Assembly (NCBI RefSeq): GCF_900115615.1
Contig: NZ_FOXB01000010.1
Span: 1 to 62,107, forward strand
Length of the DNA stretch: 62,107 nucleotides
Origin: Hydrogenimonas thermophila
GTDB taxonomy: Bacteria > Campylobacterota > Campylobacteria > Campylobacterales > Hydrogenimonadaceae
Direction of reading: 5' to 3'
Of the stretch, positions 1-62,107 are shown in pieces. The stretch's first letter is position 1. Every line of letters begins with the position of its first letter. The notes under the pieces were generated by a model, which saw only the letters and a program-made list of their open reading frames with translations, was not told the DNA's origin and searched no databases. Both the position numbers and the translations under genes were made by a program.

Positions 1-249
1 ATGCAATGTAGATTTGGACGGTATTTCAATTTCATCTTTTTCAAAAATATCTTTAAGTATCGGGTTTTCTTTATTATAAACCATCCACCCAAATATCTCT
101 TTGAATTTTGTATTACCCTTTAGTAATGCAAATATTACCATAAATAGCACTTCTGCTAATGGATACTGTATCTTTCCTATATCTACTCTATAATCTGGTA
201 TTGTCTTTAACGATTCAAGCAATGCTTTTGCTTTTGTATATTGTTTCAT
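1..249 (-). CDS. ISAs1-type transposase, N-terminal part (cut by window edge)
   Basis: Reading leftward from an ATG at 249, the first 83 codons encode the N-terminus of a DDE transposase. The segment contains YPLAEVLFMVIFALL, a KEIFGW motif and, near the end, an IPSKSTLH motif. This pattern is typical of the N-terminal associated domain of ISAs1-family transposases. The gene runs off the window, so the catalytic DDE part is not visible. The protein matches the partial transposase at 61899-62107 over all shared residues. Family assignment rests on recalled family features rather than a search. Confidence 0.8.
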   Translation of the reverse strand, partial: MKQYTKAKALLESLKTIPDYRVDIGKIQYPLAEVLFMVIFALLKGNTKFKEIFGWMVYNKENPILKDIFEKDEIEIPSKSTLH

Positions 250-341
250 TGTTGACCCCTCATTTTTTTGAGTCAACTCAAGCAAAAATCTTTCCAAAAT
301 CTTTTTTTTATAAATATTTAAAATTTCATCGGATTTGGCTG
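1..341 (-). mobile_element. Insertion sequence (ISAs1-like), left copy, 5' end only
   Basis: Positions 41-341 are the reverse complement of 61807-62107, with only two mismatches seen by eye. Similarity stops abruptly at 341 (and at 61807), where the element reads CAGCCAAATCC, so that is the likely terminus. The non-coding leader between terminus and transposase start is about 92 bp. The rest of the element lies outside the window, so the other terminal repeat and any target duplication cannot be examined. Confidence 0.75.
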
Positions 342-391
342 CTACTCAAGACTTTGTATTAAAATTTAAGAAAAAGTAAAAGAATATTTTG

Positions 392-397
392 TATAAT
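392..397 (+). promoter_or_regulatory. Candidate -10 element for tRNA-Val
   Basis: A perfect TATAAT (extended as TTGTATAAT) sits about 80 bp upstream of the tRNA-Val gene and about 50 bp inside the non-IS flank. No convincing -35 is visible, which is common for sigma-70 promoters in Campylobacterota. Confidence 0.5.
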
Positions 398-475
398 TCC
401 GTCACAAATCTTCAGTCCTTCTTTTGGGATTTATGGAAAAAGAACAAATTTTCTGCTAAACTAACCTCATTGGAT

Positions 476-551
476 GGTCGCGTAGCTCAGTTGGTAGAGC
501 ACTACCTTGACATGGTAGTGGTCACAGGTTCAAGTCCTGTCGTGGCCACCA
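476..551 (+). tRNA. tRNA-Val (anticodon GAC)
   Basis: A complete cloverleaf can be drawn. The acceptor GGTCGCG pairs with CGTGGCC with two G-U pairs. The anticodon stem CTACC/GGTAG encloses loop TTGACAT, giving anticodon GAC. The T stem ACAGG/CCTGT encloses TTCAAGT. The discriminator A is followed by an encoded CCA. The gene lies between the left insertion sequence and thrS. Confidence 0.95.
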
Positions 552-682
552 TCTTCTTAAATAAGTTAAAACTTAACAACTAAATGTTAAAATTTTTGAA
601 AGCGCACTTATGCAAGAATTTTATTGCATAAAAATATTAGTTTTTAACTATTGACTTTAAATAATAAAAAAGAAGGAATTGC

Positions 683-2506
683 TTGGAAGAAAAAGAGATT
701 ATTGCCTATAAAGATAAGAATGGGCAGATAATAGACACTCAAACTGCTGCAGAAATGGATTGCAGTGATTTTGAACCAATATATTTTGATAACTCTCCTG
801 AAGCTCTTGAAGTTATTCGCCACTCAACCGCTCACTTAATGGCACAAGCTATTAAGCAACTCTATCCTGAAGCTAAATTTTTTGTTGGTCCTGTTGTTGA
901 TGAAGGTTTTTACTATGATTTCCGTGTTGATGCAAAGATAAGCGATGCAGATCTGAAAAAGATTGAAAAAACTATGCAACAACTGGCAAAGAAAAAGATA
1001 GCCATTGAGCGTTACTGCATAGCAAAAACAGAAGCAGAAGAGAAGTTTGCTGGTGACGATCTTAAACAAGAAGTTATGAAACGAATAGAAGATGATCGTC
1101 TATGCATCTATCGCCAAGGTGATTTTGAAGATCTTTGCCGTGGACCGCATGTGCCTAATACTAAGTTTTTGAGAAATTTCAAGTTGACCAGAGTTGCAGG
1201 TGCTTATCTTGGTGGTGATGAGAGCAGAGAGATGCTTACTCGAATTTATGGTATCTCATTTGCTGACAAAGAGAGCTTGAAAGAGTATATGCAGATGATC
1301 GAAGAGGCAAAGAAGCGTGATCATCGTAAGATTGGCACTGAACTTGGTCTCTTTATGTTCAATGATGATGCAGGTGCAGGTTTACCATTTTGGATGCCAA
1401 AAGGTGCTCGCTTAAGAGGTAAAATTGAGCAGATCTTATGGAAAGCACATCGCCGTCGTGGTTATGAGCCTGTTAGAGGTCCAGAGATTTTAAAAGCAGA
1501 TATGTGGCGAACAAGTGGTCACTATGCATGCTATGGTGAGAATATGTATCTTACTGAAATAGATGAACAAGAGTATGGCATTAAGCCTATGAACTGTATA
1601 GGTCATATTCTTGTTTATAAGCAAAATATGCATAGTTACAGAGAATTGCCTCTTAAATATTTTGAGTATGGTGTAGTTCACCGCCACGAAAAGAGTGGTG
1701 TATTGCACGGTCTTTTGCGTGTTCGTGAATTTACTCAAGATGATGCACATATCTTCTGTACTCCTGAGCAGATAAAACCGGTTGTAATTGATGTTCTTGA
1801 ATTTGTCGATCGTGTTATGAAGATTTTTGGTTTTGAGTATGAGATGGAGATCTCAACCAAGCCTGAAAAAGCAATCGGTAGCGATGAAATTTGGGAAACT
1901 GCAACAAGTGCACTCAAAGAAGCGTTGGATGAGAATGGTTTTGAGTATGGCATAGATGAAGGTGGTGGTGCTTTCTATGGTCCTAAGATAGATATTAAAA
2001 TCACTGATGCATTGAAACGAAAATGGCAGTGTGGAACAATTCAGGTTGACTTTAACCTTCCTGAGCGATTTGATTTAGAATATGTAGATGAAAATAATGA
2101 GCGATCTCGTCCTGTTATGATCCACCGTGCAATTCTTGGAAGTTTTGAACGGTTTATTGCGATCTTAACAGAGCACTTTGCCGGCGAGTTTCCAATGTTC
2201 ATTGCGCCGACACAAGTGATCTTTGTACCGATCGCAGAGGATCATGTTGCATACGCTAAAGAGTTAGCATCTGAACTCTTAGAGTTTGATGTTGATTGTG
2301 AAGTATATGATAAAAATGAGTCACTTGCCAAGCGTGTGCGTACGGTAGAAAAGCAGAAGGTTCCGATGATTGCCATCATCGGTGATGAAGAGGTCAAAAA
2401 TCGTAAGGTAGCGGTTCGTGACCGAAGAAAGCGTGAACAGTATGATTTAAGCGCTGAAGAATTTATAAAACTCATCAAGGAGCAGACAAGTGAGGTTAAG
2501 ATTTGA
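683..2506 (+). CDS. thrS: Threonyl-tRNA synthetase
   Basis: This class II synthetase charges tRNA-Thr. The start is a TTG at 683 preceded by an AGAAGGA ribosome site. The second (editing) domain has the HSTAHLM motif near residue 50 and a CRGPHVP motif, and the catalytic core carries KPMNCIGH and [14 protein letters not shown]. The C-terminal anticodon-binding domain follows. At 607 residues it is shorter than the E. coli enzyme (about 640). The N-terminal stretch before the editing domain is only about 45 residues, so the usual TGS domain is reduced or absent. The stop overlaps the infC start by 4 bp, implying translational coupling. Confidence 0.97.
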
Positions 2507-3036
2507 GTAAGAAAAACGATGTAATTATGAACGAAGATATCAGGGCCCGTGAGGTTCGCCTTGTAGGCGATGACGGTACACAATACGGTGTTGTCAGCCG
2601 TGACGAGGCGCTGAACAAAGCAGCTGATATGGGGCTTGACCTCGTTCTGATTGCACCGCAAGCCAACCCGCCAGTTGCTAAAATTATGGATTACGGCAAG
2701 TTTAAGTACCAGCAGGAAAAGAAAAAGAAAGAGGCAAAGAAGAAGCAAAAGCAGATCGAAGTAAAAGAGATCAAGCTTTCAGTGAAAATTGCCCAAAATG
2801 ACATTAACTATAAAGTTAAGCATGCCAGAGAGTTTTTAGAGCAAGGCAAACATGTCAAATTCAGAGTTTTTCTGCGAGGACGAGAGATGGCCAATCCCGA
2901 AGCAGGTGTTGAAGTGCTCAAGTCGGTATGGCCAATGGTTGAAGATATAGCTGACTTGGAAAAAGGCCCGTTTCATGAAGGAAGATACATCAATATGTAT
3001 GTAGTTCCTAAAAAAGAGAAACCAGGCAAAAAATAA
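2503..3036 (+). CDS. infC: Translation initiation factor IF-3
   Basis: IF-3 binds the 30S subunit and monitors initiator tRNA and start-codon choice. The 177-residue protein has the typical N-domain ([10 protein letters not shown], then [20 protein letters not shown]), a lysine-rich linker, and the C-domain ([18 protein letters not shown]). It starts with TTG at 2503, overlapping the thrS stop. Rare start codons are a known feature of infC and permit autoregulation by discrimination against non-AUG starts. An in-frame ATG at 2527 is an alternative. The ribosomal protein genes that follow infC in many bacteria are at the other end of the window. Confidence 0.96.
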
Positions 3037-3047
3037 GCTTTTAGATT

Positions 3048-3094
3048 ATGGGTATTATGTTTTAGACATATTTGTCTAAAACTTTCATACCCAT
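3048..3094. terminator. Two-tier stem-loop downstream of infC
   Basis: A perfect 10-bp inverted repeat (GTTTTAGACA at 3059-3068, TGTCTAAAAC at 3073-3082, loop TATT) is nested in outer arms ATGGGTA (3048-3054) and TACCCAT (3088-3094). It begins 11 bp after the infC stop, so it may end the thrS-infC transcript. There is no U-tract, so it could instead be an operator. The rest of the 325-bp gap to hypB is AT-rich and shows no gene. Confidence 0.5.
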
Positions 3095-3361
3095 TACTGA
3101 AATTTCTTTCTAATTTTAACTGATTTCCTACTAACTTTTTACTCCAAAAAAACAGTATTAAAACAAATTAAGCTGAAAATAAGTTTTTTTACATTATATA
3201 ATTATTTCTTAATATTTGAGTAACGGTTAATTACAGGTAAATAGAAAATATATCCAGTCCCTAAATTATATAAGTAATTTATTATTTAAAGTCTATTTCA
3301 TTCAACAACCGTATAATAACTCTACTATCGAACAATAATTTTTTAAAAAAAGGGATAACAA

Positions 3362-4129
3362 ATGTGTAAAGATTGCGGCTGCTCAATTACAGATCATCAC
3401 CATCACCATGATCATCATGATCATTCGTCAGCTCATCAGGCAGCTCACGAGACGTTGCACCATAACCCTCAGCTAAATGATGCTAAAACTATAGAGGTGA
3501 TAAGTAAAATTTTAGATAAAAATGATCATGAAGCGGCACATAACCGCTCTCACTTTGACAAACATGGCATACTTGCTATTAACCTGATGAGTTCACCAGG
3601 TAGCGGTAAAACAACACTGTTAGAGCATTTGGCAGATGTAGCACCATTTAAGTTTGGTGTTATTGAAGGAGATTTGGAAACCAATCGTGATGCTGATCGC
3701 ATTAAAGCTAAAGGGATTCCAGCCCATCAAATTCAAACAGGCAGTGCTTGTCACTTAGATGCATTTATGGTTCACAAAGGTTTGCATGAAATGCCTTTGG
3801 ATGAACTTGATGTATGTTTTGTAGAAAATGTCGGTAACCTTGTATGTCCGGCAAGCTATGATGTAGGTACACATCTGAATGTTGTACTGGTATCTGTACC
3901 TGAAGGTGAAGACAAAATAGAGAAGTATCCTGTAATGTTCCGTCAGGCTGATTTAGTTTTGATTACAAAAATTGATTTGTTACCACACTTTGATTTTAGT
4001 GTTGAGCGTGCTAAACAGGCTGCACGAAAGATTAAGCCAGGTGTTGATGTATTGGAAGTCAGTACCAAAGATAAAGATTCAGTCAAGCGTGTTGCTGATT
4101 GGATTAAATTCAAAATGGAGATGCGCTGA
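3362..4129 (+). CDS. hypB: Hydrogenase nickel-insertion GTPase HypB
   Basis: HypB is the SIMIBI-class GTPase that, with HypA, delivers nickel to [NiFe]-hydrogenase large subunits. The N-terminus has the high-affinity nickel motif CKDCGC at residues 2-7 and then a histidine-rich stretch (about residues 12-34) for metal storage. The P-loop SSPGSGKT is at residues 77-84, followed by EGDLETNRDADRI and the NKxD-type motif TKIDLL. Length is 255 residues. It is the first gene of hypBCDEA and its stop overlaps the hypC start by one base. A ribosome site AGGG precedes the ATG. Confidence 0.97.
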   Translation: MCKDCGCSITDHHHHHDHHDHSSAHQAAHETLHHNPQLNDAKTIEVISKILDKNDHEAAHNRSHFDKHGILAINLMSSPGSGKTTLLEHLADVAPFKFGVIEGDLETNRDADRIKAKGIPAHQIQTGSACHLDAFMVHKGLHEMPLDELDVCFVENVGNLVCPASYDVGTHLNVVLVSVPEGEDKIEKYPVMFRQADLVLITKIDLLPHFDFSVERAKQAARKIKPGVDVLEVSTKDKDSVKRVADWIKFKMEMR

Positions 4130-4419
4130 TGTGTTTATCTATACCTTCTAAAGTTATTGAAATTAATGAAGAGGAGCGTACTGCCATTGTTGATACAATG
4201 GGAGTTAAAAGAAAAACAAGTATAGAGTTTATTGCTGATGAAGTAAAAGTTGGTGATTATGTACTTATTCACATTGGGTATGCGATGAATATAATTGATG
4301 AAGAGTATGCTCAGGAGAGTTTGAAACTCTATCAAGAGATTATTGAGTCTATGGAAGAGGAAGATAGGCTTCAAATGATTGAAGAGTCCGATAACTGCCC
4401 GGGCAGGAGCGAATCTTGA
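4129..4419 (+). CDS. hypC: Hydrogenase maturation chaperone HypC
   Basis: This small chaperone carries the Fe(CN)2CO group between HypD and the hydrogenase large subunit. It begins MCLSIPSKV, so the essential Cys2 is intact, and has a typical beta-barrel sequence including VGDYVLIHIGYAMN. Its 96 residues include an acidic C-terminal tail slightly longer than in E. coli. It overlaps hypB by one base and hypD by four. Confidence 0.96.
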   Translation: MCLSIPSKVIEINEEERTAIVDTMGVKRKTSIEFIADEVKVGDYVLIHIGYAMNIIDEEYAQESLKLYQEIIESMEEEDRLQMIEESDNCPGRSES

Positions 4420-5540
4420 GTTTGCAACTAAAAGATCTCTATGATGGTTTTAGAGATCCAGAAGCAATTAAAGCGCTTGCAAAGATAATTGCAGAAGATG
4501 CAAAGAAGCTGAAAGAGCCGCTAAATATTATGGAAGTGTGTGGCGGTCATACTCATACAATTATGAAGTATGGTCTTAAGCAACTGCTTCCAGAAAACAT
4601 CGATTTTGTGCATGGTCCAGGATGCCCTGTTTGTATTATGCCTAAAGAGCGCATTGACAATGCTATTGAGTTGGCAAATATAGAAGGTGCTATTTTATGT
4701 ACATTGGGAGATATGATCCGTGTTCCCGGCAGTAAGAGCTCACTAGCTAATGAGAGGGCAAAAGGGCGTGACATACGCTCTTTATACTCTCCAATGGATA
4801 TAATCCCTATTGCCAAAGAGAATCCTGATAAAAAAGTTATCTTTTTTGCTATAGGTTTTGAAACTACTACACCAATGACTGCTGCAGTCATCTTAAAAGC
4901 AAAAAAAGAGGGAATTAAAAATCTATTTGTCCATGTTAACCATGTTCTTGTTCCTCCTCCAATGCATGCACTAATGGAAGATGGTGAAGCGAATATAGGG
5001 GCATTTATTGGACCATCACATGTTAGTGTAATTACTGGTTCAAAAATTTATGAACCTTTCCCAAAACTTTATGATACACCTGTCGTTGTAAGTGGTTTTG
5101 AGCCTGTTGATGTTATGCACGGTATATCGATGATTGTTAAGCAAAAGATAGAAGGACGTGCAGAGGTTGAAGTTGAGTATAAACGCTCTGTAAGTCGTGA
5201 AGGAAACCTTGTAGCGCAAAAAATGATTGATGAAGTTATGGAAGTTCGTGATCATTTTAGATGGAGAGGAATAGGTGACATTCCAAAAAGTGGTTTGAAA
5301 TTGCGTGATGAGTATGCTGATATTGATGCTGAAAAGGTTTTTGCAGAGTATTTGAGCAATGAACCAATAGATGATCATAAACTCTGTATTTGCGGAACAA
5401 TATTAAAAGGATTAGCAAAGCCGTATGAGTGTAAAGTTTTTGGCACGGCTTGTACACCTAATACTCCTCTTGGTAGCTGTATGGTAAGTAGTGAGGGAGC
5501 ATGTAACGCTTACTACAGATTTGGCGGAGTAGAAAATTAA
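4416..5540 (+). CDS. hypD: Hydrogenase maturation protein HypD
   Basis: HypD is the Fe-S scaffold on which the Fe(CN)2CO cofactor is assembled with HypC and HypE. The diagnostic motifs are present: EVCGGHTHTIMKYG, HGPGCPVC, GFETTTPMTA and the C-terminal CKVFGTACTPNTPLGSCMV cysteine cluster. Length is 374 residues. The TTG start at 4416 overlaps the hypC stop by 4 bp, and the in-frame context agrees with the family N-terminus. Confidence 0.97.
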   Translation: MSLQLKDLYDGFRDPEAIKALAKIIAEDAKKLKEPLNIMEVCGGHTHTIMKYGLKQLLPENIDFVHGPGCPVCIMPKERIDNAIELANIEGAILCTLGDMIRVPGSKSSLANERAKGRDIRSLYSPMDIIPIAKENPDKKVIFFAIGFETTTPMTAAVILKAKKEGIKNLFVHVNHVLVPPPMHALMEDGEANIGAFIGPSHVSVITGSKIYEPFPKLYDTPVVVSGFEPVDVMHGISMIVKQKIEGRAEVEVEYKRSVSREGNLVAQKMIDEVMEVRDHFRWRGIGDIPKSGLKLRDEYADIDAEKVFAEYLSNEPIDDHKLCICGTILKGLAKPYECKVFGTACTPNTPLGSCMVSSEGACNAYYRFGGVEN

Positions 5541-5558
5541 TAGTAAAAAGAGGTAATT

Positions 5559-6557
5559 ATGAAACAGGTTCAGCTAAGTCATGGTGGCGGCGGGGAGGAG
5601 ATGAACCGCCTCATTCATGATCTTTTTTATAAAAGTTTTGATAACGATATTTTGTCTAGTGCTGAAGATGCGGCTGTACTTAAGCCTGAAGGAAATGTCG
5701 CTTTTACAACAGACTCTTTTACTGTCAGTCCCATCTTTTTTAATGGTGGAGATATTGGAAAGCTTGCAGTAGCTGGTACTGTTAATGACCTAGCTATGAT
5801 GGGAGCAAAACCTCTTTGGCTCAGTAGTGCTTTTATGATAGAAGAGGGACTGCCTTTTGAAGAGCTGGAGCAAATTGTTCAAAGTATGGCAAAAGAGTTG
5901 CAAAAGAGTGGTGCAAAGGTTGTTTGCGGTGATACCAAGGTTGTTCCTAAAGGTTCTGTAGATAAGATATTTATTAATACTTCAGGCATAGGTGAAGTAC
6001 TTGTTAATGGCATTAGTGCTCATAATTTAGAGGTTGGAGATGCTATTATTGTATCTCGTGATATTGGACGCCATGGTGCTGCTATTATGATGGCACGAGA
6101 GGGAATTGATCTTGAAAGTGACTTAAAGAGTGATTGTGAAACACTTTGGCCTGCGGTAGAAGCTCTAATAGATGCAAAAGTTAAAATTAAAGCTATGCGC
6201 GACGCAACTAGAGGTGGTTTGGCTGCTGTGCTTAATGAGTGGGCAGAAGCAAGCAACATATGTATAGAGGTAGAGGAAGAGCAGTTGCCGGTTTGTGATG
6301 AAGTTAGAGGCATATGTGAAATGCTTGGTTTTGAACCTTATGATTTGGCAAATGAGGGTACATTTATTTTGGCAGTTGATTCTGCAGATAAAGAAGTTGC
6401 ACTGGAGGCTTTAAGCAAGTACTCTTTTTGTACCGATGCATCAGTTATAGGCAGTGTTACAGACAAAAAACAAGGTAAAGTGATTTTACAGAGTTCTTGG
6501 GGAAGTAACCGTTTTCTTGAACTGCCTAAAGGTGAACTATTGCCGAGGATCTGTTAA
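5559..6557 (+). CDS. hypE: Hydrogenase maturation protein HypE
   Basis: HypE dehydrates a C-terminal thiocarbamoyl cysteine to make the cyanide ligands of the hydrogenase iron. It starts with the conserved LSHGGGGEEMNRLI and contains DSFTVSPIFFNGGDIGKLAV and RDATRGGLAAVLNE. The protein ends PRIC, so the required C-terminal cysteine is present. Length is 332 residues. HypF, which supplies the carbamoyl group, is not in this window. The stop overlaps hypA by one base. Confidence 0.97.
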   Translation: MKQVQLSHGGGGEEMNRLIHDLFYKSFDNDILSSAEDAAVLKPEGNVAFTTDSFTVSPIFFNGGDIGKLAVAGTVNDLAMMGAKPLWLSSAFMIEEGLPFEELEQIVQSMAKELQKSGAKVVCGDTKVVPKGSVDKIFINTSGIGEVLVNGISAHNLEVGDAIIVSRDIGRHGAAIMMAREGIDLESDLKSDCETLWPAVEALIDAKVKIKAMRDATRGGLAAVLNEWAEASNICIEVEEEQLPVCDEVRGICEMLGFEPYDLANEGTFILAVDSADKEVALEALSKYSFCTDASVIGSVTDKKQGKVILQSSWGSNRFLELPKGELLPRIC

Positions 6558-6898
6558 TGCATGAATACTCTATAGTACAAGCTTTACTGCAACAGTGTGA
6601 ACATCATGCTGAAGCTAATGATGCTCAAAAAGTTACAAAAGTTGTTATAAAGATAGGTGTTTTAAGTGGTGTAGAGCCTCATCTGCTGCAAACTGCATTT
6701 GATACATTTAAAGAAGATACGGTTTGCTATGATGCAATATTGGAGATCATTCATCAAAAGGTAGTTATTCACTGTAATGATTGTAAAGATGATTTTACAA
6801 TTGAAAAGCATGAGTATGCCTGTCCTTCTTGTGGTGGCAGCAGTGTTAAGATTGTTGATGGTGAAGAGTTGCTATTGATGCAGCTTGAAATGGAGTAG
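6557..6898 (+). CDS. hypA: Hydrogenase nickel metallochaperone HypA (copy 1)
   Basis: HypA hands nickel to the hydrogenase with HypB. The MHE nickel-binding N-terminus is present, as are two CxxC pairs (CNDC and CPSC) that form the zinc site in the C-terminal half. Length is 113 residues. It is the last hyp gene of this operon and is followed after 3 bp by hemJ. A paralogue is at 56166-56507, within the hydrogenase structural operon. The two copies agree most in the N-terminus and the FKEDTVC region. Confidence 0.96.
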   Translation: MHEYSIVQALLQQCEHHAEANDAQKVTKVVIKIGVLSGVEPHLLQTAFDTFKEDTVCYDAILEIIHQKVVIHCNDCKDDFTIEKHEYACPSCGGSSVKIVDGEELLLMQLEME

Positions 6899-6901
6899 TG
6901 T

Positions 6902-7336
6902 ATGGAATATTATACTTGGATATTGGCTTTTCATGTAATGAGCTTTATGAGTTGGATGGCAATGCTTTTTTACCAGCCTAGGTTATATGTGTATCATCAA
7001 GAACATTCAGATAACCAAGGTTTTGTTGAAGTGGTAAAAATTCAAGAACATAAGCTTTATGCATATATAGGTGTACCAGCTATGTGGGCTACAATTATAA
7101 GTGGTACTGCTATGATTGCATTGGCACCAGAGCTTTTTAAAACTGGTATGTGGCTTCATATAAAACTGACGGCAGTATTGCTTTTAGTGGCTTATCACTT
7201 TTCTCTTGGCTGGTTTAAAAAGCGTTTAGCTGAAGGTAAGTGTACTAAAAGCGGAAAATTTTTTAGAGCTTATAATGAAGTTCCTACTATCCTTATGATA
7301 ATTATTGTCATTATGGTGGTAGTTAAGCCGGTTTAA
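6902..7336 (+). CDS. hemJ: Protoporphyrinogen oxidase HemJ-like membrane protein
   Basis: The 144-residue protein has four predicted membrane helices and resembles the HemJ (UPF0093) family, which oxidises protoporphyrinogen IX in haem synthesis. Family-like features are an N-terminal helix with FHVMSFMSWMAMLFYQPRL, including the conserved histidine, and a later KLTAVLLLVAYHF helix. Position directly after hypA suggests co-transcription with the hyp operon. A hairpin overlaps its stop codon. Confidence 0.85.
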   Translation: MEYYTWILAFHVMSFMSWMAMLFYQPRLYVYHQEHSDNQGFVEVVKIQEHKLYAYIGVPAMWATIISGTAMIALAPELFKTGMWLHIKLTAVLLLVAYHFSLGWFKKRLAEGKCTKSGKFFRAYNEVPTILMIIIVIMVVVKPV

Positions 7337-7348
7337 TAACCGGTTTTT
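7328..7348 (+). terminator. Rho-independent terminator of the hyp-hemJ operon
   Basis: CCGGTT (7328-7333), loop TAAT and AACCGG (7338-7343) are followed by TTTTT. The stem overlaps the hemJ stop codon. The convergent small gene at 7347-7550 abuts it. Confidence 0.75.
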
Positions 7349-7550
7349 ATTTTCTATCTTCCATAGAGAGATACCCTCCTACCAGCAATACAACAATAGC
7401 AACTATGTTTATGTAAAGAATATAGCGAGTGCCATTATCTTTTTGTAGTAATCCTGCCACAGGCTCGCTAATAAGCTGTGATTCGTGGTAACCCCAATAA
7501 AAGAGTCCCATACTGGCAAAAAGCATAAAAATACCGATATTTTTTTTCAT
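7347..7550 (-). CDS. Small two-helix membrane protein, unknown function
   Basis: The 67-residue protein has two hydrophobic segments (about residues 4-20 and 45-60) separated by a polar loop, and ends in a charged EDRK tail. It loosely resembles DUF3185-type small membrane proteins, but I cannot assign a function. It is convergent with hemJ and separated from nifU by a hairpin, so it may be a single-gene unit. Its reading frame is open and it starts at an ATG, but coding support is only moderate. Confidence 0.6.
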   Translation of the reverse strand: MKKNIGIFMLFASMGLFYWGYHESQLISEPVAGLLQKDNGTRYILYINIVAIVVLLVGGYLSMEDRK

Positions 7551-7620
7551 ATGTAACCTTTAGAACTCAATTAAATGGAAAATCTTTTGAAAGTATTATA
7601 GTGGAAAATCAAATAGACTT

Positions 7621-7645
7621 CAAAAGCGGAATTATTCCGCTTTTG
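7621..7645 (-). terminator. Stem-loop at the end of nifS-nifU
   Basis: CAAAAGCGGA (7621-7630) pairs perfectly with TCCGCTTTTG (7636-7645). It lies just downstream of the nifU stop on the minus strand and probably terminates the nifSU transcript. No strong U-tract is seen. Confidence 0.6.
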
Positions 7646-7656
7646 AAAGAGGTTGG

Positions 7657-8640
7657 TTAAATTGGAAGAACACGGATATTTGGATCAAGTTTCTCTTTAA
7701 GAGTTGATTCAATAGCATAGAGTGTACCAGTTGTTGAGCTTGCACATCCTGAACAAGCACCCAAGTATCTGATGTAAACATCTGTATATTGACCATTTTG
7801 TTTAACATCAAGAACTTCCATATTTCCGCCATCCATAATAAGGAATTGACGAACATTTTCATCTATTACGCTATCAATTGCTTTTATTTTTTGGACAAGA
7901 GTCATATCGTTAAATGGAATCTCTTCACCACTTGCCTGTTTTTCAGCAGCCTCTTTAAGTTTCTCTTCTTCCATCTCTCTGCGAACATCTGCAAGAATGT
8001 CAACAAGGTAGTATTCACGCTCTTCGTGACCACCTGGTTTAATACAGCTTTTACAGAATGCTCCTGCTTTTGTATAGTCTGTAATCTCTTCTACAGTTTT
8101 TAGGTCATTTAATTTAATAACCTCTTTTATTGTCTGTAAGCTAACACGCGCACATTCACAAACAATGATCTCCTCTTCAAAGCTCTCCATGTCAACACCC
8201 TTGTAGAGTGAAGCAGCTTTTTTGATGACATCATATGCCATAACAGAGCAGTGCATCTTTTGCGGTGGAACAGCTGGCGTATCTGGCGTGTCACGCATCG
8301 CTTTTTCAACATCAATATTAGTGATTTTTACTGCTTCATCAACAGTTTTACCTTTACAAAGTTCTACCATTGTATCTGAACTTGCAATTGCTGTACCGCA
8401 TCCAAAACTCTTAAATTTTGCATCAATGATTTTGTCTGTTTTTGGATCTACAATCCAGTAAAGACGTACTGCATCACCACAACTCTCTGCTCCAAAATCT
8501 GCAACGATGAGTTCTCCACCTAAACGTTTTGCATCTTCTTCTGTCAATTCACCCTGGTTTCTAGGGTTATTCATCAACTCTTGTACTTTTTGACTGTACT
8601 CTTCCCAAATGCTACCGCCAATTAAATCTTGCTTTGCCAT
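7657..8640 (-). CDS. nifU: Fe-S cluster scaffold NifU (three-domain type)
   Basis: This is a full-length 327-residue NifU. It has an N-terminal IscU-like scaffold with the FKSFGCGTAIASS and HCSVMAYD cysteine motifs, then a central BFD-like [2Fe-2S] domain (CECARVS, CKSCIKPGG). The C-terminal NifU domain carries LGACSGCASS. It receives sulfur from the adjacent cysteine desulfurase and builds clusters. In Campylobacterota the NIF-type pair is the housekeeping Fe-S machinery, not evidence of nitrogen fixation. The gene follows nifS on the minus strand with about a 55-bp gap. Confidence 0.95.
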   Translation of the reverse strand: MAKQDLIGGSIWEEYSQKVQELMNNPRNQGELTEEDAKRLGGELIVADFGAESCGDAVRLYWIVDPKTDKIIDAKFKSFGCGTAIASSDTMVELCKGKTVDEAVKITNIDVEKAMRDTPDTPAVPPQKMHCSVMAYDVIKKAASLYKGVDMESFEEEIIVCECARVSLQTIKEVIKLNDLKTVEEITDYTKAGAFCKSCIKPGGHEEREYYLVDILADVRREMEEEKLKEAAEKQASGEEIPFNDMTLVQKIKAIDSVIDENVRQFLIMDGGNMEVLDVKQNGQYTDVYIRYLGACSGCASSTTGTLYAIESTLKEKLDPNIRVLPI

Positions 8641-8696
8641 TTTAGCTCCTTATAAACTTCTCATTAGCATTTTATTTTGCATTAATATGCAAGTTA

Positions 8697-9992
<1,296 letters not shown>

Positions 9993-10238
9993 ACTTGTCG
10001 TCATCATAAATCAATTTTGTTAAATATTTGCTGAATTAAAGAAAGTAAGTATGGAAAGAAGTATTTGCAGAAGGTACTATTATACAGTATCTTTTGAAAT
10101 ATAAGCAAATTATTTTTCTTAAAAACCTTAAAATTAGGAAAGAAAGTGGTTAATTGCTGCAAGTTTTTTATTTTTTAATAAATAAAAGCAGAACATAGTA
10201 AAATATATATAGAGACTTCAATTTTTCAAGGATTAGAC

Positions 10239-12869
10239 ATGATTAGAATTTTAGCTATTTTATTTTTTCCTCTAATTCTTTTTAGTCAATCTTTTCTGTA
10301 TCAATTGCAAAATTTAGATATTAATGAGACTGCAAATAGCAATTTTAACCTTGTAGTTACAAGTTACTCAAAAGATGGTTCACTTGATGAAGCTTATACG
10401 ATAGATGAACTTCAAAAACTTCACGATACCAATAAAACTGTACTCTCATATATGAGTATAGGAGAAGCGGGTGATTATGAATACTACTTTGATCAATCTT
10501 GGCTTGATGCTGATGGGAATCCTTCACCTACAGCACCTGAATGGCTTGGACATCTCAATCCCAACTGGCCTGGAGATTACAAAATAAGATATTGGTATGA
10601 TGAATGGTTTGAAGATTTTCTTAAGCCATATCTTGATCGAATAATCGATAATGGATTTGACGGAGTATATCTTGACATAATAGATGCCTATGAATATTGG
10701 GCAGATAGAGATAACTATACCAATTATGGTGGCATAGAGACTCTCCTTCCAAATGATCCTATAGATGATGAAAACCGTTCAGCCTATTTAATGATTGAAC
10801 TTGTAAAAAAGATAAGTGACTATGCAAAATCTAAAAAGCCTGGTTTTCTCATTTATCCTCAAAATGGTGCTGCTATTATAAACTATGATGCAAATGGAAG
10901 CTATTTTGATGCTATTGATGGTTTAGGTATAGAAAGCCTTTTTTATGTAAGAGACAATAAAGCTATAGAAAATACAGAAAGAGTTAAATTAGTTAAAAAG
11001 TTTCTTGATAATGGAAAAAATGTCATAGTAACTGACTATGTAGATGATGGAAGCGGATTTAAAGGAGAAAACAGAAAGAGGATTTTAGATTTTATCAAGC
11101 TATGTAAAGATAATGGATTCACTCCTTATGCTGCTGATATAAACCAAACTTTGGAAAGAATCAATCCTATAGCTAAAGGTTTAGCTGCTCATTTAGATAC
11201 CATTACCCAGCCTCTTTTTAGAAAATTTAATATAGGTATAGGCTCAGGACAGGGCATAGATTTTGAAGCAGTTGATGGTTCAAAAGTTTGGCTAAATGTA
11301 GTAGACTTGATGACACCAGCTGATCTAAATATAAGTTACTATAATAATATTAAAGACTATAATCTTACCTTGTTTGAAAAGATTCAAAGCAGACTTATAA
11401 ATGCCGACTCTTTAACATTATGGATAGTAAAAGGGTGGCAGGAGAGCTGGTTTAATAAAGCAAAATTGCAAACACTTCTTGATCATAACAAAACAATAAT
11501 ATTTAACTACTGGTACTTTGGAGATACCATTGGCGGAGATAATGCCATAGATCTTATTTTAGCAGGGAAAGATGAATATCTTGAAGATGCTTCACGCTTA
11601 GGTAGATTTATAGCTGATCTTAACGGAACAGTAGCAGTTGTAATGGAGCCTGAGTTCAATAAAGCTTCCATAACTGATTCTGCTGAAAACTCTATTTTGT
11701 TTGCATCTATATTAAAAGAGGCTATGAAGAGAATTAGAGCCCAAAAGAGTGATGTACTTCTATCTATTTGCCCAATGGATACAGGTATTAGAAGCAGTTT
11801 AACAAGTTATGGAGGCTATAAACGAGACTCATTGGGAGACAAAAATGAGTGGAGCCGTTTTTTGCCTGTTATAGATGAACTTAAAGATGAACTAGATTTT
11901 ATTACAATTCAGGAGATGGTAGGACAGTTTACAAAAGATTCATCAAAGTTTCCTTCAGATGAGCTGATAAGTTATACAAAAGATCAGCTTGGATTAAAAG
12001 ATTTACCAAAACGCATAGAAAATTTCAGCTCATTTTTAAATGAGCGTTACTATTTGCCAGTATTGCTTGGTTATATAACTCTTCCTGAAACAGGATGGAG
12101 AGATTTAAATGGAAATAACCTCTATGATGATGGTGAACTGATAGAGGATTTGTGGCTTGATGAAAGTGTAGCACTTTACCATCGTCTTAAACGAAATGCA
12201 AAATCTCTCTATGAGCATGGACTTTTTGGATTCTCTCCAATGGCACTCTTTGATGATCCTGACCATGATCTTGGAGGGTACCAGTTTTTTAGTGAAAATG
12301 AGTATCATATAGGAATTATCGCTACTGATGCAACAAATGGTGTGGCAGGTACTCCAAGAAGTGCTCATATAACGCTAAAAGGATTAAATGGCATATCTAT
12401 ACTCGATATCCTTTACAGTGATCAGCCATATCTGTTTTTAGATGGTGGCTGGAATCTTGTAGGACTTCCTGAAATAGCTGATTTATCTCAATTTAGTGCA
12501 GTTTGGGGATATAAAAATTCAGAGTGGTTTGCAAATATTAATGGATTTAGTGCAAGCGAATTGGAAAGTTATGGTATTCACCAACTTGATACAATTGAAC
12601 CTCATAGAGGATACTGGGTATTAACTGATAAAGCTATGTTGATTCCTTATGATACCAACAGATCTAATATAGATGACTGTCTTGAATCAACAGGATGGAG
12701 CTTATGTTCTCATATTGAAACAGAAGATATTGAAAGGTCAGATTTAAGTTTTATATGGAAATATGATCGTGGGTCTTGGAAACAGCGAAACAGTTCTAAT
12801 ATTTTATATGACAGTTTTGACTATATAGAAAATATATATCTTGATGAAGGAGTTTGGATAAGAAAGTAA
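10239..12869 (+). CDS. Secreted multidomain protein with TM1410-type (GH114-like) glycosidase domain
   Basis: This 876-residue protein has a cleavable-looking signal peptide (about residues 1-18). Residues about 30-310 resemble the TM1410/MJ1477 (GH114-like) family, with LSYMSIGEAGDYEYYF, a GHLNPNWPG stretch and GFDGVYLDIIDAYEYW. GH114 members include polygalactosaminidases related to PelA. A second region (about 330-720) looks like another TIM-barrel domain with VAVVMEPEFN. The C-terminus has two GW-type repeats starting GWNLVG and GWSLCS. It likely acts on an exopolysaccharide outside the cytoplasm, but the substrate is unknown. It has no operon partners. Confidence 0.7.
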   Translation: MIRILAILFFPLILFSQSFLYQLQNLDINETANSNFNLVVTSYSKDGSLDEAYTIDELQKLHDTNKTVLSYMSIGEAGDYEYYFDQSWLDADGNPSPTAPEWLGHLNPNWPGDYKIRYWYDEWFEDFLKPYLDRIIDNGFDGVYLDIIDAYEYWADRDNYTNYGGIETLLPNDPIDDENRSAYLMIELVKKISDYAKSKKPGFLIYPQNGAAIINYDANGSYFDAIDGLGIESLFYVRDNKAIENTERVKLVKKFLDNGKNVIVTDYVDDGSGFKGENRKRILDFIKLCKDNGFTPYAADINQTLERINPIAKGLAAHLDTITQPLFRKFNIGIGSGQGIDFEAVDGSKVWLNVVDLMTPADLNISYYNNIKDYNLTLFEKIQSRLINADSLTLWIVKGWQESWFNKAKLQTLLDHNKTIIFNYWYFGDTIGGDNAIDLILAGKDEYLEDASRLGRFIADLNGTVAVVMEPEFNKASITDSAENSILFASILKEAMKRIRAQKSDVLLSICPMDTGIRSSLTSYGGYKRDSLGDKNEWSRFLPVIDELKDELDFITIQEMVGQFTKDSSKFPSDELISYTKDQLGLKDLPKRIENFSSFLNERYYLPVLLGYITLPETGWRDLNGNNLYDDGELIEDLWLDESVALYHRLKRNAKSLYEHGLFGFSPMALFDDPDHDLGGYQFFSENEYHIGIIATDATNGVAGTPRSAHITLKGLNGISILDILYSDQPYLFLDGGWNLVGLPEIADLSQFSAVWGYKNSEWFANINGFSASELESYGIHQLDTIEPHRGYWVLTDKAMLIPYDTNRSNIDDCLESTGWSLCSHIETEDIERSDLSFIWKYDRGSWKQRNSSNILYDSFDYIENIYLDEGVWIRK

Positions 12870-12950
12870 GCTTATAAATTTTAGTACAAGATTATTGAAT
12901 TTGCTCAACTGATATCACGCAGTTTATATGTTATTTTAAAAAAATATCAA

Positions 12951-12966
12951 CTAAAGTTGACTTTAG
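12951..12966. promoter_or_regulatory. 16-bp palindrome in the gap before the SulP gene
   Basis: CTAAAGT-TG-ACTTTAG is a perfect inverted repeat with 7-bp arms, about 130 bp upstream of the SulP start. It may be an operator or part of a weak terminator for the preceding gene. Confidence 0.35.
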
Positions 12967-13018
12967 AATAGTAAGAGAATAGATTAAAATACTTAATAGT
13001 TTTTAAGAGCTTTTTACA

Positions 13019-13024
13019 TATAAT
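13019..13024 (+). promoter_or_regulatory. Candidate -10 element for the SulP gene
   Basis: ACATATAATCG contains a perfect TATAAT about 73 bp upstream of the ATG at 13097. No clear -35 is present. Confidence 0.45.
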
Positions 13025-13096
13025 CGCACTCTTTTTTTTAGCTTCTGTAAATCATTACGGTTTTAAATCACTCATAATTTTAAAAGGGTTTAACAT

Positions 13097-14599
13097 ATGT
13101 TTGCACAACTTCTAAAAGCCTATAGTGGGCATAGTGTTAAGAATGATGTTCTTTCTGGTGCTGTCGTTGCAATTGCACTTGTTCCGGAAGCAATAGCCTT
13201 CTCATTAATAGCAGGAGTTTCTCCTCTTGTTGGGCTATATACAGCTTTTTTGTTGGGGCTTATTACGGCACTTTTTGGCGGAAAGCCGGGTATGATAAGC
13301 GGTGCAACAGGAAGTGTTGCTGTTGTTATGGTCTCTCTTGTAGCTACACATGGTGTTGAGTATCTCTTTTTTGCAACAGTATTGACAGGCTTACTGCAGG
13401 TTGCTTTTGGATTGATGAAGCTTGCAAAGTTTATTCGTCTTGTTCCACAACCTGCAATTTTGGGATTTGTAAATGGTCTTGCCATTATTATTGCTTTAGC
13501 GCAGTTGCCAATGTTTGAAGGTGAAGGACCTGTTATGTACTTCTTGGTATTTGCAACTATGGCTACAATGGTAATTTTGCCTAAAATTACAAAAGCAGTA
13601 CCTGCAGGTTTGGTGGCAATTATTGTGCTTAGTATTATTACTATTATATTTGATCTAGATACAAAGCGTGTTGCAGATCTTGGAAATATTGCCGGAGATC
13701 TTCCAAGCTTTCACTGGCCTGATGTACCTTTAAGCCTTGAGACTCTTAAAATTGTATTGCCTTATGCATTTATAATGGCAGCGGTAGGATTAATAGAGTC
13801 TCTTTTGACACTATCTGTTCTTGATGAGATGAGTGGAGAGAAGGGTAATGCAAACAAAGAGGCAGTTGCACTTGGTGCAGGTAATGCGACTTGTGGAGTT
13901 TTTGGCGGTATGGCAGGTTGTGCGATGATAGGGCAGAGTATCATCAACTACACATCTGGCGGGCGTGGACGACTCTCTGGTGCTACGGCAGCAATTTTGC
14001 TTATTCTTTTTGTTGTCTCTTTAAGTGAGTATATTGGACAGATTCCTATTGCAGTATTGGTTGGTATTATGTTTATGGTTAGTGTAGAGACATTTGAGTG
14101 GGCAAGTATGGATAGATTACGTAGAATGCCTAAAACAGATGCTTTTATTCTTATTACTGTTACGATAGTTACAATTTTTACAGATTTGGCTATGGCAGTA
14201 ATCATTGGTGTAATCATTTCAGCTCTTGTTTTTGCTTGGCAGCATGCAAGAGTTTATACTAGAACATATACTGAGGGTAAGCGAAAAATCTATGAGTTTG
14301 ATGGTCCACTCTTCTTTGGTTCTGTACAGGGATTTTTAGATCAGTTTGATGTAGCAAATGACCCTGATGAGGTTGTAATGGACTTTAAACGTACCAGAGT
14401 TATGGACTCAAGTGGTGTTGAGGCTATTGACAAGATTACAAAGCGTTATGAGGATGCAAACAAAAAATTGACAATACGTCATTTAAGTGATGATTGTAAA
14501 AAACTTCTTAAAGCAGCAGGAAAATACTGTACATATGAAGAGGATGATCCAACCTATAAAGTTGCAGTCAACCATGAAGAGTATCAAAAGGTGTACTGA
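13097..14599 (+). CDS. SulP-family anion transporter with STAS domain
   Basis: The 500-residue protein has the SulP signature near the N-terminus (VAIALVPEAIAFSLIAGVSP) and about ten to eleven membrane helices. A cytosolic STAS domain occupies about the last 120 residues, with VVMDFKRTRVMDSSGVEAID. SulP proteins carry sulfate, bicarbonate or other anions. Substrate cannot be read from the sequence; bicarbonate uptake would suit an autotroph, but that is inference. It converges with the antiporter gene across a hairpin. Confidence 0.9.
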   Translation: MFAQLLKAYSGHSVKNDVLSGAVVAIALVPEAIAFSLIAGVSPLVGLYTAFLLGLITALFGGKPGMISGATGSVAVVMVSLVATHGVEYLFFATVLTGLLQVAFGLMKLAKFIRLVPQPAILGFVNGLAIIIALAQLPMFEGEGPVMYFLVFATMATMVILPKITKAVPAGLVAIIVLSIITIIFDLDTKRVADLGNIAGDLPSFHWPDVPLSLETLKIVLPYAFIMAAVGLIESLLTLSVLDEMSGEKGNANKEAVALGAGNATCGVFGGMAGCAMIGQSIINYTSGGRGRLSGATAAILLILFVVSLSEYIGQIPIAVLVGIMFMVSVETFEWASMDRLRRMPKTDAFILITVTIVTIFTDLAMAVIIGVIISALVFAWQHARVYTRTYTEGKRKIYEFDGPLFFGSVQGFLDQFDVANDPDEVVMDFKRTRVMDSSGVEAIDKITKRYEDANKKLTIRHLSDDCKKLLKAAGKYCTYEEDDPTYKVAVNHEEYQKVY

Positions 14600-14617
14600 G
14601 AGATATATTCTCTCAGT
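14595..14617. terminator. Convergent stem-loop between SulP and antiporter genes
   Basis: ACTGAGAGA (14595-14603) and TCTCTCAGT (14609-14617) form a perfect 9-bp stem with a 5-base loop that overlaps the SulP stop codon. It lies between two convergent genes and may terminate both; U-tracts are weak. Confidence 0.5.
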
Positions 14618-14644
14618 TACCACTTGAGTATTTTAACCTCTATT

Positions 14645-15847
14645 TTAATCTCCAGTTTCCTTTCCATATACCATTTTAATAAAAAAAGGTGGTACCAGTG
14701 TTGTCAATATAATAACAAGAATCAGTGCCGCATATATTTCATTATCAAAAATATTTCCTATGCGACCAATTTCTGCAAAGATTAGTCCTACTTCTCCGCG
14801 TGGGATCATTGAAAGTCCAATAATAAGGCGTTTTTTCATAGGTAATGTATGAAGGAAAAAAGGAATGAACATCTTCCCAATTACTGAAACTAGCAAGATG
14901 ATTCCACCAAATACCCATACTTTTGGTTCGCTCCAGGCAATTTGAGTAAGATCCATTGAGAGACCAACAGTAACAAAAAAGATAGGTGTAAAAAGGTAAA
15001 CAATAGGACGAATTTGATTTTCTATTTTGGCTGCAAAAGCTTGGTTTTCATGCATTGCGATACCAAAAGGCAGGAAAAATCTTCGTGACAGTGCAAGACC
15101 TGCAGCAAATCCGCCAATTATTTCAGGTGCTCCAACTTGATGAGCCAACCATGCAAAAAACAGAACAAGCGAAAAAATAGCTGTAGGAATAAGACCTGGA
15201 CGATTTTGATGGCTGTCATATTTTTGAATGAGCAGAGCCATAGTCTTTGCAGCAATAGGTGCAACAATAAAAAATGAGATAATGAATATAAAAACTTTAC
15301 CTGCATTCATTAGATCAACTGTATTGCTTTTGGAAAACTCGTAAAGAATAGCCAGCAAAACAACACCAAAAATATCATCTAATACAGCGGCACCCAGTAC
15401 AATTTCTCCCTCTTTGCTTTGACGTTTTTTTAAGTCATTTAATACTCTTATTGTAATTCCAATACTAGTGGCTGTAATTGTACCACCTACAAAGAGGGAA
15501 ACAACAAGAGAGAGATTAAAAATAGTGTAGCTAACCCAGGCCCCAAGTATAAAAGGGATTAGAAAGCCTCCTATTGCTATAATAGCTGCATTCCAACCAC
15601 TCTGTTTAAGTTTATTGATATCAGTATCAATACCAACTTCAAAGAGTAATAGTATAATTCCAATTTCTGCAAGTAGTTTTATAGTACTACTTGGTTCAAC
15701 CCATCCCAATAAAGATGGTCCTAAAATAATACCTGCAAGTAGCTCACCAAGAACGGGAGGAATTGCAAGTTTTTGAAATAGTTCTGCAAAGATACGAGCA
15801 CTCAGCAGAATCAGTAAAAGAATTAAAAAGAAATCATGAGGTTGCAT
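14645..15847 (-). CDS. Cation:proton antiporter, CPA2 (Kef/NapA-like) family
   Basis: The 400-residue membrane protein has about 12-13 helices and CPA2 features: LPLVLGELLAGIILGPSLLGW-like N-terminus, an LLLFEVGIDTD motif, LGAAVLDDIFGVVLLAI with the paired acidic residues of the ion site, and LSMIPRGEVGLIF. It lacks the C-terminal RCK nucleotide-binding domain of KefB/KefC. It probably exchanges Na+ or K+ for protons. It is a single gene on the minus strand. Confidence 0.88.
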   Translation of the reverse strand: MQPHDFFLILLLILLSARIFAELFQKLAIPPVLGELLAGIILGPSLLGWVEPSSTIKLLAEIGIILLLFEVGIDTDINKLKQSGWNAAIIAIGGFLIPFILGAWVSYTIFNLSLVVSLFVGGTITATSIGITIRVLNDLKKRQSKEGEIVLGAAVLDDIFGVVLLAILYEFSKSNTVDLMNAGKVFIFIISFFIVAPIAAKTMALLIQKYDSHQNRPGLIPTAIFSLVLFFAWLAHQVGAPEIIGGFAAGLALSRRFFLPFGIAMHENQAFAAKIENQIRPIVYLFTPIFFVTVGLSMDLTQIAWSEPKVWVFGGIILLVSVIGKMFIPFFLHTLPMKKRLIIGLSMIPRGEVGLIFAEIGRIGNIFDNEIYAALILVIILTTLVPPFFIKMVYGKETGD

Positions 15848-15910
15848 AGTGTTGATTATATCAAGATTTTATGAAATAATAATACAAATTATATTTGGGG
15901 AGGGATCTTT

Positions 15911-16375
15911 ATGTCGGTAGGTAAAACGCTTGGGGTTATATTTGTTATTGGTTTTATTGTAATGCAGCTTATTCCTGTTGAGCGCAGCAATCCAAAAACA
16001 GACCCAGCATTGGAGATAAAAGCACCGGCTGATGTTAAAGAGGTTTTTAAACGCTCTTGTTATGATTGTCACTCAAATGAAACAAAATGGCCATGGTACA
16101 GTAATATTGCTCCCATTAAATGGTTTATTGCTCGAGATGTTCATGTTGGTCGTCAATGGCTCAACTTCAGTGAGTGGGAGAGTTATGATGAAGAGAAGAA
16201 AAAGAAATTAAAAGAGATGATTTTTACAGCAGTTGGGCTTGCAATGCCGCTTGGTATGTATGTAAAGGCTCATCCGGAAGCAAAGCTCTCTGCAAAAGAT
16301 CGTGAGATTATTCGCAGTTGGACAGGTTTAACTCCTGAAGATGTTATGAATAATCCAAAAAGGCGGCTTTATTGA
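15911..16375 (+). CDS. Haem-binding domain protein (single CxxCH)
   Basis: The 154-residue protein has an N-terminal hydrophobic anchor or signal (about residues 6-20). The haem-attachment motif CYDCHSNETKWPWYS is at about residue 53. The pattern CYDCHSNET-WPWYS-APxxW is typical of the haem-binding domain family PF14376, which attaches one c-type haem in the periplasm. Its partner and reaction are unknown. The following gene overlaps by 4 bp, so the two are probably co-translated. Confidence 0.85.
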   Translation: MSVGKTLGVIFVIGFIVMQLIPVERSNPKTDPALEIKAPADVKEVFKRSCYDCHSNETKWPWYSNIAPIKWFIARDVHVGRQWLNFSEWESYDEEKKKKLKEMIFTAVGLAMPLGMYVKAHPEAKLSAKDREIIRSWTGLTPEDVMNNPKRRLY

Positions 16376-16821
16376 TTAAAGCTGTCTTATATGTACATAT
16401 ACTTTCTGCTACAGCATGGGTAGGTGGTTCTTTATTGCTTTTTGCATTGGGTATATTGCTAAGAGATAAAGAGGCGCAAAAAAGTGTTTATGCTCACTTA
16501 GGTCCAATATATGGATATTTTGAAACATTTTGGTTGATTCTACTTTGGGCAACAGGTTTAACAATGTTTTTTCATTTTGGAATATATGATGTTATGGTCC
16601 ATGCGTCTGATTCTGAACTTGCAAATTTAATGAATACAAAACTCATACTTGTTGCTGTTTTAACCATACTTACAATTATTCACATGGTGATAGCATTTAA
16701 AACCCATACAGTAGAGCGAACACCACTGCAAAACTTTATTTCTCGTGGAAGCTCTATGATGATTTTTATATTTAATCTTATTATTGTATGGTATGCTGTA
16801 GGTATTCGAGATCTTCTTTAA
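16372..16821 (+). CDS. Four-helix membrane protein, CopD/DUF2269-like
   Basis: The 149-residue protein starts with TTG at 16372, overlapping the stop of the haem-binding gene. It has four hydrophobic segments and an N-terminal VLYVHILSATAWVGGSLLLF helix. The H-x6-WxGG pattern resembles CopD-type and DUF2269 membrane proteins, which may bind haem. It probably works with the upstream haem protein. Exact function is unknown. Confidence 0.7.
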   Translation: MIKAVLYVHILSATAWVGGSLLLFALGILLRDKEAQKSVYAHLGPIYGYFETFWLILLWATGLTMFFHFGIYDVMVHASDSELANLMNTKLILVAVLTILTIIHMVIAFKTHTVERTPLQNFISRGSSMMIFIFNLIIVWYAVGIRDLL

Positions 16822-16839
16822 ATAATATAGCGTTTGATT

Positions 16840-16897
16840 GTCACGGTAATGTCACTCATAGCTATAATAGTTGACTTATAGTGACATAATTGTGAGC
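16840..16897. promoter_or_regulatory. Inverted and direct GTCAC repeats upstream of nrdD
   Basis: ATGTCACT (16849-16856) and AGTGACAT (16880-16887) are perfect inverted repeats. A further GTCAC at about 16840 and GTGAG at about 16892 extend the symmetry. The spacing and the GTCAC/GTGAC half-sites suggest a dimeric regulator. The sequence does not fit the NrdR box consensus well. No gene is present in the 223-bp gap. Confidence 0.45.
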
Positions 16898-16942
16898 AAT
16901 TTTTTTATAGCTTGACAAGTCGTTTTTGCATATTATTTCAGT

Positions 16943-17039
16943 ACCAAAACAGTTTGGTGCCTACTCCTGACAGCTTGCATAGAAGAGTGGGGACCGAAGC
17001 CTCTCCTCTTTCCTCCCTAGGCTTCGGCTTCCACTCTTC
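16943..17039 (+). ncRNA. Structured leader RNA element upstream of nrdD
   Basis: A first hairpin pairs ACCAAA (16943-16948) with TTTGGT (16953-16958). A second, long hairpin has outer arms GAAGAGTGG (16982-16990) and CCACTCTTC (17031-17039) and inner arms CCGAAGCCT (16994-17002) and AGGCTTCGG (17019-17027), all perfect, closing a pyrimidine-rich loop. It is far more GC-rich than its surroundings. A TTGACA at 16912 and TATTAT at 16931 lie upstream. It ends 6 bp before the annotated GTG and lacks a U-tract, so it may control translation of nrdD. It may equally be a small RNA. I do not recognise the family. Confidence 0.55.
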
Positions 17040-17044
17040 AATTT

Positions 17045-19192
17045 GTGATTGATATTAACGTAAAGATATATAAAATGATACTAAAAGAGATACTAAAACG
17101 TGACGGCTCTAAAGAACCTTTTGCCCCTTATAAAATAGAAGATGCTATAAAAGCAGCCTTTAAAAGCCAAAATACACAATATGACAATACCATTTTCTTT
17201 AATGTTTTAGAGCGCTTGAAAAGTAAACGGATTGCTGCGGTAGAAGATATTCAAGATATGATCGAACAGGAGCTTTTTAAAGCTCGTTATTTTGAAGTTA
17301 TGCGTGCTTTTATGATCTATCGTCATACTCATAAAATGCAAAGAGAGCATGTTTATGGGCTTACAGAAGATACAACTTTTATAAGCTCGACTGAAACAAT
17401 AGAAGAGTATATAGGCAAAAGTGACTGGCGAATAAATGCAAACTCAAATACAGGCTACTCTCATGCAGGACTTATAAACAATACAGCAGGAAAAGTAATT
17501 GCCAACTATTGGTTAGACAAGGTTTACTCTAAAGCTGAAGGTTATGCTCATAGAAATGGAGACTACCATATTCACGACTTAGATTGCCTAAGCGGTTATT
17601 GTGCCGGATGGAGTTTAAGGGTATTGCTTGATGAAGGGTTTAATGGTGTAAGAGGGCGTGTTGAGAGTCGTCCTCCAAACCATTTTAGAGAAGCTTTGGG
17701 ACAAATGGCAAATTTTTTGGGAATTTTGCAAAGTGAGTGGGCAGGTGCACAGGCTTTCAGTTCGTTTGACACATACCTTGCTCCATATGTTTTTAAAGAT
17801 AAACTTGAATATACTGAGATAAAAAAAGCGATTCGCAGTTTTATTTATAACCTAAATGTTCCTGCTAGATGGGGGCAATCTCCATTTACAAATATAACGA
17901 TCGACTGGACAGTTCCTAAAGATTTGCAAGATCAGATCCCAACACGAAATCAGCAGCATCTTTTTAAAGGTGTAGATGATGAAGAGCTAATTTGCATAGC
18001 AAAAGAGCGTGATCCTTCTATTAAGTCGCTTGAAGAGTTGTGCTATAAACATTTTCAAAGAGAGATGAATCTCATCAATCGTGCCTATTATGAGGTAATG
18101 ACAGAGGGTGACAGTACAGGTCAGCCTTTTACCTTTCCTATTCCTACTGTCAATATTACAGAAGATTTTGACTGGTATGGAGAGAATACCGATATACTTT
18201 TTGAAAATACTGCAAAAATAGGCTCATCATACTTTCAAAACTTCATTGGAAGTCAGTATATTAAAGATGAAAACGGCAATCTCATTCCCAACGAAGAGGC
18301 ATACAAGCCAGGGCATGTTAGAAGTATGTGTTGCAGGCTTCAGTTAGATCTGCGTGAACTTTTAAAAAGAGGTGGTGGTCTTTTTGGAAGTGCCGAGATG
18401 ACAGGCAGTATAGGTGTTGTTACAATAAATATGGCACGTCTTGGTTATCTCTATAAGGGAGATAAAAAGGCTCTTCTTGCTCGTTTGGAAGAGCTTATGG
18501 ATATGGCATCATCAACGCTGGAGAAAAAGAGAGTATTTATTAAAGAGCTTTATGACCGTGGATTGTTTCCTTATACAAAGCGATATTTGCCAGGGTTTAA
18601 CAACCACTTTTCTACTATTGGTGTTAATGGTATGAATGAAATGATTCGTAATTTTACTAACGATAAAGACAATATAGCAACACAAAGTGGTCAAGAGTTT
18701 GCTATTGAGGTTTTAGATTTTATGCGTGAAAAACTAAAGTTTTATCAGGAAAAGACAGGTAATTTATATAACTTGGAAGCAACTCCTGCAGAAGGAACAA
18801 CCTACCGCTTTGCCAAAGAAGATAAAAAACGGTATCCAGATATCATTCAAGCAGGTGAAGGAGAATATATCTACTACACTAACTCTTCTCAAATTCCTGT
18901 TGATTGGACTGAAGATCCTTTTGAAGCTCTTGAATTGCAAGATGAATTGCAGTGTAAATATACAGGTGGAACAGTATTGCATCTCTATATGAGAGAGCGA
19001 ATAAGCTCTGCAGAAGCATGTCGCAATCTAGTTAAAAAGGTTATTACCAACTTTAGATTGCCTTACATTACTGTGACACCTCTCTTTTCTGTCTGTCCAA
19101 AGCATGGATATATACCAGGAGAACATGAGTATTGTCCAAAATGTGATGAAGAGTTATTAGCTCAATATGAGGAGGTAAAAGATGCATCATAG
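17045..19192 (+). CDS. nrdD: Anaerobic ribonucleoside-triphosphate reductase, catalytic part lacking the glycyl-radical domain
   Basis: Class III ribonucleotide reductase makes dNTPs without oxygen. The N-terminal ATP-cone (KEILKRDGSKEPFAPYKIED) is followed by the ten-stranded barrel, with NYWLDKVYSKAEGYAHRNGD-type and MCCRLQLDLRELLKRGGG motifs. A C-terminal zinc site reads CPKHGY...CPKC at about residues 684-700, with histidine in place of the second cysteine. The protein stops 15 residues later, before the RVxGY glycyl-radical loop, which is on the next gene. The start may be GTG at 17045 or, giving a more typical N-terminus, ATG at 17075. Confidence 0.9.
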   Translation: MIDINVKIYKMILKEILKRDGSKEPFAPYKIEDAIKAAFKSQNTQYDNTIFFNVLERLKSKRIAAVEDIQDMIEQELFKARYFEVMRAFMIYRHTHKMQREHVYGLTEDTTFISSTETIEEYIGKSDWRINANSNTGYSHAGLINNTAGKVIANYWLDKVYSKAEGYAHRNGDYHIHDLDCLSGYCAGWSLRVLLDEGFNGVRGRVESRPPNHFREALGQMANFLGILQSEWAGAQAFSSFDTYLAPYVFKDKLEYTEIKKAIRSFIYNLNVPARWGQSPFTNITIDWTVPKDLQDQIPTRNQQHLFKGVDDEELICIAKERDPSIKSLEELCYKHFQREMNLINRAYYEVMTEGDSTGQPFTFPIPTVNITEDFDWYGENTDILFENTAKIGSSYFQNFIGSQYIKDENGNLIPNEEAYKPGHVRSMCCRLQLDLRELLKRGGGLFGSAEMTGSIGVVTINMARLGYLYKGDKKALLARLEELMDMASSTLEKKRVFIKELYDRGLFPYTKRYLPGFNNHFSTIGVNGMNEMIRNFTNDKDNIATQSGQEFAIEVLDFMREKLKFYQEKTGNLYNLEATPAEGTTYRFAKEDKKRYPDIIQAGEGEYIYYTNSSQIPVDWTEDPFEALELQDELQCKYTGGTVLHLYMRERISSAEACRNLVKKVITNFRLPYITVTPLFSVCPKHGYIPGEHEYCPKCDEELLAQYEEVKDAS

Positions 19193-19337
19193 AGAAGATA
19201 TATTAAAAGAGTTGGAGTCTAAACGTACTAAGTGTATTGTTTATACACGAGTTATGGGTTATCATAGGCCGGTAGAGAGCTTTAATATTGGTAAAAAAGG
19301 TGAACATCGCCAAAGGAAAAAATTCATTGAACGATAA
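19182..19337 (+). CDS. Separate glycyl-radical domain of class III ribonucleotide reductase
   Basis: This 51-residue gene has an ideal GGAGG site at 19171-19175, six bases before its ATG. It encodes the missing C-terminal module of NrdD: TKCIVYTRVMGYHRPVESFN, with the radical glycine expected at residue 26, then GKKGEHRQRKKF. Its ATG lies inside the last codons of nrdD in the +1 frame and an in-frame TAA lies at 19176-19178. It therefore looks independently initiated and translationally coupled. It overlaps the start of nrdG. A frameshift mutation or assembly error that split one gene is the main alternative. Confidence 0.85.
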   Translation: MHHREDILKELESKRTKCIVYTRVMGYHRPVESFNIGKKGEHRQRKKFIER

Positions 19338-20001
19338 AATCATTTACGATATTACACCATTTACGCATATTGACTATCCAGATAAACTTGCAGCAATTGT
19401 ATGGTTTTGTGGATGCAATATGCGCTGTATCTACTGCTATAACAGTGATATAGTTTTTTCACAAGCTGGTGAGTATACAAGTAATGATCTTTTTGCTTTT
19501 TTGAAAAAAAGGGTTAATTTGCTTGATGGCGTTGTGTTAAGCGGTGGAGAGCCGACTTTGCATAATCTTGCTCCATTATGCAAAGAGATTAAAAGTATGG
19601 GGTTTTCAATCAAGCTTGATACAAATGGACTTAATCCCGATCGTGTTAAAGAGCTTGTTGAGATGGAGCTTGTAGATTATATAGCTCTTGATTTTAAAGC
19701 AAGAAATGGAAAGTTTGGTTATATAACTGGTTCAAGTAGATTTAATAAATTTTCTGAAACATTAAGTTTCTTAATAAGAAAAAATTTTAATTTTGAGGTT
19801 AGAACAACAGTACATCCAGATTTACTGCAACCAGAAGATATAAACAAAATGATGGAAGATTTAAAATCTTATGGATATAAAGGTACTTACTATCTTCAAA
19901 GTTTTATAAAAACTGAGAATAATATAGGTGATATTGGAGAGTCAGCAGTTGATTTTGATAGAACAAAACTTTCTAATATTTTACCAACTAAATGGCGTTA
20001 A
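19327..20001 (+). CDS. nrdG: Anaerobic ribonucleotide reductase activating protein (radical SAM)
   Basis: This radical-SAM enzyme generates the glycyl radical on NrdD. The cluster motif CNMRCIYC is preceded by WFCG, and LSGGEPTLH is the SAM-binding GGE motif. I choose the TTG at 19327, which has AAAGGA nine bases upstream and gives a family-like N-terminus (NDKIIYDITPFTHIDYPDKL). A longer frame from 19288 is possible. This start overlaps the end of the glycyl-radical gene by 11 bp, so all three nrd genes are coupled. Length is about 224 residues. Confidence 0.9.
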   Translation: MNDKIIYDITPFTHIDYPDKLAAIVWFCGCNMRCIYCYNSDIVFSQAGEYTSNDLFAFLKKRVNLLDGVVLSGGEPTLHNLAPLCKEIKSMGFSIKLDTNGLNPDRVKELVEMELVDYIALDFKARNGKFGYITGSSRFNKFSETLSFLIRKNFNFEVRTTVHPDLLQPEDINKMMEDLKSYGYKGTYYLQSFIKTENNIGDIGESAVDFDRTKLSNILPTKWR

Positions 20002-20011
20002 TAATATTTTT

Positions 20012-20701
20012 TTATTCATCTTCCATATTTAAAACATAACCTTGTCCAGATACATTTTTGATTAACTCTTTATCGCTTTTTTGTCTGATTCTTCTTATAA
20101 AAGTTCGTAAGCGTTCATCACTTGCATCTTCTTCTGGCCAAAGAGTTTTTTTAATACTATCATTTGAAAGAGTATAGTTTGGACTATTTAAAAGTTGAAA
20201 TATAAACTCTCTTTCTCTATTGCTTAAATGTACTAAAATCCCTTTTTTAAAAAGTTGTTTGCTCTGTAAATCGTATGTAAAGGGTGCCTTTAATTTAATA
20301 TGGTTTTTTTGTTTTATTGTATCTGCTAATATACAGAGATAGTCAAGAAGATCTTCAGGATCAAATGGTTTAATAAAATATTTTACTACACCAACATCAA
20401 TTGCTCCCAAAAGCTTCTCTTTATCACTGTAGGCACTTAAAATGATGATAGGAGTTTCAGGCTGCTCTTTTTTAATTTTTTCTGCCAGTTCAAGACCTGT
20501 CATTTTAGGCATAGTAATATCTGTAATGACAATATCTGGTTTTAGTTTTCTGAAATACTTCAATCCTGAAATACCGTCATATGCAATTTCAAACTTTGAA
20601 AAATAGTCTCCAATTGCTGACTTAAGGAGTTCTGCAAGTCTATTTTCATCTTCTACAAGAAGCACTTTTAGTTTCGATAATGTTGAGTAGCACTGTCTCA
20701 T
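20012..20701 (-). CDS. OmpR-family response regulator
   Basis: The 229-residue protein has a receiver domain (KVLLVEDENRL, phospho-acceptor Asp61 in VITDITMP, KPFDPEDLL) and a C-terminal winged helix. The latter has NREREFIFQLLNSPNYTLS and the ending FIRRIRQKSDKELIKNVSGQGYVL. Its ATG at 20701 overlaps the kinase stop codon (TAATG), which fixes the start despite a longer open frame. It converges with nrdG, 10 bp away. Targets are unknown; nrd control is only a guess from position. Confidence 0.9.
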   Translation of the reverse strand: MRQCYSTLSKLKVLLVEDENRLAELLKSAIGDYFSKFEIAYDGISGLKYFRKLKPDIVITDITMPKMTGLELAEKIKKEQPETPIIILSAYSDKEKLLGAIDVGVVKYFIKPFDPEDLLDYLCILADTIKQKNHIKLKAPFTYDLQSKQLFKKGILVHLSNREREFIFQLLNSPNYTLSNDSIKKTLWPEEDASDERLRTFIRRIRQKSDKELIKNVSGQGYVLNMEDE

Positions 20702-21924
20702 TATGTTTCCTTTGTAGAACCGGTATATAGTGGAAGAATAATTGTAAAGCAAGCCCCTTCTTCTGTATTAGATACTTCAATTGTTCCTTCAAAGCTCTTT
20801 TCAATAATTAATTTTGACATAAAAAGCCCCAGTCCAGTCCCTTTTGATGCATGTTTTGTTGTGAAATATGGTTCAAAAATTCGTTCTATAACGCTATTGT
20901 CAATACCTCCGGCACTATCTTCAATAATAATATAAACATTATTGCTATCTTCTTCTACTTTTATTTTTATCTTTTTTTCTTTACAGTCATGTTGCAAAAA
21001 TGCATCTTTTGCATTTTGTAAAATATTTATTATAACCTGTGAAAGTTCATTGCTAATCCCTAATACATAAGGATTTCCATTAATATATTTATTTATATCA
21101 ATATAATCTTTTTGGAAAGATTTTTTTAAAATTTGCAATGCTTCATCTATACTTTGAATGACTGGAAAAGGAATTTTGGGTTTATCAGGCTTAAAAAAGT
21201 TTATGAAGTTTTCAATTGTTTGTGACATATTTTGAATCATTGCTTTTGCATCGTTGTAGATGGCATCAAATTCTTTAAGATCACTCTTGTGGGCAGCTCT
21301 CTTCATTGTAAAGAGTGTTAAAGCAAGTTCAGTAAGTGGCTGTCGCCACTGATGCGCAATGTTTGCCATCATTTGACCAAGGCTTGCCATACGTGATTGC
21401 AAAAAGAGCATCTTTTGTTTCTCTTCATTTTTTTTCACCTCTTCTTGAATACGCTCTTCAAGATGCTTATTGAGATTGTAAAGTTTTTGTGTTTGCATCT
21501 TTACACGCTCTTCAAGGGTTTTATTCAGTATCTCTAGTTCACGCTCTTTTTTTTCCAAAGCTTTTTTAAGTTCTACTTCATGAGTAACATCATACCTAAT
21601 AGCTATAAACTCTTCTATCTCTCCATCTTTATTTAAAATGGGAACAATAGTAGTATTTACATAAAAAGTACTGCCATTTTTAGCTCTATTTTTAACAGTA
21701 GATTTATATGTTTTTTTTGCCAGAATCGTATCCCAAAGTTTTTTGAATTTTGTTTTTGGCACATCAGGATGGCGTACAATATTGTGGTTTTGACCTATTA
21801 ACTCTTCACGACTGTAGCCGGAAATCTTGCAAAACTCATCATTCACAAAAGTAATAATTCCGTTTATGTCGGTTTTTGAAACGATGTTAGAGCTTTCAAT
21901 AGCTTCTTTGTACTGTTTAAACAT
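20701..21924 (-). CDS. Cytosolic PAS sensor histidine kinase
   Basis: The 407-residue kinase has no membrane segment. A PAS domain occupies residues about 10-120 and includes GQNHNIVRHPDVP, the pattern of Aer-like PAS domains that bind flavin. A coiled coil follows (about 118-175). The H box is MANIAHQWRQPL with His191, then N box (IINILQNAKDAF), and G boxes (DSAGGID, KGTGLGLFMSK). It likely senses internal redox state, which is inference from the PAS type. It is paired with the response regulator by a TAATG overlap. Confidence 0.9.
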   Translation of the reverse strand: MFKQYKEAIESSNIVSKTDINGIITFVNDEFCKISGYSREELIGQNHNIVRHPDVPKTKFKKLWDTILAKKTYKSTVKNRAKNGSTFYVNTTIVPILNKDGEIEEFIAIRYDVTHEVELKKALEKKERELEILNKTLEERVKMQTQKLYNLNKHLEERIQEEVKKNEEKQKMLFLQSRMASLGQMMANIAHQWRQPLTELALTLFTMKRAAHKSDLKEFDAIYNDAKAMIQNMSQTIENFINFFKPDKPKIPFPVIQSIDEALQILKKSFQKDYIDINKYINGNPYVLGISNELSQVIINILQNAKDAFLQHDCKEKKIKIKVEEDSNNVYIIIEDSAGGIDNSVIERIFEPYFTTKHASKGTGLGLFMSKLIIEKSFEGTIEVSNTEEGACFTIILPLYTGSTKET

Positions 21925-21961
21925 GCTAATATTATAACAATTTAAACAGTAGGAAAAGCTT

Positions 21962-22336
21962 GTGATTTATGAAGATAAAGATTTTATGATAGAGTGGGAA
22001 GAGAGTGAAGTACCATGGATCAAAATTTTTGTTAAAGAGAAGTACAAAGAGATTACTGATATGCCAAAAACATTGCGTTTGAAACTTTGGAAGCTTAGTG
22101 AAACAGTAGAGACAGCTTTACGTGAAAAGTTTAAACCAGATAAGATAAATCTTGCATCATTTGGCAACTATGTTCCTCAGGTACATATACATATAATGGC
22201 AAGATTTTCAACAGATAGTTTTTTCCCTGAGCCTATGTGGGGAAAAATAGAGCGTAAAGGGACCTATATATTTAAAGATGAAGATAAAGTTGATTTTGAA
22301 AAATATTTAATTGAAAAAATAGAGAATTTGGTATAA
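21962..22336 (+). CDS. HIT-family nucleotide hydrolase/transferase
   Basis: The 124-residue protein carries the histidine-triad motif as QVHIHIMARF in its second half, with conserved NLASFGNYVPQ before it. HIT proteins hydrolyse or transfer nucleoside phosphates. It starts with GTG at 21962, six bases after an AGGAAA site. It is divergent from the sensor kinase and precedes two small flagella-related genes. Confidence 0.85.
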   Translation: MIYEDKDFMIEWEESEVPWIKIFVKEKYKEITDMPKTLRLKLWKLSETVETALREKFKPDKINLASFGNYVPQVHIHIMARFSTDSFFPEPMWGKIERKGTYIFKDEDKVDFEKYLIEKIENLV

Positions 22337-22343
22337 TAGCCGT

Positions 22344-22616
22344 ATGCAAGTAAATGTAAACTCAATGTTAGCGTATCAATCGTGGATGAATCAAAGTGCA
22401 AATAATGTTGCAAATATTAATACTGAATCGTTTGATGCAAACCGTACAGTTATAGAAGAGGGTCCTGTTCCTGTAAGTGAATCAACAGGCAAGCCTACTG
22501 ATCTTGCAAAAGAGATGACAGATCAGATTGTTGTTGCTGATGGATTTGAAGCACAGGCAAGTGTCATTAAGACATATGATGAGATGTTGGGCACACTGCT
22601 CGATATGAAAGGGTAA
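22344..22616 (+). CDS. Miniature flagellar rod/hook-like protein
   Basis: The 90-residue protein consists of the two conserved ends of flagellar axial proteins with almost nothing between. The N-terminus has MNQSANNVANINTESFDANR, like the ANNIANxNT motif of FlgB/FlgC/FlgG. The C-terminus has ASVIKTYDEMLGTLLDMKG, like the terminal helix of FlgC/FlgE. It could add to the rod or act as an export or assembly factor. Neighbours are a YjfB-like protein and fliI. Exact role is unknown. Confidence 0.7.
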   Translation: MQVNVNSMLAYQSWMNQSANNVANINTESFDANRTVIEEGPVPVSESTGKPTDLAKEMTDQIVVADGFEAQASVIKTYDEMLGTLLDMKG

Positions 22617-22620
22617 TATT

Positions 22621-22827
22621 ATGACAAATTTAAACGTGAGTAACAGCAGTGTTATGCTAAGTGACAATGTTGGAGTTATAAAAAAAGCATTGGATGTTCA
22701 AGAGAGAGACATTATGTCTATTTTATCTTCTTCGAGTGTAAATGCACCTACTCAAAATACTCAAGAGCAGTCTAAGCAGGTGGCTCAACTGACTGGTATG
22801 GGGCAAAATATAGATATTAAAGCTTAA
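22621..22827 (+). CDS. Small YjfB-like putative motility protein
   Basis: The 68-residue protein has a central VIKKALDVQERDIMSIL helix followed by a Gln/Ser-rich low-complexity tail and ends QNIDIKA. This resembles the YjfB family of small putative motility proteins (PF14070). It lies 4 bp after the rod-like gene and is convergent with fliI. Family assignment is by eye only. Confidence 0.6.
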   Translation: MTNLNVSNSSVMLSDNVGVIKKALDVQERDIMSILSSSSVNAPTQNTQEQSKQVAQLTGMGQNIDIKA

Positions 22828-22839
22828 AAATTAAAAAAA

Positions 22840-24138
22840 TTAGCTGACAACCTTTTTTAGAAGAGAGACAGTCTCTTCAAAAGTGATACTTTGGGTTGCA
22901 CTTTGCCTTAAAAAGTTTTCCATAGCCTCTTTTCTCTCTAATGCTGCATCAAGTTCTGGGTCTGTGCCTTTTTGGTATGCTCCAATACGAACAAGCATCT
23001 CATTCTCTTTTAAAAGTGCCAAAAGCTGTCTAAATTTTTGAGCAGCAGCTAAGTGATCAGGAGTTGCAACATCTCCCATAACACGAGAAGCTGATGATAG
23101 AATATTTACAGGCGGGTAGATACCTTTATCTGTAAACTCTCTACTAAGTACAATATGACCATCTAAAATACTTCGGCTTTGATCAGCAATAGGATCGCTT
23201 AAATCATCTCCTTCTACAAGAACAGTAAAAAATGCTGTAATAGATCCTTGACCCTCCTCTTTTCCTGCTCTCTCCATCAATTGTGGAAGAAGTGTAAGTG
23301 AAGATGGAGGGTAACCTTTTGATGTTGGTGGTTCTCCAAGGGCAAGTCCAATTTCACGTTGTGCCATAGCAAAACGTGTTACAGAATCCATCATAAAAAG
23401 TACATCATGCCCTTTTCGCTTAAAGTATTCTGCTACACTCATAGCACTGAAGGCACCATATTTTCTCATTAGAGCGCTATCATCACTGGTTGCTACTACT
23501 ATTACAGTATTTGTTAAGTCATTGCCTAAGTTTTTTGCTATAAATTCAGGTACTTCACGTCCTCGTTCACCTATTAGTGCAACTACTTTTATTGTTGCTT
23601 CACTACCCCTTACAAGCATTCCCATTAACGTAGATTTTCCAACACCGCTTCCAGCAAATATACCAAGTTTTTGTCCTTTACCACAAGTTAGTAATCCATC
23701 AATACTCTTTACTCCAACACTGAAATGCTCATCAATAAGCCCTCGTTTCATAACATCCATAGGAGCTTTCATAATAGGTTCATACTCATCTAAATAGATT
23801 GCTCCCTTACCATCAATCGGGTTCATAAATGGATCAACTACACGACCAAGCAGATTGTCACCAACAGGAATATCAAGACTTCTTCGATTTAAAAGTACTT
23901 TATCGCCAACCTGCATACCCTCTACAAAACCAAACGGTGTTATGGTAAAACTGTCTGCTCCCAGTGAAGTTACCATACCAAGCCGTCTCTCATCACCGGT
24001 AACAATAGTTACACTTTGACCAATACTAACTTTTAGTCCAGTAGCAATAATGGCATTTGCATTAATACTCTTAACAACCCCGTATGTAGGGGAGAGACTG
24101 GTATTTTTAATTCGTTTTCTAATAGATTTGAGTGGCAT
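22840..24138 (-). CDS. fliI: Flagellar type III export ATPase FliI
   Basis: FliI powers export of flagellar proteins. The 432-residue sequence has a Walker A motif AGSGVGKS at residues 162-169, the ALIGERGREVPEF loop, DVLFMMDSVTRFAMAQREIGLALGEPP and a GSITAFFTVLVEGDDLSDPI region, all typical of FliI rather than F1-ATPase beta. Its ATG overlaps the folE stop (TAATG). The fliI-folE-tig-clpP-def neighbourhood resembles Campylobacter jejuni. Its presence suggests the organism is flagellated. Confidence 0.95.
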   Translation of the reverse strand: MPLKSIRKRIKNTSLSPTYGVVKSINANAIIATGLKVSIGQSVTIVTGDERRLGMVTSLGADSFTITPFGFVEGMQVGDKVLLNRRSLDIPVGDNLLGRVVDPFMNPIDGKGAIYLDEYEPIMKAPMDVMKRGLIDEHFSVGVKSIDGLLTCGKGQKLGIFAGSGVGKSTLMGMLVRGSEATIKVVALIGERGREVPEFIAKNLGNDLTNTVIVVATSDDSALMRKYGAFSAMSVAEYFKRKGHDVLFMMDSVTRFAMAQREIGLALGEPPTSKGYPPSSLTLLPQLMERAGKEEGQGSITAFFTVLVEGDDLSDPIADQSRSILDGHIVLSREFTDKGIYPPVNILSSASRVMGDVATPDHLAAAQKFRQLLALLKENEMLVRIGAYQKGTDPELDAALERKEAMENFLRQSATQSITFEETVSLLKKVVS

Positions 24139-24740
24139 TAGTAACGTGGACGAAGAGGTGCATTTACCATACTCATAAACTCTTCTCGAGTCTTTGCATC
24201 ACTCTTGAAGAGTCCCCTAAGTGCTGAACTAACCGTTGTAGAGTTTATCTTTTCAACTCCACGCATCTCCATACACATATGACGTGCTTCAACAATAACA
24301 CCAACCCCCTTTGGCTGAATAGTTTCCAAAATAGCATCAGCAATCTGTTCTGTCATCTGCTCTTGAATCTGCAAGCGTCTTGCATATATATTTACCATTC
24401 GGGGAATTTTACTTAGACCAACTACTTTGCCATCTGGAATATAAGCAACATGTACTCGTCCTATAATTGGCAGCATATGGTGTTCGCACATAGAGTAAAA
24501 CTCAATATCACGAACAAGAACCATCTCATCGTTGCTGCTTTCAAAAAGGGCATCATTGAGTACCTTTTTAGGATCCATTTTATACCCTTCGCAAAGGTGC
24601 TCAAAAGCTTTATATACTCGATGAGGTGTTTTTTTCAGTCCTTCTCTGTTTGGATCTTCACCTATAAGTTCAAGAATCGTTGTTATAGCTTCTTCAAATT
24701 TTTTAGCTTTTTCAATGGACATGTATTGCTCTCTTTTCAA
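24138..24740 (-). CDS. folE: GTP cyclohydrolase I
   Basis: FolE converts GTP to dihydroneopterin triphosphate, the first step of tetrahydrofolate synthesis. The zinc-site motif [20 protein letters not shown], the [20 protein letters not shown] segment and the HMCMEMRGV motif are intact. Length is 200 residues from the ATG at 24740, with an internal ATG six codons in (MSIEKAKKF) as an alternative start. It is co-transcribed with fliI and divergent from tig. Confidence 0.96.
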
Positions 24741-24857
24741 ATTTAGACTTTTAATAGTATAACTTTTTTTGGGTAAAAAAGTCCCTATATTTATGGTAGT
24801 AGACTTATAAAGTAACTTTTGGGTAAAATAATGCCACTAATTTTTTAAAAAGGTTGA

Positions 24858-26198
24858 ATGTTTATGGAAGTGACTGCTAAGAAGATCGATAATGCGAATG
24901 TGGTTATCGAAGCAACTATTGCTAAAAATGACATTGATGGTAGGGTAGACAAAATTGCCAAGCAAGCTGCAAAACAGATGAAAATTGACGGATTCCGTCC
25001 TGGAAAAGCACCAGTATCTGTTGTAAAAAAACGCCTTGGCGATCGTCTAGTTCAGGATGCTGAAGCTGAAGCTCTTCGTGAAGTACTCAATACAGCATCT
25101 AAAGAGTTGGAGCTTGATGCTGAAAAAATCATTGGAGAGCCAGCTGTAACAAAGTTTGACCGTGGTGAAGAAGCAATTGAAGTAGAGTTGAAGCTTAGCC
25201 TTAAGCCAGAAATAGAGATTGAAGATATTAGCGATATAGTTCCTGAAGTTAAAACACCTCGTGTTACAAAAAAAGAGGTAGAAGAGCGCATTCAAGAGTT
25301 GGCTGAAGCACAAGCACCATTTGAGTCTATTGAAGAAGATCGTGGATTAGAAAATGGTGACTTAGCTGTTTTCGATTTTGAAGGATTCCTTGATGGTGAG
25401 CCATTTGAAGGTGGTAAAGCAGAAAACTTTGAATTGCGTATAGGTAGCGGACAATTCATTCCAGGCTTTGAAGAGCAAATGGTTGGAATGAAAAAGGGAG
25501 AAGAAAAGAGTATTAAAGTTACTTTCCCAGAAGATTACCGCAACAAAGATCTTGCTGGTAAAGAGGTGGAATTCAAGATTAAACTACATGACATTAAAGC
25601 AAAAAAAGATGTTGAAATAGATGATGAGCTTGCCAAGAAACTTCTTGGAGATGAAAATGGCACTCTTGAAAAACTTGAAAAAGAGGTAAAAGAGCAAATT
25701 AGAAGTGAAAAAATGACTAAGCTCTATAATGATGAGCTTAAACCTAAGCTTGTAGAAGCATTGGTTGAAAAATTTGAGTTTGATTTGCCAGAGAGTGTTG
25801 TTTCACAAGAAGTAGAATTAGCTCTTCGAAATAAAGTACAGCAAATGAATGAAGAAGAGATTGCTGAACTTCGTGAAAATGAAGAGAAAGTAAATGAGCT
25901 TCGTGAAGAGCTTCGTGCAGATGCTGCAAAGAGTGTAAAAGCTACTTTCATAGTTGATGCATTAGCTAAAAAAGAGGGTGTTGAGGTTAATGATCAAGAG
26001 ATGATGCAGACAATTTTTTATGAAGCAATGAGCATGGGGCAAGATCCACAACAAACACTTGAATATTATAAAAAACAGAATCTTCTACCTGCAATCAAAA
26101 TGGCAATGATAGAAGATAGACTGTTGACAAAACTTCTTAATGATAAAAATGAAAAAAGTAAAGATAAAGAAGAGAATACAGAAAAAGAAGAAGCATGA
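24858..26198 (+). CDS. tig: Trigger factor (ribosome-associated chaperone)
   Basis: Trigger factor folds nascent chains at the ribosome exit. The 446-residue protein has the ribosome-binding N-domain with GFRPGKAP at about residue 46, a central FKBP-type prolyl isomerase domain ([36 protein letters not shown]), and a helical C-domain ending in a charged tail. The stop overlaps clpP by 4 bp. Two start codons (24858 and 24864) are possible. Confidence 0.96.
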
Positions 26199-26782
26199 GT
26201 TACGTACCATTTGTAATCGAAAAGAGCGGACGGGGTGAGCGATCTTACGATATCTACTCTAGACTTCTTAAAGATCGCATCATTATGCTTAGTGGAGAGA
26301 TCAACGATGCTGTAGCATCGTCGATCGTGGCACAGCTTCTATTTTTGGAAGCTGAAGATCCAGATAAAGATATCTATCTTTACATAAACTCTCCAGGTGG
26401 TGTTATTACAAGTGGTTTTAGTATTTACGATACAATGAACTATATTAAACCTGATATTGTCACAATATGCATAGGACAAGCAGCATCTATGGGTGCATTT
26501 CTTCTTACCTGTGGTACTGCTGGAAAACGGTATGCTCTTCCAAGTTCACGTATTATGATACATCAACCACTTGGTGGAGCTCAGGGACAAGCTACAGATA
26601 TTGAGATTCAGGCAAAAGAGATTTTACGTCTGAAAAAATATCTTAATAAAATAATGGCTGATAGAACAGGAAAAACAGTCCGTACAATAGAAAAAGATAC
26701 GGAGCGAGATTTTTTTATGAGTGCCGAAGAGGCTAAGGAGTACGGTCTGATAGATGAAGTACTGACACGAAGTTTTAAGTAA
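26195..26782 (+). CDS. clpP: ATP-dependent Clp protease proteolytic subunit
   Basis: ClpP is the barrel serine protease of the ClpXP/ClpAP machines. The catalytic Ser98 lies in [12 protein letters not shown] and His123 in [10 protein letters not shown], and the catalytic Asp is in [14 protein letters not shown]. Length is 195 residues, typical for the family. The gene overlaps tig by 4 bp, so folding and degradation functions are co-expressed. Confidence 0.97.
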
Positions 26783-26792
26783 AGAGTAAGCT

Positions 26793-27803
26793 ATGAGTGT
26801 AAATAAAATCCGTCAACCAAAAGCACAAGGATTAGAAGAGCCAACAAGCGAGTTAGAGCTGTATGCTCAAGAAGTTATGAATGAGATGGTACGTCAAAAT
26901 GTGCCTCCGACACCTTCAAACTTTGATGCATATTTTGACAAAATGCTTGAAAGTAAATCGCCTGAATTCAGAAAACGGATTTTAAAAATACTAGAGTTAG
27001 AAGATACAGGAGAGCATGAACAGCAAACAATGATGGAACAGCATCTTAAAGATGCATTTGTTAATATTAAAAAGTTCATGCAACTCATAAATTTAATTTA
27101 TAAAAATCTTCGTCATCTAGTAGCACTCATAGATAAACGACGTTATGAATTAAAGGCAGTTGCCGATAAAGCTGGCATAATGACTCTTCTTGATACTCTT
27201 GAAAAAGATATGCAATCTATGAATGAGATAATCAAAAAAGAGTCTAAAACAATTAAAGCAACTTATGAGGCAACAAGTGAACTTGTTTATGAAGTTCAAG
27301 AACTTGCAATATATGATAGTAGATTTGGTGTATATAAAAAGAAATATTTTATCCGTAAGGTTGAACAAGAAGCTAAGCTAATAAAAGAGTTCCATCATGA
27401 AAGTAGTATTATGATGGTACGAGTTAGTGAAAAGCTTCTTAAAAAAATTGAGAGCCAAAAAGTCAGGCAAATGATTTTGCGTACTGTAGCTAGACTCCTT
27501 TTAAAAACTTCACGACGGAGTGACTTGGTTGCAGTTTATGATGATGAAGTTTTCACTATTTTGATGCGTCATACTTCTGTTCAAAATGCAAAAAGAGCAG
27601 CAGAGAGACTAAAGGATCTTGTTAACAATACAAACTTTTTTGTTGGAGATAACGAAATCAATTTAGATGTCAATATAGGAATTGCACGTATAGATTTGGA
27701 AAGAACTTTAGAAGTAACTTTAGTGTGTGCTCTTGATGCCATTGCACTTGGTGAGAAAAACAATATGCCATATGGTATTTGTCCTCAAGACGAGGAGGCT
27801 TAA
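26793..27803 (+). CDS. Degenerate GGDEF-domain protein
   Basis: The 336-residue protein has an all-helical N-terminal half (about 1-165) and a C-terminal GGDEF fold. The usual DxLTGLxNRR entry is replaced by YDSRFGVYKKKYF. The GG(D/E)EF signature itself is YDDEVF at residues 249-254. It should therefore be inactive as a diguanylate cyclase and may be a c-di-GMP effector or scaffold. It sits between clpP and def, and its stop overlaps the def start (TAATG). Confidence 0.75.
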   Translation: MSVNKIRQPKAQGLEEPTSELELYAQEVMNEMVRQNVPPTPSNFDAYFDKMLESKSPEFRKRILKILELEDTGEHEQQTMMEQHLKDAFVNIKKFMQLINLIYKNLRHLVALIDKRRYELKAVADKAGIMTLLDTLEKDMQSMNEIIKKESKTIKATYEATSELVYEVQELAIYDSRFGVYKKKYFIRKVEQEAKLIKEFHHESSIMMVRVSEKLLKKIESQKVRQMILRTVARLLLKTSRRSDLVAVYDDEVFTILMRHTSVQNAKRAAERLKDLVNNTNFFVGDNEINLDVNIGIARIDLERTLEVTLVCALDAIALGEKNNMPYGICPQDEEA

Positions 27804-28330
27804 TGGTTCGTAAAATCGTTGTCTATCCAGATAAGCGGTTAAAGCAAAGAAGTAAAGAGGTTGTTGATTTTAATAATGAATTACACCTATTACTTGATGA
27901 TATGAATGAGACAATGCTAGCTGGTAATGGAATAGGTTTAGCTGCTATTCAAATAGGGGTTCCATTAAGAGTTTTATTGATTAACTTGCCTGATGAAGAG
28001 GGAAATCAGTATCCTGAAAACCTTTTGGAAGTTATAAACCCTGTTATTTTGGAAAAGAGAGGTTCTACAACATACACTGAAGGGTGTTTGAGTGTACCAG
28101 ACTATTATGATGATGTAGAGCGAGCTGAATGGATACGGGTAGAGTTTTATAATAGACATGGAGAACGACAAGAGATAGAAGCTGATGGATTGCTTGCTAT
28201 TGCATTTCAGCATGAGATGGATCATTTGGATGGACATCTTTTTATAGAAAAACTATCTTTTTTAAAGAGAAAAAAGTTTGAAAAAGAGTGGAAGAAGAAG
28301 CAAAAAGAGTTACAAAAAAGCAGTAAATAG
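27803..28330 (+). CDS. def: Peptide deformylase
   Basis: This metalloenzyme removes the formyl group from nascent proteins. All three motifs are present: GIGLAAIQ (residues 43-50), EGCLS (93-97) and HEMDH (137-141). I choose the ATG at 27803 (175 residues), which has GAGGAGG upstream and overlaps the stop of the preceding gene. An open frame from 27779 adds eight unlikely residues. Confidence 0.96.
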   Translation: MVRKIVVYPDKRLKQRSKEVVDFNNELHLLLDDMNETMLAGNGIGLAAIQIGVPLRVLLINLPDEEGNQYPENLLEVINPVILEKRGSTTYTEGCLSVPDYYDDVERAEWIRVEFYNRHGERQEIEADGLLAIAFQHEMDHLDGHLFIEKLSFLKRKKFEKEWKKKQKELQKSSK

Positions 28331-28351
28331 TATGCAAAATAAAGATATAGT

Positions 28352-29860
28352 TTGAAACAGCTACTCTCTGCTACTCTTGATGGGATTAATGCAAAAAAAG
28401 TAGAAGTTGAAGCTGCATTTACAAAAGGTTTGCCAGCATTCGGAATAGTTGGATTGGCAAGTTCATCTATTCAGGAAGCAAAAGAGCGTGTTAAAGCTGC
28501 TTTGCTAACCAATGGATTCTCTTTTCCTCCTCTTCGTATAACTGTCAGTATGTCTCCATCAGATTTACTTAAAACTGGCAGTCATATGGATCTTGCTATA
28601 GCATTGGTTATAGCCCTTCAAAATGAGAATATAGATTTAGAAGATTTTTATGTTTTTGGAGAGCTTGGACTGGATGGTAGGCTTAAAGATACACGTTCTA
28701 TCTTTCCTATACTTCTTTCACTAAGAAATCAAAAACTAATCACCAAAGCTATTGTTCCAACAGAATCATTGGAAAAACTCTCAATGATACCTGGAATCAC
28801 CTATATAGGTGTTGAAAACCTTTTTGAAGCAATTGCAGTTTGTAAAAAAGAGCAGCCTCCAAGAGAGATAGAAGCAACACCAATTGATGGTGAAACCATT
28901 GAAGTAGGTGAAGTAAACTACTTTTTTATAAAAGACTATCCTGAAGATTTTTTAGATGTAAAAGGTCAAGAGATCGCTAAACGGGCATCTTTGATTGCAG
29001 CTTCCGGTATGCATAATATGTTAATGGAAGGGAGTCCAGGGTGTGGTAAGAGTATGATTGCCAAACGTTTACAACATATCTTGCCTCCAATGTCACTTGA
29101 AGAGATCCTACAAGCAAATCAGTATGCATTGTTAGGAAATGAAGAACCTATATTTGAACCAAAGAGACCACAAAGGTCACCTCATCATTCTGCAAGTAAG
29201 CCAAGTATTTTTGGGGGAGGTTCCCATCACGCAAAAATAGGAGAAGTTGCTCTTGCCAATAGCGGCATTCTATTTTTCGATGAGTTTCCACACTTTTCTA
29301 AAACTGTACTAGAGGCACTAAGAGAGCCTTTACAAGACTATAAAGTGCTTATTTCTCGTGTTAACAGTAAAATAGCTTATGATACAAAGTTTATGTTTAT
29401 TGCAGCACAAAACCCTTGTCCTTGTGGAAATCTTTTAAGTTCTATTCATACTTGCCGATGCAGTGATTTAGAGATTAAACGTTATAAACAGCGTTTGTCA
29501 GATCCTTTGCTTGATAGGATTGATATATATGTACAGATGCAAGAAAGTTCTTCTGAAGATAAACCCTCAATAAGTTCTTCTTCTATGCATAAAGAGGTAA
29601 TAAAAGCCTTTATTCAGCAAATGAAAAGAGGTCAGAAGCATCTTAATGGTAAATTGGATGAGAAAGAGATAGAAAAATATTGCATACTTGATAATGAAGC
29701 AGAACAGGTTTTATATAAAGCTGTAAATAGTTTTGGTTTAAGTCATCGAAGTGTAGCAAATGTAAAAAAAGTTTCAAGAACAATTGCAGATTTAGAAGAG
29801 TCTAAAGAGATAGAGAAAAGACATATATTGGAAGCTCTTAGCTTTAGAAGAAGGAGTTAA
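28352..29860 (+). CDS. comM: ComM/YifB family AAA+ (Mg-chelatase-like) protein
   Basis: ComM is a branch-migration helicase that helps integrate DNA taken up by natural transformation. The 502-residue protein has the N-terminal LATLDGINAKKVEVEA-like and GLPAFGIVGL motifs, a Walker A region GSPGCGKSMIAKR, Walker B FFDEFPHFS, and a C-terminal Mg-chelatase-type domain with PCPCGN. The start is a TTG at 28352. A ComEA-like protein at 60484 gives a second hint of DNA uptake. Confidence 0.92.
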   Translation: MKQLLSATLDGINAKKVEVEAAFTKGLPAFGIVGLASSSIQEAKERVKAALLTNGFSFPPLRITVSMSPSDLLKTGSHMDLAIALVIALQNENIDLEDFYVFGELGLDGRLKDTRSIFPILLSLRNQKLITKAIVPTESLEKLSMIPGITYIGVENLFEAIAVCKKEQPPREIEATPIDGETIEVGEVNYFFIKDYPEDFLDVKGQEIAKRASLIAASGMHNMLMEGSPGCGKSMIAKRLQHILPPMSLEEILQANQYALLGNEEPIFEPKRPQRSPHHSASKPSIFGGGSHHAKIGEVALANSGILFFDEFPHFSKTVLEALREPLQDYKVLISRVNSKIAYDTKFMFIAAQNPCPCGNLLSSIHTCRCSDLEIKRYKQRLSDPLLDRIDIYVQMQESSSEDKPSISSSSMHKEVIKAFIQQMKRGQKHLNGKLDEKEIEKYCILDNEAEQVLYKAVNSFGLSHRSVANVKKVSRTIADLEESKEIEKRHILEALSFRRRS

Positions 29861-29875
29861 AAAAATACTCCTTCT
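29849..29875. terminator. Stem-loop between comM and the YeiH-like gene
   Basis: AGAAGGAGT (29849-29857) and ACTCCTTCT (29867-29875) form a perfect 9-bp stem around an A-rich loop. It overlaps the comM stop and lies between convergent genes. The flanks are A/T runs but not a classical U-tract on the plus strand. Confidence 0.5.
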
Positions 29876-29886
29876 AAAAAATTTCA

Positions 29887-30924
29887 TTAAAAAATTGCTA
29901 CAGCCCATTTAGTAACAAAATAACCTGCAACAATAAGCCATGCAAACATAAGCAGAGCAAGAAGAATAGGTTTAATACCAGCTTGTTTAAATTTTTCAGC
30001 ATTAGTTTCCATTCCAAGTGCAGTCATTGCCATTGTAAGCATAAAGGTATCAATTTGATTAATATCATTTACAATTGTTGCAGGTATGATTTCTAGTGAA
30101 TTAACTCCACTCATTACAACAAACCATACAGCAAACCATGGAATGACAAGTTTTACACCTCCAGCTTCTTTTCCAGACTTTCTTGCTACAGATGAAATTA
30201 AAATTCCTAAAATTATCAATACGGGAGCTATCATCATTACTCTTGTCATTTTTACAATAACAGCATCATCTGCTGCTGCTCCTCCTATTGCACCTCCTGC
30301 AGCTACAACTTGAGCAACTTCGTGAACGGTACCTCCTACATATATTCCATATGTTGCTGGGTCCATCCCCAAAATACCAGTTTTATATACAAAAGGGTAA
30401 ACAAACATTGCTATAGTACCGAATAGTACTACTGTACCTACAGCAATAGCACTTTTATATGGTTCAGCTTTTAGAACTGGTTCAGTTGCCAAAACAGCTG
30501 CTGCCCCACATATAGAGCTTCCTGCAGCAGTTAAAATCGATGTATCTCGGTCTAATTTAAATATTTTCATACCTGCCCATGAACCTAGTAAAATAGTAGT
30601 TGTAAGCATAATAACCGAAACTGCAAAACCTGCTGCACCTACATCCATTATCTGCTGAAATGTAATTCTAAATCCATAAAAAACGATTGCAAGCCTAAGT
30701 AACTGTTTAGCAGAAAAGACAATACCAGGTACCCACTCTTTTGGAAGATGGTTTCTTAAAGTATTGGCATATATCATTCCTATAATAATACCTATGATTA
30801 ATGGACTGATTGCCAAATTTTTTATAAAATCAATTTGAGAAATTTGAATAGCAGCAATAGAAAATAGGGCAACAAACAGAATGCCATTTAGCGTATAACG
30901 GATATTTTCTTTAGAAAAAGCCAT
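29887..30924 (-). CDS. YeiH/UPF0324 family membrane protein (putative sulfate exporter)
   Basis: The 345-residue protein has about ten membrane helices and family motifs ISPLIIGIIIGMIYAN, RLAIVFYGFRITFQQI, AAGSSICGAAAVLATEP and YVGGTVHEVAQVVAAGG. Members are annotated as putative sulfate exporters, with weak experimental support. I choose the ATG at 30924, which follows AAGGA; the frame extends to 30975 but adds only low-complexity residues. It is divergent from a LysR regulator that probably controls it. Confidence 0.88.
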   Translation of the reverse strand: MAFSKENIRYTLNGILFVALFSIAAIQISQIDFIKNLAISPLIIGIIIGMIYANTLRNHLPKEWVPGIVFSAKQLLRLAIVFYGFRITFQQIMDVGAAGFAVSVIMLTTTILLGSWAGMKIFKLDRDTSILTAAGSSICGAAAVLATEPVLKAEPYKSAIAVGTVVLFGTIAMFVYPFVYKTGILGMDPATYGIYVGGTVHEVAQVVAAGGAIGGAAADDAVIVKMTRVMMIAPVLIILGILISSVARKSGKEAGGVKLVIPWFAVWFVVMSGVNSLEIIPATIVNDINQIDTFMLTMAMTALGMETNAEKFKQAGIKPILLALLMFAWLIVAGYFVTKWAVAIF

Positions 30925-31036
30925 AGATATCCTTTTAATGAAAATATTAAAAAAATTATAATAAAAAAAAATCAATAAGCAAAATAAAATAAATATGATA
31001 TAATAATAAGAATTTTTGTTGAAGGTGAAAAAAGCG

Positions 31037-31939
31037 ATGAAAATAACACTAAGACAAATGGAGATCTTCCTTGAAGTTGCTCAAATAGGGCATTTGACAA
31101 AAGTTGCTGAAAGAATGGGCTTAAGTCAGTCTGCTGTATCTATGTCAATTAAAGAGTTAGAAAGCATTATAGGATATAAACTTTTTGACAGAATAAATAA
31201 AAAGTTGGTTCTTAATGAAAAAGGTAGGGCTTTTGCTGAAGCAATATCTCCTCTAGTGAGTAAGCTTAATGATATTGAAGAGGAGTTTAAAAATGATGAA
31301 AATAATGGAGAGCTTCTAATAGGTGTCAGTACAACGATAGCTGACTATCTAATTCCTCCTATAATTTGTCAATATATGAACAGCTTTCCTCAAGTGAAAG
31401 TCAATTTAAAAGTAGGAAATACCCGCAAAATTGTAGAGATGATTGAAAATGGTCAAGTTGATTTGGGATTTGTTGAGGGAAATGTTGACTCAACATCTAT
31501 AAAACAAGAAGTTGTTGGACTTGATGAACTCATTATAGTTACAGGTGACAGAAATTTAGCTATGGCTCAAGATGAGTACTATATAGACAGCCTTCTTGGA
31601 AAGCAGTGGATTTTAAGAGAAGAGGGCTCTGGTACAAGAGAGGTGTTTTTAACACATCTTGGAGATTTGGCATCTCAGTTAAACCTATTTTTGGAGCTTG
31701 GTCACCCTGAATCTATTAAAAATATGTTGATTCAAAGTGGTAAATGTCTTACTTGTCTTCCTCGTATTAGTGTAATGAAAGAGCTTGAGAGAGGAGACCT
31801 TTATGAGATAAAGACTAAAAACCTCAAGTTTGAACGTCAATTTCTTCTGATATATCATAAAGATAAATATAAAACGTCACTTCTAAGTAAATTTATCTAC
31901 TTTACTAGAATGCAGTTAGGTAAAATACTCGAGCATTAA
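31037..31939 (+). CDS. LysR-family transcriptional regulator
   Basis: The 300-residue protein has an N-terminal winged helix (LRQMEIFLEVAQIGHLTKVAERMGLSQSAVS split over residues 4-35) and a periplasmic-binding-like effector domain. It is divergent from the YeiH-like gene, and LysR/YeiH divergence is a common arrangement, so that gene is the likely target. The ATG at 31037 is preferred, with GAAGGTG upstream; a TTG at 31016 is possible. Confidence 0.9.
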   Translation: MKITLRQMEIFLEVAQIGHLTKVAERMGLSQSAVSMSIKELESIIGYKLFDRINKKLVLNEKGRAFAEAISPLVSKLNDIEEEFKNDENNGELLIGVSTTIADYLIPPIICQYMNSFPQVKVNLKVGNTRKIVEMIENGQVDLGFVEGNVDSTSIKQEVVGLDELIIVTGDRNLAMAQDEYYIDSLLGKQWILREEGSGTREVFLTHLGDLASQLNLFLELGHPESIKNMLIQSGKCLTCLPRISVMKELERGDLYEIKTKNLKFERQFLLIYHKDKYKTSLLSKFIYFTRMQLGKILEH

Positions 31940-31947
31940 TATGCTCG
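31930..31947 (+). terminator. Terminator of the LysR gene
   Basis: CGAGCAT-TAAT-ATGCTCG is a perfect 7-bp stem overlapping the stop codon, followed by GGTTATTTTGTTTTTT. It faces the convergent mobA gene. Confidence 0.65.
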
Positions 31948-31949
31948 GG

Positions 31950-32528
31950 TTATTTTGTTTTTTCTATAGCTAATTTATACTCTTCTGGATGGTTCAAGTT
32001 AAAGAAAGGATCATCATTTTCAAAATAAACAAAATCTGTGTTTGATGTTTTAAGAAGATATCCTAATCTATGTTGGTTGTTTTTAACCATCTCTTTTAGT
32101 TTTGGTAGTAGGTTTTTAGTATAAATACCACACATAGGATGAATGCCATTTGGGCTTTTTGCAATTACAGCATCTTTATTCTCTTTTTCATGCACCTCTA
32201 TTAACTTTTTTATCACTTTTTCATCTACAAAAGGTGTGTCAACACTTATTGCAAAGAAAGCATTACTTTTTAGTTGGTTGAAAATTGTCAGCAATCCTGC
32301 TGTTGGAGCATAAACCCCCAATGTTTCATCATCAAAAATAGTTGGAGCTTTAAAAGGAAATTTGTCACTTTTTGTGCTGATATAAATCTTTTCAAAAAGT
32401 GGAAGTAGTCGATGGTATTGATACTCTGTAAGAGTAGAAAACTCACCGAATGGAAGAAGAGCTTTATCTTCTCCCATTCTTGAGCTTTTGCCACCTGCAA
32501 AGATTATGCAGGGGATGGAAAATTTCAT
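31950..32528 (-). CDS. mobA: Molybdenum cofactor guanylyltransferase
   Basis: MobA attaches GMP to molybdopterin to give the MGD cofactor used by DMSO-reductase-family enzymes. The N-terminus has IIFAGGKSSRMGEDKALLPF, the nucleotidyltransferase signature, and a later SVDTPFVD motif binds metal. Length is 192 residues. The two PsrA-type enzymes in this window need this cofactor. The gene directly follows leuC on the minus strand. Confidence 0.93.
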   Translation of the reverse strand: MKFSIPCIIFAGGKSSRMGEDKALLPFGEFSTLTEYQYHRLLPLFEKIYISTKSDKFPFKAPTIFDDETLGVYAPTAGLLTIFNQLKSNAFFAISVDTPFVDEKVIKKLIEVHEKENKDAVIAKSPNGIHPMCGIYTKNLLPKLKEMVKNNQHRLGYLLKTSNTDFVYFENDDPFFNLNHPEEYKLAIEKTK

Positions 32529-33794
32529 TTATATATCACGTGGATCTACAATTTTTCCAGCAATTGCACTAGCAGCTGCAACGGCTGAGTTTGCAAGGTA
32601 TATTTCACTGCTTCTTGCACCCATGCGACCAACAAAGTTTCGGTTGGTAGTAGAGATACAGCGCTCATTGTCGCCAAGAATTCCCATATAACCACCAAGG
32701 CAAGCGCCACAAGTAGGATTCGATACAACAGCACCAGCATCGATCAAGGCATCAATATATCCTGCTTTCTCTGCTGCTTTGAGTATTTTTTGAGTTGCAG
32801 GTGTGACAATCATTCTTGTATGGCGTGCTACTTTTTTACCTTTTACAATCTCAGCTGCAATCTTTATATCGCTTAATCGTCCATTTGTACAGCTTCCAAT
32901 GAAGACTTGATCAATTCTCAAATCATCTGCAACTGCCTGGCTTATAGGCTTACCATTGCTTGGAAGATGTGGGTAAGCAATTACCGGTTCAAGCTTGCTG
33001 ACATCAATTTCAATTACTTGGCAGTAGTTGGCATCTTCATCAGAGTAGTGGAACTTAGGTTCACGTGCCAAAGGTTTGTCTGCAAGGAACTCTTTTGTAA
33101 TGTCATCACAAGCGATGATACCACTCTTTGCACCAGCTTCGATTGCCATATTACAAAGGCTGAAGCGATCATCCATACTTAAGTATTCAATAGTATCTCC
33201 GGTAAACTCAAGAGCTTTATATAGAGCACCGTCAACACCAATCATGCGAATGAGTTCTAAAATTAAGTCTTTACCGTAAATATGTTCACCAGGTTTTCCG
33301 GTAAATACCACTTTGATCGTTTCAGGTACTTTAAACCAGTTGCCGCCGGTGATCATTGCAAAAGCCAAGTCAGTTGATCCCATACCTGTTGAGAAAGCTC
33401 CCAATGCACCGTGTGTACAAGTATGGCTGTCTGCACCGATTATGACATCTCCTGGTACAACAAGCCCTTTTTCAGGAAGCAGTGCGTGTTCAATCCCCAT
33501 ATCTTTCTCATCAAAGAAGTGTTTGAGGTTATGTTTGTAAGCAAATTCACGGCTGATTTTTGCTTGGTTTGCACTTGCTATATCTTTAGCCGGAATAAAG
33601 TGGTCCATAACAATAGAAAAACCGTCAGGGTTTGCCAGTTTAGTAGCACCACTCTCTTCAAATGCACGAATAGAGATAGGTGTTGTAATATCATTACCGA
33701 TTACCATATCGATGTTACAGCGTACTATTTCACCCGCTTTGACTTCACGTCCAACATGTTCACTAAAAATTTTTTCTGTAATAGTCTGTCCCAT
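32529..33794 (-). CDS. leuC: 3-isopropylmalate dehydratase large subunit
   Basis: LeuC, with LeuD, isomerises isopropylmalate in leucine synthesis. The 421-residue protein has the aconitase-fold cluster motifs (SHTCTHGALGAF, IGSCTNGR, NPTCGACLGGYMG). It is the compact form found in many Campylobacterota and thermophiles rather than the longer E. coli form. A homoaconitase role cannot be excluded by sequence alone. leuD is not adjacent. Confidence 0.92.
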   Translation of the reverse strand: MGQTITEKIFSEHVGREVKAGEIVRCNIDMVIGNDITTPISIRAFEESGATKLANPDGFSIVMDHFIPAKDIASANQAKISREFAYKHNLKHFFDEKDMGIEHALLPEKGLVVPGDVIIGADSHTCTHGALGAFSTGMGSTDLAFAMITGGNWFKVPETIKVVFTGKPGEHIYGKDLILELIRMIGVDGALYKALEFTGDTIEYLSMDDRFSLCNMAIEAGAKSGIIACDDITKEFLADKPLAREPKFHYSDEDANYCQVIEIDVSKLEPVIAYPHLPSNGKPISQAVADDLRIDQVFIGSCTNGRLSDIKIAAEIVKGKKVARHTRMIVTPATQKILKAAEKAGYIDALIDAGAVVSNPTCGACLGGYMGILGDNERCISTTNRNFVGRMGARSSEIYLANSAVAAASAIAGKIVDPRDI

Positions 33795-33862
33795 AAAAAT
33801 CCTTACCAGTGTCCTTAATTAGTGCGATTATATCAAAAAAGTGCTGTTGAAATTTACAAAGG

Positions 33863-34117
33863 TTAAATATTTCTCTTCACTGATTTGTTGTATGACTTTT
33901 CGTATAGTAGTTCAGGGTCTAAATCTAACTGATTTGCCCATTCAATACTATCAAAGCTTACTCTAACACTTTCAAATAAATTTTTATCTTTTAGTTCTTT
34001 AAATTTACCAATTTCCAAATATGGTTTTACATCAAATATTCTTTCTTCATTATTTTCAAACTTTAATAACAGTGTATAGTCTTCCAAAGGTTTTACATCT
34101 TTTATTGCTAAATACAT
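33863..34117 (-). CDS. DUF2442 protein
   Basis: The 84-residue protein has the DUF2442 pattern: an N-terminal VKPLEDYTLLLKFENNEER beta segment, FDVKPYL, and a central W in IEWANQLDLDPELLY. It is encoded 10 bp downstream of a DUF4160 gene. Such pairs are common and often suspected to be toxin-antitoxin-like, but the function is unproven. Confidence 0.8.
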   Translation of the reverse strand: MYLAIKDVKPLEDYTLLLKFENNEERIFDVKPYLEIGKFKELKDKNLFESVRVSFDSIEWANQLDLDPELLYEKSYNKSVKRNI

Positions 34118-34127
34118 ATTAAAACTC

Positions 34128-34394
34128 CTATTTTAGAGGGTCAATTTTAAATGGTAATTCACCATTTTGTGCTAATTCCCAATCAGCTAATAACTCTTCT
34201 TTTCTAAGCTCAACCCAAGCTAAAACAAGTCTAAGTTTATTTTTTGGTAGATTACCTTCAACTAACTCCACCTTGTTAATATCGATAATAGCTTTATTAT
34301 CTTGGTAATATACATGAATATGAGGTGGATTATGCTCTTTTGGAGCACAATACATTCTGATAATTATTCCATAAAACATTGAGATAGTTGGCAT
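34128..34394 (-). CDS. DUF4160 protein
   Basis: The 88-residue protein has the DUF4160 hallmarks PTISMFYGIIIRMY, EHNPPHIHVYY and a WELAQNGE tail. It precedes DUF2442 in a two-gene unit on the minus strand. Function is unknown. Base composition is similar to the neighbours, so there is no strong sign of recent transfer. Confidence 0.8.
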   Translation of the reverse strand: MPTISMFYGIIIRMYCAPKEHNPPHIHVYYQDNKAIIDINKVELVEGNLPKNKLRLVLAWVELRKEELLADWELAQNGELPFKIDPLK

Positions 34395-34599
34395 CTAAAA
34401 TCCTTAAAAAATACTTCACTTATTATACTATAACCCATTTGGTTAATTAACTTTGTCATTTTGATTCTTTGAGAAACTTTAACTGATTTTTAGCCTAAAA
34501 ACCTGCGAGTCAAAATGGAATATAAAAAATTTACAAATCAGTCTATATGCTACAATAACTGCATATAAATCATATACTAAAGAGAGATGTGAAAGATTA

Positions 34600-35925
34600 A
34601 TGAAATATTATGAATTAAAAGAGCTGACACAATATTTTAAAAAATTTAACCAAATAAGAAGCATTGGGCGTATTGATGATAATGTGATCCGTATTGAGTT
34701 TGATAGAAAGATTTTCATTGGATTTGATATGTCACGAGGGCGATCAGAACTATTTTGGGCTGACAATATGTTACCAGTTAGAGAGTATAATGCACCATTT
34801 GACAGTTTGTTAAAAAAAAGATTTAACGGTGCAAAAATTTTAAATGTCACGCTTGTTGATGATGATAAAATTTTAAGGTTTGACACAGCTTTACAAGGAG
34901 CTTACAGGTTTACAAAAACATCATTGCAGTTTGAGTTTACAGGTCGTTACACAAATGTGATAATTTTAGATGAGAATGGTATTGTTTTAGAAGCTCTTCG
35001 TCATATTGACAGTGATGCAAGTTTCAGAACTGTTCAACCTGGAGTAGTTTTAAAGCCGTTAAAACCATACAGTGGTAAGCGTCAGAGTGGAACTATTGAA
35101 GATATAGAGGAGTATTTAAAGCAAAGAGCAATTAAACGAGTTCAAAATCGTCTGCATCAGCTTAAAACACGCTATGGCAAACAGCTTCAAAAGAAGATTG
35201 AACGTTTAAAAGCAGAGTTAAAGAGACTTCCTTGTAAGAGTACACTTGAAAAAGAGGTTGAAACCTATTCAACATATGGTGCAATTGTTTTGGCTAATCT
35301 GCATAAAATAAAGCCATATGATACATCTTTGACAACTGTTGACTTTGAAGGAAACCAAATTAAGGTAGATTTACCTTCATTGCCAAACCCAAAACGGATA
35401 GGGGAACACTTTTACAATCTCTCACGTCGTGCATCAAATAAACTTAATAATCTACATATAGAGGAAGAGAATTTAAAATCGAGAATTGAGTTTTATGAAT
35501 GCCTGCTCTCCAATCTAAAATCGGCAGAGAGTGAAGTACAAATTGCTCTTCTTTTTCCTCCAAAGCAACAACATAAAAAGAGACGTGAAAAGATGCAGTG
35601 TGAAGTTTTTTGGATAGATAAATATAGAGTTTTAGTGGGACGTAACGAACGTGAGAATATTTGGGTTTTAAAACAGTCTCGTGCAAATGATTTATGGTTA
35701 CATTTAAAAGATAGACCCTCATCACACTGTATTATACAAAGCAGTGATAGAAAACAGATTGCAAGAGAAGTTATAGAAAAAGCGGCACGAATTTGTGTTG
35801 AAACAAGTGTAACTCAACCTGGAGATTATCTGGTCGATATTACTTATAGGCGTAATGTTAAAATTGAACGGGGTGCACATGTTACATACACAAATTACGA
35901 CACCATAAAGGTAAGAAAGGAATAA
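34600..35925 (+). CDS. NFACT/RqcH-family ribosome quality-control protein
   Basis: The 441-residue protein has an NFACT-N domain (FTGRYTNVIILDENG at about residues 116-130), a central coiled coil (about 175-320), and a C-terminal NFACT-R domain. The last has LVGRNERENIWVLKQS, RANDLWLHLKD and TYTNYDTIKV. Bacterial RqcH binds stalled 50S-peptidyl-tRNA complexes and adds alanine tails. It is shorter than Bacillus RqcH (about 570). Old annotations call this family fibronectin-binding protein. It heads a run with cdsA, dxr and tsaD. Confidence 0.85.
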   Translation: MKYYELKELTQYFKKFNQIRSIGRIDDNVIRIEFDRKIFIGFDMSRGRSELFWADNMLPVREYNAPFDSLLKKRFNGAKILNVTLVDDDKILRFDTALQGAYRFTKTSLQFEFTGRYTNVIILDENGIVLEALRHIDSDASFRTVQPGVVLKPLKPYSGKRQSGTIEDIEEYLKQRAIKRVQNRLHQLKTRYGKQLQKKIERLKAELKRLPCKSTLEKEVETYSTYGAIVLANLHKIKPYDTSLTTVDFEGNQIKVDLPSLPNPKRIGEHFYNLSRRASNKLNNLHIEEENLKSRIEFYECLLSNLKSAESEVQIALLFPPKQQHKKRREKMQCEVFWIDKYRVLVGRNERENIWVLKQSRANDLWLHLKDRPSSHCIIQSSDRKQIAREVIEKAARICVETSVTQPGDYLVDITYRRNVKIERGAHVTYTNYDTIKVRKE

Positions 35926-35928
35926 AAC

Positions 35929-36270
35929 ATGGCTGTTTCACCGCTGACAAACATCGTCTTTATAAATCAAAATATGCATGTTGCTGCCGGTGTACAGACA
36001 GCCCAATTTAACAGGTATGATTTGCAAAATATTGCCGCACAGGCATTAGTCAATGAAAAAGAGAAAATAGTTGAAGAGGTTCGACCTGTAGAGGAGTCTT
36101 ACAAGGTAGATCCTGATCGTGAACATGAGCGTGAAAAGGCAAAAGAGCAAGAAGAGGAGCGTGAACAAGCTGCTAATCATAAGCCAAAAAGTAAAGAGAG
36201 TGATGCTGAAAAGAGTAGTGATGTGACAATAGATGAAGATGGTAATCCTCATTTAGATATTCTTGTTTAA
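35929..36270 (+). CDS. Charged hypothetical protein
   Basis: The 113-residue protein has a short ordered N-terminus (about 1-45) and a strongly charged Glu/Lys/Arg-rich remainder predicted to be helical or disordered. It ends DEDGNPHLDILV. It lies 3 bp after the RqcH-like gene and before cdsA. I do not recognise a family; the position matches a small coiled-coil gene in related genomes. Confidence 0.65.
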   Translation: MAVSPLTNIVFINQNMHVAAGVQTAQFNRYDLQNIAAQALVNEKEKIVEEVRPVEESYKVDPDREHEREKAKEQEEEREQAANHKPKSKESDAEKSSDVTIDEDGNPHLDILV

Positions 36271-36316
36271 CCTAAAATCCGTTATACTAAAAGAAAATTC
36301 AGACTGAAGGGTTTGT

Positions 36317-37081
36317 ATGAGTCTTTTTTCTATTTTTACAGATAATAAGCAGCGTTTTTTAACAGGCATTATATTAATAGCAGTTGTAGCAGCCATCGGT
36401 CTGATCAATAACTTTTTTGTTATTTGGCTCTTTTTTGGAATTGTCTATATGTTCTCATTTTATGAGGCTATGCGCCTATTTAAAATAGAGAATAATCAAA
36501 TGTATGCATATGCAGCCGGATTGTGGCTTTTGGCACTTATTTATCCAAATCCTGATGATCTCTTTTTCTTAATAGCAGTAGTCTTTGCATCTTTACTTGC
36601 CTATACCAGAGAGTTTGATAAAAAGCTTTTTCTTCCATTTCTTTACCCTACGGCATCATTTCTTTTTCTTCTAACTCTTTACAACGACTTTGGAATAGAT
36701 TCTCTAATCTGGCTTGTTGTTGTAGTAGCACTGACAGATATAGGTGCCTTTTTTGTTGGTAAAATGGCAGGAAAAAGACAATTTTGTGTAACTTCTCCAA
36801 ATAAAACTATTGAAGGTGTTGCCGGTGGAGTAGTTATTGCAACATTTGCAGGCTTCTTTACAGGGAGTATGCTAGTAGATTGGCCTCAGGCACTGCTTAT
36901 CTCTTTTGGTGTTTCTGTTGCATCTATATTTGGTGATCTGTTTGAAAGCTATCTTAAGCGTGAAGCAGGTGTAAAAGATAGCGGAAATATTTTGCCAGGT
37001 CACGGTGGTATGCTTGATCGTGTAGATGGGTATCTCTTTAGTGGTATAGTTATGGTTCTTTTGCTTAGGGGGTTGCTGTAA
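36317..37081 (+). CDS. cdsA: Phosphatidate cytidylyltransferase
   Basis: CdsA makes CDP-diacylglycerol for phospholipid synthesis. The 254-residue membrane protein has about seven helices and the C-terminal family signature SIFGDLFESYLKREAGVKDS followed by LPGHGGMLDRVDG. The stop is directly followed by the dxr start codon. Confidence 0.95.
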   Translation: MSLFSIFTDNKQRFLTGIILIAVVAAIGLINNFFVIWLFFGIVYMFSFYEAMRLFKIENNQMYAYAAGLWLLALIYPNPDDLFFLIAVVFASLLAYTREFDKKLFLPFLYPTASFLFLLTLYNDFGIDSLIWLVVVVALTDIGAFFVGKMAGKRQFCVTSPNKTIEGVAGGVVIATFAGFFTGSMLVDWPQALLISFGVSVASIFGDLFESYLKREAGVKDSGNILPGHGGMLDRVDGYLFSGIVMVLLLRGLL

Positions 37082-38158
37082 GTGGTTGTTTTAGGATCAA
37101 CTGGCTCTATAGGTGTTAATACTCTTGAAGTTGCTAGACGCTTTAACATACGTGTAGAAGCATTAGTGGCAGGAAATAATATTGAGTTGCTAAAAAAGCA
37201 AATTTTAGAGTTTAAACCCTGTTTTGTCTGTGTAGCCAGTGAGTCTTTAGCAAAATTAATTGACCATCCTCGTGTTTTTTGGGGTGAAGATGGCATTTTG
37301 GAAGTAATCAGAAATAGTAGCTCCTCTATTGTTGTAAATGCACTGGTTGGTTTTTTAGGGTTACGTCCAACTATTGAAGCTATTAGAGAGGGAAAAACTG
37401 TTGCTTTGGCAAACAAAGAGTCGCTTGTTGCTGGTGGTGCGTTTATAGATCCAAAACATTTGCGTCCTATAGATAGTGAACACTTTGGTCTTTGGTATTT
37501 GCTAAGTGGCAGAAAACCTAAGAAGATGGTAATTACTGCAAGTGGTGGAGCATTTAGAGATACTCCTTTAGAAAAAATAGAGAATGCCACTTTAGAAGAT
37601 GCACTAAAACACCCTAACTGGAGTATGGGAGCCAAGATTACTATTGACAGTGCCACAATGACAAACAAGCTTTTTGAACTTCTTGAAGCAAAGTGGTTTT
37701 ATGACTGTGAAAATATTGATGCTGTTATTGAGACAAAATCTGTTATTCATGCTCTTGTAGAGTTTGTTGATGGTGCTACAACAGCCCAAATGGCTCATCC
37801 AGATATGAAACTTCCGATATCTTATGCCTTGATGCAAAAGGTTGATACACCTATACTAGAGCCTGTCAATCTACTGGAAGTTGGATCACTGGAATTTCGT
37901 GAAATAGATTCAAAGCGTTACCCTGTTTGGGAGATAAAAGATGATCTGCTTAAACATCCAAAACGAGGTGTTGTTGTAAATGCTGCCAATGAGGTGGCTG
38001 TCTCTCTATTTAGTGATGGAAAAATCAGATTTGGTCAAATTGCTAAACTGACAATGAGTGCTTATGAGCATTTTAGTAATGTCGATCCTAAGAGTCTTGA
38101 TGAGGTTTTTGAGATTGATCGTGAAGTAAGAAGCTGGTGTAAAAAGGTTTCAGTGTGA
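37082..38158 (+). CDS. dxr: 1-deoxy-D-xylulose 5-phosphate reductoisomerase
   Basis: Dxr performs the second step of the MEP isoprenoid pathway. The NADPH-binding N-terminus reads LGSTGSIGVNTLEV, and ANKESLVAGG, DSEHFGLW, ITASGGAFRD and HPNWSMGAKITIDSATMTNK are the metal and substrate motifs. It starts with GTG at 37082 with no gap after cdsA. Length is 358 residues. Confidence 0.96.
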   Translation: MVVLGSTGSIGVNTLEVARRFNIRVEALVAGNNIELLKKQILEFKPCFVCVASESLAKLIDHPRVFWGEDGILEVIRNSSSSIVVNALVGFLGLRPTIEAIREGKTVALANKESLVAGGAFIDPKHLRPIDSEHFGLWYLLSGRKPKKMVITASGGAFRDTPLEKIENATLEDALKHPNWSMGAKITIDSATMTNKLFELLEAKWFYDCENIDAVIETKSVIHALVEFVDGATTAQMAHPDMKLPISYALMQKVDTPILEPVNLLEVGSLEFREIDSKRYPVWEIKDDLLKHPKRGVVVNAANEVAVSLFSDGKIRFGQIAKLTMSAYEHFSNVDPKSLDEVFEIDREVRSWCKKVSV

Positions 38159-38724
38159 AAAATAGGACCTTACTACTGCACGGCTGGGGAGGCAGTGACT
38201 ACCCTCACTGGCAGGCTTGGTTGGCAAGTGAACTTGCTAAAGATTATGGAACTGTCAGTTTCCCTCTTATTCAACATCCACACTATCCACATATAAACAG
38301 ATGGAAAAAAGAGGTTAAATCGCATCTAAAAGATTTTAGACCAGATACTGTAATTTGCCACTCTCTTGCCAATACTCTTTGGTTTCATCTTTGCAATGAA
38401 GGAGAGATAGAGCCAGTTGAAAAGTTGATACTTGTTGCTCCTCCACGTCTTAACTGTGATATAGAGACAATAAAGAGTTTTTTTCCTGTCACTGCTCCAA
38501 AAAATCTTTTTGCAAAGAGTTCAATACTAGTTGTCTCTACCAATGATCCATATATGACACAAGATGAAGCGTGGGAGATGCAAGAGATACTGGGAATTCC
38601 AATGAAAGTAATAGAAAATGCAGGACACATAAATTCCGATAGCGGATATGGTGAGTGGCCTTGGATATTAGAGTATCTAAAAAGTGGTGAAATTTGTCCA
38701 ACAGAAGAGAGACCTAAATCATGA
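38155..38724 (+). CDS. RBBP9/YdeN-type alpha/beta hydrolase
   Basis: The 189-residue protein has [18 protein letters not shown] at the N-terminus, a nucleophile elbow CHSLANTLW, and the catalytic His in [16 protein letters not shown]. This matches the RBBP9/YdeN serine hydrolase family. Substrate is unknown. The GTG start at 38155 overlaps the dxr stop by 4 bp and its stop overlaps tsaD by 4 bp. Confidence 0.85.
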
Positions 38725-39710
38725 TTTTAAGTATAGAGAGCAGCTGTGATGATAGCTCTATTGCAATAACAGAGATTGCTACCAAAAAGCTTATTTTTCA
38801 TCGTAAAATTTCTCAAGAGCTTGAACATGCAAAGTATGGCGGTGTAGTACCAGAACTGGCAAGCAGGTTGCATGCAGTTGATTTGCCAAAACTTTTGGAA
38901 GAGGCTGAACCTTTTTTGAATGATTTAAAAGCAGTTGCTGTAACAAATGAACCAGGTCTTTCAGTCACTCTTCTTGAAGGTGTGGCAATGGCTCAGGCGC
39001 TAAGTATTGCTAAAGATTTGCCGCTTATTCCTATTAATCATCTTAAAGCTCATATATACTCACTTTTTATTGAAAAAGAGGCAATTTTTCCAATACTTGT
39101 ACTGCTGATCTCCGGCGGTCATACAATGGTACTAGATGTCAAAGGGTATGATGAGATAAAAGTTTTAGCTACTACTATGGATGACAGTTTTGGAGAGAGT
39201 TTTGACAAGGTAGCTAAGATGATGGGGCTTGGATATCCTGGAGGTCCTATTGTTGAAAAATTGGCTCTACAAGGTGATTCGAAAAAATTTTCTATGCCTA
39301 TTCCTCTTCAAAACTCACCAAAACTCGCTTTTAGCTACTCTGGAATCAAAAATGCTGTAAGGCTCGTTGTTGAAGCAAATCAGCCTCTTGATGAAGAAAC
39401 AAAAGCCGATATAGCAGCAAGTTTTCAAAAAGCGGCAATTGCCCATCTAATGCAAAAGAGCAAAAAGATATTTAAAGAGCTTAAGCCCAGAAATTTTGCT
39501 ATTGTTGGCGGTGCAAGTGCAAATCTGGCAGTACGTAAAGCATTTACCAATTTGTGTGAAGAATTTGACTGTAATATACATTTAGCAGATCTTGCCTACT
39601 GCTCCGACAATGCTGCAATGGTTGGACGATGCGCAGTTGATGCATATGAGTTAAAAAAGTTTATATCTGCTCTAGATATTGAAGTTCAGCCAAGAACAGA
39701 TGTCATTTAG
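38721..39710 (+). CDS. tsaD: tRNA threonylcarbamoyl transferase TsaD
   Basis: TsaD attaches threonylcarbamoyl to A37 of ANN-decoding tRNAs. The ASKHA fold begins [12 protein letters not shown]. The metal-binding HLKAH motif, [31 protein letters not shown], and [11 protein letters not shown] are present. Length is 329 residues. It converges with the bactofilin gene, overlapping by 8 bp at the 3' ends. Confidence 0.96.
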
Positions 39711-40119
39711 CATTTTGCTCTGGCTTTTGTTCAGGGCTATTAACTTTTTTTGTATCTATTGATGATCCGTTTTTTCTTAAACTTTCACCTATAAAGATCC
39801 CTTTTTGCTCTATTATAAGGTCCTCACATACAATTTTTCCTACAATTTTTCCTCCGCTTACAATTTCAACTACATCACTCTCAATACTACCTTCAAAAAA
39901 ACCACTTACCATAACCTTTTTAGCAAAAACTTCACCTTTTGCTCCACCTTTTTTGCCAATGCTTAAGCTATTGTCAATTTCTATTTTACCCTCTACATAT
40001 CCATCAATATGAAGTTTGCCTTGTACTAAAATTTTTCCTTCTATTTTTGTGCCGTGAGCGATGATGGTTGTGCTGTTTGAAGATGATGGCGTCGAATCTG
40101 ATTTACTAAAGAGTCCCAT
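39703..40119 (-). CDS. ccmA: Bactofilin (CcmA-like)
   Basis: Bactofilins polymerise into filaments that scaffold cell-shape enzymes. The 138-residue protein has the central beta-helix repeats ([31 protein letters not shown], and so on) between short disordered ends. It overlaps the upstream LytM peptidase gene by 79 bp. The same pairing occurs in Helicobacter pylori, where CcmA and Csd peptidases set helical shape. A GGAGA site precedes the ATG at 40119. Confidence 0.88.
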
Positions 40120-40955
40120 TTTACTGCTTTCTCCTTTCTAAAAATAGTGTCAAAATTTTTTAAATCCCATTTTATGAACTTTAGAGGGTTTAATGATATT
40201 TGAAGATATCTAATCTCATAATGAAGATGAGGACCATTGCTTAAACCACTGTTGCCAGTATATGCAATAATATCACCTTTTTTAACAAAATCACCTGTTT
40301 TTACTTTACATTTATATAGATGGCCATATAAAGTTTTAAACCCATAAGCATGATCAAGAATCAAAAGCACTCCAAAGCCACTTCTTTTATGTGGACCTGC
40401 AAATTCAACAATTCCATCAGCCGGTGCACGTACAGGAGTTTTAAGAGGTGCCCTAAGATCAATGCCTTGGTGAAACTCTTTTTTCTTTAATATAGGATGA
40501 ATTCTATTTCCATATTTACCAGTAATACCATTATATGGTACAGGTGAACCATTTGGAATGAGTTGCAACATTAAACTTTTAAGTGCGGCATCAGGGTGTA
40601 TTGCTTCAACACGAGTGATTAGGTTGACCTCTTTTGCAGGTTTTATACCTAAAAGCTCTTCTATGCTTTGGATTTTTTCATTAACAGAAGATAGTTCTTG
40701 AGATTTAGCTTGGATTTTTTCATAAAGTTCTCTATTTTTGCTTTGAAGAGAATCTTTTTTATTTTCCAATAAAAGAGTCTCTTTTTGCAATATATCAACT
40801 TTTTTAGATAAGTAGTAAATGGCAGTACCGGAAAAAATAAGCAATAAAGTTACAAATATAATAGAATACAGAAGTAATTTTTTTATAATTTTACTAATAG
40901 TAAAGTGTTTAGAACCGTATATATCGGTAACTGTAATTAAGATTTTATTTCTCAT
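40041..40955 (-). CDS. LytM (M23) peptidoglycan endopeptidase, Csd1/Csd2-like
   Basis: The 304-residue protein has one N-terminal membrane helix (about 25-49), a coiled coil (about 52-100) and a C-terminal M23 domain. The zinc and catalytic residues are intact: HQGIDLRAP, YGHLYK and NGPHLHYEI. It would cleave cross-links in the periplasm. The 3' end overlaps the bactofilin gene, matching the Csd/CcmA cell-shape module of Campylobacterota. Confidence 0.88.
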   Translation of the reverse strand: MRNKILITVTDIYGSKHFTISKIIKKLLLYSIIFVTLLLIFSGTAIYYLSKKVDILQKETLLLENKKDSLQSKNRELYEKIQAKSQELSSVNEKIQSIEELLGIKPAKEVNLITRVEAIHPDAALKSLMLQLIPNGSPVPYNGITGKYGNRIHPILKKKEFHQGIDLRAPLKTPVRAPADGIVEFAGPHKRSGFGVLLILDHAYGFKTLYGHLYKCKVKTGDFVKKGDIIAYTGNSGLSNGPHLHYEIRYLQISLNPLKFIKWDLKNFDTIFRKEKAVKWDSLVNQIRRHHLQTAQPSSLTAQK

Positions 40956-41081
40956 ATATTCTTTCTAAAAAGCAGTTATAAATAAAAAAACTATATTTCT
41001 TATTGTAGCATATAGTATTTATGGTTTTTAGTAATCATTTTAAATCTTGTTAAATTATTCAGGAAAAAAATTAAAATATTT

Positions 41082-41108
41082 TAATTAAGACAAAATTTAT
41101 CCTAATTA
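41082..41108. promoter_or_regulatory. 27-bp palindrome in the tpx promoter (shared with nifS)
   Basis: This near-perfect inverted repeat is centred on 41095 with left half TAATTAAGACAAA. It is identical at 25 of 27 positions to the palindrome upstream of nifS. A TACAAT -10-like element follows at 41111-41116. The -35 region would then fall inside the palindrome, as expected for a repressor site. Confidence 0.6.
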
Positions 41109-41190
41109 AGTACAATAACGTCAAGCACATTGATTGTGCACGTTCATATTGAATATGTCAATAAAACAAAAACAATAAAAAGGAAATCCT

Positions 41191-41709
41191 ATGGCAACAA
41201 CTAAGCTTAAAGGTAATGAAGTAAAATTGGCTGGTAATGAAGTTAATGTTGGAGATAAAGCTCCAGAAGTAACTGTAGTAAATTCTGACGGTCTTGCAGA
41301 TAAAAAAGTTGGTGGAGCACAAGATAAAGTACAACTTCTTGTAGTAGTTCCTTCACTTGATACACCAGTTTGTGCAGCAGAAACTCGTAAGTTCAATGAA
41401 AAAGCTGCTCAAATTGAAGGTGTTGATACAACTGTTATCTCTATGGACCTTCCATTTGCTGCTGGACGTTTCTGTTCTGCTGAGGGAATTGAAAACCTTA
41501 CAGTTGCATCTGACTTCCGTAACAAAGATTTTGCAAACGCATATGGTGTTCTTATTGCTGAAGGTCCACTTGCAGGTGTAACTGCTCGTGCAATCTTTGT
41601 TATTGACAGAGATGGTACTGTTGTTTACAAGCAACTTGTTCCTGAAATTACTGAAGAACCAGAGTATGAAGAGGCTCTTGAAGCTGCAAAAGCTGCTGCT
41701 AGCAAATAA
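41191..41709 (+). CDS. tpx: Thiol peroxidase (Tpx-type atypical 2-Cys peroxiredoxin)
   Basis: Tpx reduces hydroperoxides with thioredoxin. The peroxidatic Cys61 lies in PSLDTPVCAAETRKFN and the resolving Cys95 in GRFCSAEGIENLT, spaced as in the Tpx family. Length is 172 residues. An AAAGGAAA site precedes the ATG. It is a single-gene unit with its own promoter palindrome and terminator. Confidence 0.95.
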   Translation: MATTKLKGNEVKLAGNEVNVGDKAPEVTVVNSDGLADKKVGGAQDKVQLLVVVPSLDTPVCAAETRKFNEKAAQIEGVDTTVISMDLPFAAGRFCSAEGIENLTVASDFRNKDFANAYGVLIAEGPLAGVTARAIFVIDRDGTVVYKQLVPEITEEPEYEEALEAAKAAASK

Positions 41710-41747
41710 TTTTAAAATATAAAGCTGCTACATTAGGGGAAATAAAA

Positions 41748-41775
41748 GGGTTGGCTTTAAGCCATCCCTTTTTTT
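41748..41775 (+). terminator. Rho-independent terminator of tpx
   Basis: GGGTTGGCT (41748-41756) and AGCCATCCC (41760-41768) form a stem with one mismatch, followed by seven T residues. Confidence 0.8.
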
Positions 41776-41925
41776 AATTTAATATAAACTACAAAACTGA
41801 CTCTTTCTAAAAACTTCAAAATAATACACATTTATTCTCTTTATTTTAACTGTGGTATACTGCATAAAGATTATTTTTTATTATAAAAAATAATTTGAGT
41901 AAGATTGTTGATAATAAAAATTTTG

Positions 41926-41941
41926 ATGAATAGCCATTCAT
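41926..41941. promoter_or_regulatory. TetR-type operator candidate upstream of psr operon 1
   Basis: ATGAAT-AGCC-ATTCAT is a perfect 6-bp inverted repeat, about 84 bp before the psrA start. A related half (TAACCATTCATTCATT) follows at about 41997-42012, next to the ribosome site. The same core (TGAATAGCCATT) recurs upstream of psr operon 2 at 46492, and AATGAATATTCATT is upstream of tetR at 52736. Confidence 0.55.
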
Positions 41942-42024
41942 TAAATTAAAATTAAATTTATCAGCAAGTAGTTACACTTCTGTATGTGTTAATAAATAAC
42001 CATTCATTCATTAAAGGAGACTTC

Positions 42025-44463
42025 ATGGAAGTGGAAATCTCAAGAAGAAGATTCCTTCAGGGAACAGTTGCTTTGACTGTTCTTGGTGCTTCTGGGGTAT
42101 CTGGCTCAGGTTTGCTTAAAACCAGTGATGCTAGAGCTGACAGTAGCAAGAGAAAAGTTGTTCCTACACTTTGTGAAATGTGTGTCAACAAGTGTGCGGC
42201 ATATGCAGTAGTAGAGAATGGTATTGTGAAAAAGCTAGATCCAAACCCTCACTTTCCAAAATCGAAAAATATGTTATGTGCCAGGGGAAATGCCGGTATT
42301 CATGCACTCTATGATCCAGATAGATTAAAGTACCCAATGATTAGAGTAGGTAAAAAGGGTGAAGGCAAGTTTAAACGTGTAACTTGGGATGAAGCGTATG
42401 AAGCTATTCTTAATGGTACAGATAAATTCAAAGGTTTAAAACAGATCCTTGAAGAGGAGAAAGATAACAGATCAACTATCTCTTACTGTGCTGGTGAAGG
42501 TATGGCAGAGCATACATTTAAAAGTTTCATGGCAGATAAATTTGGTTCTTCAAACTTTGTAAATCATGCATCTATCTGTCTGCAGACAACAGTTTCAGGC
42601 TATGCTCTAACTATAGGCGGATATGGTCTTGATGATTTGGAGAATGCAAATTATGTAATTATGGCAGGTGCCAATCGTGCAGAAGCAATAATTACACCTG
42701 ATACTATGGATATTTTCAAACGTACAAGAGGACGTGGAGCTAAACTTGTAGTTATTGACCCAAGATATACAAATACAGCAGCTCAAGCTGATAGATGGGT
42801 TCCTATAAAAGTAGGAACAGACTTAGCATTTGTTTTAGCTCTTACATATGTTGTAATGACAGAGACTCTTTATAATAAAAAGTTTGTTGAAGAGAATGTT
42901 GATGGTTTTGAAGAGTATCGAAACTATATTGTTAATGAGAAAAAGTACACTCCTGAATGGGCAGAGAAAATTACAGGGGTGGATGCTGAAACTATTAGAA
43001 CTATAGCACGTGAATTTATGGCTCATGCACCAAGAGCTATCTACTATCAAGGTCGTCGTACAGCGTGGAGTAAACAAGATTTTCAACTTAGACGAGCTCA
43101 GGCAATATTTACAGCTTTGGGTGGTGGTATAGATGTAAAAGGTGGAATTGTTTTTGGAAAGAAACTACCTTTGGGAAGTCATGAAATAAATGCACCAATG
43201 TATGCAAATGCTGAGTCTAGAATAGATCGTAAAGAGGCGGCTATTGTAGGTGGTAGTGGAACCTGGATAGGTTTTAGAAATATGATTGTAGAGGATCGTA
43301 CGCCATATCCAGTTAGAGGAATGTTTATCTATAAACAGAACCCAATGTTAAGCGTACCAAATACAAAAAAAACAAGACAAATGTTTGAAAAGATGGATTT
43401 GGTAGTTGCTATAGATACAATGCCAAGCGACACAGTAATGATGGCTGATGTAGTTTTGCCTGAGTGTACATATCTTGAGCGTGAAGATCCTGTTAAATCG
43501 TTTGGAGGTATAGAGCCATCTATTGTATTGCGTCAAAAAGCAATTGATCCAATGTATGACACTAAGCCTGTTATTGAGATTATCAGAGGGTTGGCTCAGA
43601 AGGTTTCGAAACCTCTTTTTGAGATAAGCAAGAAGTATGATGAAGATCTTCAAAGTGAGTTAGAAGATCGTCCAGAAGAAGAGGTTTACAATGAAGATGG
43701 CTGGAACTTGGCAGATGCTTACCTTCAAAGTCAAGAAGAGATCAATGAACATCTTGTAGTAAGTGAGTATGGAAAAGAGGCTTACGAGACTTTAAAAGAG
43801 AAGGGTGTCTTCTATCCAAATATGGATAAATACTTTAAAAAGATATCTGAAAATGAGTATGAGTACTACCCTGAAGAGGCAAGATACTACTCTGTCAATG
43901 CATTAGAGAAATTTGACAACAGTGTTTACCACGATACCTGCGTAGATGAAAAAGAGATAGCAGCACTTAGACGCAAATTTAAGACACCATCAGGGAAAGT
44001 GCAGTGTAACTTTAAATCATTGGCAAAAAAAGGTATTGATCCTATGCCAACTTGGCATGATGAGATGTATCAAGAGACGCCAGAAGGTAAATTTAAATTT
44101 ATTACAGGAAGACACGCTCAGTTTACACAAAACTCCACTGCAAATAATATTATGCTTCTTGATCTAATGCGTGAAAACTATCTTTGGATAAACAAAGAAG
44201 AGGCAGAAAAACGGGGTATAAAATATGGTGACTTGGTAGAGGTAGAAAGTAAAATAGGAAAGGTTCGTATAAAAGCGTATCCAACCAGCAAAATTATACC
44301 TGGTGTTCTCTTTTATGTTCATGGTTTTGGAAGTGAAAGTACAGGTATGACATTTGGTTACAGAAATGGTGCTAGTGATAACTTGATTATAGAAGATGTC
44401 ATAGAACCTGTATTTGGCAGTGCAGCGATGCATGAAACAATTGTCGATGTAAGAAAGGTGTGA
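42025..44463 (+). CDS. psrA: Polysulfide/thiosulfate reductase-type molybdopterin catalytic subunit (copy 1)
   Basis: This 812-residue DMSO-reductase-family enzyme has a Tat signal (SRRRFLQ at residues 6-12), so it is exported folded. The [4Fe-4S] cysteines are Cys50, 53, 57 and 85. The cysteine in NHASICLQTTV is the probable molybdenum ligand. It most resembles PsrA/PhsA subunits, though substrate (polysulfide, thiosulfate, tetrathionate) cannot be read with certainty. I choose the ATG at 42025 with AAGGAGA upstream; the frame extends to 41986. PsrB- and PsrC-type subunits follow. Confidence 0.87.
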   Translation: MEVEISRRRFLQGTVALTVLGASGVSGSGLLKTSDARADSSKRKVVPTLCEMCVNKCAAYAVVENGIVKKLDPNPHFPKSKNMLCARGNAGIHALYDPDRLKYPMIRVGKKGEGKFKRVTWDEAYEAILNGTDKFKGLKQILEEEKDNRSTISYCAGEGMAEHTFKSFMADKFGSSNFVNHASICLQTTVSGYALTIGGYGLDDLENANYVIMAGANRAEAIITPDTMDIFKRTRGRGAKLVVIDPRYTNTAAQADRWVPIKVGTDLAFVLALTYVVMTETLYNKKFVEENVDGFEEYRNYIVNEKKYTPEWAEKITGVDAETIRTIAREFMAHAPRAIYYQGRRTAWSKQDFQLRRAQAIFTALGGGIDVKGGIVFGKKLPLGSHEINAPMYANAESRIDRKEAAIVGGSGTWIGFRNMIVEDRTPYPVRGMFIYKQNPMLSVPNTKKTRQMFEKMDLVVAIDTMPSDTVMMADVVLPECTYLEREDPVKSFGGIEPSIVLRQKAIDPMYDTKPVIEIIRGLAQKVSKPLFEISKKYDEDLQSELEDRPEEEVYNEDGWNLADAYLQSQEEINEHLVVSEYGKEAYETLKEKGVFYPNMDKYFKKISENEYEYYPEEARYYSVNALEKFDNSVYHDTCVDEKEIAALRRKFKTPSGKVQCNFKSLAKKGIDPMPTWHDEMYQETPEGKFKFITGRHAQFTQNSTANNIMLLDLMRENYLWINKEEAEKRGIKYGDLVEVESKIGKVRIKAYPTSKIIPGVLFYVHGFGSESTGMTFGYRNGASDNLIIEDVIEPVFGSAAMHETIVDVRKV

Positions 44464-44465
44464 TC

Positions 44466-45140
44466 ATGAATTTTGCAATGGCATTGGATTATCAAAGTTG
44501 TATCAACTGTAAAGCATGTGAGACAGCATGTAAAGAGGAAAATGGTGTTCAACTTGGTGCAGATAAACAGCGTATATGGGTTGGACAGACAGAAGAGACA
44601 ATATTTGGCAGACCTTTTGTAAACTTCTACCCTTCACAGTGTAACCACTGTTTAGATGCCCCTTGTGTAGATGTTTGCCCAACAAATGCAAGTCATTTTG
44701 CAGTAGGCGGTTTAGTAATGGTTGACAAAGAGAAGTGTATTCTTTGTAAAGGTTGTATGGAGGCTTGCCCATATGATGCTCGTTTTGTTGATGACAAAAA
44801 GGTTGCTGTTGACAAGTGTACATTCTGTTACGATACCCGCATTTTAAATGGTGAAACTACAACAGCTTGTCAAGCTACCTGTCCTACCAAAGTAAGACTT
44901 TTTGGAGATTTGGATGATGAAAATGGTGAATTGGTACAACTTCTAAAGAGTCGTAAGTTTTTTGTTCTTAAAGAGGATGAGGGGACAGTTCCTAAGCTTT
45001 TCTATCTTGTACCAGAACAAGACGAAAATTTTGCAATGAGATCAATTGGACACAATACAAAGATATATACGTGGGATGAGTTTAAGCCTATTATTGAAAA
45101 AGCTAAAGCAAAAAGGAGTCCACAATGGAAAAGTATGTAA
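44466..45140 (+). CDS. psrB: Four-cluster ferredoxin electron-transfer subunit (PsrB type, copy 1)
   Basis: The 224-residue subunit has sixteen clustered cysteines in four [4Fe-4S] motifs, starting CINCKACETAC, then CNHCLDAPCVDVCP, CILCKGCMEACP and CTFCYDT...CQATCP. It carries electrons between the membrane subunit and the molybdenum subunit. It lacks its own signal, as expected for co-export with PsrA. The ATG at 44466 is preferred; a GTG at 44460 is upstream. A C-terminal tail of about 40 residues extends beyond copy 2. Confidence 0.9.
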   Translation: MNFAMALDYQSCINCKACETACKEENGVQLGADKQRIWVGQTEETIFGRPFVNFYPSQCNHCLDAPCVDVCPTNASHFAVGGLVMVDKEKCILCKGCMEACPYDARFVDDKKVAVDKCTFCYDTRILNGETTTACQATCPTKVRLFGDLDDENGELVQLLKSRKFFVLKEDEGTVPKLFYLVPEQDENFAMRSIGHNTKIYTWDEFKPIIEKAKAKRSPQWKSM

Positions 45141-46393
45141 TAGCAGGTCTTGAAATCAATAGAGTCTCATTCAAAGATCTATTTTTCAATAGGACAATGC
45201 TAATTGCCTATATTCTATTAGCATTGGGAATATATGGTATTTATGAAGTATTTGATGAGAGATACTTTATGCTCACAGCAAATGCACATGATGCTGCACT
45301 AAATCCTGGAAGCAGAGATGTTGCAATAGCAATGAAAGAGGCAGTATTTGGTGATGGGGGTGAAGTAAAGCGTGATGCTCCTTGGTCTTTGTATATTGTC
45401 AATTATATGTATATGATTTACAGTGGTAGTGGAATAATCTTTTTAGTGGCATTGGCTGAGATTTTTAATGTTGAGATTATTAAAAAGACAGCGGCTGGTT
45501 TTATGATGTTTGGGTTAGCAATGGTATTTGGAGGTCTCTTTACTATTGCAGTTGACCTAAATATTTTACATATGCATTGGATGTTCTTATCTCCAAATGT
45601 AACTGCAGGTATGTGGCTAATGCTTCCTCTTTATCTTTTTTATATTCCATTTGTTCTTTTTGAGATATATCTTTTAATTACAAAAAATCATGAATGGGCA
45701 AAAAGGATAGCTTATCCGGTTATCATAATGAGTATTGTTGTAGACATTGTTGAGTACTACATTCAAGCAAAACTTTTTGATATGAATACAGCACGACACC
45801 TTTGGACAACATACCCTGCATTGACACTATACTTTATTGTTTCAGCATTTGTTGCTGCAGTTGCAATTATGATCATCTACTCAATCTTTGTCTATCGTGA
45901 CAAGCTAAAAGATGAGTTTGGTGAGTTATTGAATCTACTTAGAAAAACATCACTTTATGTAATTGGATTGTTAGCAGCTTATGAAGCAACAGCTTTTTTG
46001 TTTATCGACAAAAATTGGGGAGGTATCATACTTTTTGGTGACTTTAAGTACTACTTTTATCTCTATCTCTCTTTAGCAGTAGCATTGCCTTTTATGATGG
46101 AGTTTAAAGGGCATAAAAGTATTGTGTTAACTTCATTAGGAGCTGTATCAATGATTATTGGTACCTATATAGGTCGTTATATTTTTGTTTATGGCGGTAA
46201 TGCGTATCCGATGAGCGATAGATTTGGTACAGGATTTGAAAAATATGGTGAGTATGAGCAGATGAAAGATTTTATTTTCTATTTTCCTCATTTTGGGGAA
46301 GTACTTGTTGTTATAGGCTCAATAGGCGTTGTATTAGCTGCATATAAAATATTCGATTCTCTCTTCTCTGTTTCTCGCATCTCTTCTCACTAA
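45125..46393 (+). CDS. psrC: NrfD/PsrC-like quinone-interacting membrane subunit (copy 1)
   Basis: The 422-residue protein has about nine to ten membrane helices and belongs to the NrfD/PsrC family, which exchanges electrons with quinone. It is longer than the Wolinella PsrC. It overlaps psrB by 16 bp, so the three genes form one operon. A strong hairpin follows its stop. Confidence 0.85.
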   Translation: MEKYVIAGLEINRVSFKDLFFNRTMLIAYILLALGIYGIYEVFDERYFMLTANAHDAALNPGSRDVAIAMKEAVFGDGGEVKRDAPWSLYIVNYMYMIYSGSGIIFLVALAEIFNVEIIKKTAAGFMMFGLAMVFGGLFTIAVDLNILHMHWMFLSPNVTAGMWLMLPLYLFYIPFVLFEIYLLITKNHEWAKRIAYPVIIMSIVVDIVEYYIQAKLFDMNTARHLWTTYPALTLYFIVSAFVAAVAIMIIYSIFVYRDKLKDEFGELLNLLRKTSLYVIGLLAAYEATAFLFIDKNWGGIILFGDFKYYFYLYLSLAVALPFMMEFKGHKSIVLTSLGAVSMIIGTYIGRYIFVYGGNAYPMSDRFGTGFEKYGEYEQMKDFIFYFPHFGEVLVVIGSIGVVLAAYKIFDSLFSVSRISSH

Positions 46394-46399
46394 AAAAGG

Positions 46400-46435
46400 T
46401 TGTAGAACATCAAATTATTTGTTGATGTTCTACAA
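46400..46435. terminator. Strong hairpin after psr operon 1
   Basis: TTGTAGAACATCAA (46400-46413) pairs perfectly with TTGATGTTCTACAA (46422-46435), a 14-bp stem with an 8-base loop. It begins 7 bp after the psrC stop. It probably insulates the two tandem psr operons. Confidence 0.75.
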
Positions 46436-46491
46436 ATATATTTATTATAAGCTGCTTCTATTTTTATTATAACTAAAAAAAATCTATATAC

Positions 46492-46506
46492 TGAATAGCC
46501 ATTTAT
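46492..46506. promoter_or_regulatory. TetR-type operator candidate upstream of psr operon 2
   Basis: TGAATAGCCATTTAT shares TGAATAGCCATT with the operator candidate of psr operon 1 and lies about 100 bp before the second psrA start. Confidence 0.5.
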
Positions 46507-46606
46507 CTCATTTAAGTAGGAAAATATAAATATTAACTTATCATTTTCATAAGCGGTCATAATGATGTGTTTAGATCGCAATCTGTTTTGAGAGGAGTGG
46601 TTGCTT

Positions 46607-49018
46607 ATGCAGGTTGAAATATCGAGAAGAAGGTTTCTTCAAGGTAGTGTAGCTTTAAGCGTAGTTGGAGGAGTAGGGATCAGTTCTGAAAATCTTTTTT
46701 CATCAGGGATGGAGAGTTCTCATAAAATACCAGAGTCTATTACTACTAAGACTGGTTCAGGTAATGCTAAATTAGTTCCTACTTTATGTGAAATGTGTGT
46801 AAACAAATGTGCTGCTATAGCACGAGTTGAAAATGGTGTAGTTACAAAGCTTGATCCAAATCCTAGTTTTCCTAAATCAAAAAATATGCTTTGTCCAAGA
46901 GGTAATGCTGGAATTCAAGCTCTTTATGATCCAGATCGTCTTAAGTATCCTATGATACGAGTAGGCAAGAAGGGAGAGGGAAAGTTTAAACGTGTTACTT
47001 GGGATGAAGCATATGATGCTATCTTAAATGGTACAGATAAGTTTAAAGGATTGAAACAGATATTAGAAGAGGAGAAAGATAACCGTTCCACTTTTGTCTT
47101 TTGTGCCGGTGAAGGGATGGCAGAACACACTTTTAAAACATTTTATACAGGCTTTGGTTCAGCCAACTGGTTAAATCACGCTTCACTTTGTTTAAGAACA
47201 GTTGTATCGGGCTATGGAGTTACGCTCGGAGCTTATCCTCAAGCAGATTTGGATAATGCAGAGTACATTATTATGGCAGGAGCGAATCGTGCAGAGGCAA
47301 TAGTAACACCTGATACAATGGATTTTTTCAAGCGTACAAAAGGTCGTGGAGCAAAACTTATATGTATAGATCCTCGTTTTACAAATACAGCAGCAAAAGC
47401 AGATAAATGGTTGGCTATAAAACCGGGTACAGATTTAGCTTTTGTATTAGCACTTACTTATGTAGTGTTGACAGAAGAGCTTTATGACAAAGAGTATGTG
47501 AAAAAATATTTTAATGGTTTTGAAGAGTATAAAAACCATATTCTTAATAATGCTTATACTCCTGAATGGGCAGAAACAATCACAGGTATAAAAAAAGATG
47601 ATATTTACACAATCGCTCGTGATTTTATGAAACATGCTCCAAAAGCAGTATATTACCCAGGTCGTCGCAGTACATTTTCAAAAAATGACTTTCAACTCAG
47701 ACGGGCAATGGCTATATTTCAGGCATTAAGTGGAGGAATAGATAATCAAGGAGGATTGGTTTTTGGAAAAAAACTACCTCTTAAAGGGCATGAAGTAATC
47801 GCTCCAATGTATGCTCAGGCGCAAGGTGTAAATGTTGATAGAAAAAAAGGTGGTGGCCATGGGTATGCTGATTGTGCAGTAGTATCAGGAGGAGGTTCAT
47901 GGCTTGCATTTAGAAATCGTGTATTGGAAGGACGCAATCCATACCCAGTTAGAGGAATGTTTGTCTATAAGCACAATCCTATTATGAATATGCCAAATCG
48001 AGCAAAGACAGAAAAGTTTATGAAAGATTTGGATTTGACAGTTGTTATTGACACTATGCCAAGCGATACAGCAATGTTTGCAGATGTACTTCTTCCTGAA
48101 TGTACCTACTTAGAGCGTACAGATCCAGTTAAAACATTTGGAGGCGTAGAGCCTTCAATAGCAGTACGAAACAAAGTAATTGAGCCAATGTTTGAGACAA
48201 AACCGGTTATAGAGATTTTAAGAGGATTAACTGAAAAGATATCGAAACCTCTTTTTGAGATTACTAAAAAGTATGATGAAGATGTACAAGATGACATAGC
48301 CGATAGAGGTGAAGAAGAGGTATATGCTGAATTTGATTTGACAATACCTTTTAAACATAGTCAAGAAGAGTTAAATGAGCATGCAGTTTCAGGCTATCCT
48401 GGTGCAGCTGAAGCATTAAAAAAGTATGGTGTTTACTATCCTGAAAGAGAAAAATACTTTAAAAGAGTTTCACTTAATGAGTATCAATACTATCCTGAAA
48501 ATGCACGTTACTATAGTGTAACAGGAGGTAAGCCTAAAACCAATTCAGGAAAGGTTGAATGCAATCTTAAAACTCTTTCAAGAAAAGGTGTAGATCCTAT
48601 GCCTACTTGGCATGATGAGTATGAATATAAAGTACCTGAAGGCAAATTTAGACTATTAACTGGTCGTCATGCACAATTTACTCAAAGTGGGACGGCAAAT
48701 AATGCAATGTTACATGACCTTATACATGAAAACTACATATGGATCAACAAGCGTGTTGCAAAACAGAAGGGCATTAAGTTTGGTGATTTAGTTGAAGTAA
48801 CCAGCAATGCAGGAAGTATACGTATAAAAGCATATCCAACAGAAAAGATTGCCCCTGATCAAGTATTTTTTATACATGGGTTTGGTGAAGAGTCTGAAGC
48901 ACTTACTTGGGCTTACAGAAGCGGTGGAAATGATAATGCAATTATAGAAGATATTTTAGAGCCTGTTTATGGCGGTGCTGCAATGCATGAAACAAATGTA
49001 GAGATAAGAAAGGTTTAA
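46607..49018 (+). CDS. Polysulfide/thiosulfate reductase-type molybdopterin catalytic subunit (copy 2)
   Basis: This is a close paralogue of the subunit at 42025, also with a Tat signal (SRRRFLQ), cluster cysteines beginning at Cys61, Cys64 and Cys68, and a probable Mo-ligating cysteine in NHASLCLRTVV. At 803 residues it differs by a longer N-terminal linker, a glycine-rich insertion (KKGGGHGYADC) and a deletion near residue 640. The ATG at 46607 has AGAGGAG nine bases upstream; a TTG at 46601 is less likely. Divergence from copy 1 suggests a different sulfur substrate or growth condition. Confidence 0.87.
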   Translation: MQVEISRRRFLQGSVALSVVGGVGISSENLFSSGMESSHKIPESITTKTGSGNAKLVPTLCEMCVNKCAAIARVENGVVTKLDPNPSFPKSKNMLCPRGNAGIQALYDPDRLKYPMIRVGKKGEGKFKRVTWDEAYDAILNGTDKFKGLKQILEEEKDNRSTFVFCAGEGMAEHTFKTFYTGFGSANWLNHASLCLRTVVSGYGVTLGAYPQADLDNAEYIIMAGANRAEAIVTPDTMDFFKRTKGRGAKLICIDPRFTNTAAKADKWLAIKPGTDLAFVLALTYVVLTEELYDKEYVKKYFNGFEEYKNHILNNAYTPEWAETITGIKKDDIYTIARDFMKHAPKAVYYPGRRSTFSKNDFQLRRAMAIFQALSGGIDNQGGLVFGKKLPLKGHEVIAPMYAQAQGVNVDRKKGGGHGYADCAVVSGGGSWLAFRNRVLEGRNPYPVRGMFVYKHNPIMNMPNRAKTEKFMKDLDLTVVIDTMPSDTAMFADVLLPECTYLERTDPVKTFGGVEPSIAVRNKVIEPMFETKPVIEILRGLTEKISKPLFEITKKYDEDVQDDIADRGEEEVYAEFDLTIPFKHSQEELNEHAVSGYPGAAEALKKYGVYYPEREKYFKRVSLNEYQYYPENARYYSVTGGKPKTNSGKVECNLKTLSRKGVDPMPTWHDEYEYKVPEGKFRLLTGRHAQFTQSGTANNAMLHDLIHENYIWINKRVAKQKGIKFGDLVEVTSNAGSIRIKAYPTEKIAPDQVFFIHGFGEESEALTWAYRSGGNDNAIIEDILEPVYGGAAMHETNVEIRKV

Positions 49019-49021
49019 AAG

Positions 49022-49585
49022 ATGGCACGATACGGAATGGCCTTGGATTATAAAAACTGTATCAATTGTAAAGCTTGTGAAGTTGCTTGTAAGGAAGAGA
49101 ATGGTGTACTTCTTGGTGCTGACAAACATCGCATCTGGGTAGGTGTAAAAGAGATAGAGGGTGAATGGCCAAATTTAAGCATAGCTTCCAGTACATTTGT
49201 ACCTAGCCAGTGTCAACATTGTGAAAATGCTCCTTGTCAGGAAGTTTGTCCAACACAAGCAACATATTATGATGAAAATGGAGTTGTCAGAGTTGACAGT
49301 GACAAATGCATTTTATGTAGTTACTGTATGGTTGCTTGTCCTTATGATGCAAGATATGTAGATGATAGAACAATGACAGTAGATAAGTGTAACTTCTGTT
49401 CAGATACACGATTGTCAAGAGGAGAAGTTACAACAGCTTGTCAAGCTACCTGTCCTACTAAAGTGCGTGTTTTTGGTGATTTGGATGATCCAAACAGTGA
49501 GATTAGTGAACTTTTAAGAACTCGTGAGCATTTTGTCTTAAAAGATCATATTGGTACAAAACCAAAACTGTTTTATTTGGTATAA
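49022..49585 (+). CDS. Four-cluster ferredoxin subunit (PsrB type, copy 2)
   Basis: The 187-residue subunit has four [4Fe-4S] motifs: CINCKACEVAC, CQHCENAPCQEVCP, CILCSYCMVACP and CNFCSDT...CQATCP. It is similar to the subunit at 44466 but lacks the C-terminal tail. It starts 3 bp after the catalytic-subunit gene. Confidence 0.9.
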   Translation: MARYGMALDYKNCINCKACEVACKEENGVLLGADKHRIWVGVKEIEGEWPNLSIASSTFVPSQCQHCENAPCQEVCPTQATYYDENGVVRVDSDKCILCSYCMVACPYDARYVDDRTMTVDKCNFCSDTRLSRGEVTTACQATCPTKVRVFGDLDDPNSEISELLRTREHFVLKDHIGTKPKLFYLV

Positions 49586-49594
49586 GGAGTTAAA

Positions 49595-50824
49595 ATGTTA
49601 AGTATAAGTAAAATATTACCGCATAAAGAGATAACGCTAAAAGCTCTGTTTAGTTTTGAAAAGACACCATTCAACATTTTTATGGCTGGTTTGACAATTC
49701 TGCTTTTGTCTTTGTTTGGCATTGGTGTTATAAGCTACTTTATTCATGGACATCATGCTTATGGAGTTACTAGAGAGCATCCTTGGGGTCTGTTGATCGC
49801 TATGTACATCTTTTTTGTTGTATCTTCAACTGGACTATGTATTATTTCAGCGTTAGGACATGTTTTTAAGTTTAAAAGTTTTGAATTTATTGGAAAGAGA
49901 GCAATCTTTGGAGCGATCATTACCATTCTTTCAGGATTTGCTGTCATAGGTCTTGAGATTGGGCATCCTGTTCGTATGATGATCTATAACACTATCTCTC
50001 CGGGCTTGACATCTGCAATCTGGGGTATGGGTGTACTCTACTCCATCTATCTAGGTCTTATTGTCATGGAGTTTATTTTTCTTTCAAGAGATGATCACAA
50101 ATGGTCAACAATGTTTGGACTAGGAGGTCTTCTAATCGGAATTGCAGCACACTCAAACCTTGGTGCAGTTTTTGGTTTTCTTGTTGGACGACCGTTAGCA
50201 AATGGTGTATTTTACCCAGTATACTTCATTTTGTCTGCAATGATTACAGGCTGTTATTTGCTTTTTTTAATGTATGGATATAAGTATAAAATGCAGTTTG
50301 ATGAGCAGATGGAGAAGTTTTTGGTACATTTAGCACGTCTTCTTGGATTGCTTATAGCTATTTTAATGTTTTTTGAGTTTTGGAGATTTATGACTGCAAT
50401 TTACGGTGGTGTACCTGAAAGAGCAGATACAGCTATACACATTTTGACATCTCCAGGTTTCTTGATTGGGGAGCTACTTCTTGGAATGTTAATACCATTT
50501 TTCATTATTCTTTTCAGTAAAGCAAAAGCTATTAAGAAAATTATTTATGCTTCAATTGGTGGAATGGTAGGAATCTTTTTTATGCGTTACGACTTGGTAC
50601 ACGATACTCTTCTTTATCCTATGCAGACACTTAAGATTCGAGAGTATCAACTTCCACCATCTTGGGTAGAGTATTCACCAACTTTTACAGAGTGGGCAAT
50701 AGCATTGGGAGCATTGGGCATTATGTTAACTCTTTACTATATTGGAGAGAATTTTTTCTTTTTAGACCCTAAAGAGCATGATGAATATTTTGAAAATTAT
50801 CGTGGTATAGATAGCAAAAATTAA
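49595..50824 (+). CDS. NrfD-family membrane subunit (copy 2)
   Basis: The 409-residue protein has about ten membrane helices and NrfD-family features including an EHPWGLLIAMYIFFVVSSTG region and a WRFMTAIYGG motif. It differs more from the copy-1 membrane subunit than the other subunits differ from theirs, looking more like longer NrfD/HybB-type anchors. It would connect the second reductase to the quinone pool. Confidence 0.85.
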   Translation: MLSISKILPHKEITLKALFSFEKTPFNIFMAGLTILLLSLFGIGVISYFIHGHHAYGVTREHPWGLLIAMYIFFVVSSTGLCIISALGHVFKFKSFEFIGKRAIFGAIITILSGFAVIGLEIGHPVRMMIYNTISPGLTSAIWGMGVLYSIYLGLIVMEFIFLSRDDHKWSTMFGLGGLLIGIAAHSNLGAVFGFLVGRPLANGVFYPVYFILSAMITGCYLLFLMYGYKYKMQFDEQMEKFLVHLARLLGLLIAILMFFEFWRFMTAIYGGVPERADTAIHILTSPGFLIGELLLGMLIPFFIILFSKAKAIKKIIYASIGGMVGIFFMRYDLVHDTLLYPMQTLKIREYQLPPSWVEYSPTFTEWAIALGALGIMLTLYYIGENFFFLDPKEHDEYFENYRGIDSKN

Positions 50825-50892
50825 TGGCAATTAAGCAGATAAAAGATAAAATAGTCGCCGATGATCAAGCTTGTAGGTAGGAGAATAATGTG

Positions 50893-51642
50893 ATGAAAAA
50901 ATTATTATCATTAGTAGCAGGTATGGTATTATCGGCAACTATTGCAAATGCTGGAGTACATGAAGATGTACATTGGGGGTATAGTGGTAAGAGTGCACCA
51001 GAATACTGGGGAGAACTTTCTCCTAAGTATGAGATGTGTAAAATAGGAAAAAATCAATCTCCTGTAGATATTCGTACACAAGATGCATATGATGTTGATC
51101 TTGAGCAGTTGATTTTTAGTTATTATGCCAAAACGACTCATGTTTCAAAAGCTCATGGCATAAAAGTAGCAGTTGATCCAGGAAACTTCATTGTTGTTGA
51201 CGGTAATAAATTCAAATTAAAGCAGTTTCACTTTCATTCACCAAGTGAAACTATGGTGAATGGTCGATCATTTCCTTTAGAAGCTCATTTTGTACATGTT
51301 TCAGATGATGGTCAGATTGCTGTAATTGCAGTGTTTTTTGAGTATGGGAAAAGCAATCCATTATTAGAGAAAATTTTTAGCAAAGCACCAGCTGTTGAAA
51401 ATTTAGATAGCTCTTTAGTATTTAAGCCTAAAGAGATTATGAAATTGTATCCTGCAAATAAAGAATATTATAGATATAATGGTTCTTTAACTACTCCACC
51501 TTGTACAGAAGGTGTACGATGGATTGTTATGAAAAAACCTTTGACTGTTTCTAAAAAACAGATCAAACGATTTAAAGAGTTAGTTCCTTACAGCAACAAT
51601 CGTCCTGTTCAACCGATAAATGCCAGAGTTATTTTGAAATAG
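50893..51642 (+). CDS. Alpha-carbonic anhydrase, periplasmic
   Basis: The 249-residue protein has a signal peptide (cleavage near ANAG, about residue 20). It has the alpha-class zinc site FHFHSPSE with the third histidine in EAHFVHV, and the YNGSLTTPPCTEGVRW motif. It interconverts CO2 and bicarbonate in the periplasm, useful for CO2 capture or pH control. GTG at 50890 is immediately upstream of the ATG. It follows the second psr operon by about 65 bp. Confidence 0.93.
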   Translation: MKKLLSLVAGMVLSATIANAGVHEDVHWGYSGKSAPEYWGELSPKYEMCKIGKNQSPVDIRTQDAYDVDLEQLIFSYYAKTTHVSKAHGIKVAVDPGNFIVVDGNKFKLKQFHFHSPSETMVNGRSFPLEAHFVHVSDDGQIAVIAVFFEYGKSNPLLEKIFSKAPAVENLDSSLVFKPKEIMKLYPANKEYYRYNGSLTTPPCTEGVRWIVMKKPLTVSKKQIKRFKELVPYSNNRPVQPINARVILK

Positions 51643-51653
51643 TTCTGTAAAAA

Positions 51654-51680
51654 GCACTCCAGTTTTTTTAAACGGAGTGC
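51654..51680. terminator. Stem-loop after the carbonic anhydrase gene
   Basis: GCACTCC (51654-51660) pairs with GGAGTGC (51674-51680), with an inner GTTT/AAAC extension around T residues. It lies between convergent genes and ends just before the stop of the small gene at 51682. Confidence 0.65.
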
Positions 51681-51681
51681 A

Positions 51682-51993
51682 TTAAGCATACATATAAAAG
51701 AGTGATTGTATAGTAGCAGTTGGTGGGACTTGTCTGTTAACTATATCAATGAGCATTTTATAGTATTCATCTTGGCTCATAGTAGTACTATCTATTTGAC
51801 TCATCTCTTCTATTACGTTTTTTTTGTCACTCTGATCAAGAAGATTCATCTGTTCTCTGAGCCCAATACGCTGTTCTTGAGATAAGTTTTGCATAATATC
51901 ACTCAGTCCACCCTGTTTTCTTGTATCTGCTTCAGAACTATTCATATTTTTTGTCTGGTATTGATACATTGTTGCATATGAATTTACTTGCAT
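51682..51993 (-). CDS. Small hypothetical protein
   Basis: The 103-residue protein is soluble and helical, with QNLSQEQRIGLREQMNLL and an SQDEYYKMLIDIVNRQ segment. I choose the ATG at 51993, which has AGGAG eight bases upstream; the frame extends to 52026. I do not recognise a family. It lies just downstream of tetR on the same strand and may share its transcript. Confidence 0.6.
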   Translation of the reverse strand: MQVNSYATMYQYQTKNMNSSEADTRKQGGLSDIMQNLSQEQRIGLREQMNLLDQSDKKNVIEEMSQIDSTTMSQDEYYKMLIDIVNRQVPPTATIQSLFYMYA

Positions 51994-52069
51994 AGCTTTT
52001 ACTCCTGCAATTATGTTTAAAACCATAACAGCTTAAAGCAAATTTTGTTCCATTGCAGAAGAAGTTTTT

Positions 52070-52651
52070 TCAGTTTAAAGTACGGCAGATAGCTTTTGCA
52101 ATCTCTTCACAGTAACTTTCTAACTCTTTTTCCAATACATGTTCACTGTGAAGGAAAGTTATACTTCCAAGAATTCCCATAATAGAAGAGAATGCAATAA
52201 AAAAATTTTCTTGTGTGAATTCATTATTTTTTACACCATCATCTATTAATATCTCTAACTCTTCAATAAACTCTTTTGCAAGCGAAAAACCGCAATCTTC
52301 TTCATTGCAGAAGATCTCTCTATTAGATAGGTATACTTGAAAAAAGTATTCAACCATTTCAGGATTTTTTTGAATAAATGAGAAATAACTTTTTACAAAT
52401 TCATATATCTTTTTTGTCGCAGATATAGGTTTACTATTGATATATCTTAGATCAATAGCCAATTTTCCAGTAACATGTGATATGGCAGCTGTTGCAAGAC
52501 TCATTTTAGATGGAAAGTGAGTATAGAGAGAGCCTTCACTAATACCTAGATTGCTGGCTATATCACGCATTGTTGTTTTATAAAAACCATGTTTTGAGAA
52601 AAGCTGCAGAGATGAAGCAATGATTTTTGCGCGTTTTTGCCTTTTATTCAA
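52070..52651 (-). CDS. TetR-family transcriptional regulator
   Basis: The 193-residue protein has a TetR helix-turn-helix (about residues 8-55, including FYKTTMRDIASNLGISEGSL and YTHFPSK) and an all-helical ligand domain with several cysteines. It is divergent from the hydrogenase operon. A perfect palindrome at 52736 upstream of it resembles sites upstream of both psr operons. It may therefore repress itself and those operons; the ligand is unknown. Confidence 0.88.
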   Translation of the reverse strand: MNKRQKRAKIIASSLQLFSKHGFYKTTMRDIASNLGISEGSLYTHFPSKMSLATAAISHVTGKLAIDLRYINSKPISATKKIYEFVKSYFSFIQKNPEMVEYFFQVYLSNREIFCNEEDCGFSLAKEFIEELEILIDDGVKNNEFTQENFFIAFSSIMGILGSITFLHSEHVLEKELESYCEEIAKAICRTLN

Positions 52652-52735
52652 ATATGTCTCCAGATGAAAATAGATATTTTTTATTCGTCAATAAGATTGT
52701 ATCAGTTTAAAGGTTGATTTTTCTTTTATTTACCG

Positions 52736-52774
52736 AATGAATATTCATTATCAGTTTTATGAATGCTCCCTCAT
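52736..52774. promoter_or_regulatory. Operator candidates between tetR and the hydrogenase operon
   Basis: AATGAATATTCATT (52736-52749) is a perfect 14-bp palindrome. A weaker second copy ATGAATGCTCCCTCAT follows at 52759-52774. The region lies 85 bp from the tetR start and about 90 bp from the hydrogenase operon start, so a bound regulator could affect both. Confidence 0.55.
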
Positions 52775-52863
52775 TTTTTTTAAAGACATCGTCCAGATAT
52801 CACCGTTATAATTTTTTCTTTAAAAGCTTAGCTGCTTCATAAACTTAAGTTAAAGGCGAAATT

Positions 52864-53163
52864 ATGGTAGTACAGGAGAAAAGAACATGCATTAGAGCCT
52901 ACTGTAATATGGATTGCGGCAACAATGTAATGGAGATAGAGTATTGCTGCAAGAGTATGAAAGAGAAAATATTTGATGTTGTAGAAAAACTTATGAAAGC
53001 ACATAACTATCCGCCAGAAGAGGTAGAACTATATACCGAAGAACATAGTGAAGAGTGTGGATTGATTTGTGTTGAATTTTATCATGACGATATGCATCGT
53101 TATGGGTTACTATTTTTCAATGAATTGATGGCAGAACTTAATATTCAATATTGTGATGAATAA
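52864..53163 (+). CDS. Cysteine-rich hypothetical protein heading the hydrogenase operon
   Basis: The 99-residue protein has an N-terminal cysteine cluster (Cys9, 14, 18, 28, 29), then a helical acidic middle and a further cysteine group (EECGLIC) with a final C near the end. It could bind a metal or a cluster. It is 11 bp upstream of the hydrogenase small-subunit gene, which implies a role in this enzyme. I do not recognise a family. Confidence 0.65.
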   Translation: MVVQEKRTCIRAYCNMDCGNNVMEIEYCCKSMKEKIFDVVEKLMKAHNYPPEEVELYTEEHSEECGLICVEFYHDDMHRYGLLFFNELMAELNIQYCDE

Positions 53164-53174
53164 AGGATACAGGG

Positions 53175-54056
53175 ATGGATCAGGCAATCAAACCCAAACT
53201 ATTTAGAATAAATACAGGAAGCTGTAACGGATGTGATGTTGAGTTTGTAGCAACTGCATTTGTACCAAAGTTTCATGTTGAAGAGCTTGGCATAGAGTTG
53301 GTAGAGAGTATAGAAGATGCAAATGTTTTACTTGTAACTGGACCAATGACTGCTCGCAGTAAAGCTTACTTTGAAGAGGCAGTCTCTAAAGTGAAATCTC
53401 CGTATGTCGTAGTAGGTGTTGGTACTTGTTCGGTAACTACAGGTATTTTTAGAGACTCATATGCTATTTATGGACCATTAGACAAATATATAGATGTTGA
53501 TGTTAATGTGGCTGGTTGTCCTCCTCGTCCACAAGCTATTGCAGAAGCACTTGCTCAAGGTGTTGAGATATTGCAGGCTAAAGTAAGAGGAGAAAAAACT
53601 CCTACCAAACTAGAGACAATTTTTAATGATTTTGAAGCACCTAAAAGTTATAGAGGACGAATGGCATTAGATGAGCAGAAGTGTACAGCTTGCCGTACCT
53701 GTGAAACTGTATGTCCTTCAGGGGCTATTAAAATTACCAAAACATTGGAAGGGTACAGACACACAATTTGGCACAATACCTGCTGTTTTTGTGGTAACTG
53801 TTCATACTTCTGTCCTACCGGAGCTATTTTCCCAACCAATGATTTTCATACCGTTCAACTACAAGAAGAGAAATATACTGACACAAATATAGCACTTATA
53901 CCATTTCATGAGTGTGAAGATTGCGGTAAAAACTTTATACCAGCAACTAATGCATTAATAGCTAAATCATATCCAGATAAAGAGATACCAGAAATCTTGG
54001 CAACAAGTTGTCCGGAATGTAGAAAGAAAACAGCGTTTGAAAGGTTTTATAAATGA
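53175..54056 (+). CDS. Group-4-type [NiFe] hydrogenase small subunit fused to a two-cluster ferredoxin
   Basis: Residues 1-140 are a NuoB/EchC-like small subunit with the proximal [4Fe-4S] ligands Cys17, Cys20, Cys85 and Cys115 (SCNGCDVE, GTCSVT, GCPPRP). Residues 165-220 are a NuoI-like ferredoxin with two complete motifs (CTACRTCETVCP, CCFCGNCSYFCP). The tail has two more CxxC pairs (Cys247/250, 279/282) resembling a zinc ribbon. The fusion of small subunit and ferredoxin is notable. No membrane segment or signal is present, so it is cytoplasmic. It overlaps the next gene by 4 bp. Confidence 0.85.
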   Translation: MDQAIKPKLFRINTGSCNGCDVEFVATAFVPKFHVEELGIELVESIEDANVLLVTGPMTARSKAYFEEAVSKVKSPYVVVGVGTCSVTTGIFRDSYAIYGPLDKYIDVDVNVAGCPPRPQAIAEALAQGVEILQAKVRGEKTPTKLETIFNDFEAPKSYRGRMALDEQKCTACRTCETVCPSGAIKITKTLEGYRHTIWHNTCCFCGNCSYFCPTGAIFPTNDFHTVQLQEEKYTDTNIALIPFHECEDCGKNFIPATNALIAKSYPDKEIPEILATSCPECRKKTAFERFYK

Positions 54057-54553
54057 AAATAGAAGAGATTATACAACCACTTCAGGCAAGTTTGCAATAT
54101 GCATATGAGCTTAAAGAAGATAGTGACAGTTATGGAAACAAACTATTATGGCTTAAACTTGATGATAAAAGAGATGTCATAAATGTTGCTCGGGTAGTTG
54201 CTAATTTAGGTGGTCGTTGTGTTACAGCCACAGCATACAAAACTGATGATGGTCACGTTATTATCTATCATTTAGATGTTGATGGAATTATTATAAATAT
54301 GGAAGCACATACAACTGATAGCATTATAGACTCTATTACTCCTTTGCTTCCAAGTGCTGACTGGGCTGAGCGTGAGTTTCGTGAAATGTATGGCATTGAA
54401 CCAATTGGTCATCCACATAATGAGAGACTATTTCTTGATGAAAGCATTATGAAGGGTGTGTTAAATCGATATATTCCTCTTTCAAAGATGATGCTCGGTG
54501 TAAGTGAGAGCGATATTTTATGGGAGAGAGTTGAGAAGGAGAATAAAGCATGA
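54053..54553 (+). CDS. NuoC-like hydrogenase subunit
   Basis: The 166-residue protein resembles the 30-kDa subunit of complex I and its hydrogenase counterpart (EchD, HycE N-domain). The hallmark is DWAEREFREMYGIEPIGHP followed by LFLDES. It probably bridges small and large subunits structurally. It overlaps both neighbours by 4 bp (ATGA), so stoichiometric expression is likely. Confidence 0.85.
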   Translation: MKIEEIIQPLQASLQYAYELKEDSDSYGNKLLWLKLDDKRDVINVARVVANLGGRCVTATAYKTDDGHVIIYHLDVDGIIINMEAHTTDSIIDSITPLLPSADWAEREFREMYGIEPIGHPHNERLFLDESIMKGVLNRYIPLSKMMLGVSESDILWERVEKENKA

Positions 54554-55632
54554 GCGAAAAGGTAACAATTGGTCCATTCCATCCTGAGTTGGAAGAGTCG
54601 GTTTATTTTAAGCTTCAAGCTAACGACAATAAAGTTGTAACAAGTATTGATTTGGTCAATGGTTTCATTCATCGAGGAATGGAGGCATTGGTTACACAGA
54701 AAAACTTTATGCAAAATCTTATTTTAACAGAGAGGGTCTGTTCTCTTTGTTCTAACAACCACCCTTTCGCTTATGCGTTGGCAGTAGAGAAGATTGCAGG
54801 GGTAAAAGTTCCACAACGAGCAGAAGCATTGAGAGTAGTAGCTGATGAGGTGAAAAGATCTGCATCAAATCTTTTTAACCTTGCAATGATGTCTCATCTG
54901 GTTCATCACCATGATTTAATGAAAGAGACAATGGAAGCTCGTGAATTGATGCAAGATCTTAAAGAGATCATTTGGGGTAACCGAATGGATATGAGTGCAA
55001 ATACTCTTACCGGTGTAAAGTATGATTTAGATGATGAGAAGATTGATCTGATTCTTAAAACACTTGAAACATTTGAGCCTAAACTTGAGTCACTGACAGA
55101 GCAGTATGAAAATGATGAAACAGTTGTCAATAGAACTGTAGGAATCGGTGTTCTTCCAAAGGTAGATGCACAAAGGTTGGGTGTAACAGGTCCGGTAGCA
55201 AGAGGTAGTGGCATTAATAACGATGTACGTGTCAAAGCACCATATGCACTATATGGAGAGTTGAAACCAAAAGTTACACTTAGAGATGCTGGTGATGTAC
55301 ATGCAAGAGCAATGTGTCGTTTGGGTGATATTGCCGAAGCAGTACGCCTGATTAAAGATGTAGTAAATGATCTTCCTGAAGGACCAGTAGTTCTTGAAAA
55401 ACGACCTCATATTCCAGCAGGTGAAGCAACAGTAAGAGTAGAAGCACCTCGTGGTGAGCTTATCTACTACCTAAAAACAGATGGAACACAAAAACCTGTA
55501 AGAATGCGATGGAAAGTGCCTACCTATACAAACTGGGAAGCGCTTAAAGTTATGATTCTTGGTGATAAAGTAAGCGATGTAACACTGATTTTAAATAGTA
55601 TAGATCCTTGTATCTCATGTACAGAGCGGTAA
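54550..55632 (+). CDS. Group-4-type [NiFe] hydrogenase large (catalytic) subunit
   Basis: The 360-residue protein is NuoD/EchE-like but keeps all four nickel-binding cysteines: RVCSLC (Cys64, Cys67) and DPCISC (Cys354, Cys357). It is therefore a hydrogenase rather than a complex I subunit. The protein ends three residues after the last ligand (CTER), so there is no C-terminal peptide to be removed by a maturation protease. No gene for such a protease is seen nearby. HypA and the hyp operon would supply the metal centre. Confidence 0.88.
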   Translation: MSEKVTIGPFHPELEESVYFKLQANDNKVVTSIDLVNGFIHRGMEALVTQKNFMQNLILTERVCSLCSNNHPFAYALAVEKIAGVKVPQRAEALRVVADEVKRSASNLFNLAMMSHLVHHHDLMKETMEARELMQDLKEIIWGNRMDMSANTLTGVKYDLDDEKIDLILKTLETFEPKLESLTEQYENDETVVNRTVGIGVLPKVDAQRLGVTGPVARGSGINNDVRVKAPYALYGELKPKVTLRDAGDVHARAMCRLGDIAEAVRLIKDVVNDLPEGPVVLEKRPHIPAGEATVRVEAPRGELIYYLKTDGTQKPVRMRWKVPTYTNWEALKVMILGDKVSDVTLILNSIDPCISCTER

Positions 55633-55648
55633 GTTAGGAGTTTAAACG

Positions 55649-56173
55649 ATGAGTCATAAATTTATATATGCAGACGCACAAAAATGCATCGGCTGTCTTA
55701 ACTGTGAATTGGCTTGTGCAGCAAGCCATATGGGTATTACACTTGAAAAAGCGTATGAGTTAGGACAGAGTGGTGTAAAGCTTATTTCACGCAACAGAGT
55801 AATAAAAAGTGGAGAATTGACTGCTCCAATGCAGTGTATGCAGTGTATGGATGCACCTTGTGTAAATGCCTGCCCAATTGACATTATCAAGTATGAAGAC
55901 AACTATGTGAAGTATTATGAAGATGACTGCATAGGATGCCAAAGTTGTGAAATGGTTTGCCCGTATGGAGCAGTTGTAATGGCACCAAATGAGAAAGATG
56001 ATGCTCCTGTAAGCAAAATGGTTGCATTGACATGTGATTTATGTGGCGGAGAAGATGGCAAGCAAGCTTGTGTCAATGTATGTCCTACAGATGCAATTTC
56101 ACTGATCGATTACGATCTTTACAAAGCTATTGAGTATGGAAGAGAGTTGGAGGGGCGGCACGCAAATGCATGA
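55649..56173 (+). CDS. Polyferredoxin (HydN/CooF-like)
   Basis: The 174-residue protein has four [4Fe-4S] motifs (CIGCLNCELAC, CMQCMDAPCVNACP, CIGCQSCEMVCP, CDLCGG...CVNVCP), as in CooF, HydN and DMSO-reductase-type electron-transfer subunits. It would move electrons between the hydrogenase and the GltD-like flavoprotein. It follows the large subunit by 16 bp and overlaps hypA copy 2 by 8 bp. Confidence 0.87.
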   Translation: MSHKFIYADAQKCIGCLNCELACAASHMGITLEKAYELGQSGVKLISRNRVIKSGELTAPMQCMQCMDAPCVNACPIDIIKYEDNYVKYYEDDCIGCQSCEMVCPYGAVVMAPNEKDDAPVSKMVALTCDLCGGEDGKQACVNVCPTDAISLIDYDLYKAIEYGRELEGRHANA

Positions 56174-56507
56174 GTATTCAATCGTTCAGTCGATGCTCGA
56201 TCTGTGTGAGAAACACTCAAAGGGAAAAGCAGTTGAAAAAGTTGCCGTCAAAATAGGCAAAATGAGCGGTATCGAACCACACTTTTTAAAAGAGAGTTTT
56301 GAAGTGTTTAAAGAAGATACCGTCTGTCATGATGCTGTTATGGAGATGGAGCTTATCGATATTACGATTGAATGTCAAAAGTGCAAAGAGGTTTCAAAAG
56401 TTGACAATTTCAACTTTTACTGTCCCCTATGTGAAAGCGGTGATACAAAGGTACTCACCGGACAGGAGATGCATATAGACTATATCGTGTTAAAGGAAGA
56501 TGGATGA
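56166..56507 (+). CDS. hypA: Hydrogenase nickel metallochaperone HypA (copy 2)
   Basis: The 113-residue paralogue keeps MHE at the N-terminus and two CxxC pairs (CQKC, CPLC). I choose the ATG at 56166, where the conserved MHEYSIVQ begins, over a longer frame at 56130. It lies inside the hydrogenase structural operon, which suggests a dedicated chaperone for this enzyme. It overlaps the next gene by 4 bp. Confidence 0.95.
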   Translation: MHEYSIVQSMLDLCEKHSKGKAVEKVAVKIGKMSGIEPHFLKESFEVFKEDTVCHDAVMEMELIDITIECQKCKEVSKVDNFNFYCPLCESGDTKVLTGQEMHIDYIVLKEDG

Positions 56508-57928
56508 AGAAGCATTATCTGAAGGTAAAAAGAGAGACTCCGAAAAAGAGAGATCCTAACGAGAGAATTGTAGACTTTCACCCTACATATGAGATGTTCA
56601 GTGAATCAGAAGCAAGTTTACAGTCTGCACGCTGTATCAAATGCCCAATAGATATATTACGTGATTTAAAGAGTGAGTTTAGTTTTTGTCGTACAGGATG
56701 TCCTCTTGAAAATAAAATTCCTATTTGGGTTGAAAAAGTAAAAGAGGGTGATATTGAAGGGGCATTTAAAGCAAGTAATGAAGTCTCTCCATTTCCTGAA
56801 ATCTTGGGACTTGTCTGCCCTCATGATATTCTTTGCCAAGGTGGCTGTACAATTTCCAGAACAGAACATGGAAGTGTGACAATTGGTGCTATTGAAGTCT
56901 ATTTGAATGAAGAGGCATTTAAAAGAGGTCTTAGACCATACTATGGTGAAGATAAACCAAAAACTGGACATAAAGTTGCTGTTATAGGTAGTGGTCCTGC
57001 CGGATTTAGCTGTGCTACATTTCTTTTAAGAGGCGGTGTTGAGGTAGATATGTTTGAAAAGTCTGACCGTCCTGGTGGACTTTTAACATATGGTATTCCT
57101 AACTTTAAAATTTGTAAAGATGTAATTTTACGTCGATTCGAGTGGATGCAGGAAGCTGGACTAAATCTATATCTAAACACAGAGATTAAAAGCTCTGCTC
57201 AGATGAAAGAGATGCTCAATGAGTATGATGCTATTTTCGTTGCTCTTGGTGCACCAAGCGGACGAAGTGCTCGTATGAAGAATGAGGATGCACATGGTGT
57301 ATATCACGTTATGGATATTCTTAAGCATGCTCAAAAAAGAGTATTTGAAGATTTCTATGAGTTTATTCTTGAAGGTAAAGATGTTGTTGTTATTGGAGGT
57401 GGTGACTCAGCAATGGATGCTGTACGAACTGCCATACGTACAAAAGCAAAATCTGTAAAATGTCTCTATCGACGTGATGAAGCGAATATGCCTGGAAGTA
57501 AAAAAGAGGTTATTAACGCTAAAGAAGAGGGTGTTCAGTTTGAGTTCTATACTGCTCCAAAAGAGGTTGTAGTTGATGAAGGACACCACGTTAAGGGCAT
57601 AATCTGCCAAAGAACAGAGCTTGGTGAACCTGATGAAAGTGGTAGACGTAGACTTAATGTTGTCGAAGGAAGTGAATTTGAGATTCCTTGTGATGTAATT
57701 ATTCTAGCTCTTGGATTTGACAATGTTATCTTCCCTTGGTATGAAGATGCACAGATCAAGACAGGTAAATGGGGTGAAGTTTTAGTTGATGAAAATAAAC
57801 GAACTTCTAACCCACGAATTTTTGCCGGTGGTGATGCTGTAAGAGGTGCCGATTTAGCTGTTACAGCTGCAGCAGATGGTAAAAAAGCAGCACTTACCAT
57901 TTTAAAAGATTTTGGTATATCTCTATAA
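56504..57928 (+). CDS. GltD-like FAD/NAD(P)H oxidoreductase with Fe-S domain
   Basis: The 474-residue protein resembles the small subunit of glutamate synthase and related electron-transfer flavoproteins. The N-terminal cysteine-rich domain (RCIKC, CRTGCPLENKIP, CPHDILCQGGC) binds Fe-S clusters. A FAD site (IGSGPAGFSC) and a NAD(P)H site (VVVIGGGDSAMDAVRTA) follow, with a second FAD motif FAGGDAVRGADL. There is no gltB beside it. In this operon it probably links hydrogenase electrons to NAD(P), which is inference. A hairpin follows. Confidence 0.87.
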   Translation: MKKHYLKVKRETPKKRDPNERIVDFHPTYEMFSESEASLQSARCIKCPIDILRDLKSEFSFCRTGCPLENKIPIWVEKVKEGDIEGAFKASNEVSPFPEILGLVCPHDILCQGGCTISRTEHGSVTIGAIEVYLNEEAFKRGLRPYYGEDKPKTGHKVAVIGSGPAGFSCATFLLRGGVEVDMFEKSDRPGGLLTYGIPNFKICKDVILRRFEWMQEAGLNLYLNTEIKSSAQMKEMLNEYDAIFVALGAPSGRSARMKNEDAHGVYHVMDILKHAQKRVFEDFYEFILEGKDVVVIGGGDSAMDAVRTAIRTKAKSVKCLYRRDEANMPGSKKEVINAKEEGVQFEFYTAPKEVVVDEGHHVKGIICQRTELGEPDESGRRRLNVVEGSEFEIPCDVIILALGFDNVIFPWYEDAQIKTGKWGEVLVDENKRTSNPRIFAGGDAVRGADLAVTAAADGKKAALTILKDFGISL

Positions 57929-57939
57929 AACCTACAACA

Positions 57940-57969
57940 CTCCTGTTTCGTTTTAGATCGAAACAGGAG
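57940..57969 (+). terminator. Terminator of the hydrogenase operon
   Basis: CTCCTGTTTCG (57940-57950) pairs perfectly with CGAAACAGGAG (57959-57969), an 11-bp stem with an 8-base loop, 12 bp after the last stop. The flanking T-tract is weak. The remaining sequence up to the tRNA-Asn promoter shows no gene. Confidence 0.65.
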
Positions 57970-58127
57970 ATGTAATGTTCACTTTCTCTTAATCCTCAAA
58001 AATTAAAACTATTACACCATTTCAAATTCTATTTGCTTAATTTTTTTATAAGAAGGGCTATAGAAAGTAGTGTTAATATACGATATTTTTATTTTAGAAA
58101 AAAAATAGAAAAAATTCTCAAAAACCC

Positions 58128-58156
58128 TTGACAAAACAGAAGTTTTAGAATATAAT
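58128..58156 (+). promoter_or_regulatory. Consensus sigma-70 promoter of tRNA-Asn
   Basis: TTGACA (58128-58133) and TATAAT (58151-58156) are both perfect and 17 bp apart. The tRNA begins 36 bp after the -10. Confidence 0.9.
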
Positions 58157-58191
58157 TTCGGCGTGATTTATGAATCACAAACCTCAAAGAT

Positions 58192-58266
58192 TCCGGATTA
58201 GCTCAGCGGTAGAGTAGGTGGCTGTTAACCACTTGGTCGCTGGTTCGAATCCAGCATCCGGAGCCA
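58192..58266 (+). tRNA. tRNA-Asn (anticodon GTT)
   Basis: The acceptor TCCGGAT pairs fully with ATCCGGA. The anticodon loop CTGTTAA gives GTT. The T arm CTGG-TTCGAAT-CCAG is standard, and the discriminator G is followed by encoded CCA. Its 3' half is duplicated in degenerate form at 59095-59143. Confidence 0.95.
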
Positions 58267-58343
58267 TTCTTCATTCCCCATAAAATTGCATTTACTCTTT
58301 GGATTATCTTGATTGTTTACTCAGAACTTCTTGTTGGTATAAA

Positions 58344-58567
58344 CGCCCATTAAACTCTCCAATTGCAATCGCCCATTCAACTATCAACTGCAACAACAGG
58401 ATCAACTGCAGAACAAGTCTGCGTAATTGTAGCAAAGAAAACTTCTGTCGGAGTTTTGTAACCCAACACTTTCCTTGGTCTGTTGTTTAGTTTGTTCTGA
58501 ACCTCCACAATCTGTCTGTCTGAAATAGTATCAAACGCTCCGCCCATTCAACTATCTCTATTGCATC
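58344..58567. repeat. Short repeat unit, three copies, around the IS30 remnant
   Basis: A unit of about 26 bp starting CGCCCATT occurs at 58344-58369, directly again from 58370, and at 58541-58567. The second and third copies share 16 identical bases (58370-58385 and 58541-58556). The third lies inside the broken HEPN gene, so the other two look like duplicated HEPN sequence. Confidence 0.6.
58377..58540 (-). pseudogene. IS30-family transposase, C-terminal remnant
   Basis: On the minus strand the frame reads FDTISDRQIVEVQNKLNN, then RPRKVLGYKTPTEVFF, and ends at a TGA (58377-58379). This is the characteristic C-terminal end of IS30-family transposases. Everything upstream, including the DDE domain, is missing. 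The left part of the fragment is fused to the broken HEPN gene at about 58541. Confidence 0.8.
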
Positions 58568-58612
58568 TATAATTTGATCTAATATCTCAATTACAAGAGT
58601 TTTATCATACAT
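58541..58612 (-). pseudogene. HEPN-domain toxin gene, truncated 5' fragment
   Basis: An ATG at 58612 overlaps the stop of the nucleotidyltransferase gene by 8 bp. About 24 codons read MYDKTLVIEILDQIIDAIE and then VEWA, typical of the N-terminus of HEPN (DUF86) partners of MNT proteins. The frame then runs into the IS30 remnant and the conserved RxxxxH active site is lost. Confidence 0.6.
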
Positions 58613-58895
58613 AGATACCATCTTTCTCTATACGTCTTTTGAAGGCCAAATTCATTTTATCTCTTAAACGTACTATATCAACTTTGGTATGAAATGAGTT
58701 CTCTAACTCCTCTTTAAAATCATAAAGTAAAAAATAATCACTCACAGGGGTCTCTATTGCAATGTCAATATCACTATCATCCCTGTTTTCATCTCTTGAA
58801 TAAGATCCAAAAAGTACTAATTTAGAGATTTGATATTTTTTCATAAAATCATCTTTATGTGCTTTTAAATAAGCTATAATTTCATCTTTACTCAT
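58605..58895 (-). CDS. MNT-type nucleotidyltransferase (antitoxin of an MNT/HEPN pair)
   Basis: The 96-residue protein has the minimal nucleotidyltransferase motif with GS at residues 30-31 and aspartates in DSDIDIAI (Asp42, Asp44). Such MntA proteins neutralise a HEPN RNase, for example by adding AMP. The HEPN partner directly downstream is truncated, so this gene is probably an orphan antitoxin. It lies in a decayed island next to tRNA-Asn. Confidence 0.82.
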   Translation of the reverse strand: MSKDEIIAYLKAHKDDFMKKYQISKLVLFGSYSRDENRDDSDIDIAIETPVSDYFLLYDFKEELENSFHTKVDIVRLRDKMNLAFKRRIEKDGIYV

Positions 58896-59094
58896 ATCAA
58901 ACCCCTTTTTTTCTTAGTTTATAGAGATAATATCATAAACCACATAGCCATTAATTTTAGATACTTATTAGATACTACATATTAAAAATTTTGCAAAATA
59001 CTAATAGTGTATTATAAAACAAATTCCTAAATCAAGGTGCTTTTGAATAGTTTTAGCAAGTTTAAGAAAGTATGTCTTTTATTATTACAATCAT

Positions 59095-59143
59095 CTGTTA
59101 ACTAACTTGGTTACTGGTTATAATCTAGTATTCAGAACCATTT
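59095..59143 (+). pseudogene. Degenerate duplicate of the tRNA-Asn 3' half
   Basis: This stretch aligns with 58222-58268 of tRNA-Asn from the anticodon (CTGTTAAC identical) through ACTTGG, CTGGTT and the CCATT end. It has one inserted base and about ten substitutions, mostly transitions. It would be the expected trace of integration at a tRNA gene. The rest of the 392-bp gap (58896-59287) is AT-rich and holds only this and a terminator. Confidence 0.65.
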
Positions 59144-59235
59144 CTCAATTTTTCTCCTGAAGTTAAATATTGCAAATTCTTAAAAAATTCAGTACCAGAA
59201 TCTTTTTGCTCATTTAACTGTTAGTTTGCTGTTAA

Positions 59236-59270
59236 AAGGTTGGAAGAAACTTGGTGTTACTTCCAACTTT
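59236..59270 (-). terminator. Terminator of the epimerase gene
   Basis: GTTGGAAG (59239-59246) pairs with CTTCCAAC (59260-59267), extended by three A-T or G-T pairs to an 11-bp stem. On the minus strand the stem is followed by a short T run (CCTTTTAAC). Confidence 0.6.
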
Positions 59271-59287
59271 AAAGTTTTTAATGAGTT

Positions 59288-60343
59288 TCAAACATTATAA
59301 AACTCTCTATACCATTTTACAAAGTTGTTGATTCCCTCTTCTATTGGCGTTGCTGGTTTATAACCTAAATCTTCTATTAGATCAGTAACATCTGCATATG
59401 TTGCAGGAACATCGCCAGGTTGAATTGGTAGCATATTCTTTTCTGCTTTTTTGCCAATAGCATTTTCTATAGCTTCTATAAAGTCCATTAGTTTTACTGG
59501 GTTATTGTTTCCTATATTGTAAATTTTATAAGGTGCTTTACTACTGCCTGGGTCTGGTTGTTTACCGCTCCAGTTGGGATCTCCTTTTGGAGGATTGTCT
59601 ATAACTCTTATAACACCTTCTACAATATCATCAATATATGTAAAGTCACGCTTCATTTCACCATAGTTAAATACATCAATAGGTTTGCCTTCCAAAATAG
59701 CTTTTGTAAATAGGAAAAGTGCCATATCTGGGCGACCCCATGGTCCATAAACTGTAAAAAATCGTAAACCTGTTGTTGGCAGATTGTAAAGATGACTGTA
59801 AGTATGAGCCATTAACTCATTTGATTTTTTGCTTGCCGCATATAAGCTTATGGGGTGGTCTACATTGTCGTGTACAGAAAAAGGCATTGTCTCATTTAAA
59901 CCATAAACGCTTGAGCTGCTTGCATATGCCAAGTGTTTAACATCATTATGTCTGCAAGCTTCAAGAAGATTTACAAAGCCCACAATGTTACTGTCAATGT
60001 ATGCATAAGGATTTGTTAAACTATAACGTACACCTGCTTGTGCTGCAAGGTTGCATACTTTATCAAACTTCTCTTTTTCAAAAAGTTTGGTTATGGCTTC
60101 TCTGTCTTCAAGATTTAGTTTTATGAATTTGTAGTTGTCATACTTTTTACTTTGAATTAGCTTTCCATAATCTATGTTTTCAGCATTCTCTATACCTGTC
60201 TCTTCAAGTCTTCCATATTTAACTCGTAAGTCATAATAGTCATTTATATTGTCAAGACCAACAACTTCATCACCACGTTCAAGTAGTCGTTTTATTAGAT
60301 GATACCCTATGAAACCTGCTGTTCCAGTAACTAATATTTTCAT
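59288..60343 (-). CDS. NAD-dependent sugar epimerase (UDP-glucuronate 4-epimerase type)
   Basis: The 351-residue short-chain dehydrogenase/epimerase has the NAD motif [11 protein letters not shown], the ASSSSVYG serine, the catalytic YAASK, and [17 protein letters not shown]. The last motif and the DNINDYYD segment are typical of UDP-glucuronate 4-epimerases that feed capsule or lipopolysaccharide synthesis. It stands alone here, which is unusual because such genes are generally in polysaccharide clusters. Confidence 0.88.
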
Positions 60344-60431
60344 TGTTATCCTATTATCTATTAATTTAAAATGATTTGGAAAATTATAACGAAAGATTGC
60401 TAGAGTTGGAATGAAATTAGAATAGTAAGAC

Positions 60432-60461
60432 CGCCCTTATCTTTTTATGCAAATAAAGGCG
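60432..60461 (-). terminator. Stem-loop after the ComEA-like gene
   Basis: CGCCCTTAT (60432-60440) pairs with ATAAAGGCG (60453-60461) with one G-T pair. It lies downstream of the stop at 60484 on the minus strand. Confidence 0.5.
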
Positions 60462-60483
60462 ATTGGAATATGTAAAAATAGAA

Positions 60484-60747
60484 TTATTTTTTACATTCTC
60501 CTACTGTAATCTCTTTACGGTTTTTTTCTACTATCTTGGAACCTATGCCTTTTACACTGCTTAAATCATTGGCATTTTTAAAACAGTGATTTTTGCGATA
60601 TGCCACAATAGCTTCTGCTTTTCCTTTACCTATGCCATTAAGTGTCATTAACTCATCTGCTGAAGCATTATTTATATCTATAGATGCAAATAAAGATACA
60701 ACTGCCATAGCAGAACCAACTAAAACTTTTGATACAAGTGTACTCAT
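60484..60747 (-). CDS. ComEA-like helix-hairpin-helix DNA-binding protein
   Basis: The 87-residue protein has a signal peptide or membrane anchor (about residues 1-22) and a pair of helix-hairpin-helix motifs. The recognisable segments are IDINNASADELMTLNGIGKG and LSSVKGIGSKIVEKNR. It resembles ComEA, the periplasmic DNA receptor of natural transformation. Two cysteines flank the second motif. It fits with ComM at 28352. Confidence 0.85.
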   Translation of the reverse strand: MSTLVSKVLVGSAMAVVSLFASIDINNASADELMTLNGIGKGKAEAIVAYRKNHCFKNANDLSSVKGIGSKIVEKNRKEITVGECKK

Positions 60748-60949
60748 AGGTAACCCTTTTTTAGTATTAAAACATAAAAGATATAGCTAATTATATTATT
60801 TGTTATACATTATTATATATAGCAAATGGAAATTATAATTTAACATCTTTTAGTTTCAATACATTCTACACTATAGTTTTATGAACTATTCTTAATTTAT
60901 AAATTTTAAAAGAAAATTATTTAAATGGAGTATTTTTAAGAAGATTTTA

Positions 60950-60967
60950 CCCTCCCATAAGGAAGGG
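60950..60967 (-). terminator. Candidate terminator of rpmI-rplT
   Basis: CCCTCCC (60950-60956) pairs with GGAAGGG (60961-60967) allowing one G-T pair, loop ATAA, 21 bp beyond the rplT stop. The T-tract is weak. Confidence 0.5.
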
Positions 60968-60988
60968 CTATAGAAGATAATAGTTGTT

Positions 60989-61345
60989 TTACGCTAAAGC
61001 TGCTTTAGACTGCTCAACAACTTTAGAAAATGCTGCAGGGTTGTTCATAGCCATATCTGCAAGAATCTTTCTATCTAGCTCAATACCAGCTTTTTTAAGC
61101 CCATGCATAAATGTAGAGTAGTTCATATCATTCAGACGGCACGCTGCATTGATACGGATAATCCAAAGTTTTCTGAATTCTCTTTTTTTCTGTTTTCTGT
61201 CACGATAAGCATAAACAAGGCTTCTTTCAACCTGTTCTTTTGCTTTTCTGAAATGTTTTCTTCGTCCACTATAGAAGCCTTTTGCAAGCTTCAATATTTT
61301 TTTATGTCGTCGTCGTCGTACGACTCCAGTTTTTACTCTTGGCAT
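60989..61345 (-). CDS. rplT: Ribosomal protein L20
   Basis: The 118-residue protein begins [19 protein letters not shown], with [18 protein letters not shown] and [15 protein letters not shown], diagnostic of L20. It is needed for early 50S assembly and often represses its own operon. It follows rpmI on the minus strand. Confidence 0.98.
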
Positions 61346-61427
61346 GTTTCTTTCCTTTCTTTACCTGTTTCCATCTTATTTGATGTCAAGGTGTCGGTTC
61401 ATAATTTGACCGAACTTGCCCGTTCTT

Positions 61428-61442
61428 GTGCATTATATGCAC
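61428..61442. promoter_or_regulatory. Palindrome with embedded TATAAT between rpmI and rplT
   Basis: GTGCAT-TAT-ATGCAC is a perfect inverted repeat. On the minus strand it reads ATATAAT, so it may be a second promoter for rplT or part of a structured spacer. The 129-bp spacer also has short inverted repeats (CGGTTC/GACCG). Confidence 0.35.
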
Positions 61443-61474
61443 TTTTCGGGGAACTCTTAATCTTTTACCGTTTT

Positions 61475-61672
61475 TTATTTTTGACCAAGCATCGTTTTTA
61501 CACGAGCTACATCAACATCAGCAACATACTGTGCTGAGCGAAGTTTACGTTTGCGCTTTTGACTCATTTTAGTCAAAATGTGGCTTCTGAATGCAGATCC
61601 ACGCTTGATGCTGCCACTCTTTTTGACTTTAAAACGCTTTGCAGCGCCGCGTACCGTCTTCATTTTAGGCAT
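61475..61672 (-). CDS. rpmI: Ribosomal protein L35
   Basis: The 65-residue basic protein begins [20 protein letters not shown] and has the [16 protein letters not shown] core of L35. It is the first gene of the rpmI-rplT operon. A GAGGAAG-type site precedes the ATG. Confidence 0.98.
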
Positions 61673-61747
61673 GAACTTCCTCCTTTATAAGATAAACACA
61701 ACAAAAAATTGTCATATGAAAATTTTCTGTGTGCAAAATGGGGCGTA

Positions 61748-61775
61748 ATTATACCAAAAAATATGCTCAATTCAA
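61748..61775 (-). promoter_or_regulatory. Promoter of rpmI-rplT
   Basis: On the minus strand TTGAAT (61770-61775) and TATAAT (61748-61753) are 16 bp apart, about 75 bp upstream of rpmI. The insertion sequence ends 32 bp further upstream, so the promoter is intact. Confidence 0.7.
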
Positions 61776-61806
61776 ATTAAAAATAGATATGTCGATACAA
61801 AATTAT

Positions 61807-62107
61807 CAGCCAAATCCGATGAAATTTTAAATATTTATTAAAAAAAGATTTTGGAAAGATTTTTGCTTGAGTTGACTCAAAAAAATGTGGGGTCAACAAT
61901 GAAACAATATACAAAAGCAAAAGCATTGCTTGAATCGTTAAAGACAATACCAGATTATAGAGTAGATATAGGAAAGATACAGTATCCATTAGCAGAAGTG
62001 CTATTTATGGTAATATTTGCATTACTAAAGGGTAATACAAAATTCAAAGAGATATTTGGGTGGATGGTTTATAATAAAGAAAACCCGATACTTAAAGATA
62101 TTTTTGA
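61807..62107 (+). mobile_element. Insertion sequence (ISAs1-like), right copy, 5' end only
   Basis: This is the same element as at 41-341 but in the opposite orientation. It begins at CAGCCAAATCC (61807), where similarity with the left copy starts abruptly, and runs off the window. Confidence 0.75.
61899..62107 (+). CDS. ISAs1-type transposase, N-terminal part (cut by window edge)
   Basis: From the ATG at 61899, 69 codons match the left copy without visible amino-acid change (YPLAEVLFMVIFALL, KEIFGW). The leader has GAGTTGACTCAAAAAAATG and a GGGGTCAAC site before the start. The gene is incomplete only because the window ends. Confidence 0.8.
   Translation, partial: MKQYTKAKALLESLKTIPDYRVDIGKIQYPLAEVLFMVIFALLKGNTKFKEIFGWMVYNKENPILKDIF

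Follow-up and report, generated by a model that had tools for sequence, protein, structure and literature searches.

The seven genes at 52864-57928 of the window analysed here (a stretch of 62,107 nucleotides from Hydrogenimonas thermophila) probably encode a Coo-type hydrogenase minus its ion-pumping arm, acting as a cytoplasmic, reversible H2:NADP(H) oxidoreductase. The genes are tightly packed into one operon, and open reading frame analysis with Pfam/NCBIfam annotation found every named gene present and intact (Table 1). ATGA overlaps join three gene pairs, and 8 nt are shared by HydN and HypA. The initial annotation had listed a fused small subunit, a NuoC-like subunit, a large subunit, a polyferredoxin, HypA and a GltD-like protein, all of which were recovered where it had placed them; the p1 open reading frame, which it did not include, lies within the same range and is conserved in relatives. 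Identical gene order was found in dozens of genomes, and comparison with the nearest relative indicated strong purifying selection on all seven genes, with synonymous sites near saturation (dN/dS ~0.03-0.05 for six genes, synonymous sites of HydN saturated); a chance arrangement was therefore excluded. The operon is patchily distributed, being carried by 23 of 397 sampled genomes and missing from three other genomes of the same genus.

Table 1. Features of the operon and its flanks, in window coordinates.
Feature	Position	Strand	Evidence
p1, 99 aa, no assigned function, first operon gene	52864..53163	+	8 Cys; Cys9, Cys14, Cys97 invariant
CooL/NuoB-type small subunit fused to two-cluster CooX/HycF-type ferredoxin	53175..54056	+	PF01058 + Fer4
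CooU/NuoC-like subunit	54053..54553	+	Pfam PF00329
CooH-type hydrogenase large subunit	54550..55632	+	PF00346 + PF00374; RVCSLC, DPCISCTER motifs
HydN/CooF-type polyferredoxin	55649..56173	+	Pfam Fer4 families; 16 Cys
HypA nickel metallochaperone, second genome copy	56166..56507	+	Pfam PF01155
GltD-like FAD/[4Fe-4S] NADP(H) oxidoreductase	56504..57928	+	TIGR01318; PDB match
Perfect 11-bp inverted repeat 3' of last gene, without T-run	57940..57969	.	
Divergent TetR-family regulator	52070..52651	-	Pfam PF00440

As judged from sequence, the enzyme is of Coo type and belongs to the CooH branch of the group 4 [NiFe] hydrogenases. The large subunit contains the L1 and L2 CxxC motifs, its [NiFe]-binding cysteines (Cys64, 67, 354 and 357) were invariant among 15 large-subunit sequences, it has no C-terminal extension, and its best PDB matches, over the full length, were the Mbh and formate hydrogenlyase large subunits. 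In a tree built without the characterised CooH of R. rubrum or Carboxydothermus, it was placed in a clade with CooMK-bearing Desulfobacterota (97/100) that excluded seven Ech, HycE, Hyf and NuoD. This phylogeny, proposed as a check in the initial annotation, upheld the group 4 lineage assigned there and narrowed it to Coo type; the large subunit lies outside the Ech clade (group 4e), and a true, complete Ech sits on contig C8. No genome hit to the CO dehydrogenase CooS passed the cut-off, and CO dehydrogenase was rejected as the electron partner. In two Sulfurospirillum genomes, CO dehydrogenase was present on another contig or >800 kb from the operon, and had a Hyf-type large subunit as a neighbour at ~8 kb.

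CO-linked Coo operons are arranged as cooMKLXUH-hypA-cooFS in Carboxydothermus and cooMKLXUH in R. rubrum (PMC4257681). These operons, together with those of Desulfobacterota (L089-L104), share CooL, CooX, CooU, CooH, HypA and a CooF-type ferredoxin with the window in a similar arrangement, whereas the window has no CooM, CooK or CO dehydrogenase, has GltD, and has CooL and CooX fused. The polyferredoxin and HypA had been taken as unusual, but both are standard in Coo operons (cooMKLXUH-hypA-cooF); HypA is a true second copy, the other also lying within the window (6557-6892).

The absence of a membrane-subunit gene from the operon was borne out by the gene list, which has no CooM or CooK, and by helix prediction, which found no likely transmembrane helix in any operon protein, the sole score over threshold being a flavoprotein stretch (1.62 vs 1.6). 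A genome-wide search, as the initial annotation had advised for Ech-like membrane genes, did return a complete Ech and complex I, but no spare membrane subunit was found with PF00361 and PF00146 in this 100%-complete genome, all four PF00361 and two PF00146 matches belonging to those two complexes, each with its own full subunit set. Among relatives, CooM/CooK are present without GltD in Desulfobacterota and together with it in Nautiliaceae, and GltD without CooM/CooK occurs in Sulfurospirillum and in a Hydrogenimonas/Sulfurovum/Sulfurimonas clade. A single membrane-less clade was rejected, and the membrane arm therefore disappeared on two or more occasions, or disappeared and was later regained; the loss in Sulfurospirillum was probably independent of that in the clade of the window. 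In one Nautiliaceae genome (G004), just CooMK is gone, at a chromosomal place equal to that of relatives (L054 vs L086). That Nautiliaceae had re-acquired CooMKL from Desulfobacterota was suspected because their small subunits are ~70% identical across phyla, and was rejected: the small-subunit tree joins Nautiliaceae to the clade of the window (96/94), so that faster evolution in the other lineages fits better than transfer. Nautiliaceae may have regained CooMK alone. Since they hold the membrane arm and GltD together, GltD alone does not force loss of the arm.

The small subunit, for which the best PDB matches were MbhJ and HycG, keeps the proximal-cluster cysteines (Cys17, Cys20, Cys85 and Cys115), and D34, R37 and D50 of its membrane-linked relatives are changed to H, E and N, respectively. 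These three residues were retained in 19/19 membrane-linked small subunits, including NuoB and EchC of the same genome, whereas in the two main membrane-less clades D34 and R37 were missing in 24/24 and D50 in 23/24. In complex I, the segment is near the quinone tunnel made with ND1 (PMC3750175). Small-subunit rates were 2.65, 2.14 and 2.18 times in membrane-less lineages and 0.92 in membrane-linked Desulfobacterota; rates of the other subunits were ~1.0-1.4, the strong acceleration being limited to the small subunit. From these substitutions, the small-subunit face toward the membrane appears to have decayed in both main membrane-less clades.

Several observations support a GltD-like partner dedicated to the hydrogenase. 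GltD was present in 30/30 Campylobacterota operons vs 0/7 Desulfobacterota operons, and the hydrogenase-linked proteins fell into a single clade (97/100) whose branching matches that of the hydrogenase; the gltB-linked GltD encoded in these genomes lies outside it. Seven Fe-S cysteines and the NADPH-site Arg323/Arg324 (YRR) were conserved in 30/30, and FAD and NADPH Rossmann motifs are present. The soluble, H2-using enzyme of the initial annotation is retained in a cytoplasmic, NADP(H)-linked form, to which these NADPH and Fe-S features point.

In the proposed pathway, H2 would be oxidised at the [NiFe] site of CooH, and electrons would pass to the proximal cluster of CooL, through both clusters of the CooX domain fused to it to the HydN/CooF polyferredoxin, and then through two Fe-S clusters of GltD and FAD to NADP+. 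In classical CO-oxidising operons, CooF takes electrons from CO dehydrogenase, whose position GltD would occupy here. The scheme implies a cytoplasmic location, physical contact between HydN and GltD and, on the residues conserved at its nucleotide site, a putative specificity for NADP(H). NADP+, and not low-potential ferredoxin, can be reduced by H2 without a membrane potential, which would explain the dropping of the membrane arm once the flavoprotein had joined. The net direction in this autotroph, which we infer, is probably from H2 to NADPH for biosynthesis.

The operon could instead encode a peripheral module that docks on an arm encoded elsewhere (EchA/EchB on C8, or complex I) and remains energy-converting, given that EchA/EchB and NuoH are encoded in the genome and that Nautiliaceae relatives have CooMK within the same operon; this is unlikely, however, as Ech possesses its own complete subunit set, the membrane-facing residues of the small subunit, invariant in all membrane-linked relatives, are lost in two clades, and genome G224 has no EchB-type protein apart from NuoH, its only PF00146 protein, and therefore no Ech arm to borrow. 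That the flavoprotein is an ordinary glutamate synthase small subunit, beside the hydrogenase by chance, is very improbable: the genome has a separate gltBD pair on contig C6, the differences from GOGAT GltD cluster around the first Fe-S loop, which has an insertion, and the separate clade and its constant presence in the operons argue likewise. The flavoprotein does reach, only just, the threshold of the model for glutamate synthase small subunits, and Nautiliaceae and G224 have GltB without any other GltD; that GltB is of ferredoxin type where a second GltD is missing was considered and rejected, no clade-specific insertion having been found. The N. profundicola genome paper calls a GltD-type gene, apparently that of the hydrogenase operon, a glutamate synthase partner (PMC2628731), in favour of the same reading.

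Flavin-based bifurcation, raised in the initial annotation, would have GltD split H2 electron pairs between NADP+ and low-potential ferredoxin, and autotrophs using the reductive TCA cycle need reduced ferredoxin as well as NADPH. NfnB, a related subunit, does bifurcate (PMC8097209) and was among the PDB matches, but the nearest structures were GltS small subunits (the best match), not Nfn, and the operon contains no second flavoprotein or NfnA-like partner (second flavin, [2Fe-2S]). The majority of GltD-type proteins are non-bifurcating, and the proposal, which the analysis did not support, is considered quite improbable. Very little probability is also given to a relic being lost, inactive or hardly used, as was proposed for S. 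multivorans once CO dehydrogenase had been lost; the patchy distribution fits such a relic, but seven intact genes under strong purifying selection, motifs conserved across relatives, and gained features (subunit fusion, p1), the opposite of decay, argue against it. The transcript of the orthologous S. multivorans large subunit was negligible under the conditions tested, and possible non-functionality was raised by the authors of that study (PMC5357620). No H2 was detectable from methyl viologen in soluble fractions of S. multivorans and S. cavolei, and five of six subunits were detected in S. cavolei, at low abundance (PMC6242987).

The S. multivorans Ech-like (CooH-like) hydrogenase EchEDFC (SMUL_1307-1310) has already been published as missing membrane subunits, so that the described membrane-less clade named as counter-evidence in the initial annotation exists in part; the flavoprotein is not mentioned in the sections of that text considered here (PMC5357620). 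Sulfurospirillum operons, of a neighbouring clade, resemble the window in being CooH-type without membrane subunits in the cluster and in having HydN, HypA and GltD in equal order, but the large subunit is 55-59% identical, small subunit and ferredoxin are usually unfused, and p1 is absent. Nautilia profundicola (PMC2628731) and other Nautiliaceae (L049-L053, L086) have the core genes, HydN, HypA and GltD in common with the window (large subunit 63-67% identical) but, except for G004, retain upstream CooM (~1160 aa) and CooK, with fumarate-reductase-like genes downstream. Group 3b NADP-linked soluble hydrogenases (sulfhydrogenase) would perform the same cytoplasmic H2/NADP(H) reaction but differ in large/small subunit lineage and NAD(P)H module, giving only a weak match. 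E. coli AegA/YgfT, tied to formate-dependent uric acid use, pair HydN-like and GltD-like domains as in the window, but in one fused protein; the AegA GltD domain clusters with E. coli GltD, outside the hydrogenase GltD clade, and the pairing therefore probably arose independently.

Pfam and NCBIfam searches gave no match for p1, homologues of which were at the equivalent position in 10/14 fused-subunit operons examined; its predicted structure (mean pLDDT 82, moderate quality; beta-beta-alpha-beta-beta-alpha) had no significant match in the PDB. The HydN/CooF-type protein, best matched in NCBIfam by the AegA N-terminal region and HydN, is predicted to hold four [4Fe-4S] clusters. The hairpin said to end the operon does have a perfect stem, but intrinsic-terminator prediction did not report it, and it was rejected as a terminator because of the absent T-run. 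The divergent TetR-family protein is a possible regulator of the operon, with homologues (53-80%) found ~4 kb or less from the corresponding operon in L074, L076, L046 and L080.

The GltD link, the repeated loss of the arm and the decay of the small-subunit interface appear to be new. Group 4 hydrogenases and complex I have a common core, and both are defined by the coupling of electron transfer to ion pumping; this coupling seems to have been given up here on two or more occasions (or lost and later recovered), in every case by operons with an NADP(H) flavoprotein, and the membrane-less lineages are natural deletions with which coupling residues can be separated from catalytic residues. The Sulfurospirillum enzyme, set aside as possibly non-functional, gains a testable function. 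Bifurcation, if it did occur, would let an enzyme lacking a membrane arm supply the reductive TCA cycle with NADPH and reduced ferredoxin, and would be the first case known to us in any enzyme based on a group 4 hydrogenase. The preferred reading, a cytoplasmic H2:NADP(H) oxidoreductase, suggests an H2-driven route of NADPH supply in vent autotrophs.

The C10 enzyme is a Coo-type hydrogenase without a membrane arm (CooM and CooK) and with a dedicated NADP(H) flavoprotein. All genes that the initial annotation named are confirmed, with p1 as an additional first gene; the operon also holds no membrane-subunit gene, as had been claimed, with no likely transmembrane helix predicted in any of its proteins, and the hairpin reported at its end exists, although no T-run follows it. 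Neighbouring genes overlap by ATGA at three junctions, and by 8 nt between HydN and HypA, an arrangement in which joint translation is almost certain.

Features of the hydrogenase operon and its 3' flank
Feature	Position	Strand	Remark
Whole operon	52864-57928	+	seven genes
p1, 99-aa protein, no database match	52864-53163	+	first operon gene
Small subunit fused to ferredoxin		+	second operon gene
NuoC/CooU-like subunit		+	third operon gene
Large subunit		+	fourth operon gene
HydN/CooF-like polyferredoxin		+	fifth operon gene
HypA		+	sixth operon gene
GltD-like flavoprotein		+	seventh, last operon gene
Hairpin without T-run	57940-57969		3' of operon

The large subunit ends in DPCISCTER with no extension after this motif, all four [NiFe] cysteines are invariant in the relatives compared, and the large subunits of Pyrococcus Mbh and E. 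coli FHL align with it end to end. Against L074, the locus of the nearest relative (a Hydrogenimonas MAG in which the operon has identical neighbours), dN/dS was ~0.03–0.05 for six operon genes including p1, with synonymous sites near saturation, and fully saturated for HydN. In p1, Cys9, Cys14 and Cys97 are invariant; its predicted fold, beta-beta-alpha-beta-beta-alpha, has no close PDB match, and among the operons compared p1 was confined to the fused, membrane-less ones. A candidate regulator is the divergent TetR-family gene at 52070-52651; in several genera, its homologues lie close to the corresponding operon. The stretch 58128-58265, a short way 3' of the operon, carries an apparent tRNA gene preceded by a perfect sigma-70-like promoter (TTGACA-17-TATAAT).

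The host genome (2.44-Mb Campylobacterota draft, completeness rating 100%), judged by its closest relatives probably that of a Hydrogenimonas, encodes three group 1-type large subunits, a further short large subunit and, next to complex I genes on contig C8, a complete Ech of six subunits. The search for EchA/EchB/CooM-like genes proposed in the initial annotation showed that complex I and Ech account for every Proton_antipo_M and NADHdh family protein of this genome, leaving no orphan membrane pair in these families for the C10 operon. No CO dehydrogenase match exceeded the family cut-off in this genome, and a gltBD pair lies on contig C6, separate from the hydrogenase operon. Among the nuo genes, next to nuoD (L014:1842-3845, contig C8), lies a gene for a protein of 667 aa that is GltD-like in part; genomes G224, G105 and G355 have similar proteins.

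In the large-subunit tree, the C10 large subunit and its relatives formed a single Coo clade (97/100), with Ech, Hyc/Hyf and NuoD outside. Close relatives of the large subunit (at least 56% identity) were present in 23/397 sampled Campylobacterota genomes and missing from three other genomes of the window's genus in that sample; scanning 84,980 species genomes added others, Desulfobacterota included. Four arrangements were read: CooM-CooK-CooL-CooX-CooU-CooH with HypA and a CooF-like ferredoxin, without GltD (Desulfobacterota, 7/7); the same set plus GltD (Nautiliaceae, 5 genomes); and GltD without CooM/CooK, either with CooL and CooX mostly separate (Sulfurospirillum, 10) or with both fused (window clade, 14: Hydrogenimonas, Sulfurovum, Sulfurimonas, Arcobacter-like MAGs and others; p1 in 10/14). 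In one Nautiliaceae genome, G004, CooM and CooK have been lost; the flanking genes at that place, for an S4-domain protein and a class II tRNA synthetase with an editing domain, are the ones found ahead of CooM in its relative L086. In Carboxydothermus, the order is cooMKLXUH-hypA-cooFS (PMC4257681); HypA and a CooF-type ferredoxin after CooH, as in the window operon, are the ordinary Coo layout, and GltD thus occupies the place that CO dehydrogenase would have. Fumarate-reductase-like genes (flavoprotein, Fe-S and CCG-domain subunits) follow the operon in Nautiliaceae with and without CooMK alike (L049:10260-13811, L054:2499-6048). G105 and G355 carry a further group-4-like complex (L124:237-6962, L125:4744-11419). 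Besides two antiporter-like proteins and one like HycD, it comprises a large-subunit-like protein of 454 aa (28% to HycE) and a small subunit in which CNAC replaces CNGC.

A tree of six concatenated subunits placed Nautiliaceae and the window clade together (100/99), with Sulfurospirillum outside. With groups set by gene content, and the large-subunit tree already seen, AU tests rejected Sulfurospirillum plus window clade (p 0.0015) and, more weakly, all membrane-less forms as one clade (p 0.023). On these tests, there were at least two losses of the membrane arm, or a single loss followed by a regain in Nautiliaceae; two changes with regain and three losses are inseparable by parsimony alone. 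Hydrogenase-linked GltD formed one clade (97/100), with GOGAT (glutamate synthase) GltD of the same genomes, E. coli GltD and AegA outside, and its Sulfurospirillum, Nautiliaceae and window-clade members branch like the hydrogenase tree; on these trees, GltD was recruited once, then retained.

Were the arm borrowed from elsewhere, conservation would be expected in the subunit touching it. The small-subunit distance ratio (distance to Halodesulfovibrio relative to Nautiliaceae; simple Kimura estimates, column bootstrap) was 2.65 (95% 2.08–3.65) for the window clade, 2.14 (1.64–2.95) for Sulfurospirillum, 2.18 (1.65–3.05) for G004, a single genome, and 0.92 for membrane-linked Desulfobacterota; for CooX, CooU, CooH, HydN and HypA, ratios were ~1.0–1.4. 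Small subunits are ~70% identical between Nautiliaceae and Desulfobacterota, across phyla, versus 50–55% for membrane-less ones of the same phylum. The changes cluster after the first cluster motif, in the segment RYDxxRxG...SPxxAD, also found in MbhJ and mitochondrial complex I. D34, R37 and D50 (window numbering) are kept in 19/19 membrane-linked small subunits (including the host's NuoB and EchC, and E. coli HycG); in the two main membrane-less clades, D34 and R37 are missing in 24/24 and D50 in 23/24, and G004 retains D34 and D50. In bovine complex I, this stretch (DRFGVVFRASPRQS) is a loop near the quinone tunnel formed with ND1 (PMC3750175); ND1 corresponds to CooK. The pattern is a sign that the arm is really gone, and the CooL-CooX fusion could be a source of small-subunit changes of its own.

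From sequence, CooH is predicted to hold [NiFe], CooL one proximal cluster, the CooX domain two clusters and a four-Cys C-terminal site, HydN four clusters (16 Cys), and GltD two clusters and FAD together with a site for NADPH. The seven cluster Cys and the YRR motif (Arg323/Arg324) of GltD are kept in 30/30 proteins; most columns that set it apart from GOGAT GltD are near the first Fe-S loop, where there is also an insertion, a pattern that fits a different partner. Reducing low-potential ferredoxin with H2 requires an ion gradient; with NADP(H) none is needed, the H2 potential at vent H2 levels being near that of NADP(H) or lower. We infer a reaction between H2 and NADP(H), and a partner switch to NADP(H) from ferredoxin or CO dehydrogenase would make the arm dispensable; Ech could serve ferredoxin, and the membrane-less enzyme NADPH. 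The earlier functional reading, a cytoplasmic enzyme reducing NAD(P) or ferredoxin with H2, is partly supported overall. In G224 and Nautiliaceae genomes (L118-L123), GltB (~1460 aa) has no GltD of its own, the hydrogenase-linked protein being the sole full GltD-type one; GltB there either shares this protein, which would make glutamate synthesis H2-driven, or draws on a different donor. One flavoprotein might serve both enzymes in such genomes, the host not being among them.

The missing arm itself was already reported: Kruse et al. 2017 called the S. multivorans ech cluster without membrane subunit genes remarkable, found negligible transcript, and considered CO dehydrogenase loss and non-functionality (PMC5357620); in S. 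cavolei, 5/6 subunits were detected at low abundance (Kruse et al. 2018, PMC6242987). Wang et al. 2021 reported CooLUHF in Sulfurimonas S2-6 and discussed the enzyme as CO-linked and energy-converting (PMC7952632), and Campbell et al. 2009 listed a Nautilia coo operon, and CooLH in Caminibacter with the full operon absent (PMC2628731). Contrary to what the literature implies, the CO dehydrogenase gene of two Sulfurospirillum genomes (one being G109) is not beside the membrane-less Coo cluster, and lies ~8 kb from a Hyf-type large subunit (L126, L127). The freely accessible literature searched did not name the flavoprotein as belonging to the hydrogenase system. The evidence from evolution is strong, and culturable Sulfurospirillum would allow function to be tested directly.
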